From positions 1-49,541 of the forward strand of contig NZ_LNDC01000074.1 of assembly GCF_001870905.1 (NCBI RefSeq): a DNA stretch of 49,541 nt, in the 5' to 3' direction. Positions 1-49,541 of this stretch are shown here, one piece after another. How positions within the stretch are numbered: the first letter of the stretch is position 1; each line of letters starts with the position of its first letter. The DNA is from Geitlerinema sp. PCC 9228 (GTDB lineage: Bacteria > Cyanobacteriota > Cyanobacteriia > Cyanobacteriales > PCC-9228). The notes beneath the pieces are model-generated. The model saw only the letters and a program-made list of their open reading frames with translations, ran no database searches and had not been told where the DNA came from. Position numbers and translations under genes: made by a program.

Positions 1-82
1 GGGGATGGACTAGCATAGCTAATCCATCTAGGCACACCCAATGAAGCGAGAATCTCACGAATTCTATTCGTGAGAGTGTCAA
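1..82 (+). mobile_element. Right end of an IS200/IS605-type (TnpB) element
   Basis: A perfect 9-bp stem (54-62 pairing with 66-74, 3-nt loop) is followed by GAGTGTCAA, ending in TCAA at 79-82. In the IS608/IS605 family, right ends carry a subterminal hairpin and cleavage at TCAA is established for IS608. This suggests that the window opens just after a tnpB gene, in its omega-RNA/right-end segment. No transposase ORF is visible inside the window, so the call rests on the hairpin and the terminal tetranucleotide. Confidence 0.55.
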
Positions 83-188
83 TTGTCCTAACTGTGGATT
101 TTCTCTAAAAAGAGATTTTGTAGGAGCTTTGGGGAATTTCCTCAAGGCGTTGTGGGATAGCACCGTACACCTCCGTTGTACGCTCTGA
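75..188 (+). pseudogene. Possible TnpB C-terminal remnant
   Basis: The frame ending at TGA 186-188 reads a CPNCGF zinc-knuckle half followed by KRDFVGALGNFLKAL. This resembles the C-terminal CxxC-x-RD-N-G-A-x-N-I segment of IS605-family TnpB/OrfB proteins. There is no start codon and the frame is closed upstream at about position 42, so it can only be a remnant. It begins exactly where the right end of the neighbouring element stops, which fits insertion of one element into the tail of an older one. Identification is by eye from a short stretch. Confidence 0.35.
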
Positions 189-251
189 CTGCTTTACTTT
201 TACAGTTAATGTATAGTATTGTTCAGTCTTGAACTATCAGTTCTATTCGCA

Positions 252-1211
252 ATGGCGTATACCAAAGAAAAACAAGTAGCCTTGGAAGCTGCCCTAGAAG
301 CAGCCAAACTTTGCGAGCGGGTACGTGCTAATATTCCCGCAAGCCTAGAGAAAAAGGATAAAAGTCCCGTTACCGTGGCCGACTACGGTTCCCAAAGTTT
401 GATTTGTCGGGCGATCGCGCAAACCTTTCCCAACGATCCAATTGTAGGAGAAGAAGACGCCGCCGAACTGCGGCAGCCAGAAAAAAAAGAATTTTTAGAC
501 GCCATTACCAACTACGTTCGCGAAATTCTACCAACTGCCACTAGCAAAGAAATTACCGACTGGATTAACCTAGGCAATGGCCACGTGGGGCCTCGATATT
601 GGACGCTCGATCCCATCGACGGTACAAAAGGATTTCTGCGTCAGGACCAATACGCCGTTGCCTTGGCTTTAATTGAAGGAGGAGAAGTCAAACTAGGAGT
701 ATTGGCTTGTCCGGCATTACCAGGAGAAAACGGTGAAATGGGTCAGTTGTTTCTAGCAGTGCGGGGAGAAGGAGCCACCGTCATGCCTATTTCTGGCGGC
801 GATGCGCGTTCCATTCACGTATCCACCAGCACTGCCGGAGAAAAATTCCGCTTCGTAGAAAGCGTAGAACCCAGCCACGGCGACGAAAAACGCCAGCAAG
901 CCGTTGCCAACGCCATTGGCATTCACGCGCCTGCCAAACGGGTAGACTCCCAAGCCAAATACGGCATTGTCGCCACCGGTGAAGCTGCCTTGTATTTGCG
1001 TTTGCCTTCTCCAGAAACCCCCGACTACCGGGAAAAAATTTGGGACCACGCCGCAGGAGCCATTGTGGTGGAAGAAGCCGGCGGCAAGGTCACCGACATG
1101 CATGGCAAACCCCTCAATTTCCGCGACCATCACAAAATGCTAGACAACCAAGGCGTAGTCGTTAGCAATGGGGTCATTCACGAGCAAGTGTTGCAGACGT
1201 TGAAGGATTAG
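252..1211 (+). CDS. cysQ: 3'(2'),5'-bisphosphate nucleotidase, CysQ/HAL2 type
   Basis: A 319-residue inositol-monophosphatase-superfamily enzyme of the HAL2 branch. It is expected to hydrolyse 3'-phosphoadenosine 5'-phosphate (PAP) left by sulfate assimilation to AMP and phosphate, in the cytosol with Mg2+. The metal-binding signature is visible: D44 in VADYGSQ, the EE pair at 67-68 in VGEED, and DPIDGTKGF at 120-128, followed late in the protein by WDHAAGAIVVEEAGG. The length matches stand-alone Hal2 proteins. A TTG 33 bases upstream is in frame, but I chose the ATG because homologues begin close to the AYTKEK helix. No operon partner is seen; the CAP-RTX gene downstream is convergent. Confidence 0.85.
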   Translation: MAYTKEKQVALEAALEAAKLCERVRANIPASLEKKDKSPVTVADYGSQSLICRAIAQTFPNDPIVGEEDAAELRQPEKKEFLDAITNYVREILPTATSKEITDWINLGNGHVGPRYWTLDPIDGTKGFLRQDQYAVALALIEGGEVKLGVLACPALPGENGEMGQLFLAVRGEGATVMPISGGDARSIHVSTSTAGEKFRFVESVEPSHGDEKRQQAVANAIGIHAPAKRVDSQAKYGIVATGEAALYLRLPSPETPDYREKIWDHAAGAIVVEEAGGKVTDMHGKPLNFRDHHKMLDNQGVVVSNGVIHEQVLQTLKD

Positions 1212-1213
1212 TT

Positions 1214-1229
1214 CGGTATGGACATACCG
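1214..1229 (+). terminator. Short hairpin after cysQ
   Basis: CGGTATG and CATACCG form a 7-bp inverted repeat with a 2-nt centre, starting 3 bases after the cysQ stop. No T-tract follows, so it is a weak terminator candidate. A C-rich stretch with repeated CCCAATCTC follows at 1281-1300. Confidence 0.3.
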
Positions 1230-1309
1230 GGCATGGGAGAGAGAAATCAATTTATTTCCTCAATCTCCTAAATTTCCCTATCTCCCAATCTCCCAATCTC
1301 GATACGCTC

Positions 1310-2413
1310 CTACGAACCAACGATAAAATCTTGTTCGTTCAACTGAATTGGGTCAATGCCTGGCAGAACGGCAATAACTTGGTTGGTAAGAGTATCGATA
1401 ATTTGGGTTTCCGGTTGACCGTCGGGAACAAATTCGTCAAATCCTTGTACGAATCGTACGTCTTCAAACAGAAAGTTGTCTGGCAATTGGATAAAGTCTT
1501 CCTGGTCGTTATAGAAAACCACATCGTAGGTGTCTGGTCGCAATGCATAGGTGTCGAAGCCTACACCACCAATGAGAGTATCGATGCCTAAATCGCCAGC
1601 AAGAAAATCGTTGCCGTTGTTGCCTTGCAGGTTGTCTTGGTCTTGACCGCCGTACAGGCTATCGTCGTTGTTGCCGCCAGCGACAATATCGTTGCCTAGG
1701 TTCCCGTTGGCGACGTTGATGCCATCACCGGTGATGAGGCGATCGCTTCCCCGACCTCCCATCATCATATCATTACCGAGATCGCCAAAGAGTTCGTCGT
1801 TGCCGGCGTTGCCGTTGAGGGTGTCGTCGCCAAGGCCACCGCTGATAGCATCGTCGCCGCTAAAACCAGCGATGGCATCATTGCCAGCAAATCCCAACAA
1901 CTGTTCCCCAAAATCGCTTCCCATGATGATGTCGTTGCCTTCTGTAGGCGTAGGGGAAGGACTGGGACTGGGATTGGGATCGGGAGTCGGTGTGACGGTT
2001 CGATTGGCAGGGGTAGCAAATACTTGCGTCCAGTAGTGATTGTAGTTGGTATCGCCGGTATCGTTGGCAAGGAAATGATATCCCACGCCAATTTCTTTTA
2101 AGTCGGGGTTGAGGATATTCTCGCGATGACCGGGACTGTTCATCCACCCTTCAACGACGGCTTCTGCATTGGTATATCCGGCAGCAATATTTTCGGCTAC
2201 AGAGGTGTACCGATAGCCTTCATCCAAAACGCGATCGCTCACATCAGCACCATTCACCCCTGTATGGGAAAAGAAATCCTGAAATGCCATATTTTCGCTA
2301 TGAGTTTGCGCTGCCTCTGTCAAATCCTGATTGGGAACCAAAGGCGACAAACCCCGTTGGGTTCGTTCCAAGTTCGTTCGTTCGATAACGCGATCGAGTA
2401 ATTCTTGATTCAT
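1310..2413 (-). CDS. CAP/SCP-domain protein with C-terminal RTX repeats
   Basis: A 367-residue two-domain exoprotein. Residues about 5-137 are a CAP (SCP/PR-1-like) domain: the FSHTG, ENIAAGY and [13 protein letters not shown] motifs give the conserved His and Glu set of the CAP cavity. A Pro/Ser/Thr linker (about 138-157) leads to roughly a dozen glycine-aspartate nonapeptides of the GGxGxDxLx type (about 158-293), which fold as a calcium-binding beta roll. A C-terminal segment of about 70 residues follows. There is no Sec signal peptide. RTX proteins are typically exported by type I secretion through a C-terminal signal, but no exporter genes are nearby. The role is unknown; bacterial CAP-RTX proteins are usually assigned to the cell surface or the exoproteome. 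Confidence 0.85.
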
Positions 2414-2599
2414 GATTTCCTAAAATTCTGCCCAGCTAGTAGGTTGAGAACAATTTTCTATTTTTATTGTTCCCTACTATACCCTTCACTTCCGGAGAGC
2501 TACCTTTTTCAGGAAAAATTGAGGAAGCTCTCAGCTACCGTTAACCTGGTTTCGCGAGGATGATTGGCATGGCAATAAGTTTTTAACTATGCTAAAAGA

Positions 2600-2615
2600 A
2601 TGAATTTTGCTTCAT
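2600..2615. promoter_or_regulatory. Candidate ArsR/SmtB-type operator
   Basis: ATGAA-TTTTGC-TTCAT is an inverted repeat about 60 bases upstream of the ArsR-family start. Its half-sites resemble the TGAA/TTCA arms of SmtB/ArsR operators. It would suit autoregulation of the arsR-phnDEC unit. Short palindromes of this type occur by chance, so confidence is low. Confidence 0.3.
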
Positions 2616-2675
2616 ATGAAAACAGCTTAATCGAAAAACTCGCCGTAGCAAACTCGATTGTTAATAGAAACCGCT

Positions 2676-2990
2676 ATGACATCCAGTTCCCCATCCCACA
2701 CCACACAATTTTGCGTCCGCCGGCTGAAAGTTCTCGCTGATACCACCCGTTTGGATATTTTGAGAATTCTCATGCAAGAACCCAAACATGTCGGCGAACT
2801 CGAAATGTTATTGGAAATAGAACAAAGCTTGCTCTCCCATCACCTGCAAGTCCTGAGACGGGAAGGATTTGTGAGGTCAACCCGCGATGGCAAAGCCGTT
2901 CTCTACCATCTATCTCCAGAGTTTCGTACGGATTCTGGGGAAGCCATCGATTTGGGTTGTTGCTTGCTGTCTTTTTTTGATGAAAATTAG
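2676..2990 (+). CDS. ArsR-family winged-helix transcriptional regulator
   Basis: A 104-residue regulator with the ArsR fold: RRLKVLADTTRLDILRIL (helices 1-2), then VGELEMLLEIEQSLLSHHLQVLRREGFV (helix-turn-helix) and the wing RSTRDGKAVLYHLS. The classical metal-site pattern ELCxC is replaced by ELEML, so this is not an obvious arsenite or zinc sensor. A CC pair occurs in the C-terminal tail (DLGCCLL). I chose the ATG over a TTG six codons upstream. The stop codon overlaps the Shine-Dalgarno sequence of phnD 9 bases later, so it heads the phnDEC operon and probably represses it. The effector cannot be read from sequence. Confidence 0.8.
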   Translation: MTSSSPSHTTQFCVRRLKVLADTTRLDILRILMQEPKHVGELEMLLEIEQSLLSHHLQVLRREGFVRSTRDGKAVLYHLSPEFRTDSGEAIDLGCCLLSFFDEN

Positions 2991-2999
2991 GAGCAATTT

Positions 3000-3920
3000 A
3001 TGATAGGTAGAAAAGTACGCAAACTCGTATCTGGTTGGTTGCGGTTGGCGGTTCTAAGTACAGTCACCTTGGTCGTGGTGGTTGCCTGTACGGGCAATCC
3101 AGAAGGAGAATCGGAGGTTAGGGAGTTAAAATTTGGCGTTGGTCCTTATTTTCCCACACCCAGCGAAACCCGCAACCAGTTTGAACCCCTGTTTCAAAAA
3201 ATGGCAGCGTCGGTGAATGCTGATGCAGATGTGACGGTTACCCAAGACTGGGTAGGCATTTCCGAGGCGTTGCGTTCTGGTACCTTAGATGTGGCTTGGT
3301 TAGGTCCGTGGGGATTCGTTCTGGCACAACATGCCGAACCCTCTCTAGAAGCGATCGCGACGGTGAAATATCAGGGCAATCCTTATTATTATTCGCTGCT
3401 CATGACTAGAGCAGATGCGCCTTACAACACATTAGAAGAAGCGATCGCCTACAGCCAAAACCAAGAACAATTAAAACTCAGTCTGGCGGATGTGGGGTCT
3501 ACTTCCGGCTGGCTTATTCCCACCGCCGAATTCAAACAACGAAACATCGACCCCAAACAAGTTTTTGACTACAACGAAGGAGCCAGCCACGCCGCGCAAG
3601 CCATCTCGGTGATTAGCAACCAAACCGATATTGCCTCCGATTACAACCGCAATTTAGACGTACTCGCCAGTACCGGCAAAATCGACCGTTCCGAAATTAA
3701 AATTATCTGGCAGTCGGAACGCTTACCCAACGATCCCATTGCCATTCGCGGTGGCTTGCCGGAAAAAGTAAAAACCGGATTGCGCCAAGCAGCTACCAAT
3801 CTATCGACAGAAGAAGCGAAAGACTTGCTACCGGAGAACTACACCGGATTTGCCGCTTCCGATGGTTCTAACTACAAACCCATTCGCCAAGCAGGGAAAT
3901 TAGTCGGAAAACTTCAATAA
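3000..3920 (+). CDS. phnD: Phosphonate/phosphite-type ABC transporter substrate-binding lipoprotein
   Basis: A 306-residue periplasmic binding protein of the PhnD/PtxB family. A hydrophobic signal ends in a lipobox with Cys30 (VVAC), so it should be a lipoprotein on the periplasmic face of the inner membrane. Family landmarks include LKFGVGPYFP near residue 44, an LDVAWLGPWGF stretch around 96-106 where PhnD proteins have the FGP ligand loop, and DVGSTSGW around 164-171, whose Ser-Thr-Ser hydroxyls usually hold the phosphono group. The start has an AGGAG Shine-Dalgarno sequence. Its stop overlaps the ATG of phnE by one base. Substrate is uncertain: phosphonate, phosphite or phosphate are possible, and no C-P lyase or phosphite dehydrogenase gene is nearby. 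Confidence 0.82.
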   Translation: MIGRKVRKLVSGWLRLAVLSTVTLVVVVACTGNPEGESEVRELKFGVGPYFPTPSETRNQFEPLFQKMAASVNADADVTVTQDWVGISEALRSGTLDVAWLGPWGFVLAQHAEPSLEAIATVKYQGNPYYYSLLMTRADAPYNTLEEAIAYSQNQEQLKLSLADVGSTSGWLIPTAEFKQRNIDPKQVFDYNEGASHAAQAISVISNQTDIASDYNRNLDVLASTGKIDRSEIKIIWQSERLPNDPIAIRGGLPEKVKTGLRQAATNLSTEEAKDLLPENYTGFAASDGSNYKPIRQAGKLVGKLQ

Positions 3921-4756
3921 TGGCATCGACAATAGATTCAAAACAGCGTCCTGATTTGCAAGCCATGCTGCAGGCAGAACGGCAACGGCGCGGCGGCATT
4001 TGGCGGTTGCTGCAACGGGGTTTTTGGAGTGCGATCGCGATCGCGATTCTGGTAGCCAGCCTGCGGACGGCGGAAGTTTCCCTACAAACCTTTTGGGAAG
4101 GCTTGCCGCAACTGGGGGAATGGCTAATTCGCTTTTGGCCGCCGGATTTATCGGAATTGCCCACTTTTTTGCAAGCCACTTGGGAAACCTTAGCGATCGC
4201 GATCGTGGGAACCGGAACCGCCATTGTGTTAGCCTTGCCCCTATCTTTTCTGGTTGCTAGCAACGTTGCGCCTTTTCCTTTCCTACGAATTCCCTTGCGA
4301 GGCATTTTAAATTTCTTACGTAGCATCGACACGATAATTTTTGCCCTCTTTTTCGTATCGGTTGTGGGATTGGGACCGTTTGCTGGCGTGTTGGGGGTAG
4401 CGTTTCACACCACCGGTTCCATGGCTAAACTCTACGCCGAAGTGTTGGAAACCTTGCCCCCAGAACCCATTGAAGCCGTAGAAGCCACGGGAAGCGATCG
4501 CTTGCGGACCTTTGCGTTTGCTGTGTTGCCAGAGGCGATGCCATCGTTGGTGGGGATTAGCTTGTATTTGTGGGAGTACAACGTTCGTTCTTCGGTGATT
4601 CTCGGCATTGTCGGCGCTGGCGGCATTGGCTACGAACTGACGGTCAGCCTCAAATTGCACGATTTTCCCCGTTTGGCAACCATTTTAATTCTGATTCTAG
4701 CGATGGTAAGTATGATTGATGCGCTGAGTGCGCATTGGCGGCGGCGCTTAAATTAA
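3920..4756 (+). CDS. phnE: Phosphonate-type ABC transporter permease
   Basis: A 278-residue inner-membrane permease. There is one predicted membrane segment near residues 35-50 and about five more from residue 85 onward. The cytoplasmic EAA coupling loop is visible as PIEAVEATGSDRLRTFAFAVLPEAMPS. The C-terminal block with SSVILGIVGAGGIGYEL is the standard PhnE/PtxC ending. The start codon overlaps the phnD stop (TAATG), indicating translational coupling. Phosphonate transporters of this family usually carry one or two PhnE proteins; only one is present here. Confidence 0.85.
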   Translation: MASTIDSKQRPDLQAMLQAERQRRGGIWRLLQRGFWSAIAIAILVASLRTAEVSLQTFWEGLPQLGEWLIRFWPPDLSELPTFLQATWETLAIAIVGTGTAIVLALPLSFLVASNVAPFPFLRIPLRGILNFLRSIDTIIFALFFVSVVGLGPFAGVLGVAFHTTGSMAKLYAEVLETLPPEPIEAVEATGSDRLRTFAFAVLPEAMPSLVGISLYLWEYNVRSSVILGIVGAGGIGYELTVSLKLHDFPRLATILILILAMVSMIDALSAHWRRRLN

Positions 4757-4770
4757 GGAAAAATGAGAAA

Positions 4771-5541
4771 ATGACTGCCATGCTAACCGTTGATAATCTC
4801 TATCAAACTTACGAAAACCATACCATTTTGGCAGATATTGGTTTTTCCATTGTTCCCCAAACCTTTGTCGCCATTTTGGGACCGAGTGGTTCTGGCAAAA
4901 CCACACTCATGCGATCGATTTTGCAACTGTTGCCGCCACAAAAGGGCCATATTTGGTTGGAAGATACCAATTTAACCCAGTGTTCGCCGAAAACCCTACG
5001 CGCCAGCCGCGCGCGCATTGCCACGGTGACGCAACAATTTAGTTTGGTACGTCGCCGCAGCGTTTTGGAAAACTGTTTGGGAGGACGGTTGCGGGAAATT
5101 CCTTTGTGGCGTTGTTTGGCTGGCAAATATCCTGGGTACCTTTTGGAGGCGGGGTTGGTGGCATTGGAAAAGGTGGAATTGTTAGAATATGCTTTTCAAC
5201 GTGCCGATCGCCTTTCTGGGGGACAAAAACAGCGCGTTGCGATCGCGCGTGCCTTGACACAACAAGCCAATTTGATTTTAGCAGACGAACCGGTGAGCAG
5301 TTTGGACCCACAAACGGCGCATAATGTCCTGGCTTTGTTAAGGTCGCTTTGCCAGCAAGAGGGGTTGACGGTGGTTTGCAATATGCATCAGGTGGCGTAT
5401 GCCAAACAGTACAGCGATCGCATTTTGGGTATTCAGAATGGCAAGTTGGTGTTGGATGTTGCCACTTCGCAAGTAAGCGATCGGGATTTGCAGGTTCTGT
5501 ATAATACCAAATCCGATGTGCATAGACCACATTTGAGATAG
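4771..5541 (+). CDS. phnC: Phosphonate-type ABC transporter ATP-binding protein
   Basis: A 256-residue ATPase that would power PhnE. Walker A is GPSGSGKTT (37-45), the signature is LSGGQKQRVAIARAL (148-162) and Walker B is LILADEP (168-174). The switch His lies in CNMHQVAYA, as in other PhnC proteins. The chosen ATG lies 14 bases after the phnE stop, behind an AAGGA sequence. An upstream in-frame TTG overlaps phnE and is less likely; a second ATG three codons on is also possible. It is the last gene of the arsR-phnDEC unit and no terminator hairpin is obvious after it. Confidence 0.88.
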   Translation: MTAMLTVDNLYQTYENHTILADIGFSIVPQTFVAILGPSGSGKTTLMRSILQLLPPQKGHIWLEDTNLTQCSPKTLRASRARIATVTQQFSLVRRRSVLENCLGGRLREIPLWRCLAGKYPGYLLEAGLVALEKVELLEYAFQRADRLSGGQKQRVAIARALTQQANLILADEPVSSLDPQTAHNVLALLRSLCQQEGLTVVCNMHQVAYAKQYSDRILGIQNGKLVLDVATSQVSDRDLQVLYNTKSDVHRPHLR

Positions 5542-5583
5542 AGGAGGGGGAGGAGAGAAAAAACCACAAGAAGTTGTCGCCTT

Positions 5584-5695
5584 ATACCATTTCCTTAATA
5601 GTCTGCAAGAGATAATAGAGGCATTTTGTAGGGTCGCTCACGCGTTGCGACCCTACCAGGGCAATTGGAAAAATCCAGACAATGGTTCGTTGTTT
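5584..5695. repeat. Dispersed hairpin repeat, copy 1
   Basis: About 110 bases nearly identical to 18393-18500. The left arm, starting ATACCATTTCCTTAATAG, matches for about 36 bases. In the middle is a 10-bp stem, GTAGGGTCGC (5628-5637) with GCGACCCTAC (5647-5656) and a 9-nt loop. The right arm CCAGGGCAATTGG also matches. No ORF in it is shared by both copies, so it is a non-coding REP/MITE-like element rather than a gene. It fills most of the phnC-yjbQ intergenic gap. Confidence 0.8.
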
Positions 5696-5818
5696 CACGC
5701 TAATGGCGATTTTCTTCCAAGGCAAATGGCGCCACGTTGCCATCTGAAACACTCCAAATCGAAAAATCGAGGCGGCAGCCATGGGCCTTTTCAGCACCTG
5801 TTTCGCGCCAATTAAGCG

Positions 5819-5845
5819 CTCCTGCAGGCGGATAAACTGCAGGAG
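5819..5845. terminator. Perfect 9-bp hairpin between phnC and yjbQ
   Basis: CTCCTGCAG and CTGCAGGAG are perfect inverted arms separated by 9 bases. It lies 34 bases past the yjbQ stop on the minus strand. It could stop transcription from yjbQ, although no T-run follows on that strand. Confidence 0.35.
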
Positions 5846-5878
5846 GGCAAATACGATCGAGTTTGGGAACTGAATCGG

Positions 5879-6301
5879 CTACTCGCCAATGACCTTGATG
5901 AGCACCCGTTTTGGGCGCCCGCCGTCAAACTCGCCGTAGAAAATTTGCTCCCAAGGGCCGAAGTCGAGTTTTCCTTCTGTAATCGCTACCACGACCTCGC
6001 GACCCATAATTTCCCGTTTGAGGTGGGCATCGCCATTATCTTCGCCAGTACGGTGGTGAGCGTATTTCTGCGGCGAGGGATCGAAGGGAGCTAGTTGTTC
6101 CAGCCACTTTTGAAAGTCCTGGTGAAGCCCCGATTCATCATCATTGATAAAGACGGAGGCAGTAATGTGCATGGCATTGCAAAGCACCATGCCCTCGCTA
6201 ACGCCGCTTTGGCGCACGATTTCCTCGACTTTGGGCGTAATGTTTTTAAAGGACATTCGCCCTTGCTGGTTAAATGTTAGGTACTCAGTATGCGACTTCA
6301 T
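5879..6301 (-). CDS. YjbQ-family protein (UPF0047)
   Basis: A 140-residue single-domain protein of the YjbQ/UPF0047 family, with the expected length. The family pattern is visible: [27 protein letters not shown], then [19 protein letters not shown], then [13 protein letters not shown] near the end. The conserved His residues in MHIT and DAHLKR form the probable metal-binding pocket. Members have been linked to a side activity in thiamin phosphate synthesis, but the physiological role is not settled. The gene stands alone on the minus strand; hsdS ends 124 bases upstream. Confidence 0.85.
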
Positions 6302-6425
6302 ACGGTTATCTCCATGACATCTTCTCTATCCAATTGCAAAGCAATATAGACAGGGTTTCCAATTTTTAGGATCGCGATCGCGCAAAGCAATTTTAAATCA
6401 ATTTTGCATCGATTGCAATTTCGCT

Positions 6426-8150
6426 TCAAATGTCTAAATGGTGAATGACTGAAGCGGAAATTTGATTGGCAAGTTCTTCTTTTTTGCTCAGGTTTTCTGC
6501 TACGCGATCGCAGATTTTCATTAGTTCATTTACTTTAGCAACAATTCGATTTTGTTCTTTTAAGGGCGGTAAATTAAGTACAATTTGTTCTACATCTCCA
6601 ACACGAAGATGCTTAACTGTCATCCCAACAGCATCTTCAGAAACTCGCTTTAATAGACCTGGCTCTGTAAGGGCAATTAATAAATAGTTTTTATCAATAT
6701 ATTCATCAAGAACTCGTATTAACATGGTTCGCTGACCAAGACACACTTTCATTCCCTCAGGTATGATTGCAGCTTCTCCCATCGGAGCTTCCCTAGTAAA
6801 AATGATGTCACCAGGTTGTGGAAAACATCTGCGAGACCAATATTTATAAGTTTCTTCTGATACAAACTTTAAATCATTTAAATTCAGTTTACCATTTCTA
6901 ATATTATTCGTTCTTATAAGAGGGATTCCATCAGGCTGAGTAGGAGCAGTTTTATTGTGGCAATCCACTATTAAAAAAGATAAGTCAATTAAATGTGCAC
7001 AAGTCCAATTAAATGGAAGCTTATATGGAGATTTTGCTGTTTCTAAATTCGACAGTTTTTTTAGCATTCGACGATATTCGTGATTTTTTGAAGAACAAGA
7101 GTCTAGTTTTTCATACCTAACTTGTCTCATTATGTTGAGTTCATTTTCAGCATTACCATCTTTTAATTTTTGAGTTGTCAACCTACCCTTAACAGCTAAA
7201 TGCATTATTATTCTACGAAGAGCAGTAAGATCACTAAAATTGGAAATTAAACGATTCCAATTATCCCGAACAAAATGCCAACTTTTATTAAATTCTTCCT
7301 CGGTTTCAGCCGTTTCTAAAGCATGAATTGCGGATTGCCGTAGCTGTTGGCGTAATTTGTTGCGATTTTCCTTGCTAGCTTGGGCGCGATCGCAGAGTGC
7401 CATTAATTCATCAACTTTTTTAACAATTCGATTCTGTTCTTCCAGTGGAGGCAAAGGAATCAAAAGATTAGGAATATCTCGAAGATTAAGTTTATTTGTA
7501 TGTGAACCTCCAGCTTTTACTTTTTGATATTGTTTCTCTAGAAAAGGCGAGTTTAATACATATTGAATATAATTAGAGTTGGTTTGTTCAGTTAACTTAA
7601 TTAGTCCTACACTGACAAATATACTAAATCTTTGGTCTGTGTCTATAACAACTGCTTTACCCAATGTTCCAATGCGACAAATTAAAATATCATTTTTTTC
7701 AGGATTACACCTTTTATTGATTTCCTCATGCTCATCTGTTGAAATATACTGACAATTTGAAAAATTTAGAAATCCAGCACTTATATCTTTAACTGAAATA
7801 AATGGAACTCCTTTTTCTTGATATTTAGGAGTATAATGGGATCCATCTGTAATTGTTGGCGATATCCTTCCTAACCTAACCCATTCCCATGCCGATGGGA
7901 TTTCAAATTTTTGCTCGTCTTTTTCAATAGGAGCTAAAGGCTTTTGACGGCGAATTTTTTTATGGTGGTATAAATGTTCCTTTAATGATTGAATATTTTT
8001 GATAATTTGTATTGCAGAACTATCATTATAATTTCGTGATGTAAGTTTTCCACGAATTGCTAAATCTAAAATTAAATTTCTTAACTGTTGAATCCCATTT
8101 TCTGCTTCTGCAATGACATCAAAATTTTCCCAAAGCGTCTTCAAATCCAT
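6426..8150 (-). CDS. hsdS: Type I restriction-modification specificity subunit HsdS
   Basis: A 574-residue S subunit that sets the bipartite DNA target of the HsdR-HsdM-HsdS complex. It has the expected duplicated layout. Target-recognition domain 1 begins at IPSAWEWVRLG and ends before PPLEEQNRIVKKVDELMALCD. Domain 2 begins at LPFNWTC and ends before PPLKEQNRIVAKVNELMKICD. The two PPLxEQNRIV helices are the conserved spacers that dock two HsdM copies. The start ATG abuts the hsdM stop (TAGATG). The recognition domains are visibly more AT-rich than neighbouring genes, as expected for rapidly exchanged specificity modules. The recognition sequence cannot be predicted. Confidence 0.93.
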   Translation of the reverse strand: MDLKTLWENFDVIAEAENGIQQLRNLILDLAIRGKLTSRNYNDSSAIQIIKNIQSLKEHLYHHKKIRRQKPLAPIEKDEQKFEIPSAWEWVRLGRISPTITDGSHYTPKYQEKGVPFISVKDISAGFLNFSNCQYISTDEHEEINKRCNPEKNDILICRIGTLGKAVVIDTDQRFSIFVSVGLIKLTEQTNSNYIQYVLNSPFLEKQYQKVKAGGSHTNKLNLRDIPNLLIPLPPLEEQNRIVKKVDELMALCDRAQASKENRNKLRQQLRQSAIHALETAETEEEFNKSWHFVRDNWNRLISNFSDLTALRRIIMHLAVKGRLTTQKLKDGNAENELNIMRQVRYEKLDSCSSKNHEYRRMLKKLSNLETAKSPYKLPFNWTCAHLIDLSFLIVDCHNKTAPTQPDGIPLIRTNNIRNGKLNLNDLKFVSEETYKYWSRRCFPQPGDIIFTREAPMGEAAIIPEGMKVCLGQRTMLIRVLDEYIDKNYLLIALTEPGLLKRVSEDAVGMTVKHLRVGDVEQIVLNLPPLKEQNRIVAKVNELMKICDRVAENLSKKEELANQISASVIHHLDI

Positions 8151-9623
8151 CTAATTTTCCTCTCCTTCCAACGATGCCATCAAACTTGCTTTTAATTCGT
8201 TTCGGACTTCTTCCGCTTGCGCTTCTGCCTCTCGATATTTCTTCAACAACGTTTCGGGATCTTGATAATCCTCTTCTGGAGTGTTGGGATTTTTGATATC
8301 CAGATTAAACCCATTGGCTTTGATATCTTCCACCGATACTTTCCAAGCCAACTCATTTTCCTGGCGATTATTCCACCATTGTTTCTCCTGTTCAAACTCT
8401 TCAATCCGCATGGGCTTGGTTTTGGAGTAAGATTTATACCCTGGCGGATAGGGGTGTTCGTAATACCAGATTTCCTCAGTGGGTTCGCCTTTGGTAAAGA
8501 ACAAAACATTGGTGCGAATGCTGGTATAAGGATTAAAGACACCGCTGGGCAAACGAACAATGGTATGCAAATTGCAATCGCGCAGCAACTTCTCTTTCAA
8601 TCGCGTCTTGATGCCTTCGCCAAATAAAGTGCCATCAGGTAATACAATCGCCGCGCGGCCTTTGGGTTTCAGCAACTCCATCACCAACAATAAAAACAGA
8701 TCCGCCGTTTCCCGAGTGCGAAATTCGTTGGGAAAATTGACCTCGATGCCGTCTTCTTCCATCCCGCCAAACGGGGGATTGGTAACCACCACATCCACTT
8801 GATCCCTCGGCCCATAATCGCGTAACGGTTTGGCGAGGGCATTGGCATGACGCACCGTTGTGGGCACTTCCACCTCATGCACCATCAAATTTGTAACGCA
8901 GAGTAAGTGCGGCAAGGCTTTTTTCTCAGTTCCTTGAACCTTGCTTTTGATATCTTCCAATTCTTCCGGCGTTTCCGCTTTGGCTTTCAATTTCTCATAA
9001 GCAGCGGTTAAAAAGCCCCCCGTTCCACAAGCCGGATCTAATACTTTTTCCCCTAACTGGGGATTCACCATATCCACAGCAAACTGGGTAACCGCGCGAG
9101 GGGTATAAAACTCGCCATAATTCCCGGCACTCTGCAAATCTTTCAGAATTTTTTCATAAATATCTCCAAATAAATCTCGGGTTTTGGATTCGTTGAAGTC
9201 AATGGAATCGTTAATTTTATCAATTACCTGTCGCAACAAGGTTCCCGACTTCATGTAGTTATACGCATCTTCAAACACACTGCGCAGCAATTTCGCCCGT
9301 TGTTGCGCTAACCCCGTATAATTTGCCGGATCTAATTCTTTCAGCTTGGGAAACAGTTGATTATCCACTAAATCCAATAATGTCTCGCCAGTGGGGGCAT
9401 CTTTGCCTAACTGTTCCCTATCTGCCCATTCTTCCCACCGCAAATGCATGGGAACGGGCGATTCGTAATCATCCTCGCTGAGTTCCAATTCTTTATCTTG
9501 GTCGCTGAATTTTTTGTAAAACAGCATCCAACCCAATTGCCCAATGCGCTGGGCATCCCCATCAACGCCCACATCTTTGCGCATGATGTCTTGAATGGAT
9601 TTAATGGTGGCATTAAGAGACAT
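8151..9623 (-). CDS. hsdM: Type I restriction-modification N6-adenine methyltransferase HsdM
   Basis: A 490-residue methylase subunit. It has the N-terminal HsdM bundle (SLNATIKSIQDIMRKD), GEFYTPRAV before the catalytic domain, the SAM loop DPACGTGGF and the catalytic NPPF tetrad followed by GGMEEDG. It methylates adenine in the target set by HsdS and is required for cutting by HsdR. I chose the ATG at 9623 because family members start MSLNATIK and an AGGAAA sequence lies upstream. An in-frame ATG at 9719 directly abuts the hsdR stop and would add 32 residues with no family resemblance. Confidence 0.93.
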   Translation of the reverse strand: MSLNATIKSIQDIMRKDVGVDGDAQRIGQLGWMLFYKKFSDQDKELELSEDDYESPVPMHLRWEEWADREQLGKDAPTGETLLDLVDNQLFPKLKELDPANYTGLAQQRAKLLRSVFEDAYNYMKSGTLLRQVIDKINDSIDFNESKTRDLFGDIYEKILKDLQSAGNYGEFYTPRAVTQFAVDMVNPQLGEKVLDPACGTGGFLTAAYEKLKAKAETPEELEDIKSKVQGTEKKALPHLLCVTNLMVHEVEVPTTVRHANALAKPLRDYGPRDQVDVVVTNPPFGGMEEDGIEVNFPNEFRTRETADLFLLLVMELLKPKGRAAIVLPDGTLFGEGIKTRLKEKLLRDCNLHTIVRLPSGVFNPYTSIRTNVLFFTKGEPTEEIWYYEHPYPPGYKSYSKTKPMRIEEFEQEKQWWNNRQENELAWKVSVEDIKANGFNLDIKNPNTPEEDYQDPETLLKKYREAEAQAEEVRNELKASLMASLEGEEN

Positions 9624-9719
9624 ATTGTTTTTTCGTTTCCTGGTTACTCCATCATTCATTGTTGGCAAATTAACAGCCCTTTGGCAAAACACTTCCGAGA
9701 TTAGTTCATTTAGCACCAT

Positions 9720-12062
9720 TCATGCACTTTCGTCATCATAGAGCAATTGTTGCAATTCTCGCACCGCCTTTTTATATTCCTTTTTCCCGCCAAAGGTTTT
9801 CACAATTTCCACGGGCGTGCCAATTTCGCTAAAGGGTTTTAGCTGCAACACTTTGGTATCGTCAGGGGGAATGACATTCTGGTCGGCATACTTTTCCAAC
9901 AAGGCATCGAGAACTGCCCGCGCTTTTTCCCCATACTTGCTGAACACATCCCGCTTGCGAACTTGTTGCGCTCGTTCTTGGCGCGTCAAGGGCGGTTGGT
10001 CAAACGCCACATGACAAATCAAATCAAAGGGATCGTAATCTTCTCCCACCAGGTCTTGCAACGCTTCTAACATCACGCCTTGTTCTTTCAATTCTTCAAT
10101 AATCGCCTGTTTGCGATCGCTGTCTTGCCAGCGTTTAATAAATTCATCCAAAGAGTGATAGTTTTCGTTAACGGTACGGCGTGTATAATCCCGCAACGAT
10201 TCGGTCACTAACTTGCCGCTCGTATCATAGTAGCTCGTTCGTTCGGCTGCAACGGAAAATTTTTGTCGTCCTACCACATACTTTTGTTGCGAATTAACAC
10301 TAGTCTCTTCCTCCTGTAAAACTTCGCTGATTTCTTCGTCGGGGTTATCCGTGCGATAAGTTGGACTATAATTTCGATCCTGAATCGGCGGCCCATCCCA
10401 ACTGGGATCTTCAAAATGACTGGTGGCCCCGCGAAAGTCAATAATGGTGAAGAAATGCTTGTTGTAATCGGTTCGCAGGCGAGTGCCCCGGCCAATAATT
10501 TGTTTAAATTCAGTCAGCGACAAGATGCGCCGATCTAAAACAATCAGTTGACAGGTTTGGGCATCAACGCCAGTGGTCATCAATTTGGAGGTTGTCGCGA
10601 TAACGGGGAAGGGTTCTTTGGGATTAATAAAATGATCCAACTGGGCTTTCCCTTCCGCATCATCCCCGGTAATGCGCATGATATAACGACGATCGCGCTC
10701 GATAAACGGGCGATTGGCCGGGACATTCATCAAACATTGCCGCATGGCTTCCGCATGGTCGACATTTTCACAGAAAACGATTGTTTTTCGCATGGGGTCG
10801 CCCTGATGCAGAAACTCGCTGACATATTCCGCGACGCGCTGGGTACGTTGGGGAAATTTAATTGCGCGATCGAAGTCCCGCAAATTATACTCCCGTTCTT
10901 CAATTAATTGCCCATAATCATCCGTTTCCCCGCTATCGGGCATCCATCCTTCTCGATCGATATCCAAATTTACCTGAACCACCTTAAACGGGGCTAAAAA
11001 CCCATCCTCAATCCCTTGCCGCAAGGAGTAAGTGTAGATGGGTTCTCCAAAATAGTCAATGTTGGAAACATATTCCGTTTCCCTCGGCGTTGCCGTTAAA
11101 CCGATTTGAATGGCGCTGTCGAAATATTCCAGCACTTGCCGCCAGGTGGAATCCTCGGAAGCACTGCCGCGATGGCACTCATCGATCGCCACTAAATCAA
11201 AAAAGTCCGGCTCAAACTTGGTATAAATGGCTTCGCGCTCTTCATCCCCGACAATTGCCTGATACAGCGCCAAATAAATTTCATAGGAGGTATCAACGCG
11301 CCCTGTCTCATCCACTAATTTCCGATTCAGCTTTTTCATTGCCCCGCCGAAGGGTTGAAAATCGTTAATCATGGTTTGATCCACCAGGGCATTGCGATCC
11401 GCTAGAAATAGCACGCGCTTGGCTGTTCCCGTTTTCCACAGCCGCCAGATAATATTGAAGACGGTAAACGTTTTCCCGGTGCCCGTTGCCATCACTAGCA
11501 AACATCGTTTTTGTCCCTGCGCGATCGCTTCAATGGTGCGATTAATCGCCAATTGTTGGTAATAGCGCGGTTCTTTCCCTTCCGTTGCGGGATAGTTGCG
11601 GGAAGCTAATAATGTTTCTTCCCCATCCGCCAACTGTCGCCAACGTTTGTAGCGTTCCCAAAGTTCTTCCGGCGAGGGAAACGCATCTAAAGAAAGCTGC
11701 TGTTCCACTTGAGACGATGTTCCAGCGCGATCGTGCAATAAAAATCCATCTCCATTGCTGGAAAACACAAACGGAACTTCCAACAAATCCGCATACTCCA
11801 ATGCCTGTTGCATGCCCGCCCCTAAATTGTGTTGATTATCCTTGGCTTCAATGACAGCAAGGGGTTGGTTGGGATGATAAAACAGCACGTAATCTGCCCA
11901 TTTTTGCCTTCCACGAGCTATCATTTGTCCCCGGACAATAATTCGCCCTTGGGTTAACCGATATTCTCGCCGGATTTGGCGCTTTTGCCATCCCGCTTGT
12001 TCTAAGGCTGGGGTAATATAGCGATCGCAAATTTCAGTTTCGTTGAGTTTTCTTTTACTCAT
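9720..12062 (-). CDS. hsdR: Type I restriction endonuclease subunit HsdR
   Basis: A 780-residue motor/nuclease subunit of EcoAI-like size. The N-terminal PD-(D/E)xK nuclease shows ADYVLFY followed by LAVIEAKD. The superfamily 2 helicase motifs follow: motif I MATGTGKTFT, motif II DECHRG, motif III GLTATP and motif VI IGRGTRLR. A C-terminal helical region that binds the methylase core ends the protein. It is the first gene of a tight hsdR-hsdM-hsdS operon (stop and start abut at each junction). All three subunits look full-length, so the system is probably active. Confidence 0.93.
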   Translation of the reverse strand: MSKRKLNETEICDRYITPALEQAGWQKRQIRREYRLTQGRIIVRGQMIARGRQKWADYVLFYHPNQPLAVIEAKDNQHNLGAGMQQALEYADLLEVPFVFSSNGDGFLLHDRAGTSSQVEQQLSLDAFPSPEELWERYKRWRQLADGEETLLASRNYPATEGKEPRYYQQLAINRTIEAIAQGQKRCLLVMATGTGKTFTVFNIIWRLWKTGTAKRVLFLADRNALVDQTMINDFQPFGGAMKKLNRKLVDETGRVDTSYEIYLALYQAIVGDEEREAIYTKFEPDFFDLVAIDECHRGSASEDSTWRQVLEYFDSAIQIGLTATPRETEYVSNIDYFGEPIYTYSLRQGIEDGFLAPFKVVQVNLDIDREGWMPDSGETDDYGQLIEEREYNLRDFDRAIKFPQRTQRVAEYVSEFLHQGDPMRKTIVFCENVDHAEAMRQCLMNVPANRPFIERDRRYIMRITGDDAEGKAQLDHFINPKEPFPVIATTSKLMTTGVDAQTCQLIVLDRRILSLTEFKQIIGRGTRLRTDYNKHFFTIIDFRGATSHFEDPSWDGPPIQDRNYSPTYRTDNPDEEISEVLQEEETSVNSQQKYVVGRQKFSVAAERTSYYDTSGKLVTESLRDYTRRTVNENYHSLDEFIKRWQDSDRKQAIIEELKEQGVMLEALQDLVGEDYDPFDLICHVAFDQPPLTRQERAQQVRKRDVFSKYGEKARAVLDALLEKYADQNVIPPDDTKVLQLKPFSEIGTPVEIVKTFGGKKEYKKAVRELQQLLYDDESA

Positions 12063-12158
12063 TATTTTGTTAGTAATACTAGTATTTGCCTGAATCCCTA
12101 TACTAATTTGATTGCCAAATTGAATTGTTATAAGTAGTACTGAATGGTAATACTTCTT

Positions 12159-12280
12159 TTAATTTTCCACGCCTATCGTGAAAAATTTTAATGCAACAAA
12201 ATCGTTATGCTTCATCACTACCCGACCGGTTTTCCATCTAGTATAATCGGAACATTGGGTGGTAAAAGTTCTTTCGTCAT
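12159..12280 (-). pseudogene. Possible frameshifted small ORF upstream of hsdR
   Basis: On the minus strand an ATG at 12280 opens MTKELLPPNVPIILDGKPVG and stops. A one-base shift at that point continues RVVMKHNDFVALKFFTIGVEN to a TAA at 12159. Together they would make a short protein with the feel of a small antitoxin or regulator, but I do not recognise a family. The rest of the 249-base gap before the toxin-like gene is AT-rich and shows nothing else. Confidence 0.22.
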
Positions 12281-12311
12281 ACGTTGCTATCAAAAATAAT
12301 TGGTGTCCTAT

Positions 12312-12677
12312 TTAATCGTTTGGTTGGTAAACCCGAATCCGTCCTTGACGAACAATCCAGAGTTTTCCATAAATTTCCTCCCTCTGAAAAGCAGCAATCA
12401 GAGTAGCAATAGCATTCAGCAAATCTTGATGGCTTGTACGATTCGGCAGTCTTAACACCGCAATTCCTGCATATTGAGAAGGATCGAAACGCAGCGGATT
12501 GCTAAAGTCTAAATCTAATGTTACCAAGCACCGTTGTTCCTGCTGACATACTCCAATCAAAGTTAGGTCGCTAGCAGCTTGTAAATTTTCTTCGACAATC
12601 GTTGCCACCTCATGACCTGCTTCTGCAAACAGCAATTTTCCCCGATTGCCAATATTTTCATCAAGTTTAATTTTCAT
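12312..12677 (-). CDS. DUF5615 PIN-like protein (putative toxin)
   Basis: A 121-residue protein of the DUF5615/Mut7-C-like PIN-fold group. LDENIG near the N-terminus and LVTLDLDFSNP in the middle place acidic residues as in PIN nucleases. DLTLIGVCQQEQRCLVTLD is the typical central strand-helix-strand. Its ATG overlaps the stop of the DUF433 gene by four bases (ATGA), the arrangement expected of a coupled antitoxin-toxin pair. Toxicity is inferred from the pairing; the biochemical target is not known for this family. Confidence 0.75.
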   Translation of the reverse strand: MKIKLDENIGNRGKLLFAEAGHEVATIVEENLQAASDLTLIGVCQQEQRCLVTLDLDFSNPLRFDPSQYAGIAVLRLPNRTSHQDLLNAIATLIAAFQREEIYGKLWIVRQGRIRVYQPND

Positions 12678-12922
12678 ACAGTCGAGTCAATGGGAATTTC
12701 CACAAATCGTTCTCTTGACATTTCTGCACCATAGGCGATGCAAGCCAGGATATCTTCCTGTTCCAACTGTGGATATTCTTCTAAAATTTCTGTCACGGTC
12801 ATACCGCTGGCTAGAAAATCTAAAATCAAAGAAACCCAAATACGATGACCTTTAATGCAAGGTTTTCCAAAACAAACATGGGGATTGATGGAAATTCGAG
12901 ATAAAAGTTCTTGACGGTTCAT
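12674..12922 (-). CDS. DUF433 protein (putative antitoxin)
   Basis: An 82-residue DUF433 protein. The family motif is clear: ISINPHVCFGKPCIKGHRI, followed by a predicted winged helix (MTVTEILEEYPQLEQEDILACIAYGAE). DUF433 proteins are commonly found upstream of DUF5615 PIN-like proteins and are thought to act as DNA-binding antitoxins. An AGAGG sequence precedes the ATG. The pair sits in the defence island between type I restriction-modification and the methylase remnant. Confidence 0.8.
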   Translation of the reverse strand: MNRQELLSRISINPHVCFGKPCIKGHRIWVSLILDFLASGMTVTEILEEYPQLEQEDILACIAYGAEMSRERFVEIPIDSTV

Positions 12923-12956
12923 GATGCCTCTTTAAGTACGATTTTATCTTATAACT

Positions 12957-14165
12957 TTAAGACTGGTTGGACTTTGGCTTAAAAATATGTATCAAACTAA
13001 CAACCACCGCCGCCAGACCCGGCCATTTATACCGTCGTTTGGCATTGTAAATCACCCCGCCATTGTTGCAAATAAATCGCAAACCGGTACTGCGCGTATC
13101 GCCTTGGGCAATGGTATTGGTAGCAATTAATCCCAAAGCGCCTTCTTCTCTAAGTAAGACAAATGCCCGGCGGAAAAAATGGGCGACCAAATCGGAATTG
13201 CCATGGGATTCGGGATGAACCACTTTTAACCAATCCATATACCCTGGGGCATGGGCAGCAATGGCGGTATTTTTCCCCGCAAACGGAGGATTGCCCACAA
13301 TGGCATCAAATCCGGGATTGTCGCGGTCGAATACTTCGGGAAACTCAACCTCCCAATTGAAAACTTGTACGCCTTTTTCCCCTTCTCGCAACCGCTGGGA
13401 AATGTTTTTTACCTTGCTTTCATCATTATTGTTCAAAATTTCCTTGTATTCCTGGCTTTTCTCTTTTTTAGCCGTTTTGGTTTTCTTTTCCGCATCAAAA
13501 AATGCAGCCACCGCCACATCGGCATTCAAGCGTACTTGTTCCAACTGACTTTCTGCTAAATCCAATTGCTGCCGCTTGCGCGTATCGTCTTCATCGCTGC
13601 GAGTATCGGCGGATTGAATTTCCATGCGATAGTTCTTCACCTGGTCGATATTCTGTAACATTTTCATCAACGGTAAATCGGCCTTGGGGTCTTGGCTAAA
13701 CGCACCAATTTCCTTGCGGGTTAATCCCACCAGGGAATCGCCAGGTTTCAACGCATGGTCGAGAAACGTAAAAGAGCGATCGCTTGCTAAAGTAAATAAC
13801 CATAGGGATAGCTTGGCCAAATTAACAGCAAAGAGGTTTTGATCCACCCCATAAATACACTGTTGCGCCACCAACCGCCGCGCAATAAACACCGGTTCTT
13901 CCGTATCCGGGGAAATGGCATCGTTTCGTTCCCAAGCTTCCACCAAACGGCCGGCAATTTGCCGGCAAGCTTCCACCAAAAATGCCCCACTGCCCATGGC
14001 AAAGTCACACACTTTCAAACTTAACAGTTGTTCTGGCGTGGGTTTTTCCCCCAACTTTTGGAAAACCGGTTGCAGGGTTGTTTCTACCAACCCCACTGGC
14101 TGCAAAAATCCCAACCATTCCCGATGTTGGTTCGTCTGTTTTGAGGTTTCGTAGTCAAAACCCAT
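12957..14165 (-). CDS. N6-adenine DNA methylase, internally deleted and C-truncated
   Basis: A 402-residue piece of a large Eco57I/DrmMI-like methylase, a family that normally exceeds 1000 residues. SAM motif I reads CDFAMGSGAF (Phe where most members have Pro), and the catalytic NPPF is in IVGNPPFAGKN. The first 27 residues (MGFDYETSKQTNQHREWLGF, then LQPVGLV) look like a genuine N-terminus of this family. The text then jumps straight to VETTLQPV just before motif I, as if several hundred residues were lost in frame. The protein ends soon after RRYKWPGLAAVVVS, so the target-recognition half is missing. An AGGAG sequence precedes the ATG, so it may still be translated. It is probably inactive for sequence-specific methylation. 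Confidence 0.7.
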   Translation of the reverse strand: MGFDYETSKQTNQHREWLGFLQPVGLVETTLQPVFQKLGEKPTPEQLLSLKVCDFAMGSGAFLVEACRQIAGRLVEAWERNDAISPDTEEPVFIARRLVAQQCIYGVDQNLFAVNLAKLSLWLFTLASDRSFTFLDHALKPGDSLVGLTRKEIGAFSQDPKADLPLMKMLQNIDQVKNYRMEIQSADTRSDEDDTRKRQQLDLAESQLEQVRLNADVAVAAFFDAEKKTKTAKKEKSQEYKEILNNNDESKVKNISQRLREGEKGVQVFNWEVEFPEVFDRDNPGFDAIVGNPPFAGKNTAIAAHAPGYMDWLKVVHPESHGNSDLVAHFFRRAFVLLREEGALGLIATNTIAQGDTRSTGLRFICNNGGVIYNAKRRYKWPGLAAVVVSLIHIFKPKSNQS

Positions 14166-14188
14166 GCTTTGCTTTCTCCTGGCAGTTG

Positions 14189-15214
14189 TTATGTTTCCAA
14201 CGATGGCAGTGGCAGTTCAATTTTTGTCGCAATTTTCTCGGCTAATTCTTTAAAGTCAAAATAGACGTTTCTGACCGCTGACAGATGAGCGCCAATCGCC
14301 CCATCAGCAGGTTTCAGATGAAAGATTGGTTTGCGAGATTCCTGCGCCATGGGCATCAAACTTTGATAGTGCTTGATTAATGCCAAACGATTGACATCGG
14401 TGGAGGAATTAGATGCAGGTACAAGGGATTCGGGTGATTCTTGTAGGACTTCTGTGTGGTATGTTGTAGGAATTTGCTCGATCCATCGTTGAAAGGCTTT
14501 CACGGGGCGATCGAATCGAACGCCATGCTGGAGGATAATGTAGCCAATGGGCTGCATTTGACCGGTGGGCAAACTGAAATCAGTGGCTGGATTTTTGGGA
14601 ATTCGTTCTTGCCATTCTTTACGCCAGCGCACGACGGTGGGTCCTAAATTTTTCAAGCCTTGTAAGGAAAAAAGGTCGGGAGACAGGGGAACAACCATAT
14701 AGTCGGCGGCAATTAAAGCAGCGCGGTTGATAGCCCCTAAATTTGGACCCAAATCGACCAACACGATATCGGCTTCGCTGTCAGTAGCAGCTTGGGTTAG
14801 CAATCGCCAAAAAGCGGAAATGACGCGAAAGGGTCTTTCCTTTCCATCCAAACAAGCAGACCATTGAGAAGATAATTCATCTTCAAATCCCGACAGTTGC
14901 AAATCGCCAATGAAAAGATACAAGCCATCTTCGATTTTTTCTAAGTTTTCTAATTTGGGGGCAGCAATATCGCCGATTCCTTTTAATAAGGGTTGAACGC
15001 ATCGAAAGACCGTATTGCGATCGCTATTTCCTTCCCAAACTTCCTCCAAACGCTCTTCATCTATAAAAGCAGCGGTCAAGTTGGCTTGGGGATCCAAATC
15101 GGCGGCGACTACTTTTAGTCCCAGGTCGAAATACATCCAAGCGAGATGATAGACCAAAGATGTTTTGCCTACGCCCCCTTTATTGTTTAAAAAAGTAACG
15201 ATGGGTGGGTTCAT
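14189..15214 (-). CDS. ParA/Soj-family ATPase in a defence-island operon
   Basis: A 341-residue deviant-Walker ATPase. It opens with VTFLNNKGGVGKTSLVYHLAW, whose first Lys is the ParA signature lysine. AADLDPQANLTA (motif A') and VLVDLGPNLGAINRAAL (Walker B region) follow. ParA proteins form ATP-dependent sandwich dimers that bind DNA non-specifically. No ParB and no centromere-like repeat is nearby, so plasmid partitioning is unlikely. The ATG overlaps the AlbA_2 gene stop (ATGA) with AGGAGG five bases upstream, so the two are translationally coupled. The methylase gene begins 23 bases later. Its role with AlbA_2 is unknown. Confidence 0.85.
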   Translation of the reverse strand: MNPPIVTFLNNKGGVGKTSLVYHLAWMYFDLGLKVVAADLDPQANLTAAFIDEERLEEVWEGNSDRNTVFRCVQPLLKGIGDIAAPKLENLEKIEDGLYLFIGDLQLSGFEDELSSQWSACLDGKERPFRVISAFWRLLTQAATDSEADIVLVDLGPNLGAINRAALIAADYMVVPLSPDLFSLQGLKNLGPTVVRWRKEWQERIPKNPATDFSLPTGQMQPIGYIILQHGVRFDRPVKAFQRWIEQIPTTYHTEVLQESPESLVPASNSSTDVNRLALIKHYQSLMPMAQESRKPIFHLKPADGAIGAHLSAVRNVYFDFKELAEKIATKIELPLPSLET

Positions 15215-16401
15215 GCTGCCCTCCTGACGGTTACCGATAAATAAGAATCTTGAATGTCAAATTCGGCGGGAGGATTCCCATTTTTTTCTAGTTGTTTTTG
15301 AGCTATGGGAATGCCAACGCCAAAACGTTGGACGTAGCCTAGGTTTTTCATGGCTTCGGCTAAGTGAGGGTTGCGATAATCGGTCACTCCTTGATAAAAA
15401 TTTTGGCGGTTTACTTGTCCGAACAATCCTCCTGGATTGTGGATCTCAATGCGATCGCTGAACCAATACACCCTTACGGGAGCGTTGGTTTGTTCGTAAG
15501 AGCGGTGCATAATGGCATTTCGGATGAGTTGCTGTAACGCCACAATGGGATAATCCGGCTTTTTGATTTCTAATGGTTGTGTGGTGATATCCGATGCTGT
15601 GGAAATATTGGCTTGTAGCACTTCATCCATGTAACGCAGCAAATCGATGAGAGAACCATCAATTTCCTTTTGGTCGCGAATGGGGTCGGTTAATTCTTTG
15701 CCATCAAAGCGAACAAATTGAATGTAAAATCCCGGAACCAACTGTCTGGGTTGCTTGCCAGCGACGAGAATCCCTAAATTTGTGGGGGAGAATTCTGGTG
15801 GCGGCGTACAAAAACGCAGGGAAACCAGTTGCTGTTCAATCGAACGCTGGTTTTCTTCTAAAATCTCCGGCGCTAAGGCGGAATGTAAATATTCGCGTTG
15901 GAAAATATCTAAGTCCAGATCGTCTGTGGAAGCGGAAGGCAAAGGACGTAAATCGAAAGGTAAATCACCAGCACGTCTTTTTTCGTTCAAGCGACGTTCT
16001 TCTTCTAGTGTAGCGATCGCACGTCTGGGTCCAACTCGAATAAAAGTTCGTCCTTCAAATCGTACGGGAGGCGCATCGGATGGTTGTACCACAATCACAG
16101 CAACTTCACACCCATCAAACGTATGTTTCTCCACCCGCAAAACAGGCATCGGCAAAATTTTTCCTTCAGAACGGATACCAGCCAGTTCTGTTAAAAGGCG
16201 ATCGCTAATTGATAGATTAGCACAACTGCCATCGTCGTTGACGCCGATAAAAAGAACGCCAGGCTTTTGGTGATTGGGAAGGTCGTTGGCAAAAGCACAA
16301 ATGGCTTGTCTGATTTTTTTGCCATCCGCAGCAGATGCCTTTCGTTCCACTCGGTCGGATTCCAAATCCCGAAAAAGTTCTGCGAGTTCCTGCCAATCCA
16401 T
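15211..16401 (-). CDS. AlbA_2 (Schlafen-like) / GHKL-type ATP-binding domain protein
   Basis: A 396-residue protein with two recognisable parts. Residues about 10-130 form an AlbA_2 domain: ESDRVERKAS, then IRQAICAFANDLPN and GVLFIGVNDDG, ending with the FIRVGPRR strand. Residues about 270-390 carry a degenerate GHKL-like ATP-binding domain: LQQLIRNAIMHRSYE corresponds to the N box and DRIEIHNPGGLFG to the G1 box. Such proteins are often annotated as RecG-like transcriptional regulators, and many occur in defence islands. It is coupled to the ParA gene downstream and lies 26 bases after a SNF2-like fragment. Function unknown. Confidence 0.82.
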   Translation of the reverse strand: MDWQELAELFRDLESDRVERKASAADGKKIRQAICAFANDLPNHQKPGVLFIGVNDDGSCANLSISDRLLTELAGIRSEGKILPMPVLRVEKHTFDGCEVAVIVVQPSDAPPVRFEGRTFIRVGPRRAIATLEEERRLNEKRRAGDLPFDLRPLPSASTDDLDLDIFQREYLHSALAPEILEENQRSIEQQLVSLRFCTPPPEFSPTNLGILVAGKQPRQLVPGFYIQFVRFDGKELTDPIRDQKEIDGSLIDLLRYMDEVLQANISTASDITTQPLEIKKPDYPIVALQQLIRNAIMHRSYEQTNAPVRVYWFSDRIEIHNPGGLFGQVNRQNFYQGVTDYRNPHLAEAMKNLGYVQRFGVGIPIAQKQLEKNGNPPAEFDIQDSYLSVTVRRAA

Positions 16402-16427
16402 GCTTATCAGTTACTACTGTTTCTATC

Positions 16428-16694
16428 TTAACCGCTAATCCGGCCAAGATATACCAATCCTACAAGTTCCACGCGACGGACTTTCACCTTTCCTTTAGGA
16501 ACCAAAACATTCCAAGACCCCGTACCGACAAGCTGCGCGTCAATTTCTCTTTCCCAGAAAACTTCTATTTCTTCTCCCTGGGCATCGTCTTCCAGGCAAA
16601 CCAATCTTACGGTTGTATCTCCTTGCTTATGGGAAGGCTTTTTACCCTGTCTTTCATAGAGCGATCGCTGGTGTATAGATACAAAAGACCATCT
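16428..16694 (-). pseudogene. N-terminal fragment resembling a DISARM-type SNF2 helicase (DrmD)
   Basis: An open frame of 88 codons with no in-frame ATG. It contains a well-formed block, GDTTVRLVCLEDDAQGEE followed by IEVFWEREIDAQLV, which resembles the N-terminal domain of DrmD-like SNF2 helicases. The sequence upstream is out of frame and the helicase motor is absent. The fragment ends in an unrelated tail (VLVPKGKVKVRRVEL) and stops 26 bases before the AlbA_2 gene, on the same strand. With the damaged methylase downstream it suggests a decayed DISARM-like locus. The family assignment is from memory of the motif and needs a profile search. Confidence 0.4.
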
Positions 16695-16818
16695 TTAAGT
16701 ATATCACGAATTGCCTCAGCGATCGCGCTTCCATGCTATTTCTTAGAAAAACATGAATATCCTAATTTGATGTTAGGCAGGGAAACAGGAAACGAAGGGA
16801 ATACTTGCGTATCGTTTG

Positions 16819-16938
16819 ATACGAAATCCGATATTGCTAAACTACAAACATAACCCGAACCGTCCCCCTTTACAAGGGGGACAACAGGGGGTTCTGACCC
16901 GCTGGCATTATCGGGGCTTGCCAGTACGGATTTGGTAT
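16819..16938. repeat. Inverted-repeat-bounded element with internal G/C hairpin
   Basis: ATACGAAATCCG at 16819-16830 is mirrored by CGGATTTGGTAT at 16927-16938 (11 of 12 positions). Between them lies GTCCCCC-TTTACAA-GGGGGAC (16862-16882). The end sequence reappears at 44434-44445, suggesting a MITE-like family. The rest of the 560-base gap (16402-16961) holds only the SNF2-like fragment and AT-rich sequence containing HIP1 sites. Confidence 0.5.
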
Positions 16939-16961
16939 GACCCATTCCTTTCAAGAATATA

Positions 16962-17903
16962 CTAACCAAGCATAACTTTTGAGAACGTCACCCCAACCAA
17001 TCGTAAAAGCGGTTCCACGGTTGCTTGCATGGATGTGGCATTGCGCCAGGCAATTTCACCCAAAATGAGGGTACCGACCAAAACAAACAAAATTCCCATG
17101 CTGCGTTCCAAAAGCTGTTGCGAGAGACGATTGGCAACCAACGAACCCAGCTGCGCGCCAATCAACACCCCAGGCGCAGTGAAAATCACCAAACTCAGCA
17201 CCGTGTTTAAGTTGTCACCACCGGCATTGACGAATTCTACCACGTGACTGATGGAAGCTGTGAGCGCCGTAATCGCTACGATAAAAACGCTGGTGGCAAC
17301 GGCAACTTTACTGGGAACCCGACAACGCTGAATCAGGAAAAAACCATTTAACTCTCCCAATCCTGTGGAAACCATACCCAGAAACAAAGACCCAATGCCA
17401 ATGAGAAAACGTCCTTCCGTACGATTGGCGACGGTGTAGCAGAAAGTTTCGCCGGTATTGGCAGTGATACAGGTTTGCGGTTCTTTGTCTTGTTGCTGGA
17501 AAATATCGCGGTCGATTTGTGCGACGGTTTCCGATTCTGGTTCTGGGGTTCGCAGAAAACTAGACGCGATCGCAAACAATCCTACACCCAAAATCGCTTT
17601 TAAAACATCGTCGGGAATGAATTTCGCCACCCACGTTCCCAGTAGGGTAACCGGAATACTGACCACCAGCAACATTTTACCGAGATTGTAGTCGATTAAG
17701 CCTTTGCGAATATAGGCATACAAGCCGCTAGAAAAGCCAAATACTTCTGTAATCAATCCCGTACCGATAGCCACTTCGGTTGGCAATCCCAATCCCAAAA
17801 TAAACAAAGGCGTGAAAAAGGTAGCGCCTTCTACGCCGGATGCCATGGCGATGGTGGCAATGAGAACGGAAATAGGAAATGTGAACCAGAACTCTAAACT
17901 CAT
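16962..17903 (-). CDS. TSUP-family (TauE/SafE) membrane permease
   Basis: A 313-residue integral membrane protein of the TSUP family, which exports or imports small sulfur-containing anions such as sulfite or sulfoacetate. The duplicated family signature is visible near the N-terminus (GVEGATFFTPLFILGLGLPTEVAIGTGLITEVFG) and repeats in degenerate form around GMVSTGLGELNGFFLIQRCRVPSKVAVATS. About eight to nine hydrophobic segments are present, with a long polar loop (about residues 118-160) containing two cysteines. The substrate cannot be read from sequence. The small secreted protein gene lies upstream on the same strand but is separated by a terminator. Confidence 0.82.
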   Translation of the reverse strand: MSLEFWFTFPISVLIATIAMASGVEGATFFTPLFILGLGLPTEVAIGTGLITEVFGFSSGLYAYIRKGLIDYNLGKMLLVVSIPVTLLGTWVAKFIPDDVLKAILGVGLFAIASSFLRTPEPESETVAQIDRDIFQQQDKEPQTCITANTGETFCYTVANRTEGRFLIGIGSLFLGMVSTGLGELNGFFLIQRCRVPSKVAVATSVFIVAITALTASISHVVEFVNAGGDNLNTVLSLVIFTAPGVLIGAQLGSLVANRLSQQLLERSMGILFVLVGTLILGEIAWRNATSMQATVEPLLRLVGVTFSKVMLG

Positions 17904-17932
17904 ATCAAATCATTTTGCTTGCCAACACATAG

Positions 17933-17961
17933 AAAACGCTATTCCCGTGGAGAGAATAGCG
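17933..17961 (-). terminator. Rho-independent terminator of the small secreted-protein gene
   Basis: CGCTATTC (17937-17944) and GAATAGCG (17954-17961) form an 8-bp stem with a 9-nt loop. On the minus strand the stem is followed at once by TTTT. It lies 36 bases after the small gene's stop. Confidence 0.65.
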
Positions 17962-17997
17962 GTTGGAGGATAGCTTTTTGGTTATGCTTGTGAAAAG

Positions 17998-18159
17998 TTA
18001 GTTGCCCTGATTCCCGGAGGAATCGCTGGTTTCGGTGGTGTTGCCGTGGTCGCCGCCACCGCACAGCATTTGCGCGGAAGCCGGTTCCCCGAAAGCAGCA
18101 ACAGCCATCACCGACAGCAAGGCACCAACAGAGAAGCTAATGGCTTTGGTTTTTGGCAT
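17998..18159 (-). CDS. Small secreted protein (53 aa), unknown function
   Basis: A 53-residue ORF with clear gene structure. It starts MPKTKAISFSVGALLSVMAV, a Sec signal peptide, and has a likely cleavage site after ASA (GEPASA-Q). A short mature chain of about 22 residues follows: QMLCGGGDHGNTTETSDSSG and then NQGN. The ATG has GGAG seven bases upstream and the gene is followed by a good terminator. The mature part is Gly/Ser/Thr-rich with a single Cys and I recognise no family. The mature product may be a small periplasmic peptide or a lumenal factor. Confidence 0.65.
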   Translation of the reverse strand: MPKTKAISFSVGALLSVMAVAAFGEPASAQMLCGGGDHGNTTETSDSSGNQGN

Positions 18160-18196
18160 AGGCACACTCCAGAGGTTTCAAAGGGAGGAAAAGCGG

Positions 18197-18248
18197 CAGG
18201 TCTTGCGGGAAGACCTGGCTAGTAGGGGCGCTTCGCGTGAGCGCCCTT
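18197..18248 (-). promoter_or_regulatory. Two adjacent hairpins in the leader of the small secreted-protein gene
   Basis: CAGGTCTT (18197-18204) pairs with AAGACCTG (18210-18217) over a 5-nt loop. On the minus strand it is followed by CCGCTTTTCC, about 38 bases before the ATG. A second hairpin (GGGCGC with GCGCCC, about 18226-18246) has the same core as the dispersed repeat. The pair could act as a leader attenuator or may just be a trapped repeat. Confidence 0.35.
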
Positions 18249-18392
18249 GAGAACCAACGGGGAAAATATCCCAGTCTAGTTATTAAGTCTCTCTCCCCTG
18301 GCTGAGGCACTGCCTAAGACCGGCTGAGTGTGTGTTGAGAAGGTGCTGAAGAAATTCTCAGAAACTTGTAGGTTGGGAATTGCTTCTTACTA

Positions 18393-18500
18393 ATACCATT
18401 TCCTTAATAGTCTGCAAGAGATAATAGAGCATTTTTGTAGGGGCGCAACGTGTGAGCGCCCCTACCAGGGCAATTGGCAAATTCCAGAAAATCGTTGTTT
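18393..18500. repeat. Dispersed hairpin repeat, copy 2
   Basis: This matches 5584-5695 over both arms. The central stem is GTAGGGGCGC (18437-18446) with GCGCCCCTAC (18456-18465). Compared with copy 1, one T-A pair has become G-C on both sides of the stem. The 9-nt loop is the near reverse complement of the loop in copy 1. The surrounding 18249-18586 contains no gene. Confidence 0.8.
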
Positions 18501-18586
18501 TTCAGAAATAATATAATTTATTTACAATTATATCGTTTTCTACTTTTTAAGAAATATTTTACTTTAAACAAAAATCAACCAAAAAA

Positions 18587-18742
18587 ATTGTGGATGGTGG
18601 TCAAAGCAAGTACGATATGGGAGGGACGTTAGTAGACTGTACGGTGGACGTTCCAGTTACTCTGAAATTTGGTCCCATTTCGGTGGATGAGTTGAAAAAA
18701 TTTGACTCCCAAGTGCATTTGGCTTCCCATTTAATGAAATAG
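18587..18742 (+). pseudogene. C-terminal remnant of a Sua5/YrdC-like protein
   Basis: An open frame reads IVDGGQSKYDMGGTLVDCTV followed by DVPVTLKFGPISVDELKKFDSQ and a TAG at 18740-18742. The pattern DGG...TLVDCT...P..L.FG.IS..EL matches the C-terminal part of YrdC/Sua5-family proteins (threonylcarbamoyl-AMP synthase-like), where STVVDLT and ILRxGxIS recur. Upstream, the frame runs into AT-rich sequence and a stop at 18548, so the catalytic part is absent. An internal GTG or ATG could give a 41-51-residue peptide, but a remnant is more likely. Confidence 0.42.
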
Positions 18743-18846
18743 TTTTATCGAACCCATCGTTCCCATTCGCCACATGGTTGCGCTAGGTTAAAACATGGAC
18801 TATCGTTGCTTATCTTGTGTAGAAAACGAAGGAAGGAGAACACACC

Positions 18847-19074
18847 GTGTCTCATACCATCGCTACTGACATTTGCGAAGGGGTCGCCGATTGCGTAGAA
18901 GCCTGTCCTGTTGCCTGCATTCATCCCGGTCCTGGGAAAAATGCTAAGGGTACGGATTGGTATTGGATCGACTTCGATACTTGCATTGACTGCGGTATCT
19001 GCTTGCAAGTATGTCCCGTAGAAGGGGCCATTCTCCCTGACGAACGGCCGGATTTGCAGAAAACCCCGCAGTAG
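18847..19074 (+). CDS. Two-cluster bacterial-type ferredoxin
   Basis: A 75-residue soluble ferredoxin starting at GTG with an AAGGAGAAC sequence upstream. Cysteines at 10, 16, 20 and 24 (CEGVADCVEACPVACI) and at 43, 46, 49 and 53 (CIDCGICLQVCP) would hold two iron-sulfur clusters. The spacing is C-x5-C-x3-C for the first and CxxCxxC for the second. The first motif is two residues shorter than the C-x7-C of classical seven-iron ferredoxins, yet keeps four cysteines per site, so two [4Fe-4S] clusters are the simplest reading. It is monocistronic, next to the nitrogen-oxide module, and its partner is unknown. Confidence 0.88.
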   Translation: MSHTIATDICEGVADCVEACPVACIHPGPGKNAKGTDWYWIDFDTCIDCGICLQVCPVEGAILPDERPDLQKTPQ

Positions 19075-19089
19075 GTTTTTTAAAAAAAT

Positions 19090-19140
19090 GCGATCGCCTT
19101 TTTGATTTTATTTTAATTTCTAAGGGCGATCGCTATTATT
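19090..19140. terminator. Bidirectional terminator built from two HIP1 sites
   Basis: GCGATCGCC (19090-19098) and GGCGATCGC (19125-19133) form a 9-bp stem with a 26-nt AT-rich loop. It is followed by TATTATTTTTATT on the plus strand, with an A-run before the left arm. It sits between the convergent ferredoxin and cupin genes. Confidence 0.55.
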
Positions 19141-19141
19141 T

Positions 19142-19480
19142 TTATTGAGATGGTTCCGATAAAGTCAGCAAAAAGGCTAAATTCGACGTTGCCTTCAGTG
19201 CGTGAGGCGCATTGGCTGGCATAAAAACAAAAACCCCCGGTTGCAGGGTAATATCGCGACCTTCCAAAGTGAGCTGGCCGTTGCCTTCAATGACAGTAAT
19301 TGTGGCGTTGCGGGTAGAAGTGTGTTCCTCTAGGTCGCTTCCTTCTCCCAAACAAAATAGCGTGTGCTGGCAATTTTGGTCTTTGACAATGACCTTGCTG
19401 AGAATGCCGCTTTCCGGATATTCAATAATTTCCTGTAGCGGCGTGTTGAAAGATTGCTTCGATGAAGTAAGTTCCGCCAT
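19142..19480 (-). CDS. Small cupin-domain protein
   Basis: A 112-residue single-domain cupin. Motif 1 is recognisable as EEHTSTRNATITVIEGNGQLTLEG, where the His, plus the Glu of VIEG, would be metal ligands; motif 2 is PGVFVFMPANAPHALKA with its His. The single HxT rather than HxH suggests a reduced metal site. The ATG is preceded by AGGAGATATTC. It is the last gene of the minus-strand series HPP, small protein, Crp/Fnr, cupin, lying 83 bases after the regulator. Similar cupins sit beside nitrogen-oxide genes in other bacteria; a sensor or detoxification role is inferred only. Confidence 0.75.
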   Translation of the reverse strand: MAELTSSKQSFNTPLQEIIEYPESGILSKVIVKDQNCQHTLFCLGEGSDLEEHTSTRNATITVIEGNGQLTLEGRDITLQPGVFVFMPANAPHALKATSNLAFLLTLSEPSQ

Positions 19481-19563
19481 GAATATCTCCTTTTGGTTTA
19501 CCTGAGAACAAGTGGCAAATATCTATTTGATTGCGCCTGGCACGAAAATCTGGAATACCGTTC

Positions 19564-20280
19564 CTATTCGCTGCCATCAATTGTAGCATTTTCGTCTTCC
19601 GCCAACCCTTGTAGCGCTTGCCAGTCTTTGATATGAATTTTGCCGCCACGCTGGTAGGTAATGATATGGGAAATGCTTTTCACCAATCGTGCGCATTCTT
19701 CGTAAGTAATGCCAATGCGACGCGCCATTTGATAGTAGGACAGTTGAATTTGTAGTTGGTCGCCGGTTTGGGTGGTTTGGGTACCGTACAAACAAGCCTC
19801 GCAAAGCAACAAACGCGCCAAACGCACGATGGCTGGTTCGGAAATCAATCCGTGGACGGTATTGTGCAGTTGCTGCAAGCGTTGGTTGAATTCTTCCAAA
19901 AGTTGCCAAGCTATGTCTGGTTGGCTGCGAATGGTTGCCAATAAGGTTGCTTTGGGAATGAGCAACAATTGCGATTTAATAGCAACAATGGCGGTAGCCG
20001 GTGCCATGCGATCGCCAAAAACCGCAGGAGCAGCAAATATTTCTCCACTGGAAATCGTACGCACCCAACTTTCCTTACCTTTGGGAGAGATTTTCTTGAT
20101 GTGCAATTGACCTTGCTCTAAAATATGCAAGCAAGGTGGCAGGCGATCGCCCTCATGCATAACAATTTCCCCTTTTTGATAGGTATGCAAGCGCGTATGG
20201 GATTGCAAGTTCTGCAAATCGCTCGGCGAAAGGTCGGCAAAAAACCGGATGCGCCTCAACTGTTCGAGGGAAGGATTCAT
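19564..20280 (-). CDS. Crp/Fnr-family transcriptional regulator
   Basis: A 238-residue regulator. The N-terminal cyclic-nucleotide-binding fold runs from FFADLSPSDLQNLQ through KGEIVMHEGD and GEIFAAPAVFGDR. A long dimerisation helix (around IAWQLLEEFNQRLQQLH) precedes the winged helix, with SYYQMARRIGITYEECARLVKSI as the helix-turn-helix. There is no N-terminal cysteine cluster, so it is not an Fnr-type [4Fe-4S] sensor; it resembles the Dnr/NnrR group by context. I chose the ATG at 20280 because TAAGGA lies upstream. It neighbours an HPP transporter and norB, and a TTGA-N6-TCAA box lies in the norB promoter region, so it probably governs nitrogen-oxide genes. Confidence 0.83.
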   Translation of the reverse strand: MNPSLEQLRRIRFFADLSPSDLQNLQSHTRLHTYQKGEIVMHEGDRLPPCLHILEQGQLHIKKISPKGKESWVRTISSGEIFAAPAVFGDRMAPATAIVAIKSQLLLIPKATLLATIRSQPDIAWQLLEEFNQRLQQLHNTVHGLISEPAIVRLARLLLCEACLYGTQTTQTGDQLQIQLSYYQMARRIGITYEECARLVKSISHIITYQRGGKIHIKDWQALQGLAEDENATIDGSE

Positions 20281-20330
20281 AAATTCCTTAGGGTTGATAT
20301 GAAATGACGGGAAAACATACAATCCCTACC

Positions 20331-20663
20331 TTACTCATCGTATTTGACAGGGGGTGGGGAATCGCTATCGTCATATTGCACCTGCCGCATAAAGGTAGCA
20401 AAGTGAAAAATTTCTTCTGCTCCCCCTTCGGAGTGATTCACCAGCATCCAACCGGCCTTACCTAACTTTTCAAATAAGCTAGATTCGCGATCGCCCCAAA
20501 AGTGGGTGTCGCCATCACCACCGCGATCGATAACCCGCTCTCCATTGACATCCAGAAAGTCAAATTCCCCGGTAATGCCGCGTCCTTTGATATCGTATCG
20601 AATGGTTAAGTATTCGTACTGAACTCCCGTGGTGTTTTCAAAAATTTTATAAAACGGAACCAT
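20331..20663 (-). CDS. Conserved-looking hypothetical protein
   Basis: A 110-residue soluble protein that I do not recognise. It starts MVPFYKIFENTTGVQYEYLT and has an acidic, glycine-containing middle (DRGGDGDTHFWGDRES). A hydrophobic stretch around LFEKLGKAGWMLVNHSEGG precedes a C-terminal HFATFMRQVQYDD. The ATG was chosen for the adjacent AGGAGCGCTT sequence; an upstream ATG would add five residues. It lies between the HPP transporter (70 bases upstream) and the Crp/Fnr gene (50 bases downstream), all on one strand, so it is probably co-transcribed. Confidence 0.65.
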   Translation of the reverse strand: MVPFYKIFENTTGVQYEYLTIRYDIKGRGITGEFDFLDVNGERVIDRGGDGDTHFWGDRESSLFEKLGKAGWMLVNHSEGGAEEIFHFATFMRQVQYDDSDSPPPVKYDE

Positions 20664-20733
20664 AAGCGCTCCTAACATCGTTTCTCAGCTGTTGCCAAAT
20701 CGCTTTTTATCAGCGATCGCAATAGTGAAAACC

Positions 20734-21306
20734 TTAAAACCAATGTCTGGGATAAGGTCTTCCCGGGACAATTTTACAGAATGCATAGGTCCACAACACG
20801 ATAATAATCGATCCCACCAAAATTGGCGTTCCCAAAAACGTCCAAGTGGCATGGCTCATAACACTTACCAAAGCCACAGCACCACCCGGAGGATGAACGG
20901 TTTTGGTGAGCTGCATTAATTTAATAGCGGTAGCCACAGCCAGCGCCATCACCCAAGGCGCATCGCCAAATAACTGGAAAGCAACAATACCGGAGATAGC
21001 TCCCATGAAATTGCCGCCAATAATGTTGCGCGGCTGTGCCAGGGGACTGCTGGGAACGCCATAAGCCAGGACGGCGGTGGCACCGAAAGGTGCTGCAATC
21101 AGCGGATACTCAGTATTCACGCTCAGATAAGCTAAGGCAGCAATTCCGATAAAACTACTGATATAAGAGAAAGCAACCTGTTGGATGGGAAATCTGGGTT
21201 GGTGGAGAGCCGCACCAGAAAGTTGGGCAAAAAAGCTTCTCCACCGTTGGAAAATGCCTCCTTTGCTTTTACCGCGAACTTTTGTCTGACTTGAGTTATA
21301 TCTCAT
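20734..21306 (-). CDS. HPP-family membrane protein (probable nitrite transporter)
   Basis: A 190-residue integral membrane protein with four to five hydrophobic segments. It carries the family hallmark HPPGGA in KTVHPPGGAVALVSV, together with APFGATAVLAYGVPSSPLAQPRNIIGGN. Cyanobacterial and chloroplast HPP proteins have been reported as nitrite transporters. Here that fits the neighbouring Crp/Fnr regulator and nitric oxide reductase. It is the first gene of the minus-strand series and is divergent from the methyltransferase-norB unit, with the FNR-like dyad between them. Confidence 0.82.
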   Translation of the reverse strand: MRYNSSQTKVRGKSKGGIFQRWRSFFAQLSGAALHQPRFPIQQVAFSYISSFIGIAALAYLSVNTEYPLIAAPFGATAVLAYGVPSSPLAQPRNIIGGNFMGAISGIVAFQLFGDAPWVMALAVATAIKLMQLTKTVHPPGGAVALVSVMSHATWTFLGTPILVGSIIIVLWTYAFCKIVPGRPYPRHWF

Positions 21307-21420
21307 CGACTTTTATGCGACCAACGAGCTAAATGTCATGGTATCATAACATTTTTCCGAACCAAGGCGTATTGGTAAAACAGACTACTGCATTTCTAGC
21401 ATTGAGAGATTGTGGCGTTT

Positions 21421-21438
21421 CTTTGAGGTAGCTCAAAG
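21421..21438. promoter_or_regulatory. FNR/DNR-type dyad in the norB-unit promoter region
   Basis: CTTTGAGGTAGCTCAAAG is a perfect 7-bp inverted repeat around a 4-bp centre. It contains TTGA-N6-TCAA, the core of Crp/Fnr-family sites (consensus TTGAT-N4-ATCAA). It lies 57 bases before the methyltransferase ATG and 115 bases before the divergent HPP start. It is the obvious candidate site for the Crp/Fnr protein encoded 1.1 kb away. Confidence 0.65.
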
Positions 21439-21494
21439 ACGCAGTTGAAAAAATTTGTCAAATTGGACCTAGCATCTGAGTTGGGAGGGCATTT

Positions 21495-22274
21495 ATGAGT
21501 GCCGCCGTCGATTTATCAAAAGCGCCAGGCCACGAAGTTTTGGCAGCCGCTGGCAAAACCATGCTCCGACCCGGGGGTAAAGCGGCTACCGAGCAATTGC
21601 TAGCCTGGGGTAATATGCAGCCAGGACAAACGGTTTTGGAGCTGGCCTCTAGTTTTGGATATACCGCGATCGCACTGGCACAGCGTTTTGGGGTCCGCGT
21701 GGTGGGAATTGAGAAAAATCCCGACAGCGTGGCGCGCGCTCGTGCCAACATTGCCGCAGCGGGTCTGGAAGAGCAGGTCAGCGTGGTGGAAGGCAGTATT
21801 TTTCATTTGGACGAAATCGAACAGCAATTCGACTTTGTCATTGCCGAAGCCATTGTTACCATGCAGTCTTCCCCCGCCAAACGAAAATTATTGACAGGTA
21901 TTTGCGATCGCCTCCAACCCGGCGGCACGTTTCTCTCCCACGAGTTGCTAGCGAATTCCGAATACGAAGAAATCCATCGCGCTTTATCCCAAACCATCCG
22001 CACCAACTCCCAACCCCTATCGGAAACCGACTGGATGAACCTATTTTCCGAAGCTGGTTTGACCGTACAGCAACATCAAACCGGTTCCATGGGATTGCTC
22101 GACCCCAGGCAACTGGTGCGCGATGAAGGCATTGGTTCCACAGCCAAGATTTTGTGGAATGTTGCTAGCCGACCCGTTCTCCGACGGCGGATTTTGCAAA
22201 TGCGGCGGGTCTTTTCTCAATACCGTCACGAACTGGGATATATCGTCATTCGCGCCACGAAACCTCAGTCCTAA
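21495..22274 (+). CDS. SAM-dependent methyltransferase
   Basis: A 259-residue class I methyltransferase. Motif I is VLELASSFGYTAIALAQ, a variant of the usual E/DxGxGxG loop with Ala-Ser-Ser-Phe-Gly. VVGIEKNPDSVARARANI carries the acidic residue that binds ribose, and FDFVIAEAIVTM is motif IV. GGGAGG precedes the ATG. The gene heads a plus-strand unit: the unknown 167-residue protein starts 28 bases later and norB 47 bases after that. The substrate is unknown. Such a gene beside norB may modify a component of the NO response, which is inference only. Confidence 0.8.
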   Translation: MSAAVDLSKAPGHEVLAAAGKTMLRPGGKAATEQLLAWGNMQPGQTVLELASSFGYTAIALAQRFGVRVVGIEKNPDSVARARANIAAAGLEEQVSVVEGSIFHLDEIEQQFDFVIAEAIVTMQSSPAKRKLLTGICDRLQPGGTFLSHELLANSEYEEIHRALSQTIRTNSQPLSETDWMNLFSEAGLTVQQHQTGSMGLLDPRQLVRDEGIGSTAKILWNVASRPVLRRRILQMRRVFSQYRHELGYIVIRATKPQS

Positions 22275-22302
22275 CCGTTCTTTCTCAAAATCTTACAATC
22301 TT

Positions 22303-22806
22303 ATGGAATCTCAAGCAACTGTAGAAACGTTTACGAAATATCTCAATCTACCTTATCCCATTGTAGAAAGCATGCTGCGATTGGGAGTGGAAAATCTTAC
22401 CCAAGACCCAGAATTTCAACGACAACTCAACAATTTGGATACGGCTTTGTTGAAAGAAACTTTGCCAACGGCCAAAGAAGTGATGGTGGACAAACTACCA
22501 GCTTTTTATGACTGGTTGCAAAATGAGTTGGGGATTCAGCGCGTGCCAGATAGTCCCAACCATACCACCACCTGGGTCACCCAGTTTCTCAAAAATCAAG
22601 AAAGCATCCAACATTTGGTGGAACTGCACCGTCCCGTGCCACCGCCATCCCTAGAACAGGCGATTCCCCGACTGGTTGGTCTATTTGATGCGGTAGACGA
22701 CGACCGAGTGCGCTGGGAATGGCAACGCGCGATCGCGATTTTGTGCGCCGTTCTTTCGGCAGATGCGCGGGAACAGGACCAAAAACAGCAACTAGAAACC
22801 GTTTAA
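22303..22806 (+). CDS. Hypothetical protein between methyltransferase and norB
   Basis: A 167-residue soluble, mostly helical and acidic protein that I do not recognise. It begins MESQATVETFTKYLNLPYPI and includes a region rich in Leu/Thr/Pro. HLVELHRPVPPPSLEQAIPRLVG and DDDRVRWEWQRAIAIL follow. The ATG at 22303 is favoured because the frame upstream only overlaps the methyltransferase gene. Close spacing on both sides (28 and 47 bases) implies co-transcription with norB, so an accessory or regulatory role in NO metabolism is possible. Confidence 0.7.
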   Translation: MESQATVETFTKYLNLPYPIVESMLRLGVENLTQDPEFQRQLNNLDTALLKETLPTAKEVMVDKLPAFYDWLQNELGIQRVPDSPNHTTTWVTQFLKNQESIQHLVELHRPVPPPSLEQAIPRLVGLFDAVDDDRVRWEWQRAIAILCAVLSADAREQDQKQQLETV

Positions 22807-22853
22807 ATTTTCTAACTTGAATATATCTGTTGTGTAAATTTTGGCATTGACCC

Positions 22854-25169
22854 ATGGCAAATTCCACAAGTATCACCGCCACAGCAGAGCCAAAACGCCA
22901 AGGATTGAGCTTACCCGCTTGGTTGGTTTTTGTTTGTATCGTTACCTTTACCGTCCTGCTAACCGCAGGCGCGGCCATTTGGAAAAACGCACCTCCCATC
23001 CCTGCCAGCATTCAATCTCCGGCAGAAGAAACCATCCTCAGCGGCGAGCAAATCCAACAAGGTCAAAAAACCTATCTCGGACGCGGCGGACAGCACATCG
23101 GCAGTATTTGGGGACACGGCAGCTACGTGGCTCCCGATTGGACTGCTGATGTCTTGCATCGCTGGGGACTGGCAACCGCTGGCGTGTTGTATCAAAACGA
23201 CCCCCAGTTCACCCAAGAAGACCTGGAATCCTTGCCAGCCGCCGAACGAGCCAGCTTGCAAACCCGGGTGCGAGAGCAGTTCAAAGCCAATCGTTACGAC
23301 GAGGACACGGAAAACCTACTGCTGACCAACTCGCAAGCGCAAGGGTTGAAACAAGTTTTTCGTGACTATCAAGAACTGCTTGCCAACGGTTCTGCTGACT
23401 ATGCCATTCCCAGGGATTGGTTTAGCAATCGCGACCAGATTCGCAATGTGACGGCTTTCTTTACTTGGACCGCTTGGGCCGCTTCTGCCAACCGGCCGGG
23501 AGCGCCTTTTTCTTACACGGCGAACTGGCCTCACGACGAACTCATTGGCAACGAAGCGCCGGGTCAGTTCGTTATTTGGTCCATTGTTTCGGTTATCGTT
23601 CTAATTGGTTCCATTGGCGGATTTTTGTTCCTGTATTTGGTTCAAGAAGGGGACGAAGTGCAGCCAGTGGCGGAACGTCCTGCCATCCGGTTGGCAACGC
23701 CTTCCCAGAAAGCTACCAGTTTGTTTTTCGGAGTCGCGATCGCGCTATTCTTAATACAGATTGGCATGGGAATGGTAACGGCACACTATGCCGTGGAAGG
23801 CGATGGCTTTTACGGCGTTCCCTTAGACCGCTTCTTGCCGTATGCCGCTTCCCGTACCTGGCACTTGCAGCTAGCTGTCTTTTGGATTGCCACCTGCTGG
23901 CTGGCAGCGGGTCTGTATTTTGGTCCTCGCTTTAGCAAACGGGAACCCAAAAAACAAGTTTGGGGAACCAGTGGCTTACTGGTGGCTTTGACTGTGGTCG
24001 TGGTCGGCTCCATGATTGGTTCTTTGGGAGGCGTTCACGGCATGTTCGGCAGCGACATGAGCTTTTTGTTCGGACACCAGGGATATGAATACGTAGAACT
24101 GGGTCGCGTTTGGCAATTGTTGCTCATTGCTGGCATGGTCCTGTGGCTGTGGTTGATGGTCCGCGCGCTTACCCCAGCTCTGAAACGGGAAGGCAGCCGC
24201 ACTGGGTTAAACCATTTCTTCCTGTACAGTTCCATTACCATTCCCGTGTTTTACGCCGCAGGATTGATGTACACCAACGAAACGCCGCTGAGCGTTGCTG
24301 AGTATTGGCGTTGGTGGGTGGTGCATTTGTGGGTAGAAGGCTTTTTTGAAGTCTTTGCTACCGTTGCGATCGCTTATTTGTGCAGTCAAATTGGTTTCTT
24401 GAAAAAATCTTCCGCTCTACGCGCCACCTACCTCACCACCATTCTCTATTTGGGAAGCGGCGTTATCGGTACCCTGCACCACCTCTATTTCGCAGGAACG
24501 CCAGCCTTTATTGCCGCCATTGGCTCGGTTTTCTCGGCGTTGGAAGTGGTTCCCCTAACCTTAATTGGCTTTGAAATTGTGAAAACCCTGCGTTTGTCCC
24601 GGCAAGCAGAAGGATTCTATCGCTGGCCGCTGCGTTTCTTCCTGGCGACCTGCTTCTGGAACTTGGTGGGTGCTGGCATCTTCGGTTTCTTAATCAATCC
24701 GCCGATTGTCTTGTACTATTCCCAAGGCTTGAACACCACCCCCATTCACGCACACTCGGCTTTGTTTGGGGTCTACGGTTGTCTGGCGTTGGCACTAATG
24801 CTGTTCGTATTGCGGGAAATCGTACCCGACCGTGCCTGGAACGAAAAACTGCTGCGTTTCTCGTTCTGGTCGATTAACGGCGGCTTGGTGTTGATGTTGG
24901 TACTGTCCATGATTCCCAACGGCTTTTACCAATTGGTGCAGTCGGTCAACCACGGCACTTGGTTTGCACGCAGTGCTGAGGTCACCCATTCTCCATGGAT
25001 AGAAACTATGGTTTGGTTGCGCATGCCTGGGGATATCATGTTCGCTATCGGCGCTGCGGCAATGGCTATCTTTACGGTTCGGGCCTTGTATGCAGTGTTC
25101 CAGCAGCCTACGGAAACCGCTGAGTTTCTAGAAACAGCGCCAGAATCGGAAGAAGAAGTCAAAGTCTAA
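22854..25169 (+). CDS. norB: Quinol-dependent nitric oxide reductase (qNOR)
   Basis: A 771-residue single-subunit NO reductase that reduces two NO to N2O with electrons from quinol in the membrane. The N-terminal NorC-like region (about 45-220) lacks a CxxCH haem c motif, as expected for qNOR. About fourteen membrane helices are present. Ligands are visible: H337 (TWHLQL) for low-spin haem b, H491 with E495 (VVHLWVEGFF), H542-H543 (TLHHLYFAGTP), E564 (ALEVVPL), and H632 and H634 (IHAHSALFG) for the haems. All ligands for the haem b3/FeB centre are retained. It ends the methyltransferase-unknown-norB unit. The role is probably NO detoxification, since no nitrite reductase is in the window. Confidence 0.95.
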   Translation: MANSTSITATAEPKRQGLSLPAWLVFVCIVTFTVLLTAGAAIWKNAPPIPASIQSPAEETILSGEQIQQGQKTYLGRGGQHIGSIWGHGSYVAPDWTADVLHRWGLATAGVLYQNDPQFTQEDLESLPAAERASLQTRVREQFKANRYDEDTENLLLTNSQAQGLKQVFRDYQELLANGSADYAIPRDWFSNRDQIRNVTAFFTWTAWAASANRPGAPFSYTANWPHDELIGNEAPGQFVIWSIVSVIVLIGSIGGFLFLYLVQEGDEVQPVAERPAIRLATPSQKATSLFFGVAIALFLIQIGMGMVTAHYAVEGDGFYGVPLDRFLPYAASRTWHLQLAVFWIATCWLAAGLYFGPRFSKREPKKQVWGTSGLLVALTVVVVGSMIGSLGGVHGMFGSDMSFLFGHQGYEYVELGRVWQLLLIAGMVLWLWLMVRALTPALKREGSRTGLNHFFLYSSITIPVFYAAGLMYTNETPLSVAEYWRWWVVHLWVEGFFEVFATVAIAYLCSQIGFLKKSSALRATYLTTILYLGSGVIGTLHHLYFAGTPAFIAAIGSVFSALEVVPLTLIGFEIVKTLRLSRQAEGFYRWPLRFFLATCFWNLVGAGIFGFLINPPIVLYYSQGLNTTPIHAHSALFGVYGCLALALMLFVLREIVPDRAWNEKLLRFSFWSINGGLVLMLVLSMIPNGFYQLVQSVNHGTWFARSAEVTHSPWIETMVWLRMPGDIMFAIGAAAMAIFTVRALYAVFQQPTETAEFLETAPESEEEVKV

Positions 25170-25175
25170 ATTGCC

Positions 25176-25495
25176 GTTTTTGTCGGGTGGGCATTATTGC
25201 TCACCCACGGAATTTCTGATTTTTGTGCGGGGAATCTTGCATTGCAATTTCCCATTTAGCTCCAGTTTTTGTAGGGTGGGCAATGCCCACCTTACGGAAT
25301 TTCTGATTTTCATGTTGGAAATTTATCGCCATCAAAGCAATTAAGCTCTAGCAATTTCTTGGCACTTATCATCCAGCAACTTTGTTGTAAGGTGGGCAAT
25401 GCCCACCCAAGGAATTTATGATTTTTATGTTGGATATGTCGCGTTATACAAGCAATTAAGCTCTGGCAATTTCCTCAAATTTCCCATCTAGGTCC
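25176..25495. repeat. Three-unit tandem repeat that includes the hisG tail
   Basis: Units start at 25176, 25265 and 25380 (about 89, 115 and 116 bases). Each opens with a GGTGGGC...GCCCACC hairpin, then GGAATTTcTGATTTT. Unit 2 carries GCAATTAAGCTCTAGCAATT, a near copy of the sequence in unit 3 that spans the hisG stop and last codons. Unit 1 has TTTCCCATTTAGCTCC, which matches TTTCCCATCTAGGTCC inside hisG. The hairpins lie between convergent norB and hisG and may act as terminators. Confidence 0.75.
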
Positions 25496-26502
25496 AATTT
25501 TTCTAGGAATTCCAAGTAATTTTGCGACTTCTCGCGGAATACATACTTGGGAGAGAAAACAGTAATATCCTGACCGCCAGCATTGCGTAAGTGTTTTACG
25601 GCATCCATGAGCCGTTTTTCTTCCACAACAATGGTGACGGCATACCAGTTATTTTCGCCACTGCCAGAATATACTTTAGACACCGTCGGTCCGCGCAAAC
25701 CAGCCACACCAGCTAGTTCCTGATTTTGCATCAGGGATTTGCCTACTTCATCGTCGGAGTTGCCTTGCACGTTGGCGCTGATGGAGATATATTTTTTCGC
25801 CTCCATTTGCGCTTCGATTAACTCCAACATCAACTTGGTGGTGTTGAGCTTTTCGGGGTCGCGAGCCAGCAATCGTTTGTTGCCAATCAGACAAGCTTGC
25901 GAGTCGAGCATGGTGCCGCCGGAAATGGGTTTGAGGCGATTTTCCCGTAAGGTGGTGCCGGTGGAGGTCACATCCGCGATCGCATCGGCGTATCCCATAC
26001 TGGGAGCGGCTTCCATGGCACCGTGAGCTTCCACCAGGGAAAAGTAAATCACCCGTTTTTGATACAACCACTGGCGGGTGAGATTGGGATATTTGGTCGC
26101 AATGCGCAACTCCCGACCTTTTTCCTTGAACGACAAAGTTAGGTCCGCCAGGTCTTCGATGGAGTTCACATCCAACCAGCTATCGGGAACCGCCAGCACC
26201 AACTGGCATTTTCCGTATCCCAAACGCTCGCGGATGGTAATCACATCGTCGTGGTCTACCCCCATTTCCCGCACCACATCGTAGCCGGTAATTCCCAAAT
26301 CGGCGCTACCTTCGCGCACTTTGGTAAAAATATCGGGAGCGCGTTGGAACAAAACCGAAATATGGGGTACGGAAGGGATGCTGCCGACGTACTGGCGTTC
26401 GTTGGGTCGGGATACTTTTAACCCCGAGGCGGCTAAAAAGGCTCTGGTGTCGGAATCTAAGGCACCTTTGCTGGGAATGGCTAGTCTCAAAGACGATTGC
26501 AT
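25456..26502 (-). CDS. hisG: ATP phosphoribosyltransferase, long form with C-terminal domain
   Basis: A 348-residue enzyme for the first step of histidine synthesis (ATP + PRPP to phosphoribosyl-ATP). The catalytic part shows LRLAIPSKGAL at the N-terminus and the PRPP loop ADAIADVTSTGTTLREN (172-188). Residues about 240-345 form the HisG_C regulatory domain (YISISANVQ ... YAVTIVVEEKRLMDAVKHLRNAGGQDITVFSP). This long form should not need HisZ, whereas many bacteria with short HisG use a HisRS-like HisZ. Here a HisRS-like gene lies 35 bases upstream in the same operon. The last codons overlap the tandem repeat that follows. Confidence 0.88.
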   Translation of the reverse strand: MQSSLRLAIPSKGALDSDTRAFLAASGLKVSRPNERQYVGSIPSVPHISVLFQRAPDIFTKVREGSADLGITGYDVVREMGVDHDDVITIRERLGYGKCQLVLAVPDSWLDVNSIEDLADLTLSFKEKGRELRIATKYPNLTRQWLYQKRVIYFSLVEAHGAMEAAPSMGYADAIADVTSTGTTLRENRLKPISGGTMLDSQACLIGNKRLLARDPEKLNTTKLMLELIEAQMEAKKYISISANVQGNSDDEVGKSLMQNQELAGVAGLRGPTVSKVYSGSGENNWYAVTIVVEEKRLMDAVKHLRNAGGQDITVFSPKYVFREKSQNYLEFLEKLDLDGKFEEIARA

Positions 26503-26537
26503 GACTCGTATCCTTCGCTCAATTAGGAGTATCTTCG

Positions 26538-28088
26538 TTAAGAGGGGGACTGCTGCACCGATTGGATATATTCAACAGCTTCGGGAATGGAAAATTGCTG
26601 CTGCTGTCCGGAAGCCAAATGTTTAACCCTGACTAAATTTTGGGTTTTTTCTTCCGAACCGACAACCACAGCAAAGGGAATGTTGGTTCTGTCAGCATAT
26701 TGGAAGTTGCTCGACAGTTGCTTGCCGCGAATGGCCATTTGCACGCGCAGTTGGTACTGGCGCAGTTTCTCCGCCACTTCAATGGCATAGCTGTTTTCCC
26801 CTTCGCTGACGGGAATCATTAAAATATCGGCAGGTCGCGACGTTTTTTCCAGCAATCCTTCTTGTTCGCTGGCCCAACGCAATCGTTCGATGCCGTAGGA
26901 AAAGCCAGTGGCAGGGATGCTTTTGCGAGAACCGAGGGTGGCAATTAGTTCGTCGTATCGACCGCCACCGCACAACTGGCGGGTTTCCTTGCCGGTGTCG
27001 TAGTGAATTTCAAAGACGGTGCTGGTGTAGTATTGCAAACCGCGACTCATGCCAAAGTCCACGTAAATGCGGCTTTTGTCGATATGGTAGGCATCGAGAG
27101 CCGTAATTAACTCCCGCAGGTGGTTGAGTGCCGAACTTTCGATGTGGTGGGAAGCAAGCAGTTTTTCGGCGGCGGGAAAGACTTCTTCGGGGGTTCCCCG
27201 CAACTGGCTCAATTCCTGCATGAAGTCCAAAGCATGGTTTAACATGGGACTTTGGTCTTGGCGGCGGATTTTGGCGAGCAATCGGTCGGCAATTTCATCC
27301 GGGTCGCGGGTGCGGTCGAGACGGATGTTCATGCTCTCGATTAGTTCTAGGATAGCGGATTTGGCTTCGCGATCGCCCATTTGTTGGAACAGGCGCACCA
27401 GTTTTTGGGTTCCCTCGGGATTGGAAGCGGTGGGGTCTTCTTCGGTGTACGGTTCAAAATCGGGGTAAATTTCTTGCAAACGTTGGATGACCTGGTGTTT
27501 TCCTTCTTTGCGTAGGGTTTCCATGCTAGCCATGAGGAAACTACACAGGCGATTTTCTAGCTGGAGACGTTCCAAAAACGTTCCCAGAACTTGATTGTTT
27601 CCCAAGGCCAGGTAGTAATTTTTGAGACCGAGTTGTTCCAATCCCTTGCAAGCCAGCGCAATGGATTCCGCATCCGCCATTACACCAGCAGCGCCAATGA
27701 GTTCGATTCCCATTTGGTTGAACTGGCGCGATCGCCCCCGTTGCGGCTTCTCGTAGCGAAACGCCGGACCTTGGTAGTACAATCGTACCGGCAGCGGTTC
27801 TGCCTGCAGGTTATCGATATAGGCACGCGCAATGGAAGCCGTCAGTTCCGGCCGCAAACACAGGCGGCGGTTGTGGTGGGTAAAATCGTAGGTACGCGCA
27901 ATTAAATCCTCGCCAGATTTGCGCAAATATAGCTCCGTATGTTCGATAATGGGAACGTCAATGGGACGATAGCCAAAGGATTCAAAGCTATTTTGCAGGA
28001 TGGTTTGGATTTTTTGGTCGGCATGGCAGGTGTCCCAGAGAACATCGCTAACACCCCGCACTCGTTCTACTTTTTTGGGAGTTCGCAT
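26538..28088 (-). CDS. hisS: Histidyl-tRNA synthetase-like protein
   Basis: A 516-residue class II synthetase fold. Motif 2 is YYQGPAFRYEKPQRGRSRQF (105-124), motif 3 is GFSYGIERL (395-403), and residues about 420-510 form a HisRS-type anticodon-binding domain (ADILMIPV ... FAVVVGSEE). Two HisRS signatures deviate. LRPEGTA is LRPELTA (79-85) and RGLDYYTGTVFE reads RGLQYYTSTVFE (349-360). An insert of about 100 residues (180-330) makes it longer than typical HisRS. HisZ lacks the anticodon domain, so a synthetase is favoured, but the operon with hisG keeps a regulatory role open. The ATG at 28088 is chosen; the upstream extension is not family-like. Confidence 0.75.
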   Translation of the reverse strand: MRTPKKVERVRGVSDVLWDTCHADQKIQTILQNSFESFGYRPIDVPIIEHTELYLRKSGEDLIARTYDFTHHNRRLCLRPELTASIARAYIDNLQAEPLPVRLYYQGPAFRYEKPQRGRSRQFNQMGIELIGAAGVMADAESIALACKGLEQLGLKNYYLALGNNQVLGTFLERLQLENRLCSFLMASMETLRKEGKHQVIQRLQEIYPDFEPYTEEDPTASNPEGTQKLVRLFQQMGDREAKSAILELIESMNIRLDRTRDPDEIADRLLAKIRRQDQSPMLNHALDFMQELSQLRGTPEEVFPAAEKLLASHHIESSALNHLRELITALDAYHIDKSRIYVDFGMSRGLQYYTSTVFEIHYDTGKETRQLCGGGRYDELIATLGSRKSIPATGFSYGIERLRWASEQEGLLEKTSRPADILMIPVSEGENSYAIEVAEKLRQYQLRVQMAIRGKQLSSNFQYADRTNIPFAVVVGSEEKTQNLVRVKHLASGQQQQFSIPEAVEYIQSVQQSPS

Positions 28089-28243
28089 GGATGGTTGTTT
28101 TGGCTCTTGACTATTTATATAGTTTGGGAAAATAAAATTTATACCAGCAACAGCATTTGATGCTTTGGGAATCCCCCACGCGAACGGCAAACCAATACAA
28201 TGGTATGACGCGATCGCGCCTTGATACTGTACCACTTTCGCGG

Positions 28244-30424
28244 TCACAACCAAAAGGGAATCTGACCTTGGGAATTGTTGGGTCTTATACCTCTCAAGGC
28301 TAAATAGCCAATTTTATCGCTGTAATGGATAGAAACCGGCAATCTTGGCGGTCTGAGGGAACCGTAGTGCAAAAGCGTTAGTGCCAATACCGATTTTATC
28401 GCCTTGTCAATTCCTAATGATGTATCGCTACGAAGATGCAAAGGTTGCGGCGTGGAATTTTGAAAAGGCGGCAGCGACGAAACCAAAAATGCTTCCGTCT
28501 CGCTAATTTTAAAAATAGTTCCTTTGGCAGGCTGAATGATGCCATGGGGATTTTCATCGCTTTTGTGTTTCTCGCTTTGACAGTACAATCGAGGCGCATC
28601 GTTTTTAATTATCTCCACTAAATAAAAAGTAGCACCTAATTGTACGGCTCGTTGCTGCAAAGCGGCTTTTTCGTTGCCACGAAATAACCCATCCCGGTGA
28701 ATAACGACGTGTTTGCCAGCAAAATGATGGTAGGGAAACAAGGCTTCCAAAACTTTATCGGGAATCGTTTCCCCTTCAATGGCCGTATCGTTGATGGTAT
28801 ATTTCACCAAATCGCCATCATTGCAGTAAATTCTGGCAATAGCTGTGGTATTGATGGAACCAGGCAAATCTTTTTTCTTTTCCCTCGCTACATCCAATCC
28901 CACAATAAAATCGGTGAATGGCAAGGGGTCTGCTAAAACAAAGGGGATGTTTCCCGTTTTTCCTAAAATTCCCAATACCATATTTCCCAAAGCATATTGA
29001 TTTTTAAGGGTCGATTCGTAAATACACTGGCTGGGTAAGTCGTTGTTGATGGTAATCGATTTCAATAGTTCGTAAGGTTCTTCCTGATTGCCAAGACGAT
29101 CTGGTAAAATACATAGCAATAAATGGGGATTTTTGGCTTGTGCATCGCGTACGGCTTTTTCTAGTTCTACTCGGGAAAAATTCTGAATGGTGGTTTTGCT
29201 AATTTTAAAACCAATATCAAATCCTATTTTGTGGAATATATCTTTAATATTTTGACTGAAATTAGTTTTATTACTCTGCGGACGGCAATCCAAAACAAAG
29301 ACTTTAATTTGTTTGCTTTGAAAATCCGATCTTTTTTTGTAAACGCCAAATTTTTGCAGGCTTTGCAATAGGGATTTGCCATTATTGGCTGCCACGATTT
29401 GATTATTCCCAAATTTGAGCCTGCTAGAACTGGCAATTTCAGAAGCCGATGTAAAATATTTCTTTTGGTCTTGGTATTGAGAACTGTACAAGTGTTTATG
29501 CAAAACCTGCACAATTTTATCTACAATACTGTAGCGTTGTTCGGGAGATAACCGCAGATCGTTCACAACTTTCTCGGCGTTTAGATTGAATATTTTTAAA
29601 GTATTCATTGTGACGATGGGTTGCAAAGCGGAAATGAGATAGTCGTATTTTCTGCGATTGGCTTCAATTTTTACCAACCATTCTTCATCTGGTGCGTTTT
29701 GAATCTTTTCTTTGGTGGCTGGATTTTTGGTAAGTGCCAGCAAGCGTTCTCGATGTTCTTTCAGCTGACCCACAATTTGTACGATTTTTCCTTTAAAATC
29801 TTGAGCTTTTACCAAAACCCACAAGCCAATCAGTTCTTCAATATGATTCTGCCTGTTCGCAAAGTTGTAAAAATCTATACTGTACAGCAACTCAGACGTA
29901 ATGGAAATGGAAATTGCAGGTTCTCCCCAAATATCCCAACCGCGCGTTGACCAATTGCGTCTTACGGTTAGATTTTGAATCGTGTGACTATAGGATTTTA
30001 AAATTTGTTGGATTTTTTGGTTGAAGGGTTTTCTTTTATCTTGAAGCAAAGTACGATTGACGTAATCTGCGATCGCTTGGGGATGGGGTTGCCAAGTAGG
30101 ATCGGGAAAAATCGCATGTAAATGGTAAAAATCCTGGGGATGTTGTTCCCAAATTTGGTTCAAAGCTTCGTTGAGTTCCGTTTGACTTTTTTGTTGGGTG
30201 GAAATTAAAAAACCTCGCGACCAAAACCATGCATCCTGGTTGTTGGCAGCAAAAACCGTTCTCAAACGATAGGAGAGCTGAGCGCCAACTTTGCGGTAAC
30301 TATCGCTACCGTTGACTTGGATTTTATAAGCGTATAGAGGCGGAATTTTATCTCTGTTAATCGGAAAAAATTCGGCAATGATATTTTGATTGTTCGGCGT
30401 ATCTGTATCTTGGTTGGCAAACAT
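28244..30424 (-). CDS. ago: Long prokaryotic Argonaute (pAgo), apparently catalytic
   Basis: A 726-residue Argonaute, expected to use short DNA or RNA guides to cut invading nucleic acid. The PIWI domain shows the tetrad as D511 (VGLDVAREK), a Glu-finger candidate E552 (IEGETIP), D578 (VIHRDGLFRG) and D703 (SIHYSDKIGYLAL). The MID pocket carries Y469, K474, Q476 and K489 (IYESTLKNQ ... GILGKTGN), the usual 5'-phosphate set. N and PAZ-like regions occupy the first half. The length resembles characterised cyanobacterial pAgos. The gene looks more AT-rich than its neighbours. I chose the ATG at 30424; an upstream start adds 38 unlikely residues. There is no partner nuclease or helicase in the same operon. 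Confidence 0.9.
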   Translation of the reverse strand: MFANQDTDTPNNQNIIAEFFPINRDKIPPLYAYKIQVNGSDSYRKVGAQLSYRLRTVFAANNQDAWFWSRGFLISTQQKSQTELNEALNQIWEQHPQDFYHLHAIFPDPTWQPHPQAIADYVNRTLLQDKRKPFNQKIQQILKSYSHTIQNLTVRRNWSTRGWDIWGEPAISISITSELLYSIDFYNFANRQNHIEELIGLWVLVKAQDFKGKIVQIVGQLKEHRERLLALTKNPATKEKIQNAPDEEWLVKIEANRRKYDYLISALQPIVTMNTLKIFNLNAEKVVNDLRLSPEQRYSIVDKIVQVLHKHLYSSQYQDQKKYFTSASEIASSSRLKFGNNQIVAANNGKSLLQSLQKFGVYKKRSDFQSKQIKVFVLDCRPQSNKTNFSQNIKDIFHKIGFDIGFKISKTTIQNFSRVELEKAVRDAQAKNPHLLLCILPDRLGNQEEPYELLKSITINNDLPSQCIYESTLKNQYALGNMVLGILGKTGNIPFVLADPLPFTDFIVGLDVAREKKKDLPGSINTTAIARIYCNDGDLVKYTINDTAIEGETIPDKVLEALFPYHHFAGKHVVIHRDGLFRGNEKAALQQRAVQLGATFYLVEIIKNDAPRLYCQSEKHKSDENPHGIIQPAKGTIFKISETEAFLVSSLPPFQNSTPQPLHLRSDTSLGIDKAIKSVLALTLLHYGSLRPPRLPVSIHYSDKIGYLALRGIRPNNSQGQIPFWL

Positions 30425-30577
30425 ATTGTCTGTAAAAATTGGAACTAGATTGTTATAACAGGATTGATAATTAAATTTTTCCCTAGTTCTCCCATAGGAA
30501 GATTTGACGCGATCGCTTGCTGCCAAACCCCCCAACAAGTAGTACGATAAACCAAAGTGCGCCGAAATTGAACACGA

Positions 30578-31630
30578 ATGACCGAGTCTACCGTATCGCC
30601 AACCGTTAACTGGACAACTTTACTACAGCAACTGCTGGACCAACAATCCCTCACCAGCAGCCAAGCCGCCGAACTCATGCAAGGATGGCTAAACGAAAGC
30701 GTTCCTCCCATGCTTTCTGGTGCCATCCTAGCCGCATTGCAAGCCAAAGGCGTTTCTGCCACGGAACTAGCAGGAATGGCCCAAGTATTGCAAGCGCAAT
30801 CTTTACAAACGCCAAACCGTTCTTATGATGAACCTGTCATCGACACCTGCGGCACTGGCGGCGATGGTGCTTCCACCTTCAATATTTCCACCGCCGTTGC
30901 CTTTGTAGCGGCAGCCGCTGGCGTCAAAGTTGCCAAACACGGCAATCGTTCCGCCTCCAGCAAAGTGGGTTCGGCGGATGTCTTGGAAACCTTGGGAGTG
31001 CATCTGAGTGCCAATCCCGACCGGGTTTACGAAGCCTTGGATGCTGTAGGCATCACCTTTTTATTTGCACCGGGATGGCACCCAGCCATGAAAGCCGTGG
31101 CACCCATTCGCAAAACCTTGAAAGTGCGTACGGTCTTTAATTTACTCGGACCTTTGGTCAATCCCCTACGACCCACCAGTCAAGTTTTAGGAGTCTTTGA
31201 CAGCCAGTTGGTGGAAACCTTGGCACAAGCATTAAATTTGTTACAGACCAGAAGTGCCATTGTTTTACACGGTCGGGAAGGATTGGACGAAGCCGGTTTG
31301 GGATACATTACCGATTTGGCCATTTTATCCCAAGGGGAAGTAGAATTAACGACATTGACCCCGCAAGCCTTTGGACTGTTGCCAGTTGGCTTAGATGCTT
31401 TGCGGGGTGGCAATTTACAAGAAAACGCCGATATTTTGCGGCAAGTTTTGCAAGGAAAAGGCACCGCCGCACAAATGGATGTGGTGGCGTTAAATGCTTC
31501 CCTGGCGTTACAAGTAGGAGAAGCCGTACCCATGGGAGACCATATTCAAGGAATTACTGTGGCTAAGGACATCCTATCTGCTGGTACGGCTTGGTCGAAA
31601 TTAGAAGAGCTGGTAAACTATCTAAAATGA
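30578..31630 (+). CDS. trpD: Anthranilate phosphoribosyltransferase
   Basis: A 350-residue enzyme of tryptophan synthesis that joins anthranilate and PRPP. The PRPP loop [17 protein letters not shown] is intact, followed by [18 protein letters not shown], which binds the pyrophosphate and Mg2+, and by [21 protein letters not shown], which lines the anthranilate tunnel. The ATG at 30578 is 153 bases from the divergent Argonaute start. It is not next to other trp genes, which is usual in cyanobacteria. A T8 run follows the stop but I see no strong hairpin. Confidence 0.94.
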
Positions 31631-31640
31631 GGTCTTTTTT

Positions 31641-32207
31641 TTAGTCACGTTCGCGCAAAACCACCACATCCTCCCGGATGGTTACGTCAAAATCGCCAAA
31701 AAAGCTTTGTCCTAACAACCCCAAATCAATGCGATTGCCAATAGCGACGCGGATATTTTCCCGTTTTAAACCACCGGCTTCTACAGAGTCTACACGACCG
31801 GTTTGAAATTCCGCTTCTCGGTCGCTGGCCGTTTCCACAATTGCCGTACCTTCCGGTTCGACACCCAACTCCTGCGCCACCTGTTCGCTAATTAAAATAC
31901 CACTGGCACCAGTATCAAAAAGCATTTCAAAGGTTTGGTTCCCATTGAAGGTAACCTCCACAACCGGAACCCTGCCTTTGCGACGTTGGATGGGAATTTC
32001 ATAGACCCCCGATTGCGCGTTTTGGTTGCTGCTGCTATTTGGCGAAGCTTCTAGTTCGACTTGTTGACCCTGACAGACATTATTCAGGTCAACAATTTCA
32101 CCATTGGGGGAAACCATGAAGCAACCAGGCTGTTCCTGGGAAGTGGCACCGGGGATGAGAAAAAATGTTCCTGTGGTAAAAATTAATGCACTTAGAAAGG
32201 ACTTCAT
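31641..32207 (-). CDS. Secreted retropepsin-like aspartic protease
   Basis: A 188-residue protein with an N-terminal signal (FLSALIFTTGTFFLIPGATS) and a clan AA single-domain aspartic protease fold. The catalytic motif is LFDTGASGILIS, preceded by VPVVEVTFNGNQTFEM; the partner glycine region reads LGLLGQSFFGDFDVTI. Retropepsin-like enzymes act as homodimers. It is probably periplasmic or lumenal. The ATG at 32207 is favoured because the 56-residue upstream extension reads into the carA leader without a signal peptide. It is divergent from carA with only 55 bases between starts, so the promoters overlap. Confidence 0.82.
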   Translation of the reverse strand: MKSFLSALIFTTGTFFLIPGATSQEQPGCFMVSPNGEIVDLNNVCQGQQVELEASPNSSSNQNAQSGVYEIPIQRRKGRVPVVEVTFNGNQTFEMLFDTGASGILISEQVAQELGVEPEGTAIVETASDREAEFQTGRVDSVEAGGLKRENIRVAIGNRIDLGLLGQSFFGDFDVTIREDVVVLRERD

Positions 32208-32262
32208 AGGTATAATCTCGTGATAACAGCAACATAACAGCAAACGAGCTTCGTAGTTTATT

Positions 32263-33432
32263 ATGCCCATTTTGGAAGCACAACCAGCGATTTTGGTGCT
32301 CGCAGACGGATCGGTATACCGGGGTTGGTCGTTTGGTGCCAAAGGAACGGCACTGGGAGAGGTCGTTTTTAACACGGGAATGACTGGCTATCAAGAAGTT
32401 TTAACCGATCCCAGTTACTGCGGACAAATTGTTACGTTTACCTATCCGGAATTGGGGAATACTGGTGTCAATCCCGATGACGAAGAATCCTCGCGGGTAC
32501 AGGTGAAAGCTGCGGTGGCGCGCAATATCTGTCGCCGACCCAGCAACTGGCGGTCTACCCAATCGCTGCCGGACTATTTGCAACAGCAGCATGTGGTTGG
32601 TATTTATGGGGTGGATACTCGCGCCATTACCCGCAAGATTCGTACGGTTGGGGCCATGAATGGTGCGGTTTCTACAGAAATTCTCAATGCCAACGAACTG
32701 CTGGTGGAATTGCAATCGGCACCGGAAATGGTCGGTTTGAATTTGGTTCCCCAGGTAACCACCCAGGATACCTACGAATGGTCGGAACCCACCCAATCGG
32801 TTTGGGAGTTTCGACCTCCGCCGCAAACGGAAAGCGATGGGGAACGACCCCTGACGGTAGTGGCGATTGATTTTGGGGTGAAACGCAATATCCTGCGACG
32901 GCTGGCTAGCTACGGCTGTCGGGTGGTTGTGGTGCCTGCCAATGCTTCGGCTGAGGAGATTCTCCAGTACGACCCCGATGGCATTTTCTTGTCTAACGGA
33001 CCTGGCGACCCGGCGGCGGTTTCGGAAGGCATTACCACGGCGAAGGAATTGCTCAATACCCAAAAACCCATGTTTGGGATTTGTTTGGGACATCAGATTT
33101 TGGGACTTTCCCTCGGCGGCGAAACGTTTAAGCTGAAGTTCGGTCACCGGGGGTTGAACCAGCCGGCTGGGTTGGAACATCGGGTGGAAATTACCAGCCA
33201 AAACCACGGGTTTGCACTCAGTGCCGATTCTTTGGGTGCGGATGTAGAAATTACCCATTTAAATCTTAACGATCGCACGGTGGCGGGGATGCGGCACAAG
33301 TCTCTTCCCATGTTTTCGGTACAGTACCACCCAGAGGCAAGTCCCGGTCCCCACGATGCCGATTATTTGTTCGAGCAGTTTATCGCTGCTATGCGGCAAA
33401 ATCGCCAGGAAAAAACTGCCAAGTTAGGGTGA
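32263..33432 (+). CDS. carA: Carbamoyl-phosphate synthase small subunit
   Basis: A 389-residue glutaminase subunit that delivers ammonia to CarB for carbamoyl phosphate used in arginine and pyrimidine synthesis. The N-terminal domain shows [16 protein letters not shown]. The class I amidotransferase domain has SNGPGDP, the nucleophile Cys in [11 protein letters not shown] and the His-Glu pair in [13 protein letters not shown]. It is full-length. carB is not adjacent, as is common in cyanobacteria. Transcription probably starts in the short divergent region shared with the aspartic protease gene. Confidence 0.95.
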
Positions 33433-33598
33433 AGGCGATCGCTTGCTGTCAGTGGTATCAATTTGCAGTAAACTAGTAGCAATATTGGCCAATGGCGAAC
33501 TGGGTCCCAAAGGGCTGCCCTGGTACCGGGGACTCTAGACAAGATCGCCAAAATTTGGTATACTTAACTATCTGCTTTGTGGACAGTCAAGCTAGGAG

Positions 33599-33973
33599 GT
33601 GGCTATTCCCGATCCGCTGAACCTGACTGTGAGCTTACGAGGAACTCGCGATGTCAGGGAAAACTGTCAAATTATCCGCCTCACGGGTTTGTTGGATGCT
33701 TTTTCCGAACCAACCTTCCAAAAGGTCATGGAAAAATGCATTCAGGATAAACCTGTGAATATAATCTTAGATTTATCGAAAATTGATTTTGTAGATAGTT
33801 CTGGATTAGGTGCACTTGTGCAAACGGTCAAAAAGGCACAAGATGCCGGCGGTACCGTACAAATCGTTAGCAACGCACGGGTAACCCAAACTGTTAAGTT
33901 GGTGCGTTTGGAAAACTTCCTCTCGTTGCAATCTTCCGTAGAAGATGCTTTGAAGAACCTGGAACAGCAGTGA
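33599..33973 (+). CDS. STAS-domain anti-sigma-factor antagonist
   Basis: A 124-residue SpoIIAA-like STAS protein. The phosphorylatable serine motif is IDFVDSSGLGALVQ, preceded by NIILDLSK. Such proteins switch partner anti-sigma kinases according to their phosphorylation state. No kinase or phosphatase partner is adjacent. The annotated start is GTG, which directly overlaps the AGGAGG sequence (33594-33599) with no spacing. A non-standard ATT two codons on, with ideal 5-base spacing, or a later GTG at 33629 are alternatives. A strong terminator follows. Confidence 0.85.
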   Translation: MAIPDPLNLTVSLRGTRDVRENCQIIRLTGLLDAFSEPTFQKVMEKCIQDKPVNIILDLSKIDFVDSSGLGALVQTVKKAQDAGGTVQIVSNARVTQTVKLVRLENFLSLQSSVEDALKNLEQQ

Positions 33974-33996
33974 TTCTGGGTTTGAATAGCTGGTTG

Positions 33997-34031
33997 GCTA
34001 TCCAGAAGCGATTCTGGGTAGCTTGTTTTTT
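33997..34031 (+). terminator. Rho-independent terminator after the STAS gene
   Basis: GCTATCCAGAA and TTCTGGGTAGC form an 11-bp stem with one G-T pair and a GCGA loop. It is followed by TTGTTTTTT. It starts 24 bases after the STAS stop codon and is one of the clearest terminators in the window. Confidence 0.8.
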
Positions 34032-34114
34032 GGTTCGGATAGATTGTAGTCGCGATCGCTGCGGTCGTTGTCAAAAAACGATCGCAAATTGTTCGATTCT
34101 CCGATATTGCTTCT

Positions 34115-34579
34115 ATGTCTCAAGATTTCCCCACCTACGATGGGACTGCTACTTCCGATAGGGAGCATTTTTTCGACAGCCATATCAAGCCGGAACAGAT
34201 CCAGCAGCTTTCCCCGGCTGCTTTGGCGTATCTTGGCGATGCAGTGTACGAACTCTACGTCCGTTCGCTATATCTGTTCCCCCCCAAACAGCAACAACTA
34301 TATCACCAACAAGTGGTTACCCAGGTACGCGCGGAAACCCAAGCTCGTTATTTAGAAATTCTACAACCTTTTCTCAACGAAGGGGAATTGGAAATTATAC
34401 GTCGGGGTCGCAACGCCGCCACGGGAAAACCGCGACGCCTCAACCGCAAAATTTACCAACAAGCCAGCAGCCTGGAAACGTTAATTGGCTACCTCTACTT
34501 ACAAGACCGCCAGCGGCTGCAGCAACTGCTTTCCCAACTTGATTTTCCGCCTATAGAATCACCTGCAGATAACCGTTAA
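34115..34579 (+). CDS. mrnC: Mini-ribonuclease III
   Basis: A 154-residue RNase III catalytic domain without a double-stranded-RNA-binding domain. In Bacillus, Mini-III matures 23S rRNA ends. Catalytic motifs are visible: PAALAYLGDAVYELYVRS with the metal-binding Asp, RRGRNAATGKPRRLN, and the helix QASSLETLIGYLYL with the catalytic Glu. It is about the usual length. Its stop overlaps that of the convergent sensor kinase gene by four bases, so transcription on the two strands must collide or read through there. Confidence 0.9.
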   Translation: MSQDFPTYDGTATSDREHFFDSHIKPEQIQQLSPAALAYLGDAVYELYVRSLYLFPPKQQQLYHQQVVTQVRAETQARYLEILQPFLNEGELEIIRRGRNAATGKPRRLNRKIYQQASSLETLIGYLYLQDRQRLQQLLSQLDFPPIESPADNR

Positions 34580-35952
34580 GTGTCGTGATGGGATTGGCGC
34601 ACCGGAACTTCCACCAAGAAGGTAGACCCTTGGTTTGGTTGGGAGTGGCAGCTAATCTGACCGCTGTGTTTATCTACGACAATGGAATAGCAAATTGCTA
34701 GTCCCATGCCAGTTCCTTTCCCTACTGGTTTGGTGGTGTAGAAGGGTTCAAAGATTTTTTGGCGGGTTTCTTCAGAAATTCCCAGACCGTTGTCAGAAAC
34801 TTCCACAAAAATGCGATCGCGTTCTTCGGAACTCCAGCTACGAATGCTCACGTAACCGGGATATTCTTTCACTTCCTCTGGGGAAAGCTGTTTGTTACGT
34901 TCGTCCACCGCATCCAAAGCGTTGGTTATCAGGTTCATAAAAACTTGATTGAGCTGACCGGCGTAGCATTCTATTTGGGGAAGTTCCCCGTATTCCTTGC
35001 GAATTTCCACCCCCGGTCGGTCGTGTTTGGTTTTGATGCGGTTGTGTAGAATCATTAACGTACTGTCGATGCCTTCGTGAATGTTTACATATTTTAGTTC
35101 CGCTTCGTCCATGCGGGAGAAATTCCGCAAACTCAAAACAATGGAACGAATGCGATCGGCACCCACTTGCATGGATTGTAAAAGTTTGGGTAAGTCGGTT
35201 ACCAGAAAATCCAGGTCGTAATCTTCGATTTTTTCGGCAATTTCCGGGTCGTTATCGGCGTAGCGATCGCGATACAGCTGTAAAATTTCCACAATATCGT
35301 CCGTATAATCTTTCGCGTGGACCAAATTGCCATAAATAAAATTAACCGGATTGTTAATTTCGTGGGCCACCCCCGCCACCAGCTGTCCCAAACTGGACAT
35401 TTTCTCGCTTTGGATAAGTTTAACTTGCGCTTTTTTTAACTCGTCTAAGGCTTTGTTTAAGTCTGCCGTGCGTTCTTGCACCCGTTGTTCTAAGAGTTCG
35501 TTTTGTGCCGCCAGTTGTTTGGTGAGAAACCGCAGCTTTAAATGTAGCCTTACCCGCGCCAGTACTTCTTCTTGTTGGAAAGGTTTGGTAATATAGTCAA
35601 CAGCACCGATGGACAACCCTTTTACTTTATCCGGCGTATCCGCCAAGGCACTCATAAAAACAATCGGAATATCTTGAGTATCGGTATTGGCTTTCAGGCG
35701 GCGGCAGGTTTCAAAGCCATCAATCCCCGGCATCATGATATCCAGTAAAATGATATCGGGGCTGGCATACTCCACCTTCGCGATCGCACTTTCCCCGTCC
35801 TGTGCCACCAACACCTCAAATCCAGCTTCGTCTAAAAAATCTGAAAGAACGCCTAAATTGGCAGGATTGTCGTCTACAATTAAAACGACACTGGATGTTT
35901 CGTTCACCTCCGGAAGCTCTGGATTGCTGGCTTCTGTGGTTGCTTTACTCAT
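34576..35952 (-). CDS. Hybrid response regulator / sensor histidine kinase
   Basis: A 458-residue protein with the receiver first: D71 in ILLDIMMPG is the phospho-acceptor and K123 in TKPF the switch lysine. A coiled coil (about 140-185) leads to HisKA with H197 in VAGVAHEINNPVNFI. The HATPase domain has the N box NLITNALDAV, G1 DNGLGI, the F box FEPFYTTK and G2 GKGTGMGLAI. There is no membrane segment, so it acts in the cytosol. This receiver-kinase order is common in cyanobacterial signalling chains, where another kinase phosphorylates the receiver. I chose the ATG at 35952 over one seven codons upstream. Confidence 0.88.
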   Translation of the reverse strand: MSKATTEASNPELPEVNETSSVVLIVDDNPANLGVLSDFLDEAGFEVLVAQDGESAIAKVEYASPDIILLDIMMPGIDGFETCRRLKANTDTQDIPIVFMSALADTPDKVKGLSIGAVDYITKPFQQEEVLARVRLHLKLRFLTKQLAAQNELLEQRVQERTADLNKALDELKKAQVKLIQSEKMSSLGQLVAGVAHEINNPVNFIYGNLVHAKDYTDDIVEILQLYRDRYADNDPEIAEKIEDYDLDFLVTDLPKLLQSMQVGADRIRSIVLSLRNFSRMDEAELKYVNIHEGIDSTLMILHNRIKTKHDRPGVEIRKEYGELPQIECYAGQLNQVFMNLITNALDAVDERNKQLSPEEVKEYPGYVSIRSWSSEERDRIFVEVSDNGLGISEETRQKIFEPFYTTKPVGKGTGMGLAICYSIVVDKHSGQISCHSQPNQGSTFLVEVPVRQSHHDT

Positions 35953-36077
35953 AAACAAATATCTCCGAAGCACTGGTAATAATGGTTAGGCTCAGAGCCT
36001 GCTACTTCCTCGATTCTAAAGAGGCTTTACCTTTAGATATTCCCACATAGCAAGGGGAACCAACCAATTGGGGAAAA

Positions 36078-36299
36078 CTAGATACTTGAGGTCGATGGTT
36101 TGGGAACAAGAGAGGGGATTTCCCTTCTTTTGTATAGCCATAGAATCGCTTTTCCGATTGCTACACCCATGCCACCATTGAGACAAACAGTATTGCCAAT
36201 GTTCCCGATACGACCCATTCTGCCAAAGCCAACCTTGCCTATGCCAAGCCAATCCGCCACACCAGAACCAACGGATACACCAGTCAAATCCATCTTCAT
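36078..36299 (-). CDS. Small glycine-rich membrane-like protein
   Basis: A 73-residue ORF starting MKMDLTGVSVGSGVADWLGI. It continues with glycine-spaced hydrophobic residues (GRMGRIGNIGN, GGMGVAIGKAILWLYKRR) and ends at TAG. The regular Gly spacing plus a C-terminal hydrophobic stretch closed by KRR suggests a small membrane-associated protein. I know no family. The start could be the second Met two codons later, and no strong Shine-Dalgarno sequence is seen. Confidence 0.42.
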   Translation of the reverse strand: MKMDLTGVSVGSGVADWLGIGKVGFGRMGRIGNIGNTVCLNGGMGVAIGKAILWLYKRREIPSLVPKPSTSSI

Positions 36300-37002
36300 C
36301 GAAACCAACAGCCATGGCGAATATCCGCAATTGCTTGGTATGTGGTCGCTGTATCTGGATGGGGACTAACCTTCCCACGAGAATTGCCAGCCTTTCATCG
36401 CAGGCAACTGCGATCGATCGCGAACAGTTGGTTTGCCATCGTTTGCATGAAATTCCATTTTCCCGTCTGGATGGGATTGAATGGCCTTGGGGTGGTTGGC
36501 GATCGCCTACCAATCTACCACAAGTTTTCCCCTACAGACCTTAACTTTCTCTTTACCCAATATTTGTGAAGTTCTATACCTCTTTTCCCTGGGCTAGAAG
36601 GCAAAATATCTGCCAAAAATGGATATATGGTAGGGAGTGTTTCTATAAAAATCAGATAAAAATTTCTTTATAAGATAGATTGTTAGATTGGCTTAACTTT
36701 TGTGTAGCCAAACATGGTTTTTGATTGTTTCCAAGCAACTTTTAATTTTTCTAGTTAAATTTGTATGGAGTTTGGCTTTCAAATTTACTTGTATAAATAG
36801 AATCAATCCCCAAGCGATGACTTTTTATTCCCTTCTCAAGCTAGGGACTTTCCCATCTGGAAAAAATCTTGAAAAACCGTCGTAGCATCGGAGATCTCAA
36901 TTGCGCTATAATTATAAATTTGGCGACTACCCTATCGAAGTAGGGCCCTTCGCTTCGCCGTCGGGAAAACAGAAAGCTTCTTGGCAATTTTGGTAATTTC
37001 TT
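36300..37002. other. 703-base region without a confident gene
   Basis: A plus-strand frame at 36314-36544 (76 codons, with CLVCGRC and EWPWGGW) is possible but not convincing. From 36545 on, the sequence is AT-rich with no credible ORF. Just before rlmB, 36931-36945 holds a small hairpin (CCCTA with TAGGG), next to CCCTTCGCTTCGCC. This resembles the hairpin cores of the dispersed repeats elsewhere in the window. Confidence 0.4.
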
Positions 37003-37842
37003 ATGGCTGCTTCTCCCCGTCATCGTTCTAAACCCAAATCCAAAGCCAAAAACTCCGCAAAATCCCATCAAAAAGCTACAGAAACAGTAGCATCTTCAAC
37101 AGATATTGTATTTGGACGCCATAGCGTCTTATCTTGTTTGGAACAGGGAAGACCCCTCGATCGGATTTGGCTAGTCGCATCCTTACAAAAAGACAGTCGC
37201 TTTCAACCCCTGTTGCAGCAAGCCAAACAGCAGGGAACTGTTATCCAAAAAACCGATCCCCAACACCTGCATCGCCTCAGCCAGGGAGGCAACCATCAGG
37301 GAATTGTCGCGCAAATGGCAGCCTATCAATACCAAGATTTGGAAGAGTTAGTCGCTGCCGCCAAAGCCGCTACTGATTTTCCCGTGTTGGTTGCTGCTGA
37401 TGGCGTTACCGATCCCCACAATCTAGGTGCGATCGCGCGGACAGCGGAAGCTTTCCGAACCCAAGGAGTCATCATTCCCCAACGGCGGTCGGCATCAGTT
37501 TGTGCCACAGTAGCCAAAGTAGCAGCAGGCGCGTTAGAAAATTTAGCCATTGCTCGGGTGGTCAATTTAAATCGCGCTTTAGACTGGTTAAAAGAGGAAG
37601 GATTTTGGATTTACGGCACGGCAGTGATAGGAAGTGTCCCCATCCATGAAGTACGGTTTACCGAACCTACGGTTTTGGTGGTGGGATCGGAAGGCAGCGG
37701 CATCAGTTCGCTGACCCAGAAACGCTGCGATACTCTAGTTTCCATCCCTTTGTCTGGAAAAACCCAGAGTTTGAATGTATCCGTGGCTACCGGAATTGCT
37801 CTTTATGAAATTTATCGCCAACATTTTGGGGATCGATTATAG
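37003..37842 (+). CDS. rlmB: SPOUT-family 2'-O-methyltransferase, RlmB type
   Basis: A 279-residue TrmH/RlmB-family enzyme, probably the 23S rRNA Gm2251 methylase. A basic N-terminal tail (about 1-30, rich in Lys, Ser and Pro) precedes the substrate-binding domain (FGRHSVLSCLEQG ... GGNHQGIVAQM). The SPOUT knot follows: DGVTDPHNLGAIARTAEAF (motif 1), VLVVGSEGSGIS (motif 2) and IPLSGKTQSLNVSVATGIALYE (motif 3). It is full-length and apparently monocistronic. Confidence 0.9.
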   Translation: MAASPRHRSKPKSKAKNSAKSHQKATETVASSTDIVFGRHSVLSCLEQGRPLDRIWLVASLQKDSRFQPLLQQAKQQGTVIQKTDPQHLHRLSQGGNHQGIVAQMAAYQYQDLEELVAAAKAATDFPVLVAADGVTDPHNLGAIARTAEAFRTQGVIIPQRRSASVCATVAKVAAGALENLAIARVVNLNRALDWLKEEGFWIYGTAVIGSVPIHEVRFTEPTVLVVGSEGSGISSLTQKRCDTLVSIPLSGKTQSLNVSVATGIALYEIYRQHFGDRL

Positions 37843-38190
37843 TGATGTGGAGATAGGACGCCTAAGAACTGACAGCCATTGATACCTATATAACCGGACC
37901 TCGATCCAAGTGGCGATCGCAATTGCCATCTTGTAGAATTTGGCGTAGAAAATTAGAAAACGCCAGTAAATAAGGACTTATAAGGACCGGCTGTCACAGG
38001 TTATCCGTTCCTATCCATGGCTGTTTGCCAACCAATTCCCGTTTGATTCCCAGACCTGAGGGATATTTGGGAAATTCTTTTTGCCAATGGCGAACCACCG
38101 ACAAACTGGTGTTCCTTTGACTGTTTGTCTTCACACCGCACTTCGATCTACTTGTAAATGCGGTTTCCGTTCTCTCGGAGGTTCTTGATT
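37843..38190. other. Intergenic region with a possible minus-strand ORF remnant
   Basis: A minus-strand frame ending at TGA 37994-37996 reads SVVRHWQKEFPKYPSGLGIK, then RELVGKQPWIGTDNL. It could begin at a GTG at 38134 or remain open further upstream. It has protein-like composition but no family that I recognise and no ribosome-binding site. A Shine-Dalgarno sequence for the DUF1816 gene (GGAGG) lies near 38176. Otherwise nothing is seen. Confidence 0.25.
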
Positions 38191-38475
38191 ATGAAGGAAG
38201 TATTGATTAGCCTGCTCAACTTTTTTGGACAAGCCTGGTGGGTAGAAATTCAAACGGAAAATCCCAGGTGCATTTATTATTTTGGTCCTTTTTTAACCCG
38301 TAGGGATGCCGAACAAATGCACGCCGGCTACATCGAAGATTTAAAAAATGAAGGTGCCAGCATTGCCTCGCTACAAATGAAACGCTGCCAACCGCAGAAA
38401 GTAACGGTTTTGCAGGAGGAAGAAACCGAGTTCCCTAGCCAAGCGGGGGATCCGCAGTTTTCCACCGCTGGCTAG
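38191..38475 (+). CDS. DUF1816-domain protein
   Basis: A 94-residue protein of the cyanobacterial DUF1816 family. The motif is clear: WWVEIQTENPRCIYYFGPFL, then TRRDAEQMHAGYIEDLKNEG. A short hydrophobic N-terminus (MKEVLISLLNFFGQA) precedes it. DUF1816 proteins occur almost only in cyanobacteria, with no assigned biochemical role. The ATG was chosen for the GGAGG sequence nine bases upstream. An extension from an earlier ATG would cover that sequence. The C-terminal tail (QEEETEFPSQAGDPQ) is acidic and probably disordered. Confidence 0.82.
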   Translation: MKEVLISLLNFFGQAWWVEIQTENPRCIYYFGPFLTRRDAEQMHAGYIEDLKNEGASIASLQMKRCQPQKVTVLQEEETEFPSQAGDPQFSTAG

Positions 38476-38512
38476 AACGCCGCCACCTACTGGATCTCCC
38501 GCAAGAGGGTTC

Positions 38513-39352
38513 TTACGATACCAATTCACCTTGATAGACATCGAACCAAACGTCAATGTCTGTGAGGACTTGCTGGGGAATTTCCCAAGGAAATAAATGT
38601 GCTGTCTCAGGGTAGCATTGCCAGGAACTGCCTGGCAGTTTTTGTGCGGTTTCGTAGCTGGAAGCAGCGGTAATATGGCGATCGCATTCGCCAGCTAAAA
38701 CCAAAGCCGGACATTGAATTTGGGATAGGTCTGCCAAGCGATCGTATCCCGAGTGTAAAGCGGCTGAGAGTGCTTGGCGCGCTGCCGCCGATGTTTGCAA
38801 ATACGCCGAAATTCCCCAGCGAGCCAAATAGCGGTAACTTAGTTCTGTATGCTGTTGCAAAAGATACCGATAAAGCGATCGCTTTCCCAAAAGTTCTCGA
38901 TGCCAGCGTTTTCCCGGCTGCAGCCAATTGCTAGCCGCAGCCAGACCCGTATACAGCAAATCCTGCCAAGTAACCGGCGGATGGTTGCTGCGGGGTTTGG
39001 CCGCCGTTGCTACCAAAATCAACCCGCCAATACGTTCCGGACATTGCCACGCCAACTCCAAGGCCAAAATCCCTCCCAAGGACCATCCCAGCACCACGCA
39101 TCGTTCGATCGCCAAGCGATCGAGCAATGCGGTCAAATCCCGCAAATGGTCGGACATAGAAAAGGATGCATCCTGACGGCTGCGACCGTAACCACGCAAA
39201 TCCGGTGCCAAGGTCCAAAACCGTTGGGATAAATGATGGGTAAACACAGACATCGCACTAGCAGAACCAGGATGTCCGTGCAAGCAAAGCACCGGAAATC
39301 CGCTTCCCTGTTGTTGTAAATATAATTCTCCAACCGGTAATGTATGCACCAT
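38513..39352 (-). CDS. Alpha/beta-fold hydrolase
   Basis: A 279-residue hydrolase. The oxyanion region is LCLHGHPGSA, the nucleophile elbow is GWSLGG (Ser), the acid is in LAGECDRH, and the catalytic His is in ETAHLFPWE. A helical lid of about 80 residues (RSNHPPVTWQ to SAAARQALSAALH) separates the strands. This is close to the haloalkane dehalogenase/epoxide hydrolase/esterase group, but Ser as nucleophile favours an esterase or lactonase-like activity. The substrate is unknown. It is convergent with the DUF1816 gene. Confidence 0.85.
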   Translation of the reverse strand: MVHTLPVGELYLQQQGSGFPVLCLHGHPGSASAMSVFTHHLSQRFWTLAPDLRGYGRSRQDASFSMSDHLRDLTALLDRLAIERCVVLGWSLGGILALELAWQCPERIGGLILVATAAKPRSNHPPVTWQDLLYTGLAAASNWLQPGKRWHRELLGKRSLYRYLLQQHTELSYRYLARWGISAYLQTSAAARQALSAALHSGYDRLADLSQIQCPALVLAGECDRHITAASSYETAQKLPGSSWQCYPETAHLFPWEIPQQVLTDIDVWFDVYQGELVS

Positions 39353-39531
39353 AGGTTCATCCTAATTTAGAAATTGGGAATGGGGGAGATAGGGGAAATA
39401 AAAAAGTACAATAAAATGAATGATTTTCTCCCATACTCCCATGGTCTCATGCTCCCATATCCCTCTCCACCTTTTGCTAGGATAAACTCGTAGCAAAACT
39501 ATTCGCCGGCTGCTCGGGTAGGATCGTAACG

Positions 39532-42519
39532 TTGGAACTATACTACGCGCCGATTGTTTTAATCGTTTGTCCCCTGCTGGGTGGTTTGCCGCTGATTGCC
39601 TGGATTACCTACGCACTCACTGGCAAAAAACTCCAGCAATTGGGAACTGGAAATGTTGGCGTTCAAGCGGCTTTTTACCACGGAGGAACGCTGGTAGGCG
39701 TGTTGGCGGTGCTTTCGGAAGCTTTCAAAGGCATTGCCGCTGTCTGGCTGGCGCGATCGCTCTTTCCCACCACGCCGGTGTGGGAACTGGTGGCGTTAAT
39801 GGCTTTGGTTGCCGGACGTTACTGGTTTGGCAAAGGAGCCGGTACCACCAATGTGGTGTGGGGGGTTGTGGTTCACGACCCGATTGTAGCCGGTTTGGTG
39901 TTTCTGATTGGTGGGATTAGCTTCACCATTTTTCGGGAACGCCAGCGGGGAAAAATTGCTGTATTGGTGCTGTTTCCCCTTATGATGGGATTGATGCACA
40001 ATCCGCGGGACCATCGCGTTTTCGCCGCGATGGCGTTAAGTAGTTTGCTGGCTTGGATTTACCGACAATTGGAAGACGATTTGGATTTGCCTGCTGAGAA
40101 CACCACCCCGGAAAACCGCAAATTATTTCGCTTCTTTCGAGGCGATCGCGCCATCATGTCCTTAGACCGTTCTTTGGAAGTAGACCAAGCTGGTGGCAAA
40201 GCGGCTACCCTCTCCCAGCTAAAGCGTTGGGGATATCCAGTTCCCTCGGGTTGGGTTCTGCCTCCCGGCGACGACCCGGTACCGCTGTTAAAGTTCCTGT
40301 CTCCTTCTGAGGAAAAGCCTCTGGCCGTCCGTTCTTCAGCTATTGAAGAAGATTCGCAACGAGCTTCCGCTGCCGGACAGTACGAAACGGTTTTAAACGT
40401 AACCTCTAGAGAATCCCTCGCCAGTGCCATTTCCACCTGTCGGTCTTCAGCCGAACGTCCCCACGCCGTTGGTTACCGCCAGTCGCAGCAGTTGCGGACC
40501 GATGCCATGGCGGTTTTGGTTCAAGAGCAAATTCAAGGGGTCTTTTCTGGGGTGGCCTTTAGCCGCGATCCGCTGTTGCGTCAAGGGGATAGCGTTCTCA
40601 TCGAAGCGTTAGCTGGTTCGCCGTCGCAGGTGGTTTCCGGTCAAACCACGCCGCAGCGATTTCGTGCCTCCGTTCCCAACGAATTGGTGGACGATCGCAG
40701 TTGGGTATTGCCGGAAGATGTGGATTTACCGGTTGAAGGAGAAAGTCAAGAAGCTTCGCCAAGACTCATTCAACAGGTGGCGTTTCTGGCGCGTCACATC
40801 GAACAGCAATACCACGGCATTCCCCAGGATATCGAATGGACCTACGATGGCGATCGCTTGTGGGTGTTGCAATCCCGTCCCATTACCACTTTGCTGCCGA
40901 TTTGGACCCGCAAAATTGCCGCCGAGGTGATTCCGGGGGTCATTCGTCCGCTGACCTGGTCCATCAACCGTCCCCTCACCTGTGGGGTATGGGGAAATAT
41001 CTTTACCATCGTTCTCGGCGATCGCGCGCGGGGGTTGGATTTTAACGAAACTGCAACCCTACATTTTTCCCAAGCCTATTTTAATGCTTCCTTGCTGGCA
41101 GACATCTTTCGTCGTATGGGATTGCCGGCGGAAAGCTTGGAATTTCTGACCCGCGGCAGCAAGTTAGGCAAGCCACCCTGGACTTCTACTGTGCGCAATA
41201 TCCCGGGATTGTGGCGGTTGCTGCGCCGGGAAATGCGGTTGGTGGAAGATTTTAAGCGCGACCACCGGCGGCTGTTGGCACCAACGCTGTTGCAGCTGCG
41301 GCGCGATGGTGGCTACGGCACCGGCCATCGCTTAGACCGCATGTCGGAAAGGGAATTATTAGAACGGGTGGATCGGATTTTGCAGGCTTTGCAAACCACT
41401 ACCTACTACAATATTTTGGCACCGCTGAGTTTGTCCCTGCGGCGATCGCTATTGCGGGTCAAACCGGAAAATCTCAACAACAGCAAGCTGCCGGAAGTGG
41501 CGGTAACGCGATCGCTGCAAGAGTTGGCTGATAACGCACGTCATTTGCTTGGGGAGTTGGAACCCGAGACCGATGCAGCATCCTTGTTTGCTACCCTAGC
41601 AGAAATGAGCGACGGTGGCGTGATTTTGGAGCAATTCGACCGCATCGTCCAACGCTACGGCTACCTCAGCGAAGTGGCTACTGATATCGCTGTTCCTACC
41701 TGGCAGGAAGACCCCCAACCTCTACGCCGGCTGTTTGCACAACAACTCATCAGCGGCGAAACCACCGTCAATCAAACTGCTACCGAGACGATATCTTCTC
41801 CCCAACGCCAGCGGTTTGGCAATTGGTCCTTTTCCTGGCGGGTGTCTGCGGTTCAGAAACGCTTGAATTTGAAAGGACAGGTGGCGAAAAGCTACAACCG
41901 ACTCCTGGCTCACCTGAGATGGACGTTTTTGGCTATTGGCGATCGCTGGGTGCAAAGGGGCATCTTATCGGAAGCAGATGATATATTTTTCTTGGAACTA
42001 GCGGAAATTCGCCGTTTGGTGGCTGGCGACGAACAGCTACAACAGTATAGTTTATCTCTATTGCGCGATCGTCGCGATCGCGTCAATCGCGATGGGGAAA
42101 TGCAACCCCCACCCAGTGTCGTTTACGGCAACGATCCCCCCAAAACCTTTTCTCTCCCCAAACCGGCCACCCAAACCATGCGGGGAATTGGTGCCAGTCC
42201 CGGCCAGGCAGAAGGCATGGTGCAAGTGGTTACCTCCCTGCAAGCCATGCCACCCTTAGACCAGCCTACCATTTTGGTGGTTCCCTATACCGATGCTGGT
42301 TGGGTGCCAATTTTATCTCGCGCTGCTGGTATTGTCGCCAGTGTGGGGGGTATCCTATCCCATGGTGCCATTGTGGCCCGCGAATACGGTATTCCCGCAG
42401 TTATGGATGTGGAAGATGCCACCAGGCGTTTGCAAAATGGTTGGCGGGTTCGTATTGATGGGACCAAAGGTACGGTCGATATTCTGGAAACGGAATCTCA
42501 TGAAACCACAGAAAGTTAG
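39532..42519 (+). CDS. Fusion of PlsY-like acyltransferase and PEP-synthase-like protein
   Basis: A 995-residue fusion. Residues 1-185 are a PlsY-type membrane acyltransferase: LGTGNVGVQA (38-47), EAFKGIAA and GKGAGTTN (100-107) match the three PlsY motifs for glycerol-3-phosphate acylation. Residues about 205-460 are a PPDK/PEP-synthase ATP-grasp domain (GGKAATLSQLKRWG, AVRSSAIEEDS, QEQIQGVFSGVAFSRDP, VLQSRPIT). A long middle region follows. Residues about 900-985 are the swivelling phosphohistidine domain with H944 (GGILSHGAIVAREYGIPAV). The C-terminal PEP/pyruvate-binding barrel is absent. The start is TTG with GTAGGA ten bases upstream. The physiological link between lipid acylation and the phosphotransfer domains is unknown. 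Confidence 0.82.
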   Translation: MELYYAPIVLIVCPLLGGLPLIAWITYALTGKKLQQLGTGNVGVQAAFYHGGTLVGVLAVLSEAFKGIAAVWLARSLFPTTPVWELVALMALVAGRYWFGKGAGTTNVVWGVVVHDPIVAGLVFLIGGISFTIFRERQRGKIAVLVLFPLMMGLMHNPRDHRVFAAMALSSLLAWIYRQLEDDLDLPAENTTPENRKLFRFFRGDRAIMSLDRSLEVDQAGGKAATLSQLKRWGYPVPSGWVLPPGDDPVPLLKFLSPSEEKPLAVRSSAIEEDSQRASAAGQYETVLNVTSRESLASAISTCRSSAERPHAVGYRQSQQLRTDAMAVLVQEQIQGVFSGVAFSRDPLLRQGDSVLIEALAGSPSQVVSGQTTPQRFRASVPNELVDDRSWVLPEDVDLPVEGESQEASPRLIQQVAFLARHIEQQYHGIPQDIEWTYDGDRLWVLQSRPITTLLPIWTRKIAAEVIPGVIRPLTWSINRPLTCGVWGNIFTIVLGDRARGLDFNETATLHFSQAYFNASLLADIFRRMGLPAESLEFLTRGSKLGKPPWTSTVRNIPGLWRLLRREMRLVEDFKRDHRRLLAPTLLQLRRDGGYGTGHRLDRMSERELLERVDRILQALQTTTYYNILAPLSLSLRRSLLRVKPENLNNSKLPEVAVTRSLQELADNARHLLGELEPETDAASLFATLAEMSDGGVILEQFDRIVQRYGYLSEVATDIAVPTWQEDPQPLRRLFAQQLISGETTVNQTATETISSPQRQRFGNWSFSWRVSAVQKRLNLKGQVAKSYNRLLAHLRWTFLAIGDRWVQRGILSEADDIFFLELAEIRRLVAGDEQLQQYSLSLLRDRRDRVNRDGEMQPPPSVVYGNDPPKTFSLPKPATQTMRGIGASPGQAEGMVQVVTSLQAMPPLDQPTILVVPYTDAGWVPILSRAAGIVASVGGILSHGAIVAREYGIPAVMDVEDATRRLQNGWRVRIDGTKGTVDILETESHETTES

Positions 42520-42759
42520 TAGCTAAGATGAAGTTAATACTAAGTTAAGAAACAAATTCTCGCAGTCAACTTGCCCCGGTGACTATTAAAATAAATAGGG
42601 GGAGAAAGGGATGCCCTTGGCACTTTTTCCGATGCTTCGGTGTAGCTTAGCACCAGTGCTCATCTCCTCCAGTAAAATTCCTTGACTGGCTTTTCCAAAT
42701 TAAAAGATTGGTATTTTCCCGGTTCATCTTGCAGCTAGCTCCCTTTTCCAGGAAGGGCC

Positions 42760-44106
42760 ATGATTTTACATATGCTACAGTCGGAAAACCTACCGCAGCA
42801 TCTGAGCGATTCGGTCAAAAATTTAGGATTGGAGTCTACAGTCAAAGAACTGTTTCTATACGACTTCCAAATCGAACTGTCGCAGCCTGGGAAAAAGGTG
42901 GAAAAAGCTTTTGAGAACAATCCGCTGTTGCCAGGGGTGATTTTAACGGAAAAAGGCAAATACGCTTTTATGCTATCGCGGCGGCGTTTTTTTGAAATTA
43001 TGAGCCGTCCTTACGGCATCGAACTTTTTTCCCGCCGTCCTTTATATTCTTTGCGTCCTTTTATTCCCAAAGATACCCTAATTTGTTCGTTGGATACGCA
43101 GATTATTGATGTGGCCAAACAATGCGTGCAGCGATCGCCAGAATGTTTGTACGAACCGGTGGTTGTTACCATTCAAGAAGGGGAATACCGACTGTTAGAC
43201 GTTCACCAACTTCTCCTGGCACAAGCTTACATTCAAGAACTCACCGTTCAGCTACTGCAAGAACAAACCAGAAATCAAATGGTCCAAACTGAGAAAATGG
43301 CCAGTTTGGGACAAATGGTGGCTGGCGTTGCTCACGAGTTAAACAATCCGATTAATTTTATCTCCGGCAACTTACAATATCTTTCTTCCTATGTCAAGGA
43401 TTTGGTGGAATTGATTTCTACATACGAAAAAGAAGAGGTGGAATATTCCGAAGAGTTGCAAGAGTTAAAAGAAGATATCGAATTGGATTTTCTTTTAGAA
43501 GACACAAACAAAATTGTGGAGGGAATGCAAACGGGAACCGACATGATGACTAAAATTGTGGGAACCCTGCGCAACTTCTCTCGGGTTGACGAAGGGGAAC
43601 GTAGAGTGGCCGATATTCACGAATGTATTGAAAGTACGCTATTAATTCTGCGCAATCGCCTGAAATACCATATTCAAGTAGAGAAAAATTATGGCGAACT
43701 CCCCCAAATTCCTTGCTATTCCGGTCAGCTGAGCCAGGTGTTTATGAATTTAATCGTTAATGCCAGCGATGCTTTGGAAGACCTGCGGCTGAAGAAAAAG
43801 GAAGAAGAAGGGATCTATTTTGAAGGGTGGATTGGTATTACTACTTACCAAGAAACCAAAGACGACAAGCAATGGATCGTTATTAAAATTGCTGATAACG
43901 GCGGTGGCATTCCCCAAGATATTCAAGAACGCATTTTTGAAATGTTTTTTACTACCAAACCCCTTGGCAAAGGAACTGGTATGGGATTGGCGATTAGCTA
44001 TCAGATTATTACCGACAAGCATGGCGGCAAATTGGAACTCCATACAGAACCAGATAAGGGAACGGAGTTTGTAATTAAATTACCCGTAGAACCGCCATCG
44101 CAATAA
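42760..44106 (+). CDS. Sensor histidine kinase with CBS-like N-terminal domain
   Basis: A 448-residue cytosolic kinase. Residues about 25-155 form a CBS-pair-like sensor (NPLLPGVILTEKGKYAFMLS, then RPYGIELFSRRPLY), a module also seen beside EAL and GGDEF proteins. A coiled coil (about 157-180) leads to HisKA with H192 in AGVAHELNNPINF. The ATPase boxes are all canonical: NLIVNASDAL, DNGGGIP, FEMFFTTK and GKGTGMGLAI. No receiver is fused and no response regulator is adjacent. A paralogue follows 1.1 kb downstream beyond the yidD-like gene. Confidence 0.87.
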   Translation: MILHMLQSENLPQHLSDSVKNLGLESTVKELFLYDFQIELSQPGKKVEKAFENNPLLPGVILTEKGKYAFMLSRRRFFEIMSRPYGIELFSRRPLYSLRPFIPKDTLICSLDTQIIDVAKQCVQRSPECLYEPVVVTIQEGEYRLLDVHQLLLAQAYIQELTVQLLQEQTRNQMVQTEKMASLGQMVAGVAHELNNPINFISGNLQYLSSYVKDLVELISTYEKEEVEYSEELQELKEDIELDFLLEDTNKIVEGMQTGTDMMTKIVGTLRNFSRVDEGERRVADIHECIESTLLILRNRLKYHIQVEKNYGELPQIPCYSGQLSQVFMNLIVNASDALEDLRLKKKEEEGIYFEGWIGITTYQETKDDKQWIVIKIADNGGGIPQDIQERIFEMFFTTKPLGKGTGMGLAISYQIITDKHGGKLELHTEPDKGTEFVIKLPVEPPSQ

Positions 44107-44312
44107 ATAGAAGCTGGGAAGATAGAGAAGGCGTTGCGGCGAAAAAGTATTTTTGGGCAGGTTGGATATTTGAGTGAAAAGCTCTCAAAAAAAAACAGCT
44201 TTTCCCCGAATCTTATCTTTTTCCCTATTATAGAAACAAAATTGCTAGCTGTCAACCATGGGAGCCAATTTTGCAGGTGATTCCCCTTGGCTTTTTGGGA
44301 TAATTGGCTGTT

Positions 44313-44445
44313 ATAGCAAATCCGATTTGTGAAAACCACATTTTAGATAGAGACAGAAGAGTAGCGAGGAGGGGGGAGGAGGGGGAGAGACAACCAGAAG
44401 TTTTAGCTTGGGGGATTTATCGGTTTTGCAGTGCGGATTTCGTAT
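44313..44445. repeat. Second inverted-repeat-bounded segment (ATACGAAATCCG ends)
   Basis: ATAGCAAATCCG at 44313-44324 and CGGATTTCGTAT at 44434-44445 are inverted ends; the latter is the exact reverse complement of the left end of 16819-16938. The interior differs and is purine-rich (GAGGAGGGGGGAGGAGGGGG). The right end touches the stop codon of the yidD cysteine tail. Upstream, 44107-44312 shows no gene. Confidence 0.42.
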
Positions 44446-44956
44446 TATCCACAACTACAGTCTGGTATATCGCAATTGCAATCTGGCATATCGCAATTAC
44501 CAAAGTCAAATCCGCAATCTGGCGTATCGCAAAATTCCCCCTCACTGCTGCTATCGCCGCCAGTAGGAAAGTAGCAGCAGTTGCAGTTGAAGAACCTATC
44601 CTTTTTTTCTTTTTGGTTTTCTCTTCGGAGTTATCTTGCGCGTGTATTAGGACATTTGCCTGCTTGCAGTCTAACAAACGTTGCTGGAATTTTGGAATCG
44701 CTGCCACCAAACCTTTCTCTCGAACAACCGTCTGAAAGTATTGGGAACAAGAAGTTCCCCCATAAAGCGTTTTATGCGCACAGCGGAATCCTTTGTAGGG
44801 AGAGAGATAGCGTTGGTAGAGTGATACAAGCGCGATCGCAAGTTTATCCAAACTACTTGCCAGTCCGATTCCTTGAAAAATCCGTATAATAAGAGCGAGA
44901 GCCATTACCGAACGCGATATGAAACCTGGGGTGGGATGGGGTTGGTTTTCTTGCAT
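44445..44956 (-). CDS. yidD: YidD-family protein with a cysteine-rich tail, frame-broken at an A7 run
   Basis: The first about 100 residues contain a YidD (DUF37) domain: LYQRYLSPYKGFRCAHKTLYGGTSCSQY, then GLVAAIPKFQQRLLDCKQ. YidD proteins help insert membrane proteins. In frame, the ORF runs through KTKKKKR and then becomes hydrophobic and low-complexity, to 44417. One base shift at the A7 run (44602-44608 on the plus strand) gives instead a tail with 10 cysteines in 46 residues, including CDTPDCGF and CDMPDCNCDIPDCSCG, and a stop at 44445. That tail is far more protein-like. So the gene is a sequencing-error case, a fresh frameshift or a slippage-expressed gene. I chose the ATG at 44956. 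Confidence 0.6.
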
Positions 44957-45259
44957 GGTCAAACCTCAAATCAGAAATTGTCGGTAGGTCACCCCAATAG
45001 CAAAAGCACAGTCTCCCATGCTGTTCTGAATTAAGTGTCCTATACCACGAACATACCATTTTTCGTGCAGTTTGGTTGCCGAATGCAAGGAATTCTTTCA
45101 ATCAATTGGAGTTCAACCAAGAAAAAGCAACACAAAATTTTTCCACTCGCTACTATAGCCGCCAATTTTCGCAGCCATCTCGGTAGGATTTTGGGTTATA
45201 TCCTTTCAAGAAAAACGGTACAATAGTTCTAGTGTCGATATTGTCTTTTGAATTCCATC

Positions 45260-46663
45260 ATGACTTCCCATCGCCAACCTCCCAAGCCTTTTTTTTTGCA
45301 AAGCGATCGCTATTTAAGCTTGGAGTCAACCATTGGGGAACTGCCACTCTATCAATTTCAGGTAGATTGGTCGTTTGCCGCTGAAGAGATTGTGCCAATT
45401 TTTCACCAATATCCTTTACTGCCAGGAGTGGTTTTGCTGGCAGAAGGAGAATATGTCGGTATGATTTCTCGCCAGCGAATTATGGAATTTTTAATGCGAC
45501 CTGGGGGTCAAGAATTATTTTGGCACAAACCTTTAGAAATTCTCTACAGCTACGCGCGATCGCCAGTTTTGTTGCTTTCCGAACATACCCCAGTCGTAGA
45601 AGCTGCCAGACAGGCATTGCGACGTTCCCCAGAACTATTAGGAGAACCAATTGTGGTGCGTCAAGATAGTGGCAACAGCCAACTGCTGAACGTTCACGAA
45701 CTCAACATCGCTTACTGGCAAATTCGCGGCATCGAAACCCAAACCCGTTTCGAACATTTACAGGCACAAATGATTCAAAACGAAAAAATGGCTAGTTTGG
45801 GTCGTTTGGTGGATGGGGTGGCACACGAAATTTTAGACCCGGTGGGATTTATTTGGGGAAATTTATCCCACATTACCAATTATATTGATATTTTACTAGA
45901 AATTCTAACCGCCTATCAAAAACAATTTAACAGCGAACCGGAAGAAATTCAAGAGTTAAAAGAAGACGTAGAATTTGAATTTTTACAACAAGATATGCCA
46001 CAAGCGATCGCGAGTATGAAAAACGGTGCCGAACGGATTAAAACCCTCGTTACCAGCTTGCAAAACTTCTGCCACATCGACGAAGTCTATCCCCGTCCAG
46101 CCAACTTGCACGAAAGCTTAGAAAGTGCTATTTTATTGCTCAAAAGTCGCAGTACCATAGATATTGAAATTGTCCGTCGCTACGACAATTTACCGCCAGT
46201 TCCTTGTTATATAGGACAACTTTCACAGGTCTTTATGAACATCCTCAGCAACTCCGTGGATGCGTTAATCAATCAAGCCACATCCCAGAACTTTTCCTTA
46301 GAATTTCAACAAAGCGATCGCCCGCAACCTTATTTGCCTGCCTACCAAAAACCTAAAATAGAAATTATCACCCAACTACTTTCCGAACCTGCAGAAAAAT
46401 CACCCAAAAACGCCCGGGAAAAACAGTTAGAACAGCGATGGATATGCATTCAAATCGCCGATAACGGACCCGGTATTTCCCCAGAAAAGCAAAAAGAAAT
46501 CCTCGACTCCTTCTCCCGCAACAAAAAAGCCGGCAAAGAAACCAGCCTCGCCTTGAGTTATTGGATTGTCACCGCCAAACACGGCGGTAAATTTCACTTT
46601 TACGCCACCCCCAACCAAGGCACCACCTTTGAAATTTGGTTGCCCCGTTCCGGCGACATCTGA
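45260..46663 (+). CDS. Sensor kinase paralogue with degenerate ATP-binding boxes
   Basis: A 467-residue paralogue of the 42760 kinase, with the same CBS-like sensor (YPLLPGVVLLAEGEYVGMIS), coiled coil and HisKA. H189 is kept (VDGVAHEILDPVGF), but HELNNP has become HEILDP. The N box reads NILSNSVDAL and G1 DNGPGIS. The F box FEPFFTTK is replaced by LDSFSRNKK, and G2 reads GKETSLALSY instead of GKGTGMGLAI. An insert of about 60 residues (about 330-390) separates N and G1. It may be a pseudokinase that dimerises with its paralogue. The preceding 297 bases hold no gene; TACAAT near 45220 could be a -10 box. Confidence 0.8.
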   Translation: MTSHRQPPKPFFLQSDRYLSLESTIGELPLYQFQVDWSFAAEEIVPIFHQYPLLPGVVLLAEGEYVGMISRQRIMEFLMRPGGQELFWHKPLEILYSYARSPVLLLSEHTPVVEAARQALRRSPELLGEPIVVRQDSGNSQLLNVHELNIAYWQIRGIETQTRFEHLQAQMIQNEKMASLGRLVDGVAHEILDPVGFIWGNLSHITNYIDILLEILTAYQKQFNSEPEEIQELKEDVEFEFLQQDMPQAIASMKNGAERIKTLVTSLQNFCHIDEVYPRPANLHESLESAILLLKSRSTIDIEIVRRYDNLPPVPCYIGQLSQVFMNILSNSVDALINQATSQNFSLEFQQSDRPQPYLPAYQKPKIEIITQLLSEPAEKSPKNAREKQLEQRWICIQIADNGPGISPEKQKEILDSFSRNKKAGKETSLALSYWIVTAKHGGKFHFYATPNQGTTFEIWLPRSGDI

Positions 46664-46705
46664 TAAAATAACCACATCATCTGCCCAATCTCCCTGCCGC
46701 CGCCT

Positions 46706-49541
46706 ATGCCTCTCACCCCCACCCAACAACAAGCCGTCTGCGCACCCACAAGCGTGGTGGTTACTGCTGGTGCGGGAACGGGGAAGACTCATATGCTAGC
46801 GGAACGGTATTTGTATTACTTGCAGGAAAAAGAGAAATCTCCCTTGCAAGTGGTTGCCGTCACCTTCACCAACAAAGCCGCCGACGAATTGCGATCGCGG
46901 ATTCGCAGCCTGGTCAAAAATCGCCTTCCCCACCGCAGCGATATCTTTGCCGAGTTAGAAGCTGCCCCCATTAGTACCCTGCATTCTCTCGCCGCGCGTA
47001 TTTGCCGGGAACACCCACAAAAGGCAGATGTGCCCCCAGATTTTGAAATTTTGGACGAACAGGAAGGCAAACTGTGGCAGTTGCAGGTTCGCGAAAAAGC
47101 GATCGCAAATTTACCCCTAAGAATTTTTGAGAAAATCCCCTACTCGCTGCTAAAAAAAGCAATTCACAGCCTCCTTAACGATCCGATTTCGGCATCAGAA
47201 GCCTTAGCAGTAGGGTCATTTCGCGAAACCATCCTCAATTTTGCCAAAGAAAGAAAAAAGCAGCTTTGGGAAAATTTGCATTCTAGTTCCCCATGGCAAG
47301 AAGCGAAAGAGATTTTATTTCAATATAGCGGTGCCGAAAACGACGCGCTGGAACAATCCCGTCAAACAGCCGTAGCGGCAATGGCAGCATGGGAAGCAGA
47401 AGAAACGCCATCGATACAGAATTTAGATGCCATTTGTAAAATTGACCTGCGCAAAGGAAGCAAGAAAAAATGGCAGGCGGGGGAATTTGAAGAAGTCAAA
47501 AAGGCGTTGAAAAACCTGAAAGAAACCATCAAAGAAGCTTATAAAGATGGTCTTGGTCAATCGCTGGTAGCAGACGAACAACTGGCGGCAGCGTTGCCGA
47601 GTTTGCAAGAAGCCTTTGAACTTGTATCCGCAGAAATTGCAGCGGCAAGAAAGCAAACCCGGAAATTGGGATTTGCCGATTTGGAAGCACAGGCATTGCA
47701 GGCGTTGCAGTGGGAGGAAGTTCGCAAATATTACCACCGGCGATGGCAGGTTTTTCTGGTAGATGAATTTCAAGATACCAATCCCGTACAGGCAAAGTTG
47801 CTAGAATATCTAACCAAAACCGCAGAAATGACCGTTGTTGGGGATAGCAAGCAATCCATTTACGGATTTCGCCGTGCCGATGTGCGGGTGTTTCGGGAAT
47901 TTCGCGATAAAATTTTGGCTGCCGGTGGCACTGAGGTGAATTTACAGCAAAGTTTTCGCACCCATGTGGAATTGGTGGACAGCATTAACCACATTTTTAC
48001 ACCTATTTTAGCGGAAAACCATCAAGATTTAACCGCTTTTCGCCAGTCGGCACCCCAGCAACCGCCGCATGTGGAGGTGGCAACGGTAACTGGTGGCGAT
48101 AAGGAAATTACCATAGACCAGCGACGGCGGGTGGAAGCGAACTATCTTGCCGAGAAAATACGTAGGGTTTTGGATAGCGAAACCCCAATTTACGATTCTA
48201 AGCTACAAACAGAACGCGCGATCGCGCCTGGGGATATTGCCATTTTAGCGAGAAGTTGGTCGCCGTTGGATATTTATGCAGAAGCATTGGCGGCGGCTGG
48301 CATTCCAGCGGCGATTGTGGGGGGAGAAAATTTACTGCAAACCCGGGTAGCCAAAGATGCTATGGCATTGTTGCAGTTTTTAGCCGATGCGAGAAACGAT
48401 GTGGCGTTGGTGGCGGTGTTGCGGAGTCCTTTTTTTGCCGTTAGCGATCGCGTTTTGTACGAAATCGCTAATAATAATGATAGCGAATCTTGGTGGCAGC
48501 GGTTGCAAACTTGCCAGCATCCGGAAATTTCCCAGCCGCTATCGGTTTTGCAGCAATTAAGAAGCGATCGCGACATCGAACCCCCCACCCGTTTGCTACA
48601 ATTGGCAGACTCCTATACTGGCTACACTGCCGTTATTACCAACTTACCAGATGCCCAGCGACGGGAAGCCGACTGGCGGGGATTTCGAGATTTAATTCGT
48701 CGTTTGGAAAGCGGCAACCTCGACGTTTTCGCCGTAGTCAGACGTTTGCGAAGTTTGGAAGCCGCCGAAGAAATTTCCATTCCCCGACTGCCTTTAGAAA
48801 TCGAAAACGCCGTTTCCTTGATGACCGTTCACCGCGCCAAAGGATTAGAATGGCCGTGGGTTATCGTTGCCGATTTGAGTCGTAAAGAAAATAACCAAGG
48901 CGAAGATATTTATTTCGATCCGGAATACGGGGTGGCTTTGAAGTTTGGCGACGCTACCGACAAAAATAGCCAACCCCAGCTATATCGATTTCTAAAACAA
49001 CAGCAAAAACAGCGGGAAGAGATGGAAGCCAAGCGACTGTTGTATGTGGCTTTAACCAGAAGTCGCGATTTTCTGCTGCTAACCGCTAGCAATGAAAAAG
49101 GCGGCAAGCTAGATATTCTCGAACCGGGTTTGCAAGCTGCCAATATTTCTCCCACTGCCATTCCCTACACTTCCGAAAATGCCATTCCGCCAACGCCTCC
49201 CCTTCCCCAACCGCCATCGGCTAACGGGGAAATCCTGTTGGATTCGGCGGGATTGGGATTGTGGGAACTACCGGTTACGGCTTTAAGCGTGTACCATCGT
49301 TGTCCGTGGGAATTTAAATTAAACTATATATATGGACATCCAGGTGTCGGTCAAGGTTTGGATGAAAATCGCATCGGTCAGCTAACCCACCAGGCGCTGG
49401 AAGGCGACATCGATAGTATAGATACGCTGCAAAAATTCGATCCTGGTTTGCAACCTCCGTTGGTTCAAGAAGCGATAGACCTAGCGAATAATTTCCGCCA
49501 GCATCCAGAATTTGCGCCTTTTCGCCAACCCCATCTTCTCA
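46706..49541 (+). CDS. AddA/UvrD-like helicase-nuclease, partial (runs off the window)
   Basis: At least 945 residues of a superfamily 1 helicase, open at the window end. Walker A is AGAGTGKT (21-28); VTFTNKAADELRSRI is motif Ia, LVDEFQDTNPVQ motif II, GDSKQSIYGFRRAD motif III, and VHRAKGLEW with LLYVALTRSR are motifs V-VI. Near the end, VYHRCPWEFKLNYIYG and GQLTHQALEG look like the start of a RecB-type nuclease domain with its first iron-sulfur cysteine. This is the AddA pattern of double-strand-break end processing. The start ATG lies 43 bases after the sensor kinase stop. An AddB partner would be expected outside the window. Confidence 0.88.
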   Translation, partial: MPLTPTQQQAVCAPTSVVVTAGAGTGKTHMLAERYLYYLQEKEKSPLQVVAVTFTNKAADELRSRIRSLVKNRLPHRSDIFAELEAAPISTLHSLAARICREHPQKADVPPDFEILDEQEGKLWQLQVREKAIANLPLRIFEKIPYSLLKKAIHSLLNDPISASEALAVGSFRETILNFAKERKKQLWENLHSSSPWQEAKEILFQYSGAENDALEQSRQTAVAAMAAWEAEETPSIQNLDAICKIDLRKGSKKKWQAGEFEEVKKALKNLKETIKEAYKDGLGQSLVADEQLAAALPSLQEAFELVSAEIAAARKQTRKLGFADLEAQALQALQWEEVRKYYHRRWQVFLVDEFQDTNPVQAKLLEYLTKTAEMTVVGDSKQSIYGFRRADVRVFREFRDKILAAGGTEVNLQQSFRTHVELVDSINHIFTPILAENHQDLTAFRQSAPQQPPHVEVATVTGGDKEITIDQRRRVEANYLAEKIRRVLDSETPIYDSKLQTERAIAPGDIAILARSWSPLDIYAEALAAAGIPAAIVGGENLLQTRVAKDAMALLQFLADARNDVALVAVLRSPFFAVSDRVLYEIANNNDSESWWQRLQTCQHPEISQPLSVLQQLRSDRDIEPPTRLLQLADSYTGYTAVITNLPDAQRREADWRGFRDLIRRLESGNLDVFAVVRRLRSLEAAEEISIPRLPLEIENAVSLMTVHRAKGLEWPWVIVADLSRKENNQGEDIYFDPEYGVALKFGDATDKNSQPQLYRFLKQQQKQREEMEAKRLLYVALTRSRDFLLLTASNEKGGKLDILEPGLQAANISPTAIPYTSENAIPPTPPLPQPPSANGEILLDSAGLGLWELPVTALSVYHRCPWEFKLNYIYGHPGVGQGLDENRIGQLTHQALEGDIDSIDTLQKFDPGLQPPLVQEAIDLANNFRQHPEFAPFRQPHLL

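Follow-up and report, generated by a model that had tools for sequence, protein, structure and literature searches.

What a Schlafen gene and an overlapping parA gene do together, and why they lie intact between two broken DISARM genes, is the question raised by a locus in contig NZ_LNDC01000074.1 of the cyanobacterium Geitlerinema sp. PCC 9228, whose full 49,541 nucleotides (hereafter the window) were analysed. The original prediction saw in the pair either an independent module for defence or regulation or an accessory of DISARM-like loci that had outlived them. The relevant features of the window are as follows.

16428-16694, minus strand: drmD remnant, an open frame (PADLOC PDLC02618 DrmD, 5.5e-15)
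15211-16401, minus strand: Schlafen gene of 396 aa, intact open reading frame (Pfam SLFN_AlbA_2, 1.1e-15; HATPase_c_4, 4.6e-19)
15209-15225, minus strand: Schlafen/parA junction, with AGGAGG seven bases 5' of the parA start codon (sequence)
14189-15214, minus strand: ParA-type ATPase gene of 341 aa, intact (Pfam AAA_31, 1.1e-25)
12957-14165, minus strand: drmMI N-terminal gene of 402 aa with an in-frame internal deletion (PADLOC DrmMI, 4.8e-133, profile positions 568-986 of 1347)
12312-12922, minus strand: DUF433/DUF5615 (PIN-like) gene pair between the two drmMI genes (Pfam)
12221-12280, minus strand: separate drmMI C-terminal gene, the first 19-20 codons and then a stop (match to the DrmMI C-terminal protein of locus L213)
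6426-12062: type I restriction operon, next after the drmMI C-terminal remnant (the specificity subunit is the part typed here)

A decayed class 1 DISARM operon

Read 5' to 3', the order is drmD remnant, Schlafen gene, parA, drmMI, DUF433/DUF5615 and drmMI C-terminal remnant, and the PADLOC matches identify the flanking genes as broken class 1 DISARM genes, as had been predicted. The upstream fragment, described beforehand as SNF2-helicase-like, does belong to the DrmD family, but only about 49 N-terminal codons are homologous (75% identity to the N-terminus of DrmD in Spirulina locus L061) and no helicase motif is carried in 16428-16694, because these codons precede the SNF2 motor, which begins near residue 124 of intact DrmD. 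In the drmMI gene the first 27 codons are fused to the methylase core, about 480–490 codons having been deleted in frame, and the methylase motifs FAMGSGAF and NPPF are retained. The predicted loss of an internal block of the methylase was therefore correct, but its apparent 3' truncation is a natural break, the C-terminal part being a separate gene behind small genes in the relatives.

The nearest intact counterpart was found in Spirulina sp. CS-785/01 (genome G116, L061/L111), where the order is drmD-pair-drmMI and the products are DrmD of 1076 aa, the Schlafen protein of 396 aa, ParA of 331 aa and a DrmMI N-terminal protein of 913 aa. This contig ends after the DrmMI N-terminal gene, and a second contig of the same strain (L213) starts with small genes, followed by the DrmMI C-terminal gene (398 aa) and then by genes in the place where drmA and drmB stand in other class 1 loci. 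Genome G368 (L212) has an identically split drmMI with small genes between its parts, all on one contig. From these arrangements it follows that the window once had drmD, the pair, the drmMI N-terminal gene, a small gene pair and the drmMI C-terminal gene, with drmA and drmB expected next. The deletions took most of drmD, the internal drmMI codons and everything of the C-terminal gene beyond codon 19, the remaining 19 aa matching the L213 protein with 94.7% identity (E 3e-6). The DUF433/DUF5615 genes showed no sequence match to the small genes in the same slot of L212 and L213, so that the slot is common while the genes in it may differ. Neither drmD nor drmMI is intact at the window locus, and no match was left to DrmA in the window's own genome or to DrmB within the window.

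The drmMI remnant has an open frame with no stop and no acceleration relative to the Spirulina copy; its distances to outgroup DrmMI proteins are even smaller than those of Spirulina (for example, 0.18 versus 0.22 to L212). Relaxed selection on this remnant, considered as proof of a long decay, was unsupported given that the window copy is the closer one to the outgroups. The DISARM losses in the window seem to be of recent date. That the pair is intact is accordingly weak evidence of selection, which takes most of the force from the earlier argument that the pair had been preserved while DISARM decayed. A parallel ruin in genome G121 (L078) points the same way, with parA intact and the Schlafen gene present only in fragments. 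It is possible, though on the doubtful side, that the window copy in particular is a remnant caught between deletions, without present function and soon to be lost, all of its frames, like that of drmMI, being open through recent decay. This would be compatible with the reading of the family preferred below, but dN/dS between the window and Spirulina copies of the pair is about 0.05 (with dS saturated), which shows that they were constrained for the greater part of their history, and elsewhere the module persists where DISARM is lacking.

The Schlafen and ParA proteins

The pair itself is as predicted, both genes being intact and coupled by a 4-bp ATGA overlap that places the parA start codon inside the Schlafen reading frame, with the AGGAGG forming a strong Shine-Dalgarno sequence inside the 3' end of the Schlafen gene. 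The Schlafen protein consists of an AlbA_2 domain (residues 14–126), which contains an E14/E19/D56 triad, and a GHKL ATPase domain (about 217–391). Among aligned family members, E14, E19 and K21 are present in 83 of 83 sequences, D56 in 78 of 84, and the GHKL residues N295, H299, G324, G325, G361 and G363 in 84 of 84. The E-x4-E-x36-D arrangement resembles the triad of SLFN13, with the aspartate one residue off as judged by spacing rather than by superposition of structures; in the rat protein the corresponding E205, E210 and D248 are required for tRNA cleavage (PMC5862951).

An AlphaFold model of the Schlafen protein (85 pLDDT) matched 3lmm over its full length with a Z of 22.6. Its N-terminus matched the N-domains of SLFN13, SLFN11 and SLFN5 (Z about 8.2) and the SAMD9 tRNase (Z 9.5), and its C-terminus GHKL kinases (Z 8–9). 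The AlbA_2/Schlafen fold, seen both by Pfam and in the model (Z 8–9.5), together with the E-x4-E...D carboxylate triad, makes the protein a probable RNA cutter as far as sequence and model can indicate.

The ParA protein carries the Walker A motif NNKGGVGKTS, which together with D39/D41 is nearly invariant among aligned family members. The motif is damaged in a few ParAs (L128 and L136), suggesting that ATPase activity may be dispensable. The model of the window ParA (88.6 pLDDT) is closest in the PDB to 3pg5 (DIP2308; Foldseek 1e-14) and then to Soj. Positioning is the known task of ParA proteins, and this fold, with a partner that possibly binds nucleic acid, would fit a partition or positioning system in which the Schlafen protein substitutes for ParB and stabilises a mobile element. 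ParB is missing from the conserved company of this ParA-type ATPase, however, the Schlafen gene alone being a constant neighbour across about 100 loci, which upholds the earlier suggestion of a role other than partitioning. On plasmids the best matches had 28% identity to the Schlafen protein and 37% to ParA, and related ParAs are coupled to enzymes rather than to centromere binders (see below). Plasmid searches and the variety of partners led us to reject partitioning, which we consider very improbable.

Distribution and recruitment of the pair

Recurrence of the pair, on which the original prediction depended, was readily found. It is present in about 19 of the 386 cyanobacterial genomes sampled, and relatives of the Schlafen protein occur at 355 places in 84,980 species genomes (one genome per species). 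The best 80 of these 355 share 58–81% identity and cover more than 10 phyla including an archaeon, spanning Cyanobacteria, Thermodesulfobacteriota, Myxococcota, Acidobacteriota, Planctomycetota, Chloroflexota, Nitrospirota, Nitrospinota, Elusimicrobiota and Latescibacterota as well as a Methanothrix. A parA follows the Schlafen gene in nearly every one of about 100 loci, and the exact 4-bp overlap recurs across phyla in 66 of 77 complete pairs. Seven cyanobacterial Schlafen homologues of more distant kinship lacked a ParA within 1.5 kb. The pair is too well conserved and too recurrent to have arisen by chance or to be a pseudogene. Sequenced phages gave only distant Schlafen matches (<30%), and one IMG/VR contig carries a 51% copy.

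For the majority of the 89 distinct Schlafen genes there are no DISARM or Hma genes nearby, the pair mostly standing alone, and in a tree of the concatenated proteins the window copy groups with that of Spirulina (SH-aLRT 99) inside a set of stand-alone cyanobacterial pairs. We nevertheless found the pair inside Hma operons at five loci, arranged as HmaA-pair-HmaB (L150 and L165, the HmaB start of L165 being judged from sequence and from its clustering with L150), HmaA...HmaB-pair-HmaC (L152), pair-HmaC (L077) and HmaA-pair at a contig end (L120), and adjoining pglZ in L261. Four of the Hma loci are in the tree, in separate places, with at least three changes forced by the starred branches. 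As the pair entered DISARM in one lineage, the Hma loci, DISARM and the pair-pglZ arrangement amount to at least five recruitments. A chance estimate made by hand, which gives every 5-Mb genome an Hma and a DISARM operon of 10 kb each, would place about 0.2 of 60 independent loci inside such operons. Linkage to core genes of Hma or BREX holds for the family but not for the window copy, whose host was DISARM.

In several separate branches the pair stands next to HmaC or has the helicase on one side and the methylase on the other, which could be taken to mean a dedicated accessory of DISARM and Hma systems (SNF2 helicase plus methylase), orphaned when these decay. The scarcity of such genes around most Schlafen genes and the nesting of the DISARM-linked pair among stand-alone ones argue against this, as does the rarity of the pair among class 1 DISARM loci: drmMI-type genes of this class occur in about 24 cyanobacterial genomes, in only three of which the pair accompanies them, and it is commoner inside Hma operons than in DISARM. 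On distribution and tree we reject DISARM accessory as the primary role, and a dedicated accessory of either system seems improbable to us. Of the two options first put forward, each holds in part: the pair is a module in its own right that now and then travels with DISARM-like loci.

In filamentous cyanobacteria the pair stands directly behind uvrA (28 of 30 rows of one clade), with a gap of 14–175 bp in 25 of the 31 uvrA-linked loci. Such clade-wide linkage is unusual for a fast-turning defence gene. Around stand-alone pairs no clear excess of PADLOC families was seen when 113 near neighbours were set against 63 far ones, a rough comparison counted by family, so that the expected recurrence in defence islands failed for these copies. 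The long-term uvrA linkage and this lack of clear enrichment agree with a regulatory pair, in which the AlbA_2-GHKL protein would bind DNA and, with ParA, control neighbours such as uvrA or defence operons without any toxicity; AlbA_2 was labelled DNA-binding in older annotation, as in a pAgo survey (PMC6299218). On the other hand, Pfam detected no HTH domain in the 396-aa protein, the nuclease triad is almost fully conserved, the neighbours are too varied for a common target, and the ParA family also partners SIR2, RelA/SpoT and HEPN proteins, which are toxin-type enzymes and not regulators. We hold regulation to be unlikely.

A ParA family with several predicted effectors

The next-best cyanobacterial ParAs (L053–L060) are all followed by an overlapping HEPN_RiboL-PSP-like gene, five of which were typed by Pfam, and the ParA of L052 overlaps a RelA_SpoT gene. 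On plasmids of Spirosoma, Vibrio ponticus and Salmonella the ParA gene overlaps a SIR2 gene, and in Burkholderia glumae it overlaps one annotated as HEPN; in unannotated Burkholderia, Photobacterium and Neorhizobium loci the coupled gene has a SIR2 motif, which a profile confirmed for Burkholderia. On (pro)viral contigs, typing covered 36 ParA partner genes, 34 downstream and two upstream of ParA, and gave 19 SIR2_2, 13 RelA_SpoT, two Schlafen+HATPase_c_4 and one PglZ, with one left untyped. A ParA-HEPN dyad, now broken, is present in the genome of the window as well (L221).

In a ParA tree the effector types form their own clades (Schlafen 99, SIR2 99, HEPN 89), and the effector-linked groups lie apart from ten ordinary cyanobacterial ParA/MinD proteins (87), a separation to be read as indicative, since the ParAs were sampled by their similarity to that of the window and few ordinary ones were included. 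Gene order differs, with the effector first in Schlafen-ParA and ParA first in the SIR2, HEPN and RelA dyads, and some related ParAs stand alone (L080, L215 and L216). We consider it an even chance that one ParA subfamily is a general switch for suicide effectors, that gene exchange has combined it with four or more unrelated enzymes (a Schlafen RNase, a HEPN RNase, a SIR2 NADase and a RelA/SpoT alarmone synthetase), and that its Schlafen version has repeatedly been taken up as a back-up layer by operons of the DISARM, Hma and BREX types.

An intact pair in a dead operon, its recurrence and the other effectors of its ParA family suggest a mobile suicide module built around a common switch. Our preferred reading, to which we assign a probability of roughly 0.6, is a horizontally mobile, translationally coupled two-gene toxin-antitoxin-like (abortive-infection) dyad. 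The AlbA_2 RNase domain fused to the GHKL ATPase domain would be its effector, probably a cutter of tRNA or rRNA, and ParA a nucleotide-dependent switch that, when nucleotide-bound, would keep the effector silent. Foreign or damaged DNA, infection, or phage interference with the surrounding system might then free the effector and make it toxic, which may protect against phage. Inside SNF2-helicase/methylase operons such as DISARM and Hma, the pair would act as a back-up suicide effector, and it was as such a passenger that the window pair sat in a class 1 DISARM operon, since lost to deletion. Points against this reading are the older annotation of many AlbA_2 proteins as DNA-binding regulators, the uvrA linkage, the lack of clear defence enrichment, the differing gene orders, the damaged Walker A motifs and the stand-alone ParAs.

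If the dyad reading is true, a ParA lineage with a constant swappable-toxin partner would be a new job for the ParA fold and a handle for uncharacterised immune modules, found by searching for ParA and reading the adjoining gene. DISARM and Hma would gain a suicide layer akin to one proposed for BREX, and the ParA-antitoxin proposal of 2013 would become directly testable with four effectors at once.

Likeness to known systems

Dyads of ParA/Soj and HEPN (MAE_18760) were proposed as toxin-antitoxin systems with ParA as antitoxin by Anantharaman et al. in 2013 (PMC3710099). They likewise join a ParA-type ATPase gene to an RNase gene, if the Schlafen protein is indeed an RNase, and their ParA is homologous to that of the window (about 28–30% identity); in contrast, the window effector is Schlafen-GHKL and not HEPN, its gene comes first, and its ParA belongs to a separate clade. 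Schlafen RNase-histidine kinase proteins are described in a 2026 NAR paper (PMC12839542) as auxiliary effectors that serve BREX and DUF499/Hma systems as a suicidal RNase back-up. These Schlafen RNase-histidine kinase-wHTH auxiliaries share with our subfamily the AlbA_2 and GHKL architecture and the operon type, whereas the window subfamily has 396 aa, ends after GHKL and almost always comes with ParA, of which the passages of that paper examined make no mention. The proposed dyad unites the 2013 ParA-antitoxin idea with the 2026 back-up RNase idea.

The best solved structures for both proteins, DIP2311 (3lmm) and DIP2308 (3pg5), come from the same Corynebacterium diphtheriae genome with locus tags three apart, which suggests, from the tags, a more distant dyad in that species, although DIP2311 is longer (583 aa). 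The Hma system consists of the HmaA helicase, HmaB methylase and HmaC DUF499 ATPase (PMC8565338); it houses the pair at the five loci described above, whereas the window flanks are DrmD and DrmMI remnants. Class 1 DISARM (drmD, drmMI, drmA, drmB and drmC) is the host operon in Spirulina and was formerly so in the window, where drmA, drmB and intact drmD and drmMI are now missing, but the pair is not among its components.

Our literature search returned no Schlafen-ParA, ParA-toxSAS or ParA-SIR2 dyad, no report of the pair in DISARM and none that links one ParA family with four kinds of effector, with the proviso that a preprint on bacterial Schlafens (bioRxiv 2025.07.24.666596) may describe them. 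In sum, ParA-toxin dyads (2013) and Schlafen auxiliaries of BREX and Hma (2026) are already known as kinds, while the Schlafen-ParA dyad, its placement in DISARM and a single ParA family serving Schlafen, HEPN, SIR2 and RelA/SpoT partners are apparently new.

Neighbours of the pair in the window

The remnants of drmD and of the two drmMI genes (N-terminal and C-terminal) around the Schlafen-ParA pair are accompanied by the following features:
12312-12922, a DUF433/DUF5615 (PIN-like) gene pair, occupying the slot at precisely the point where drmMI breaks into two genes
6426-12062, a type I restriction operon that looks complete (hsdR, hsdM and hsdS), directly after the DISARM remnants

Small genes were also found in the drmMI break slot at two other loci (L212 and L213, the latter on a second contig of Spirulina sp. 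CS-785/01), where they had no sequence similarity to the DUF433/DUF5615 genes of the window.

Damaged, altered and related copies

At one locus (L076, genome G241), the Schlafen gene is interrupted, with ~640 bp between residues 1-96 and 97-394. Altered ParA Walker A motifs were detected at L128 (NNKAGVGQTS), L136 (NNKGGVGTTS), L063 (NNKGRVGKTY) and L071 (NNKERVGKTS), all of which adjoin full-length Schlafen genes. The genome of the window also carries a ParA-HEPN dyad (L221/L226; contig 115, ~24.3-25.5 kb), the ParA of which is broken into two frames.

Genomic settings elsewhere

Near-identical pairs (L142/L143) were found in a Deltaproteobacteria MAG and in a MAG labelled Klebsiella pneumoniae, the latter probably being a mislabelled bin. 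Throughout one clade of filamentous cyanobacteria (L066-L073 and L126-L162), uvrA lies directly upstream of the pair on the same strand, and in an IMG/VR contig (L261) a gene with a PglZ domain comes after Schlafen-ParA, with a 4-bp overlap between it and ParA. The G027 chromosome carries the pair at one place and, at another, a class 1 DISARM locus (L197) with two drmD-like genes ahead of drmMI.
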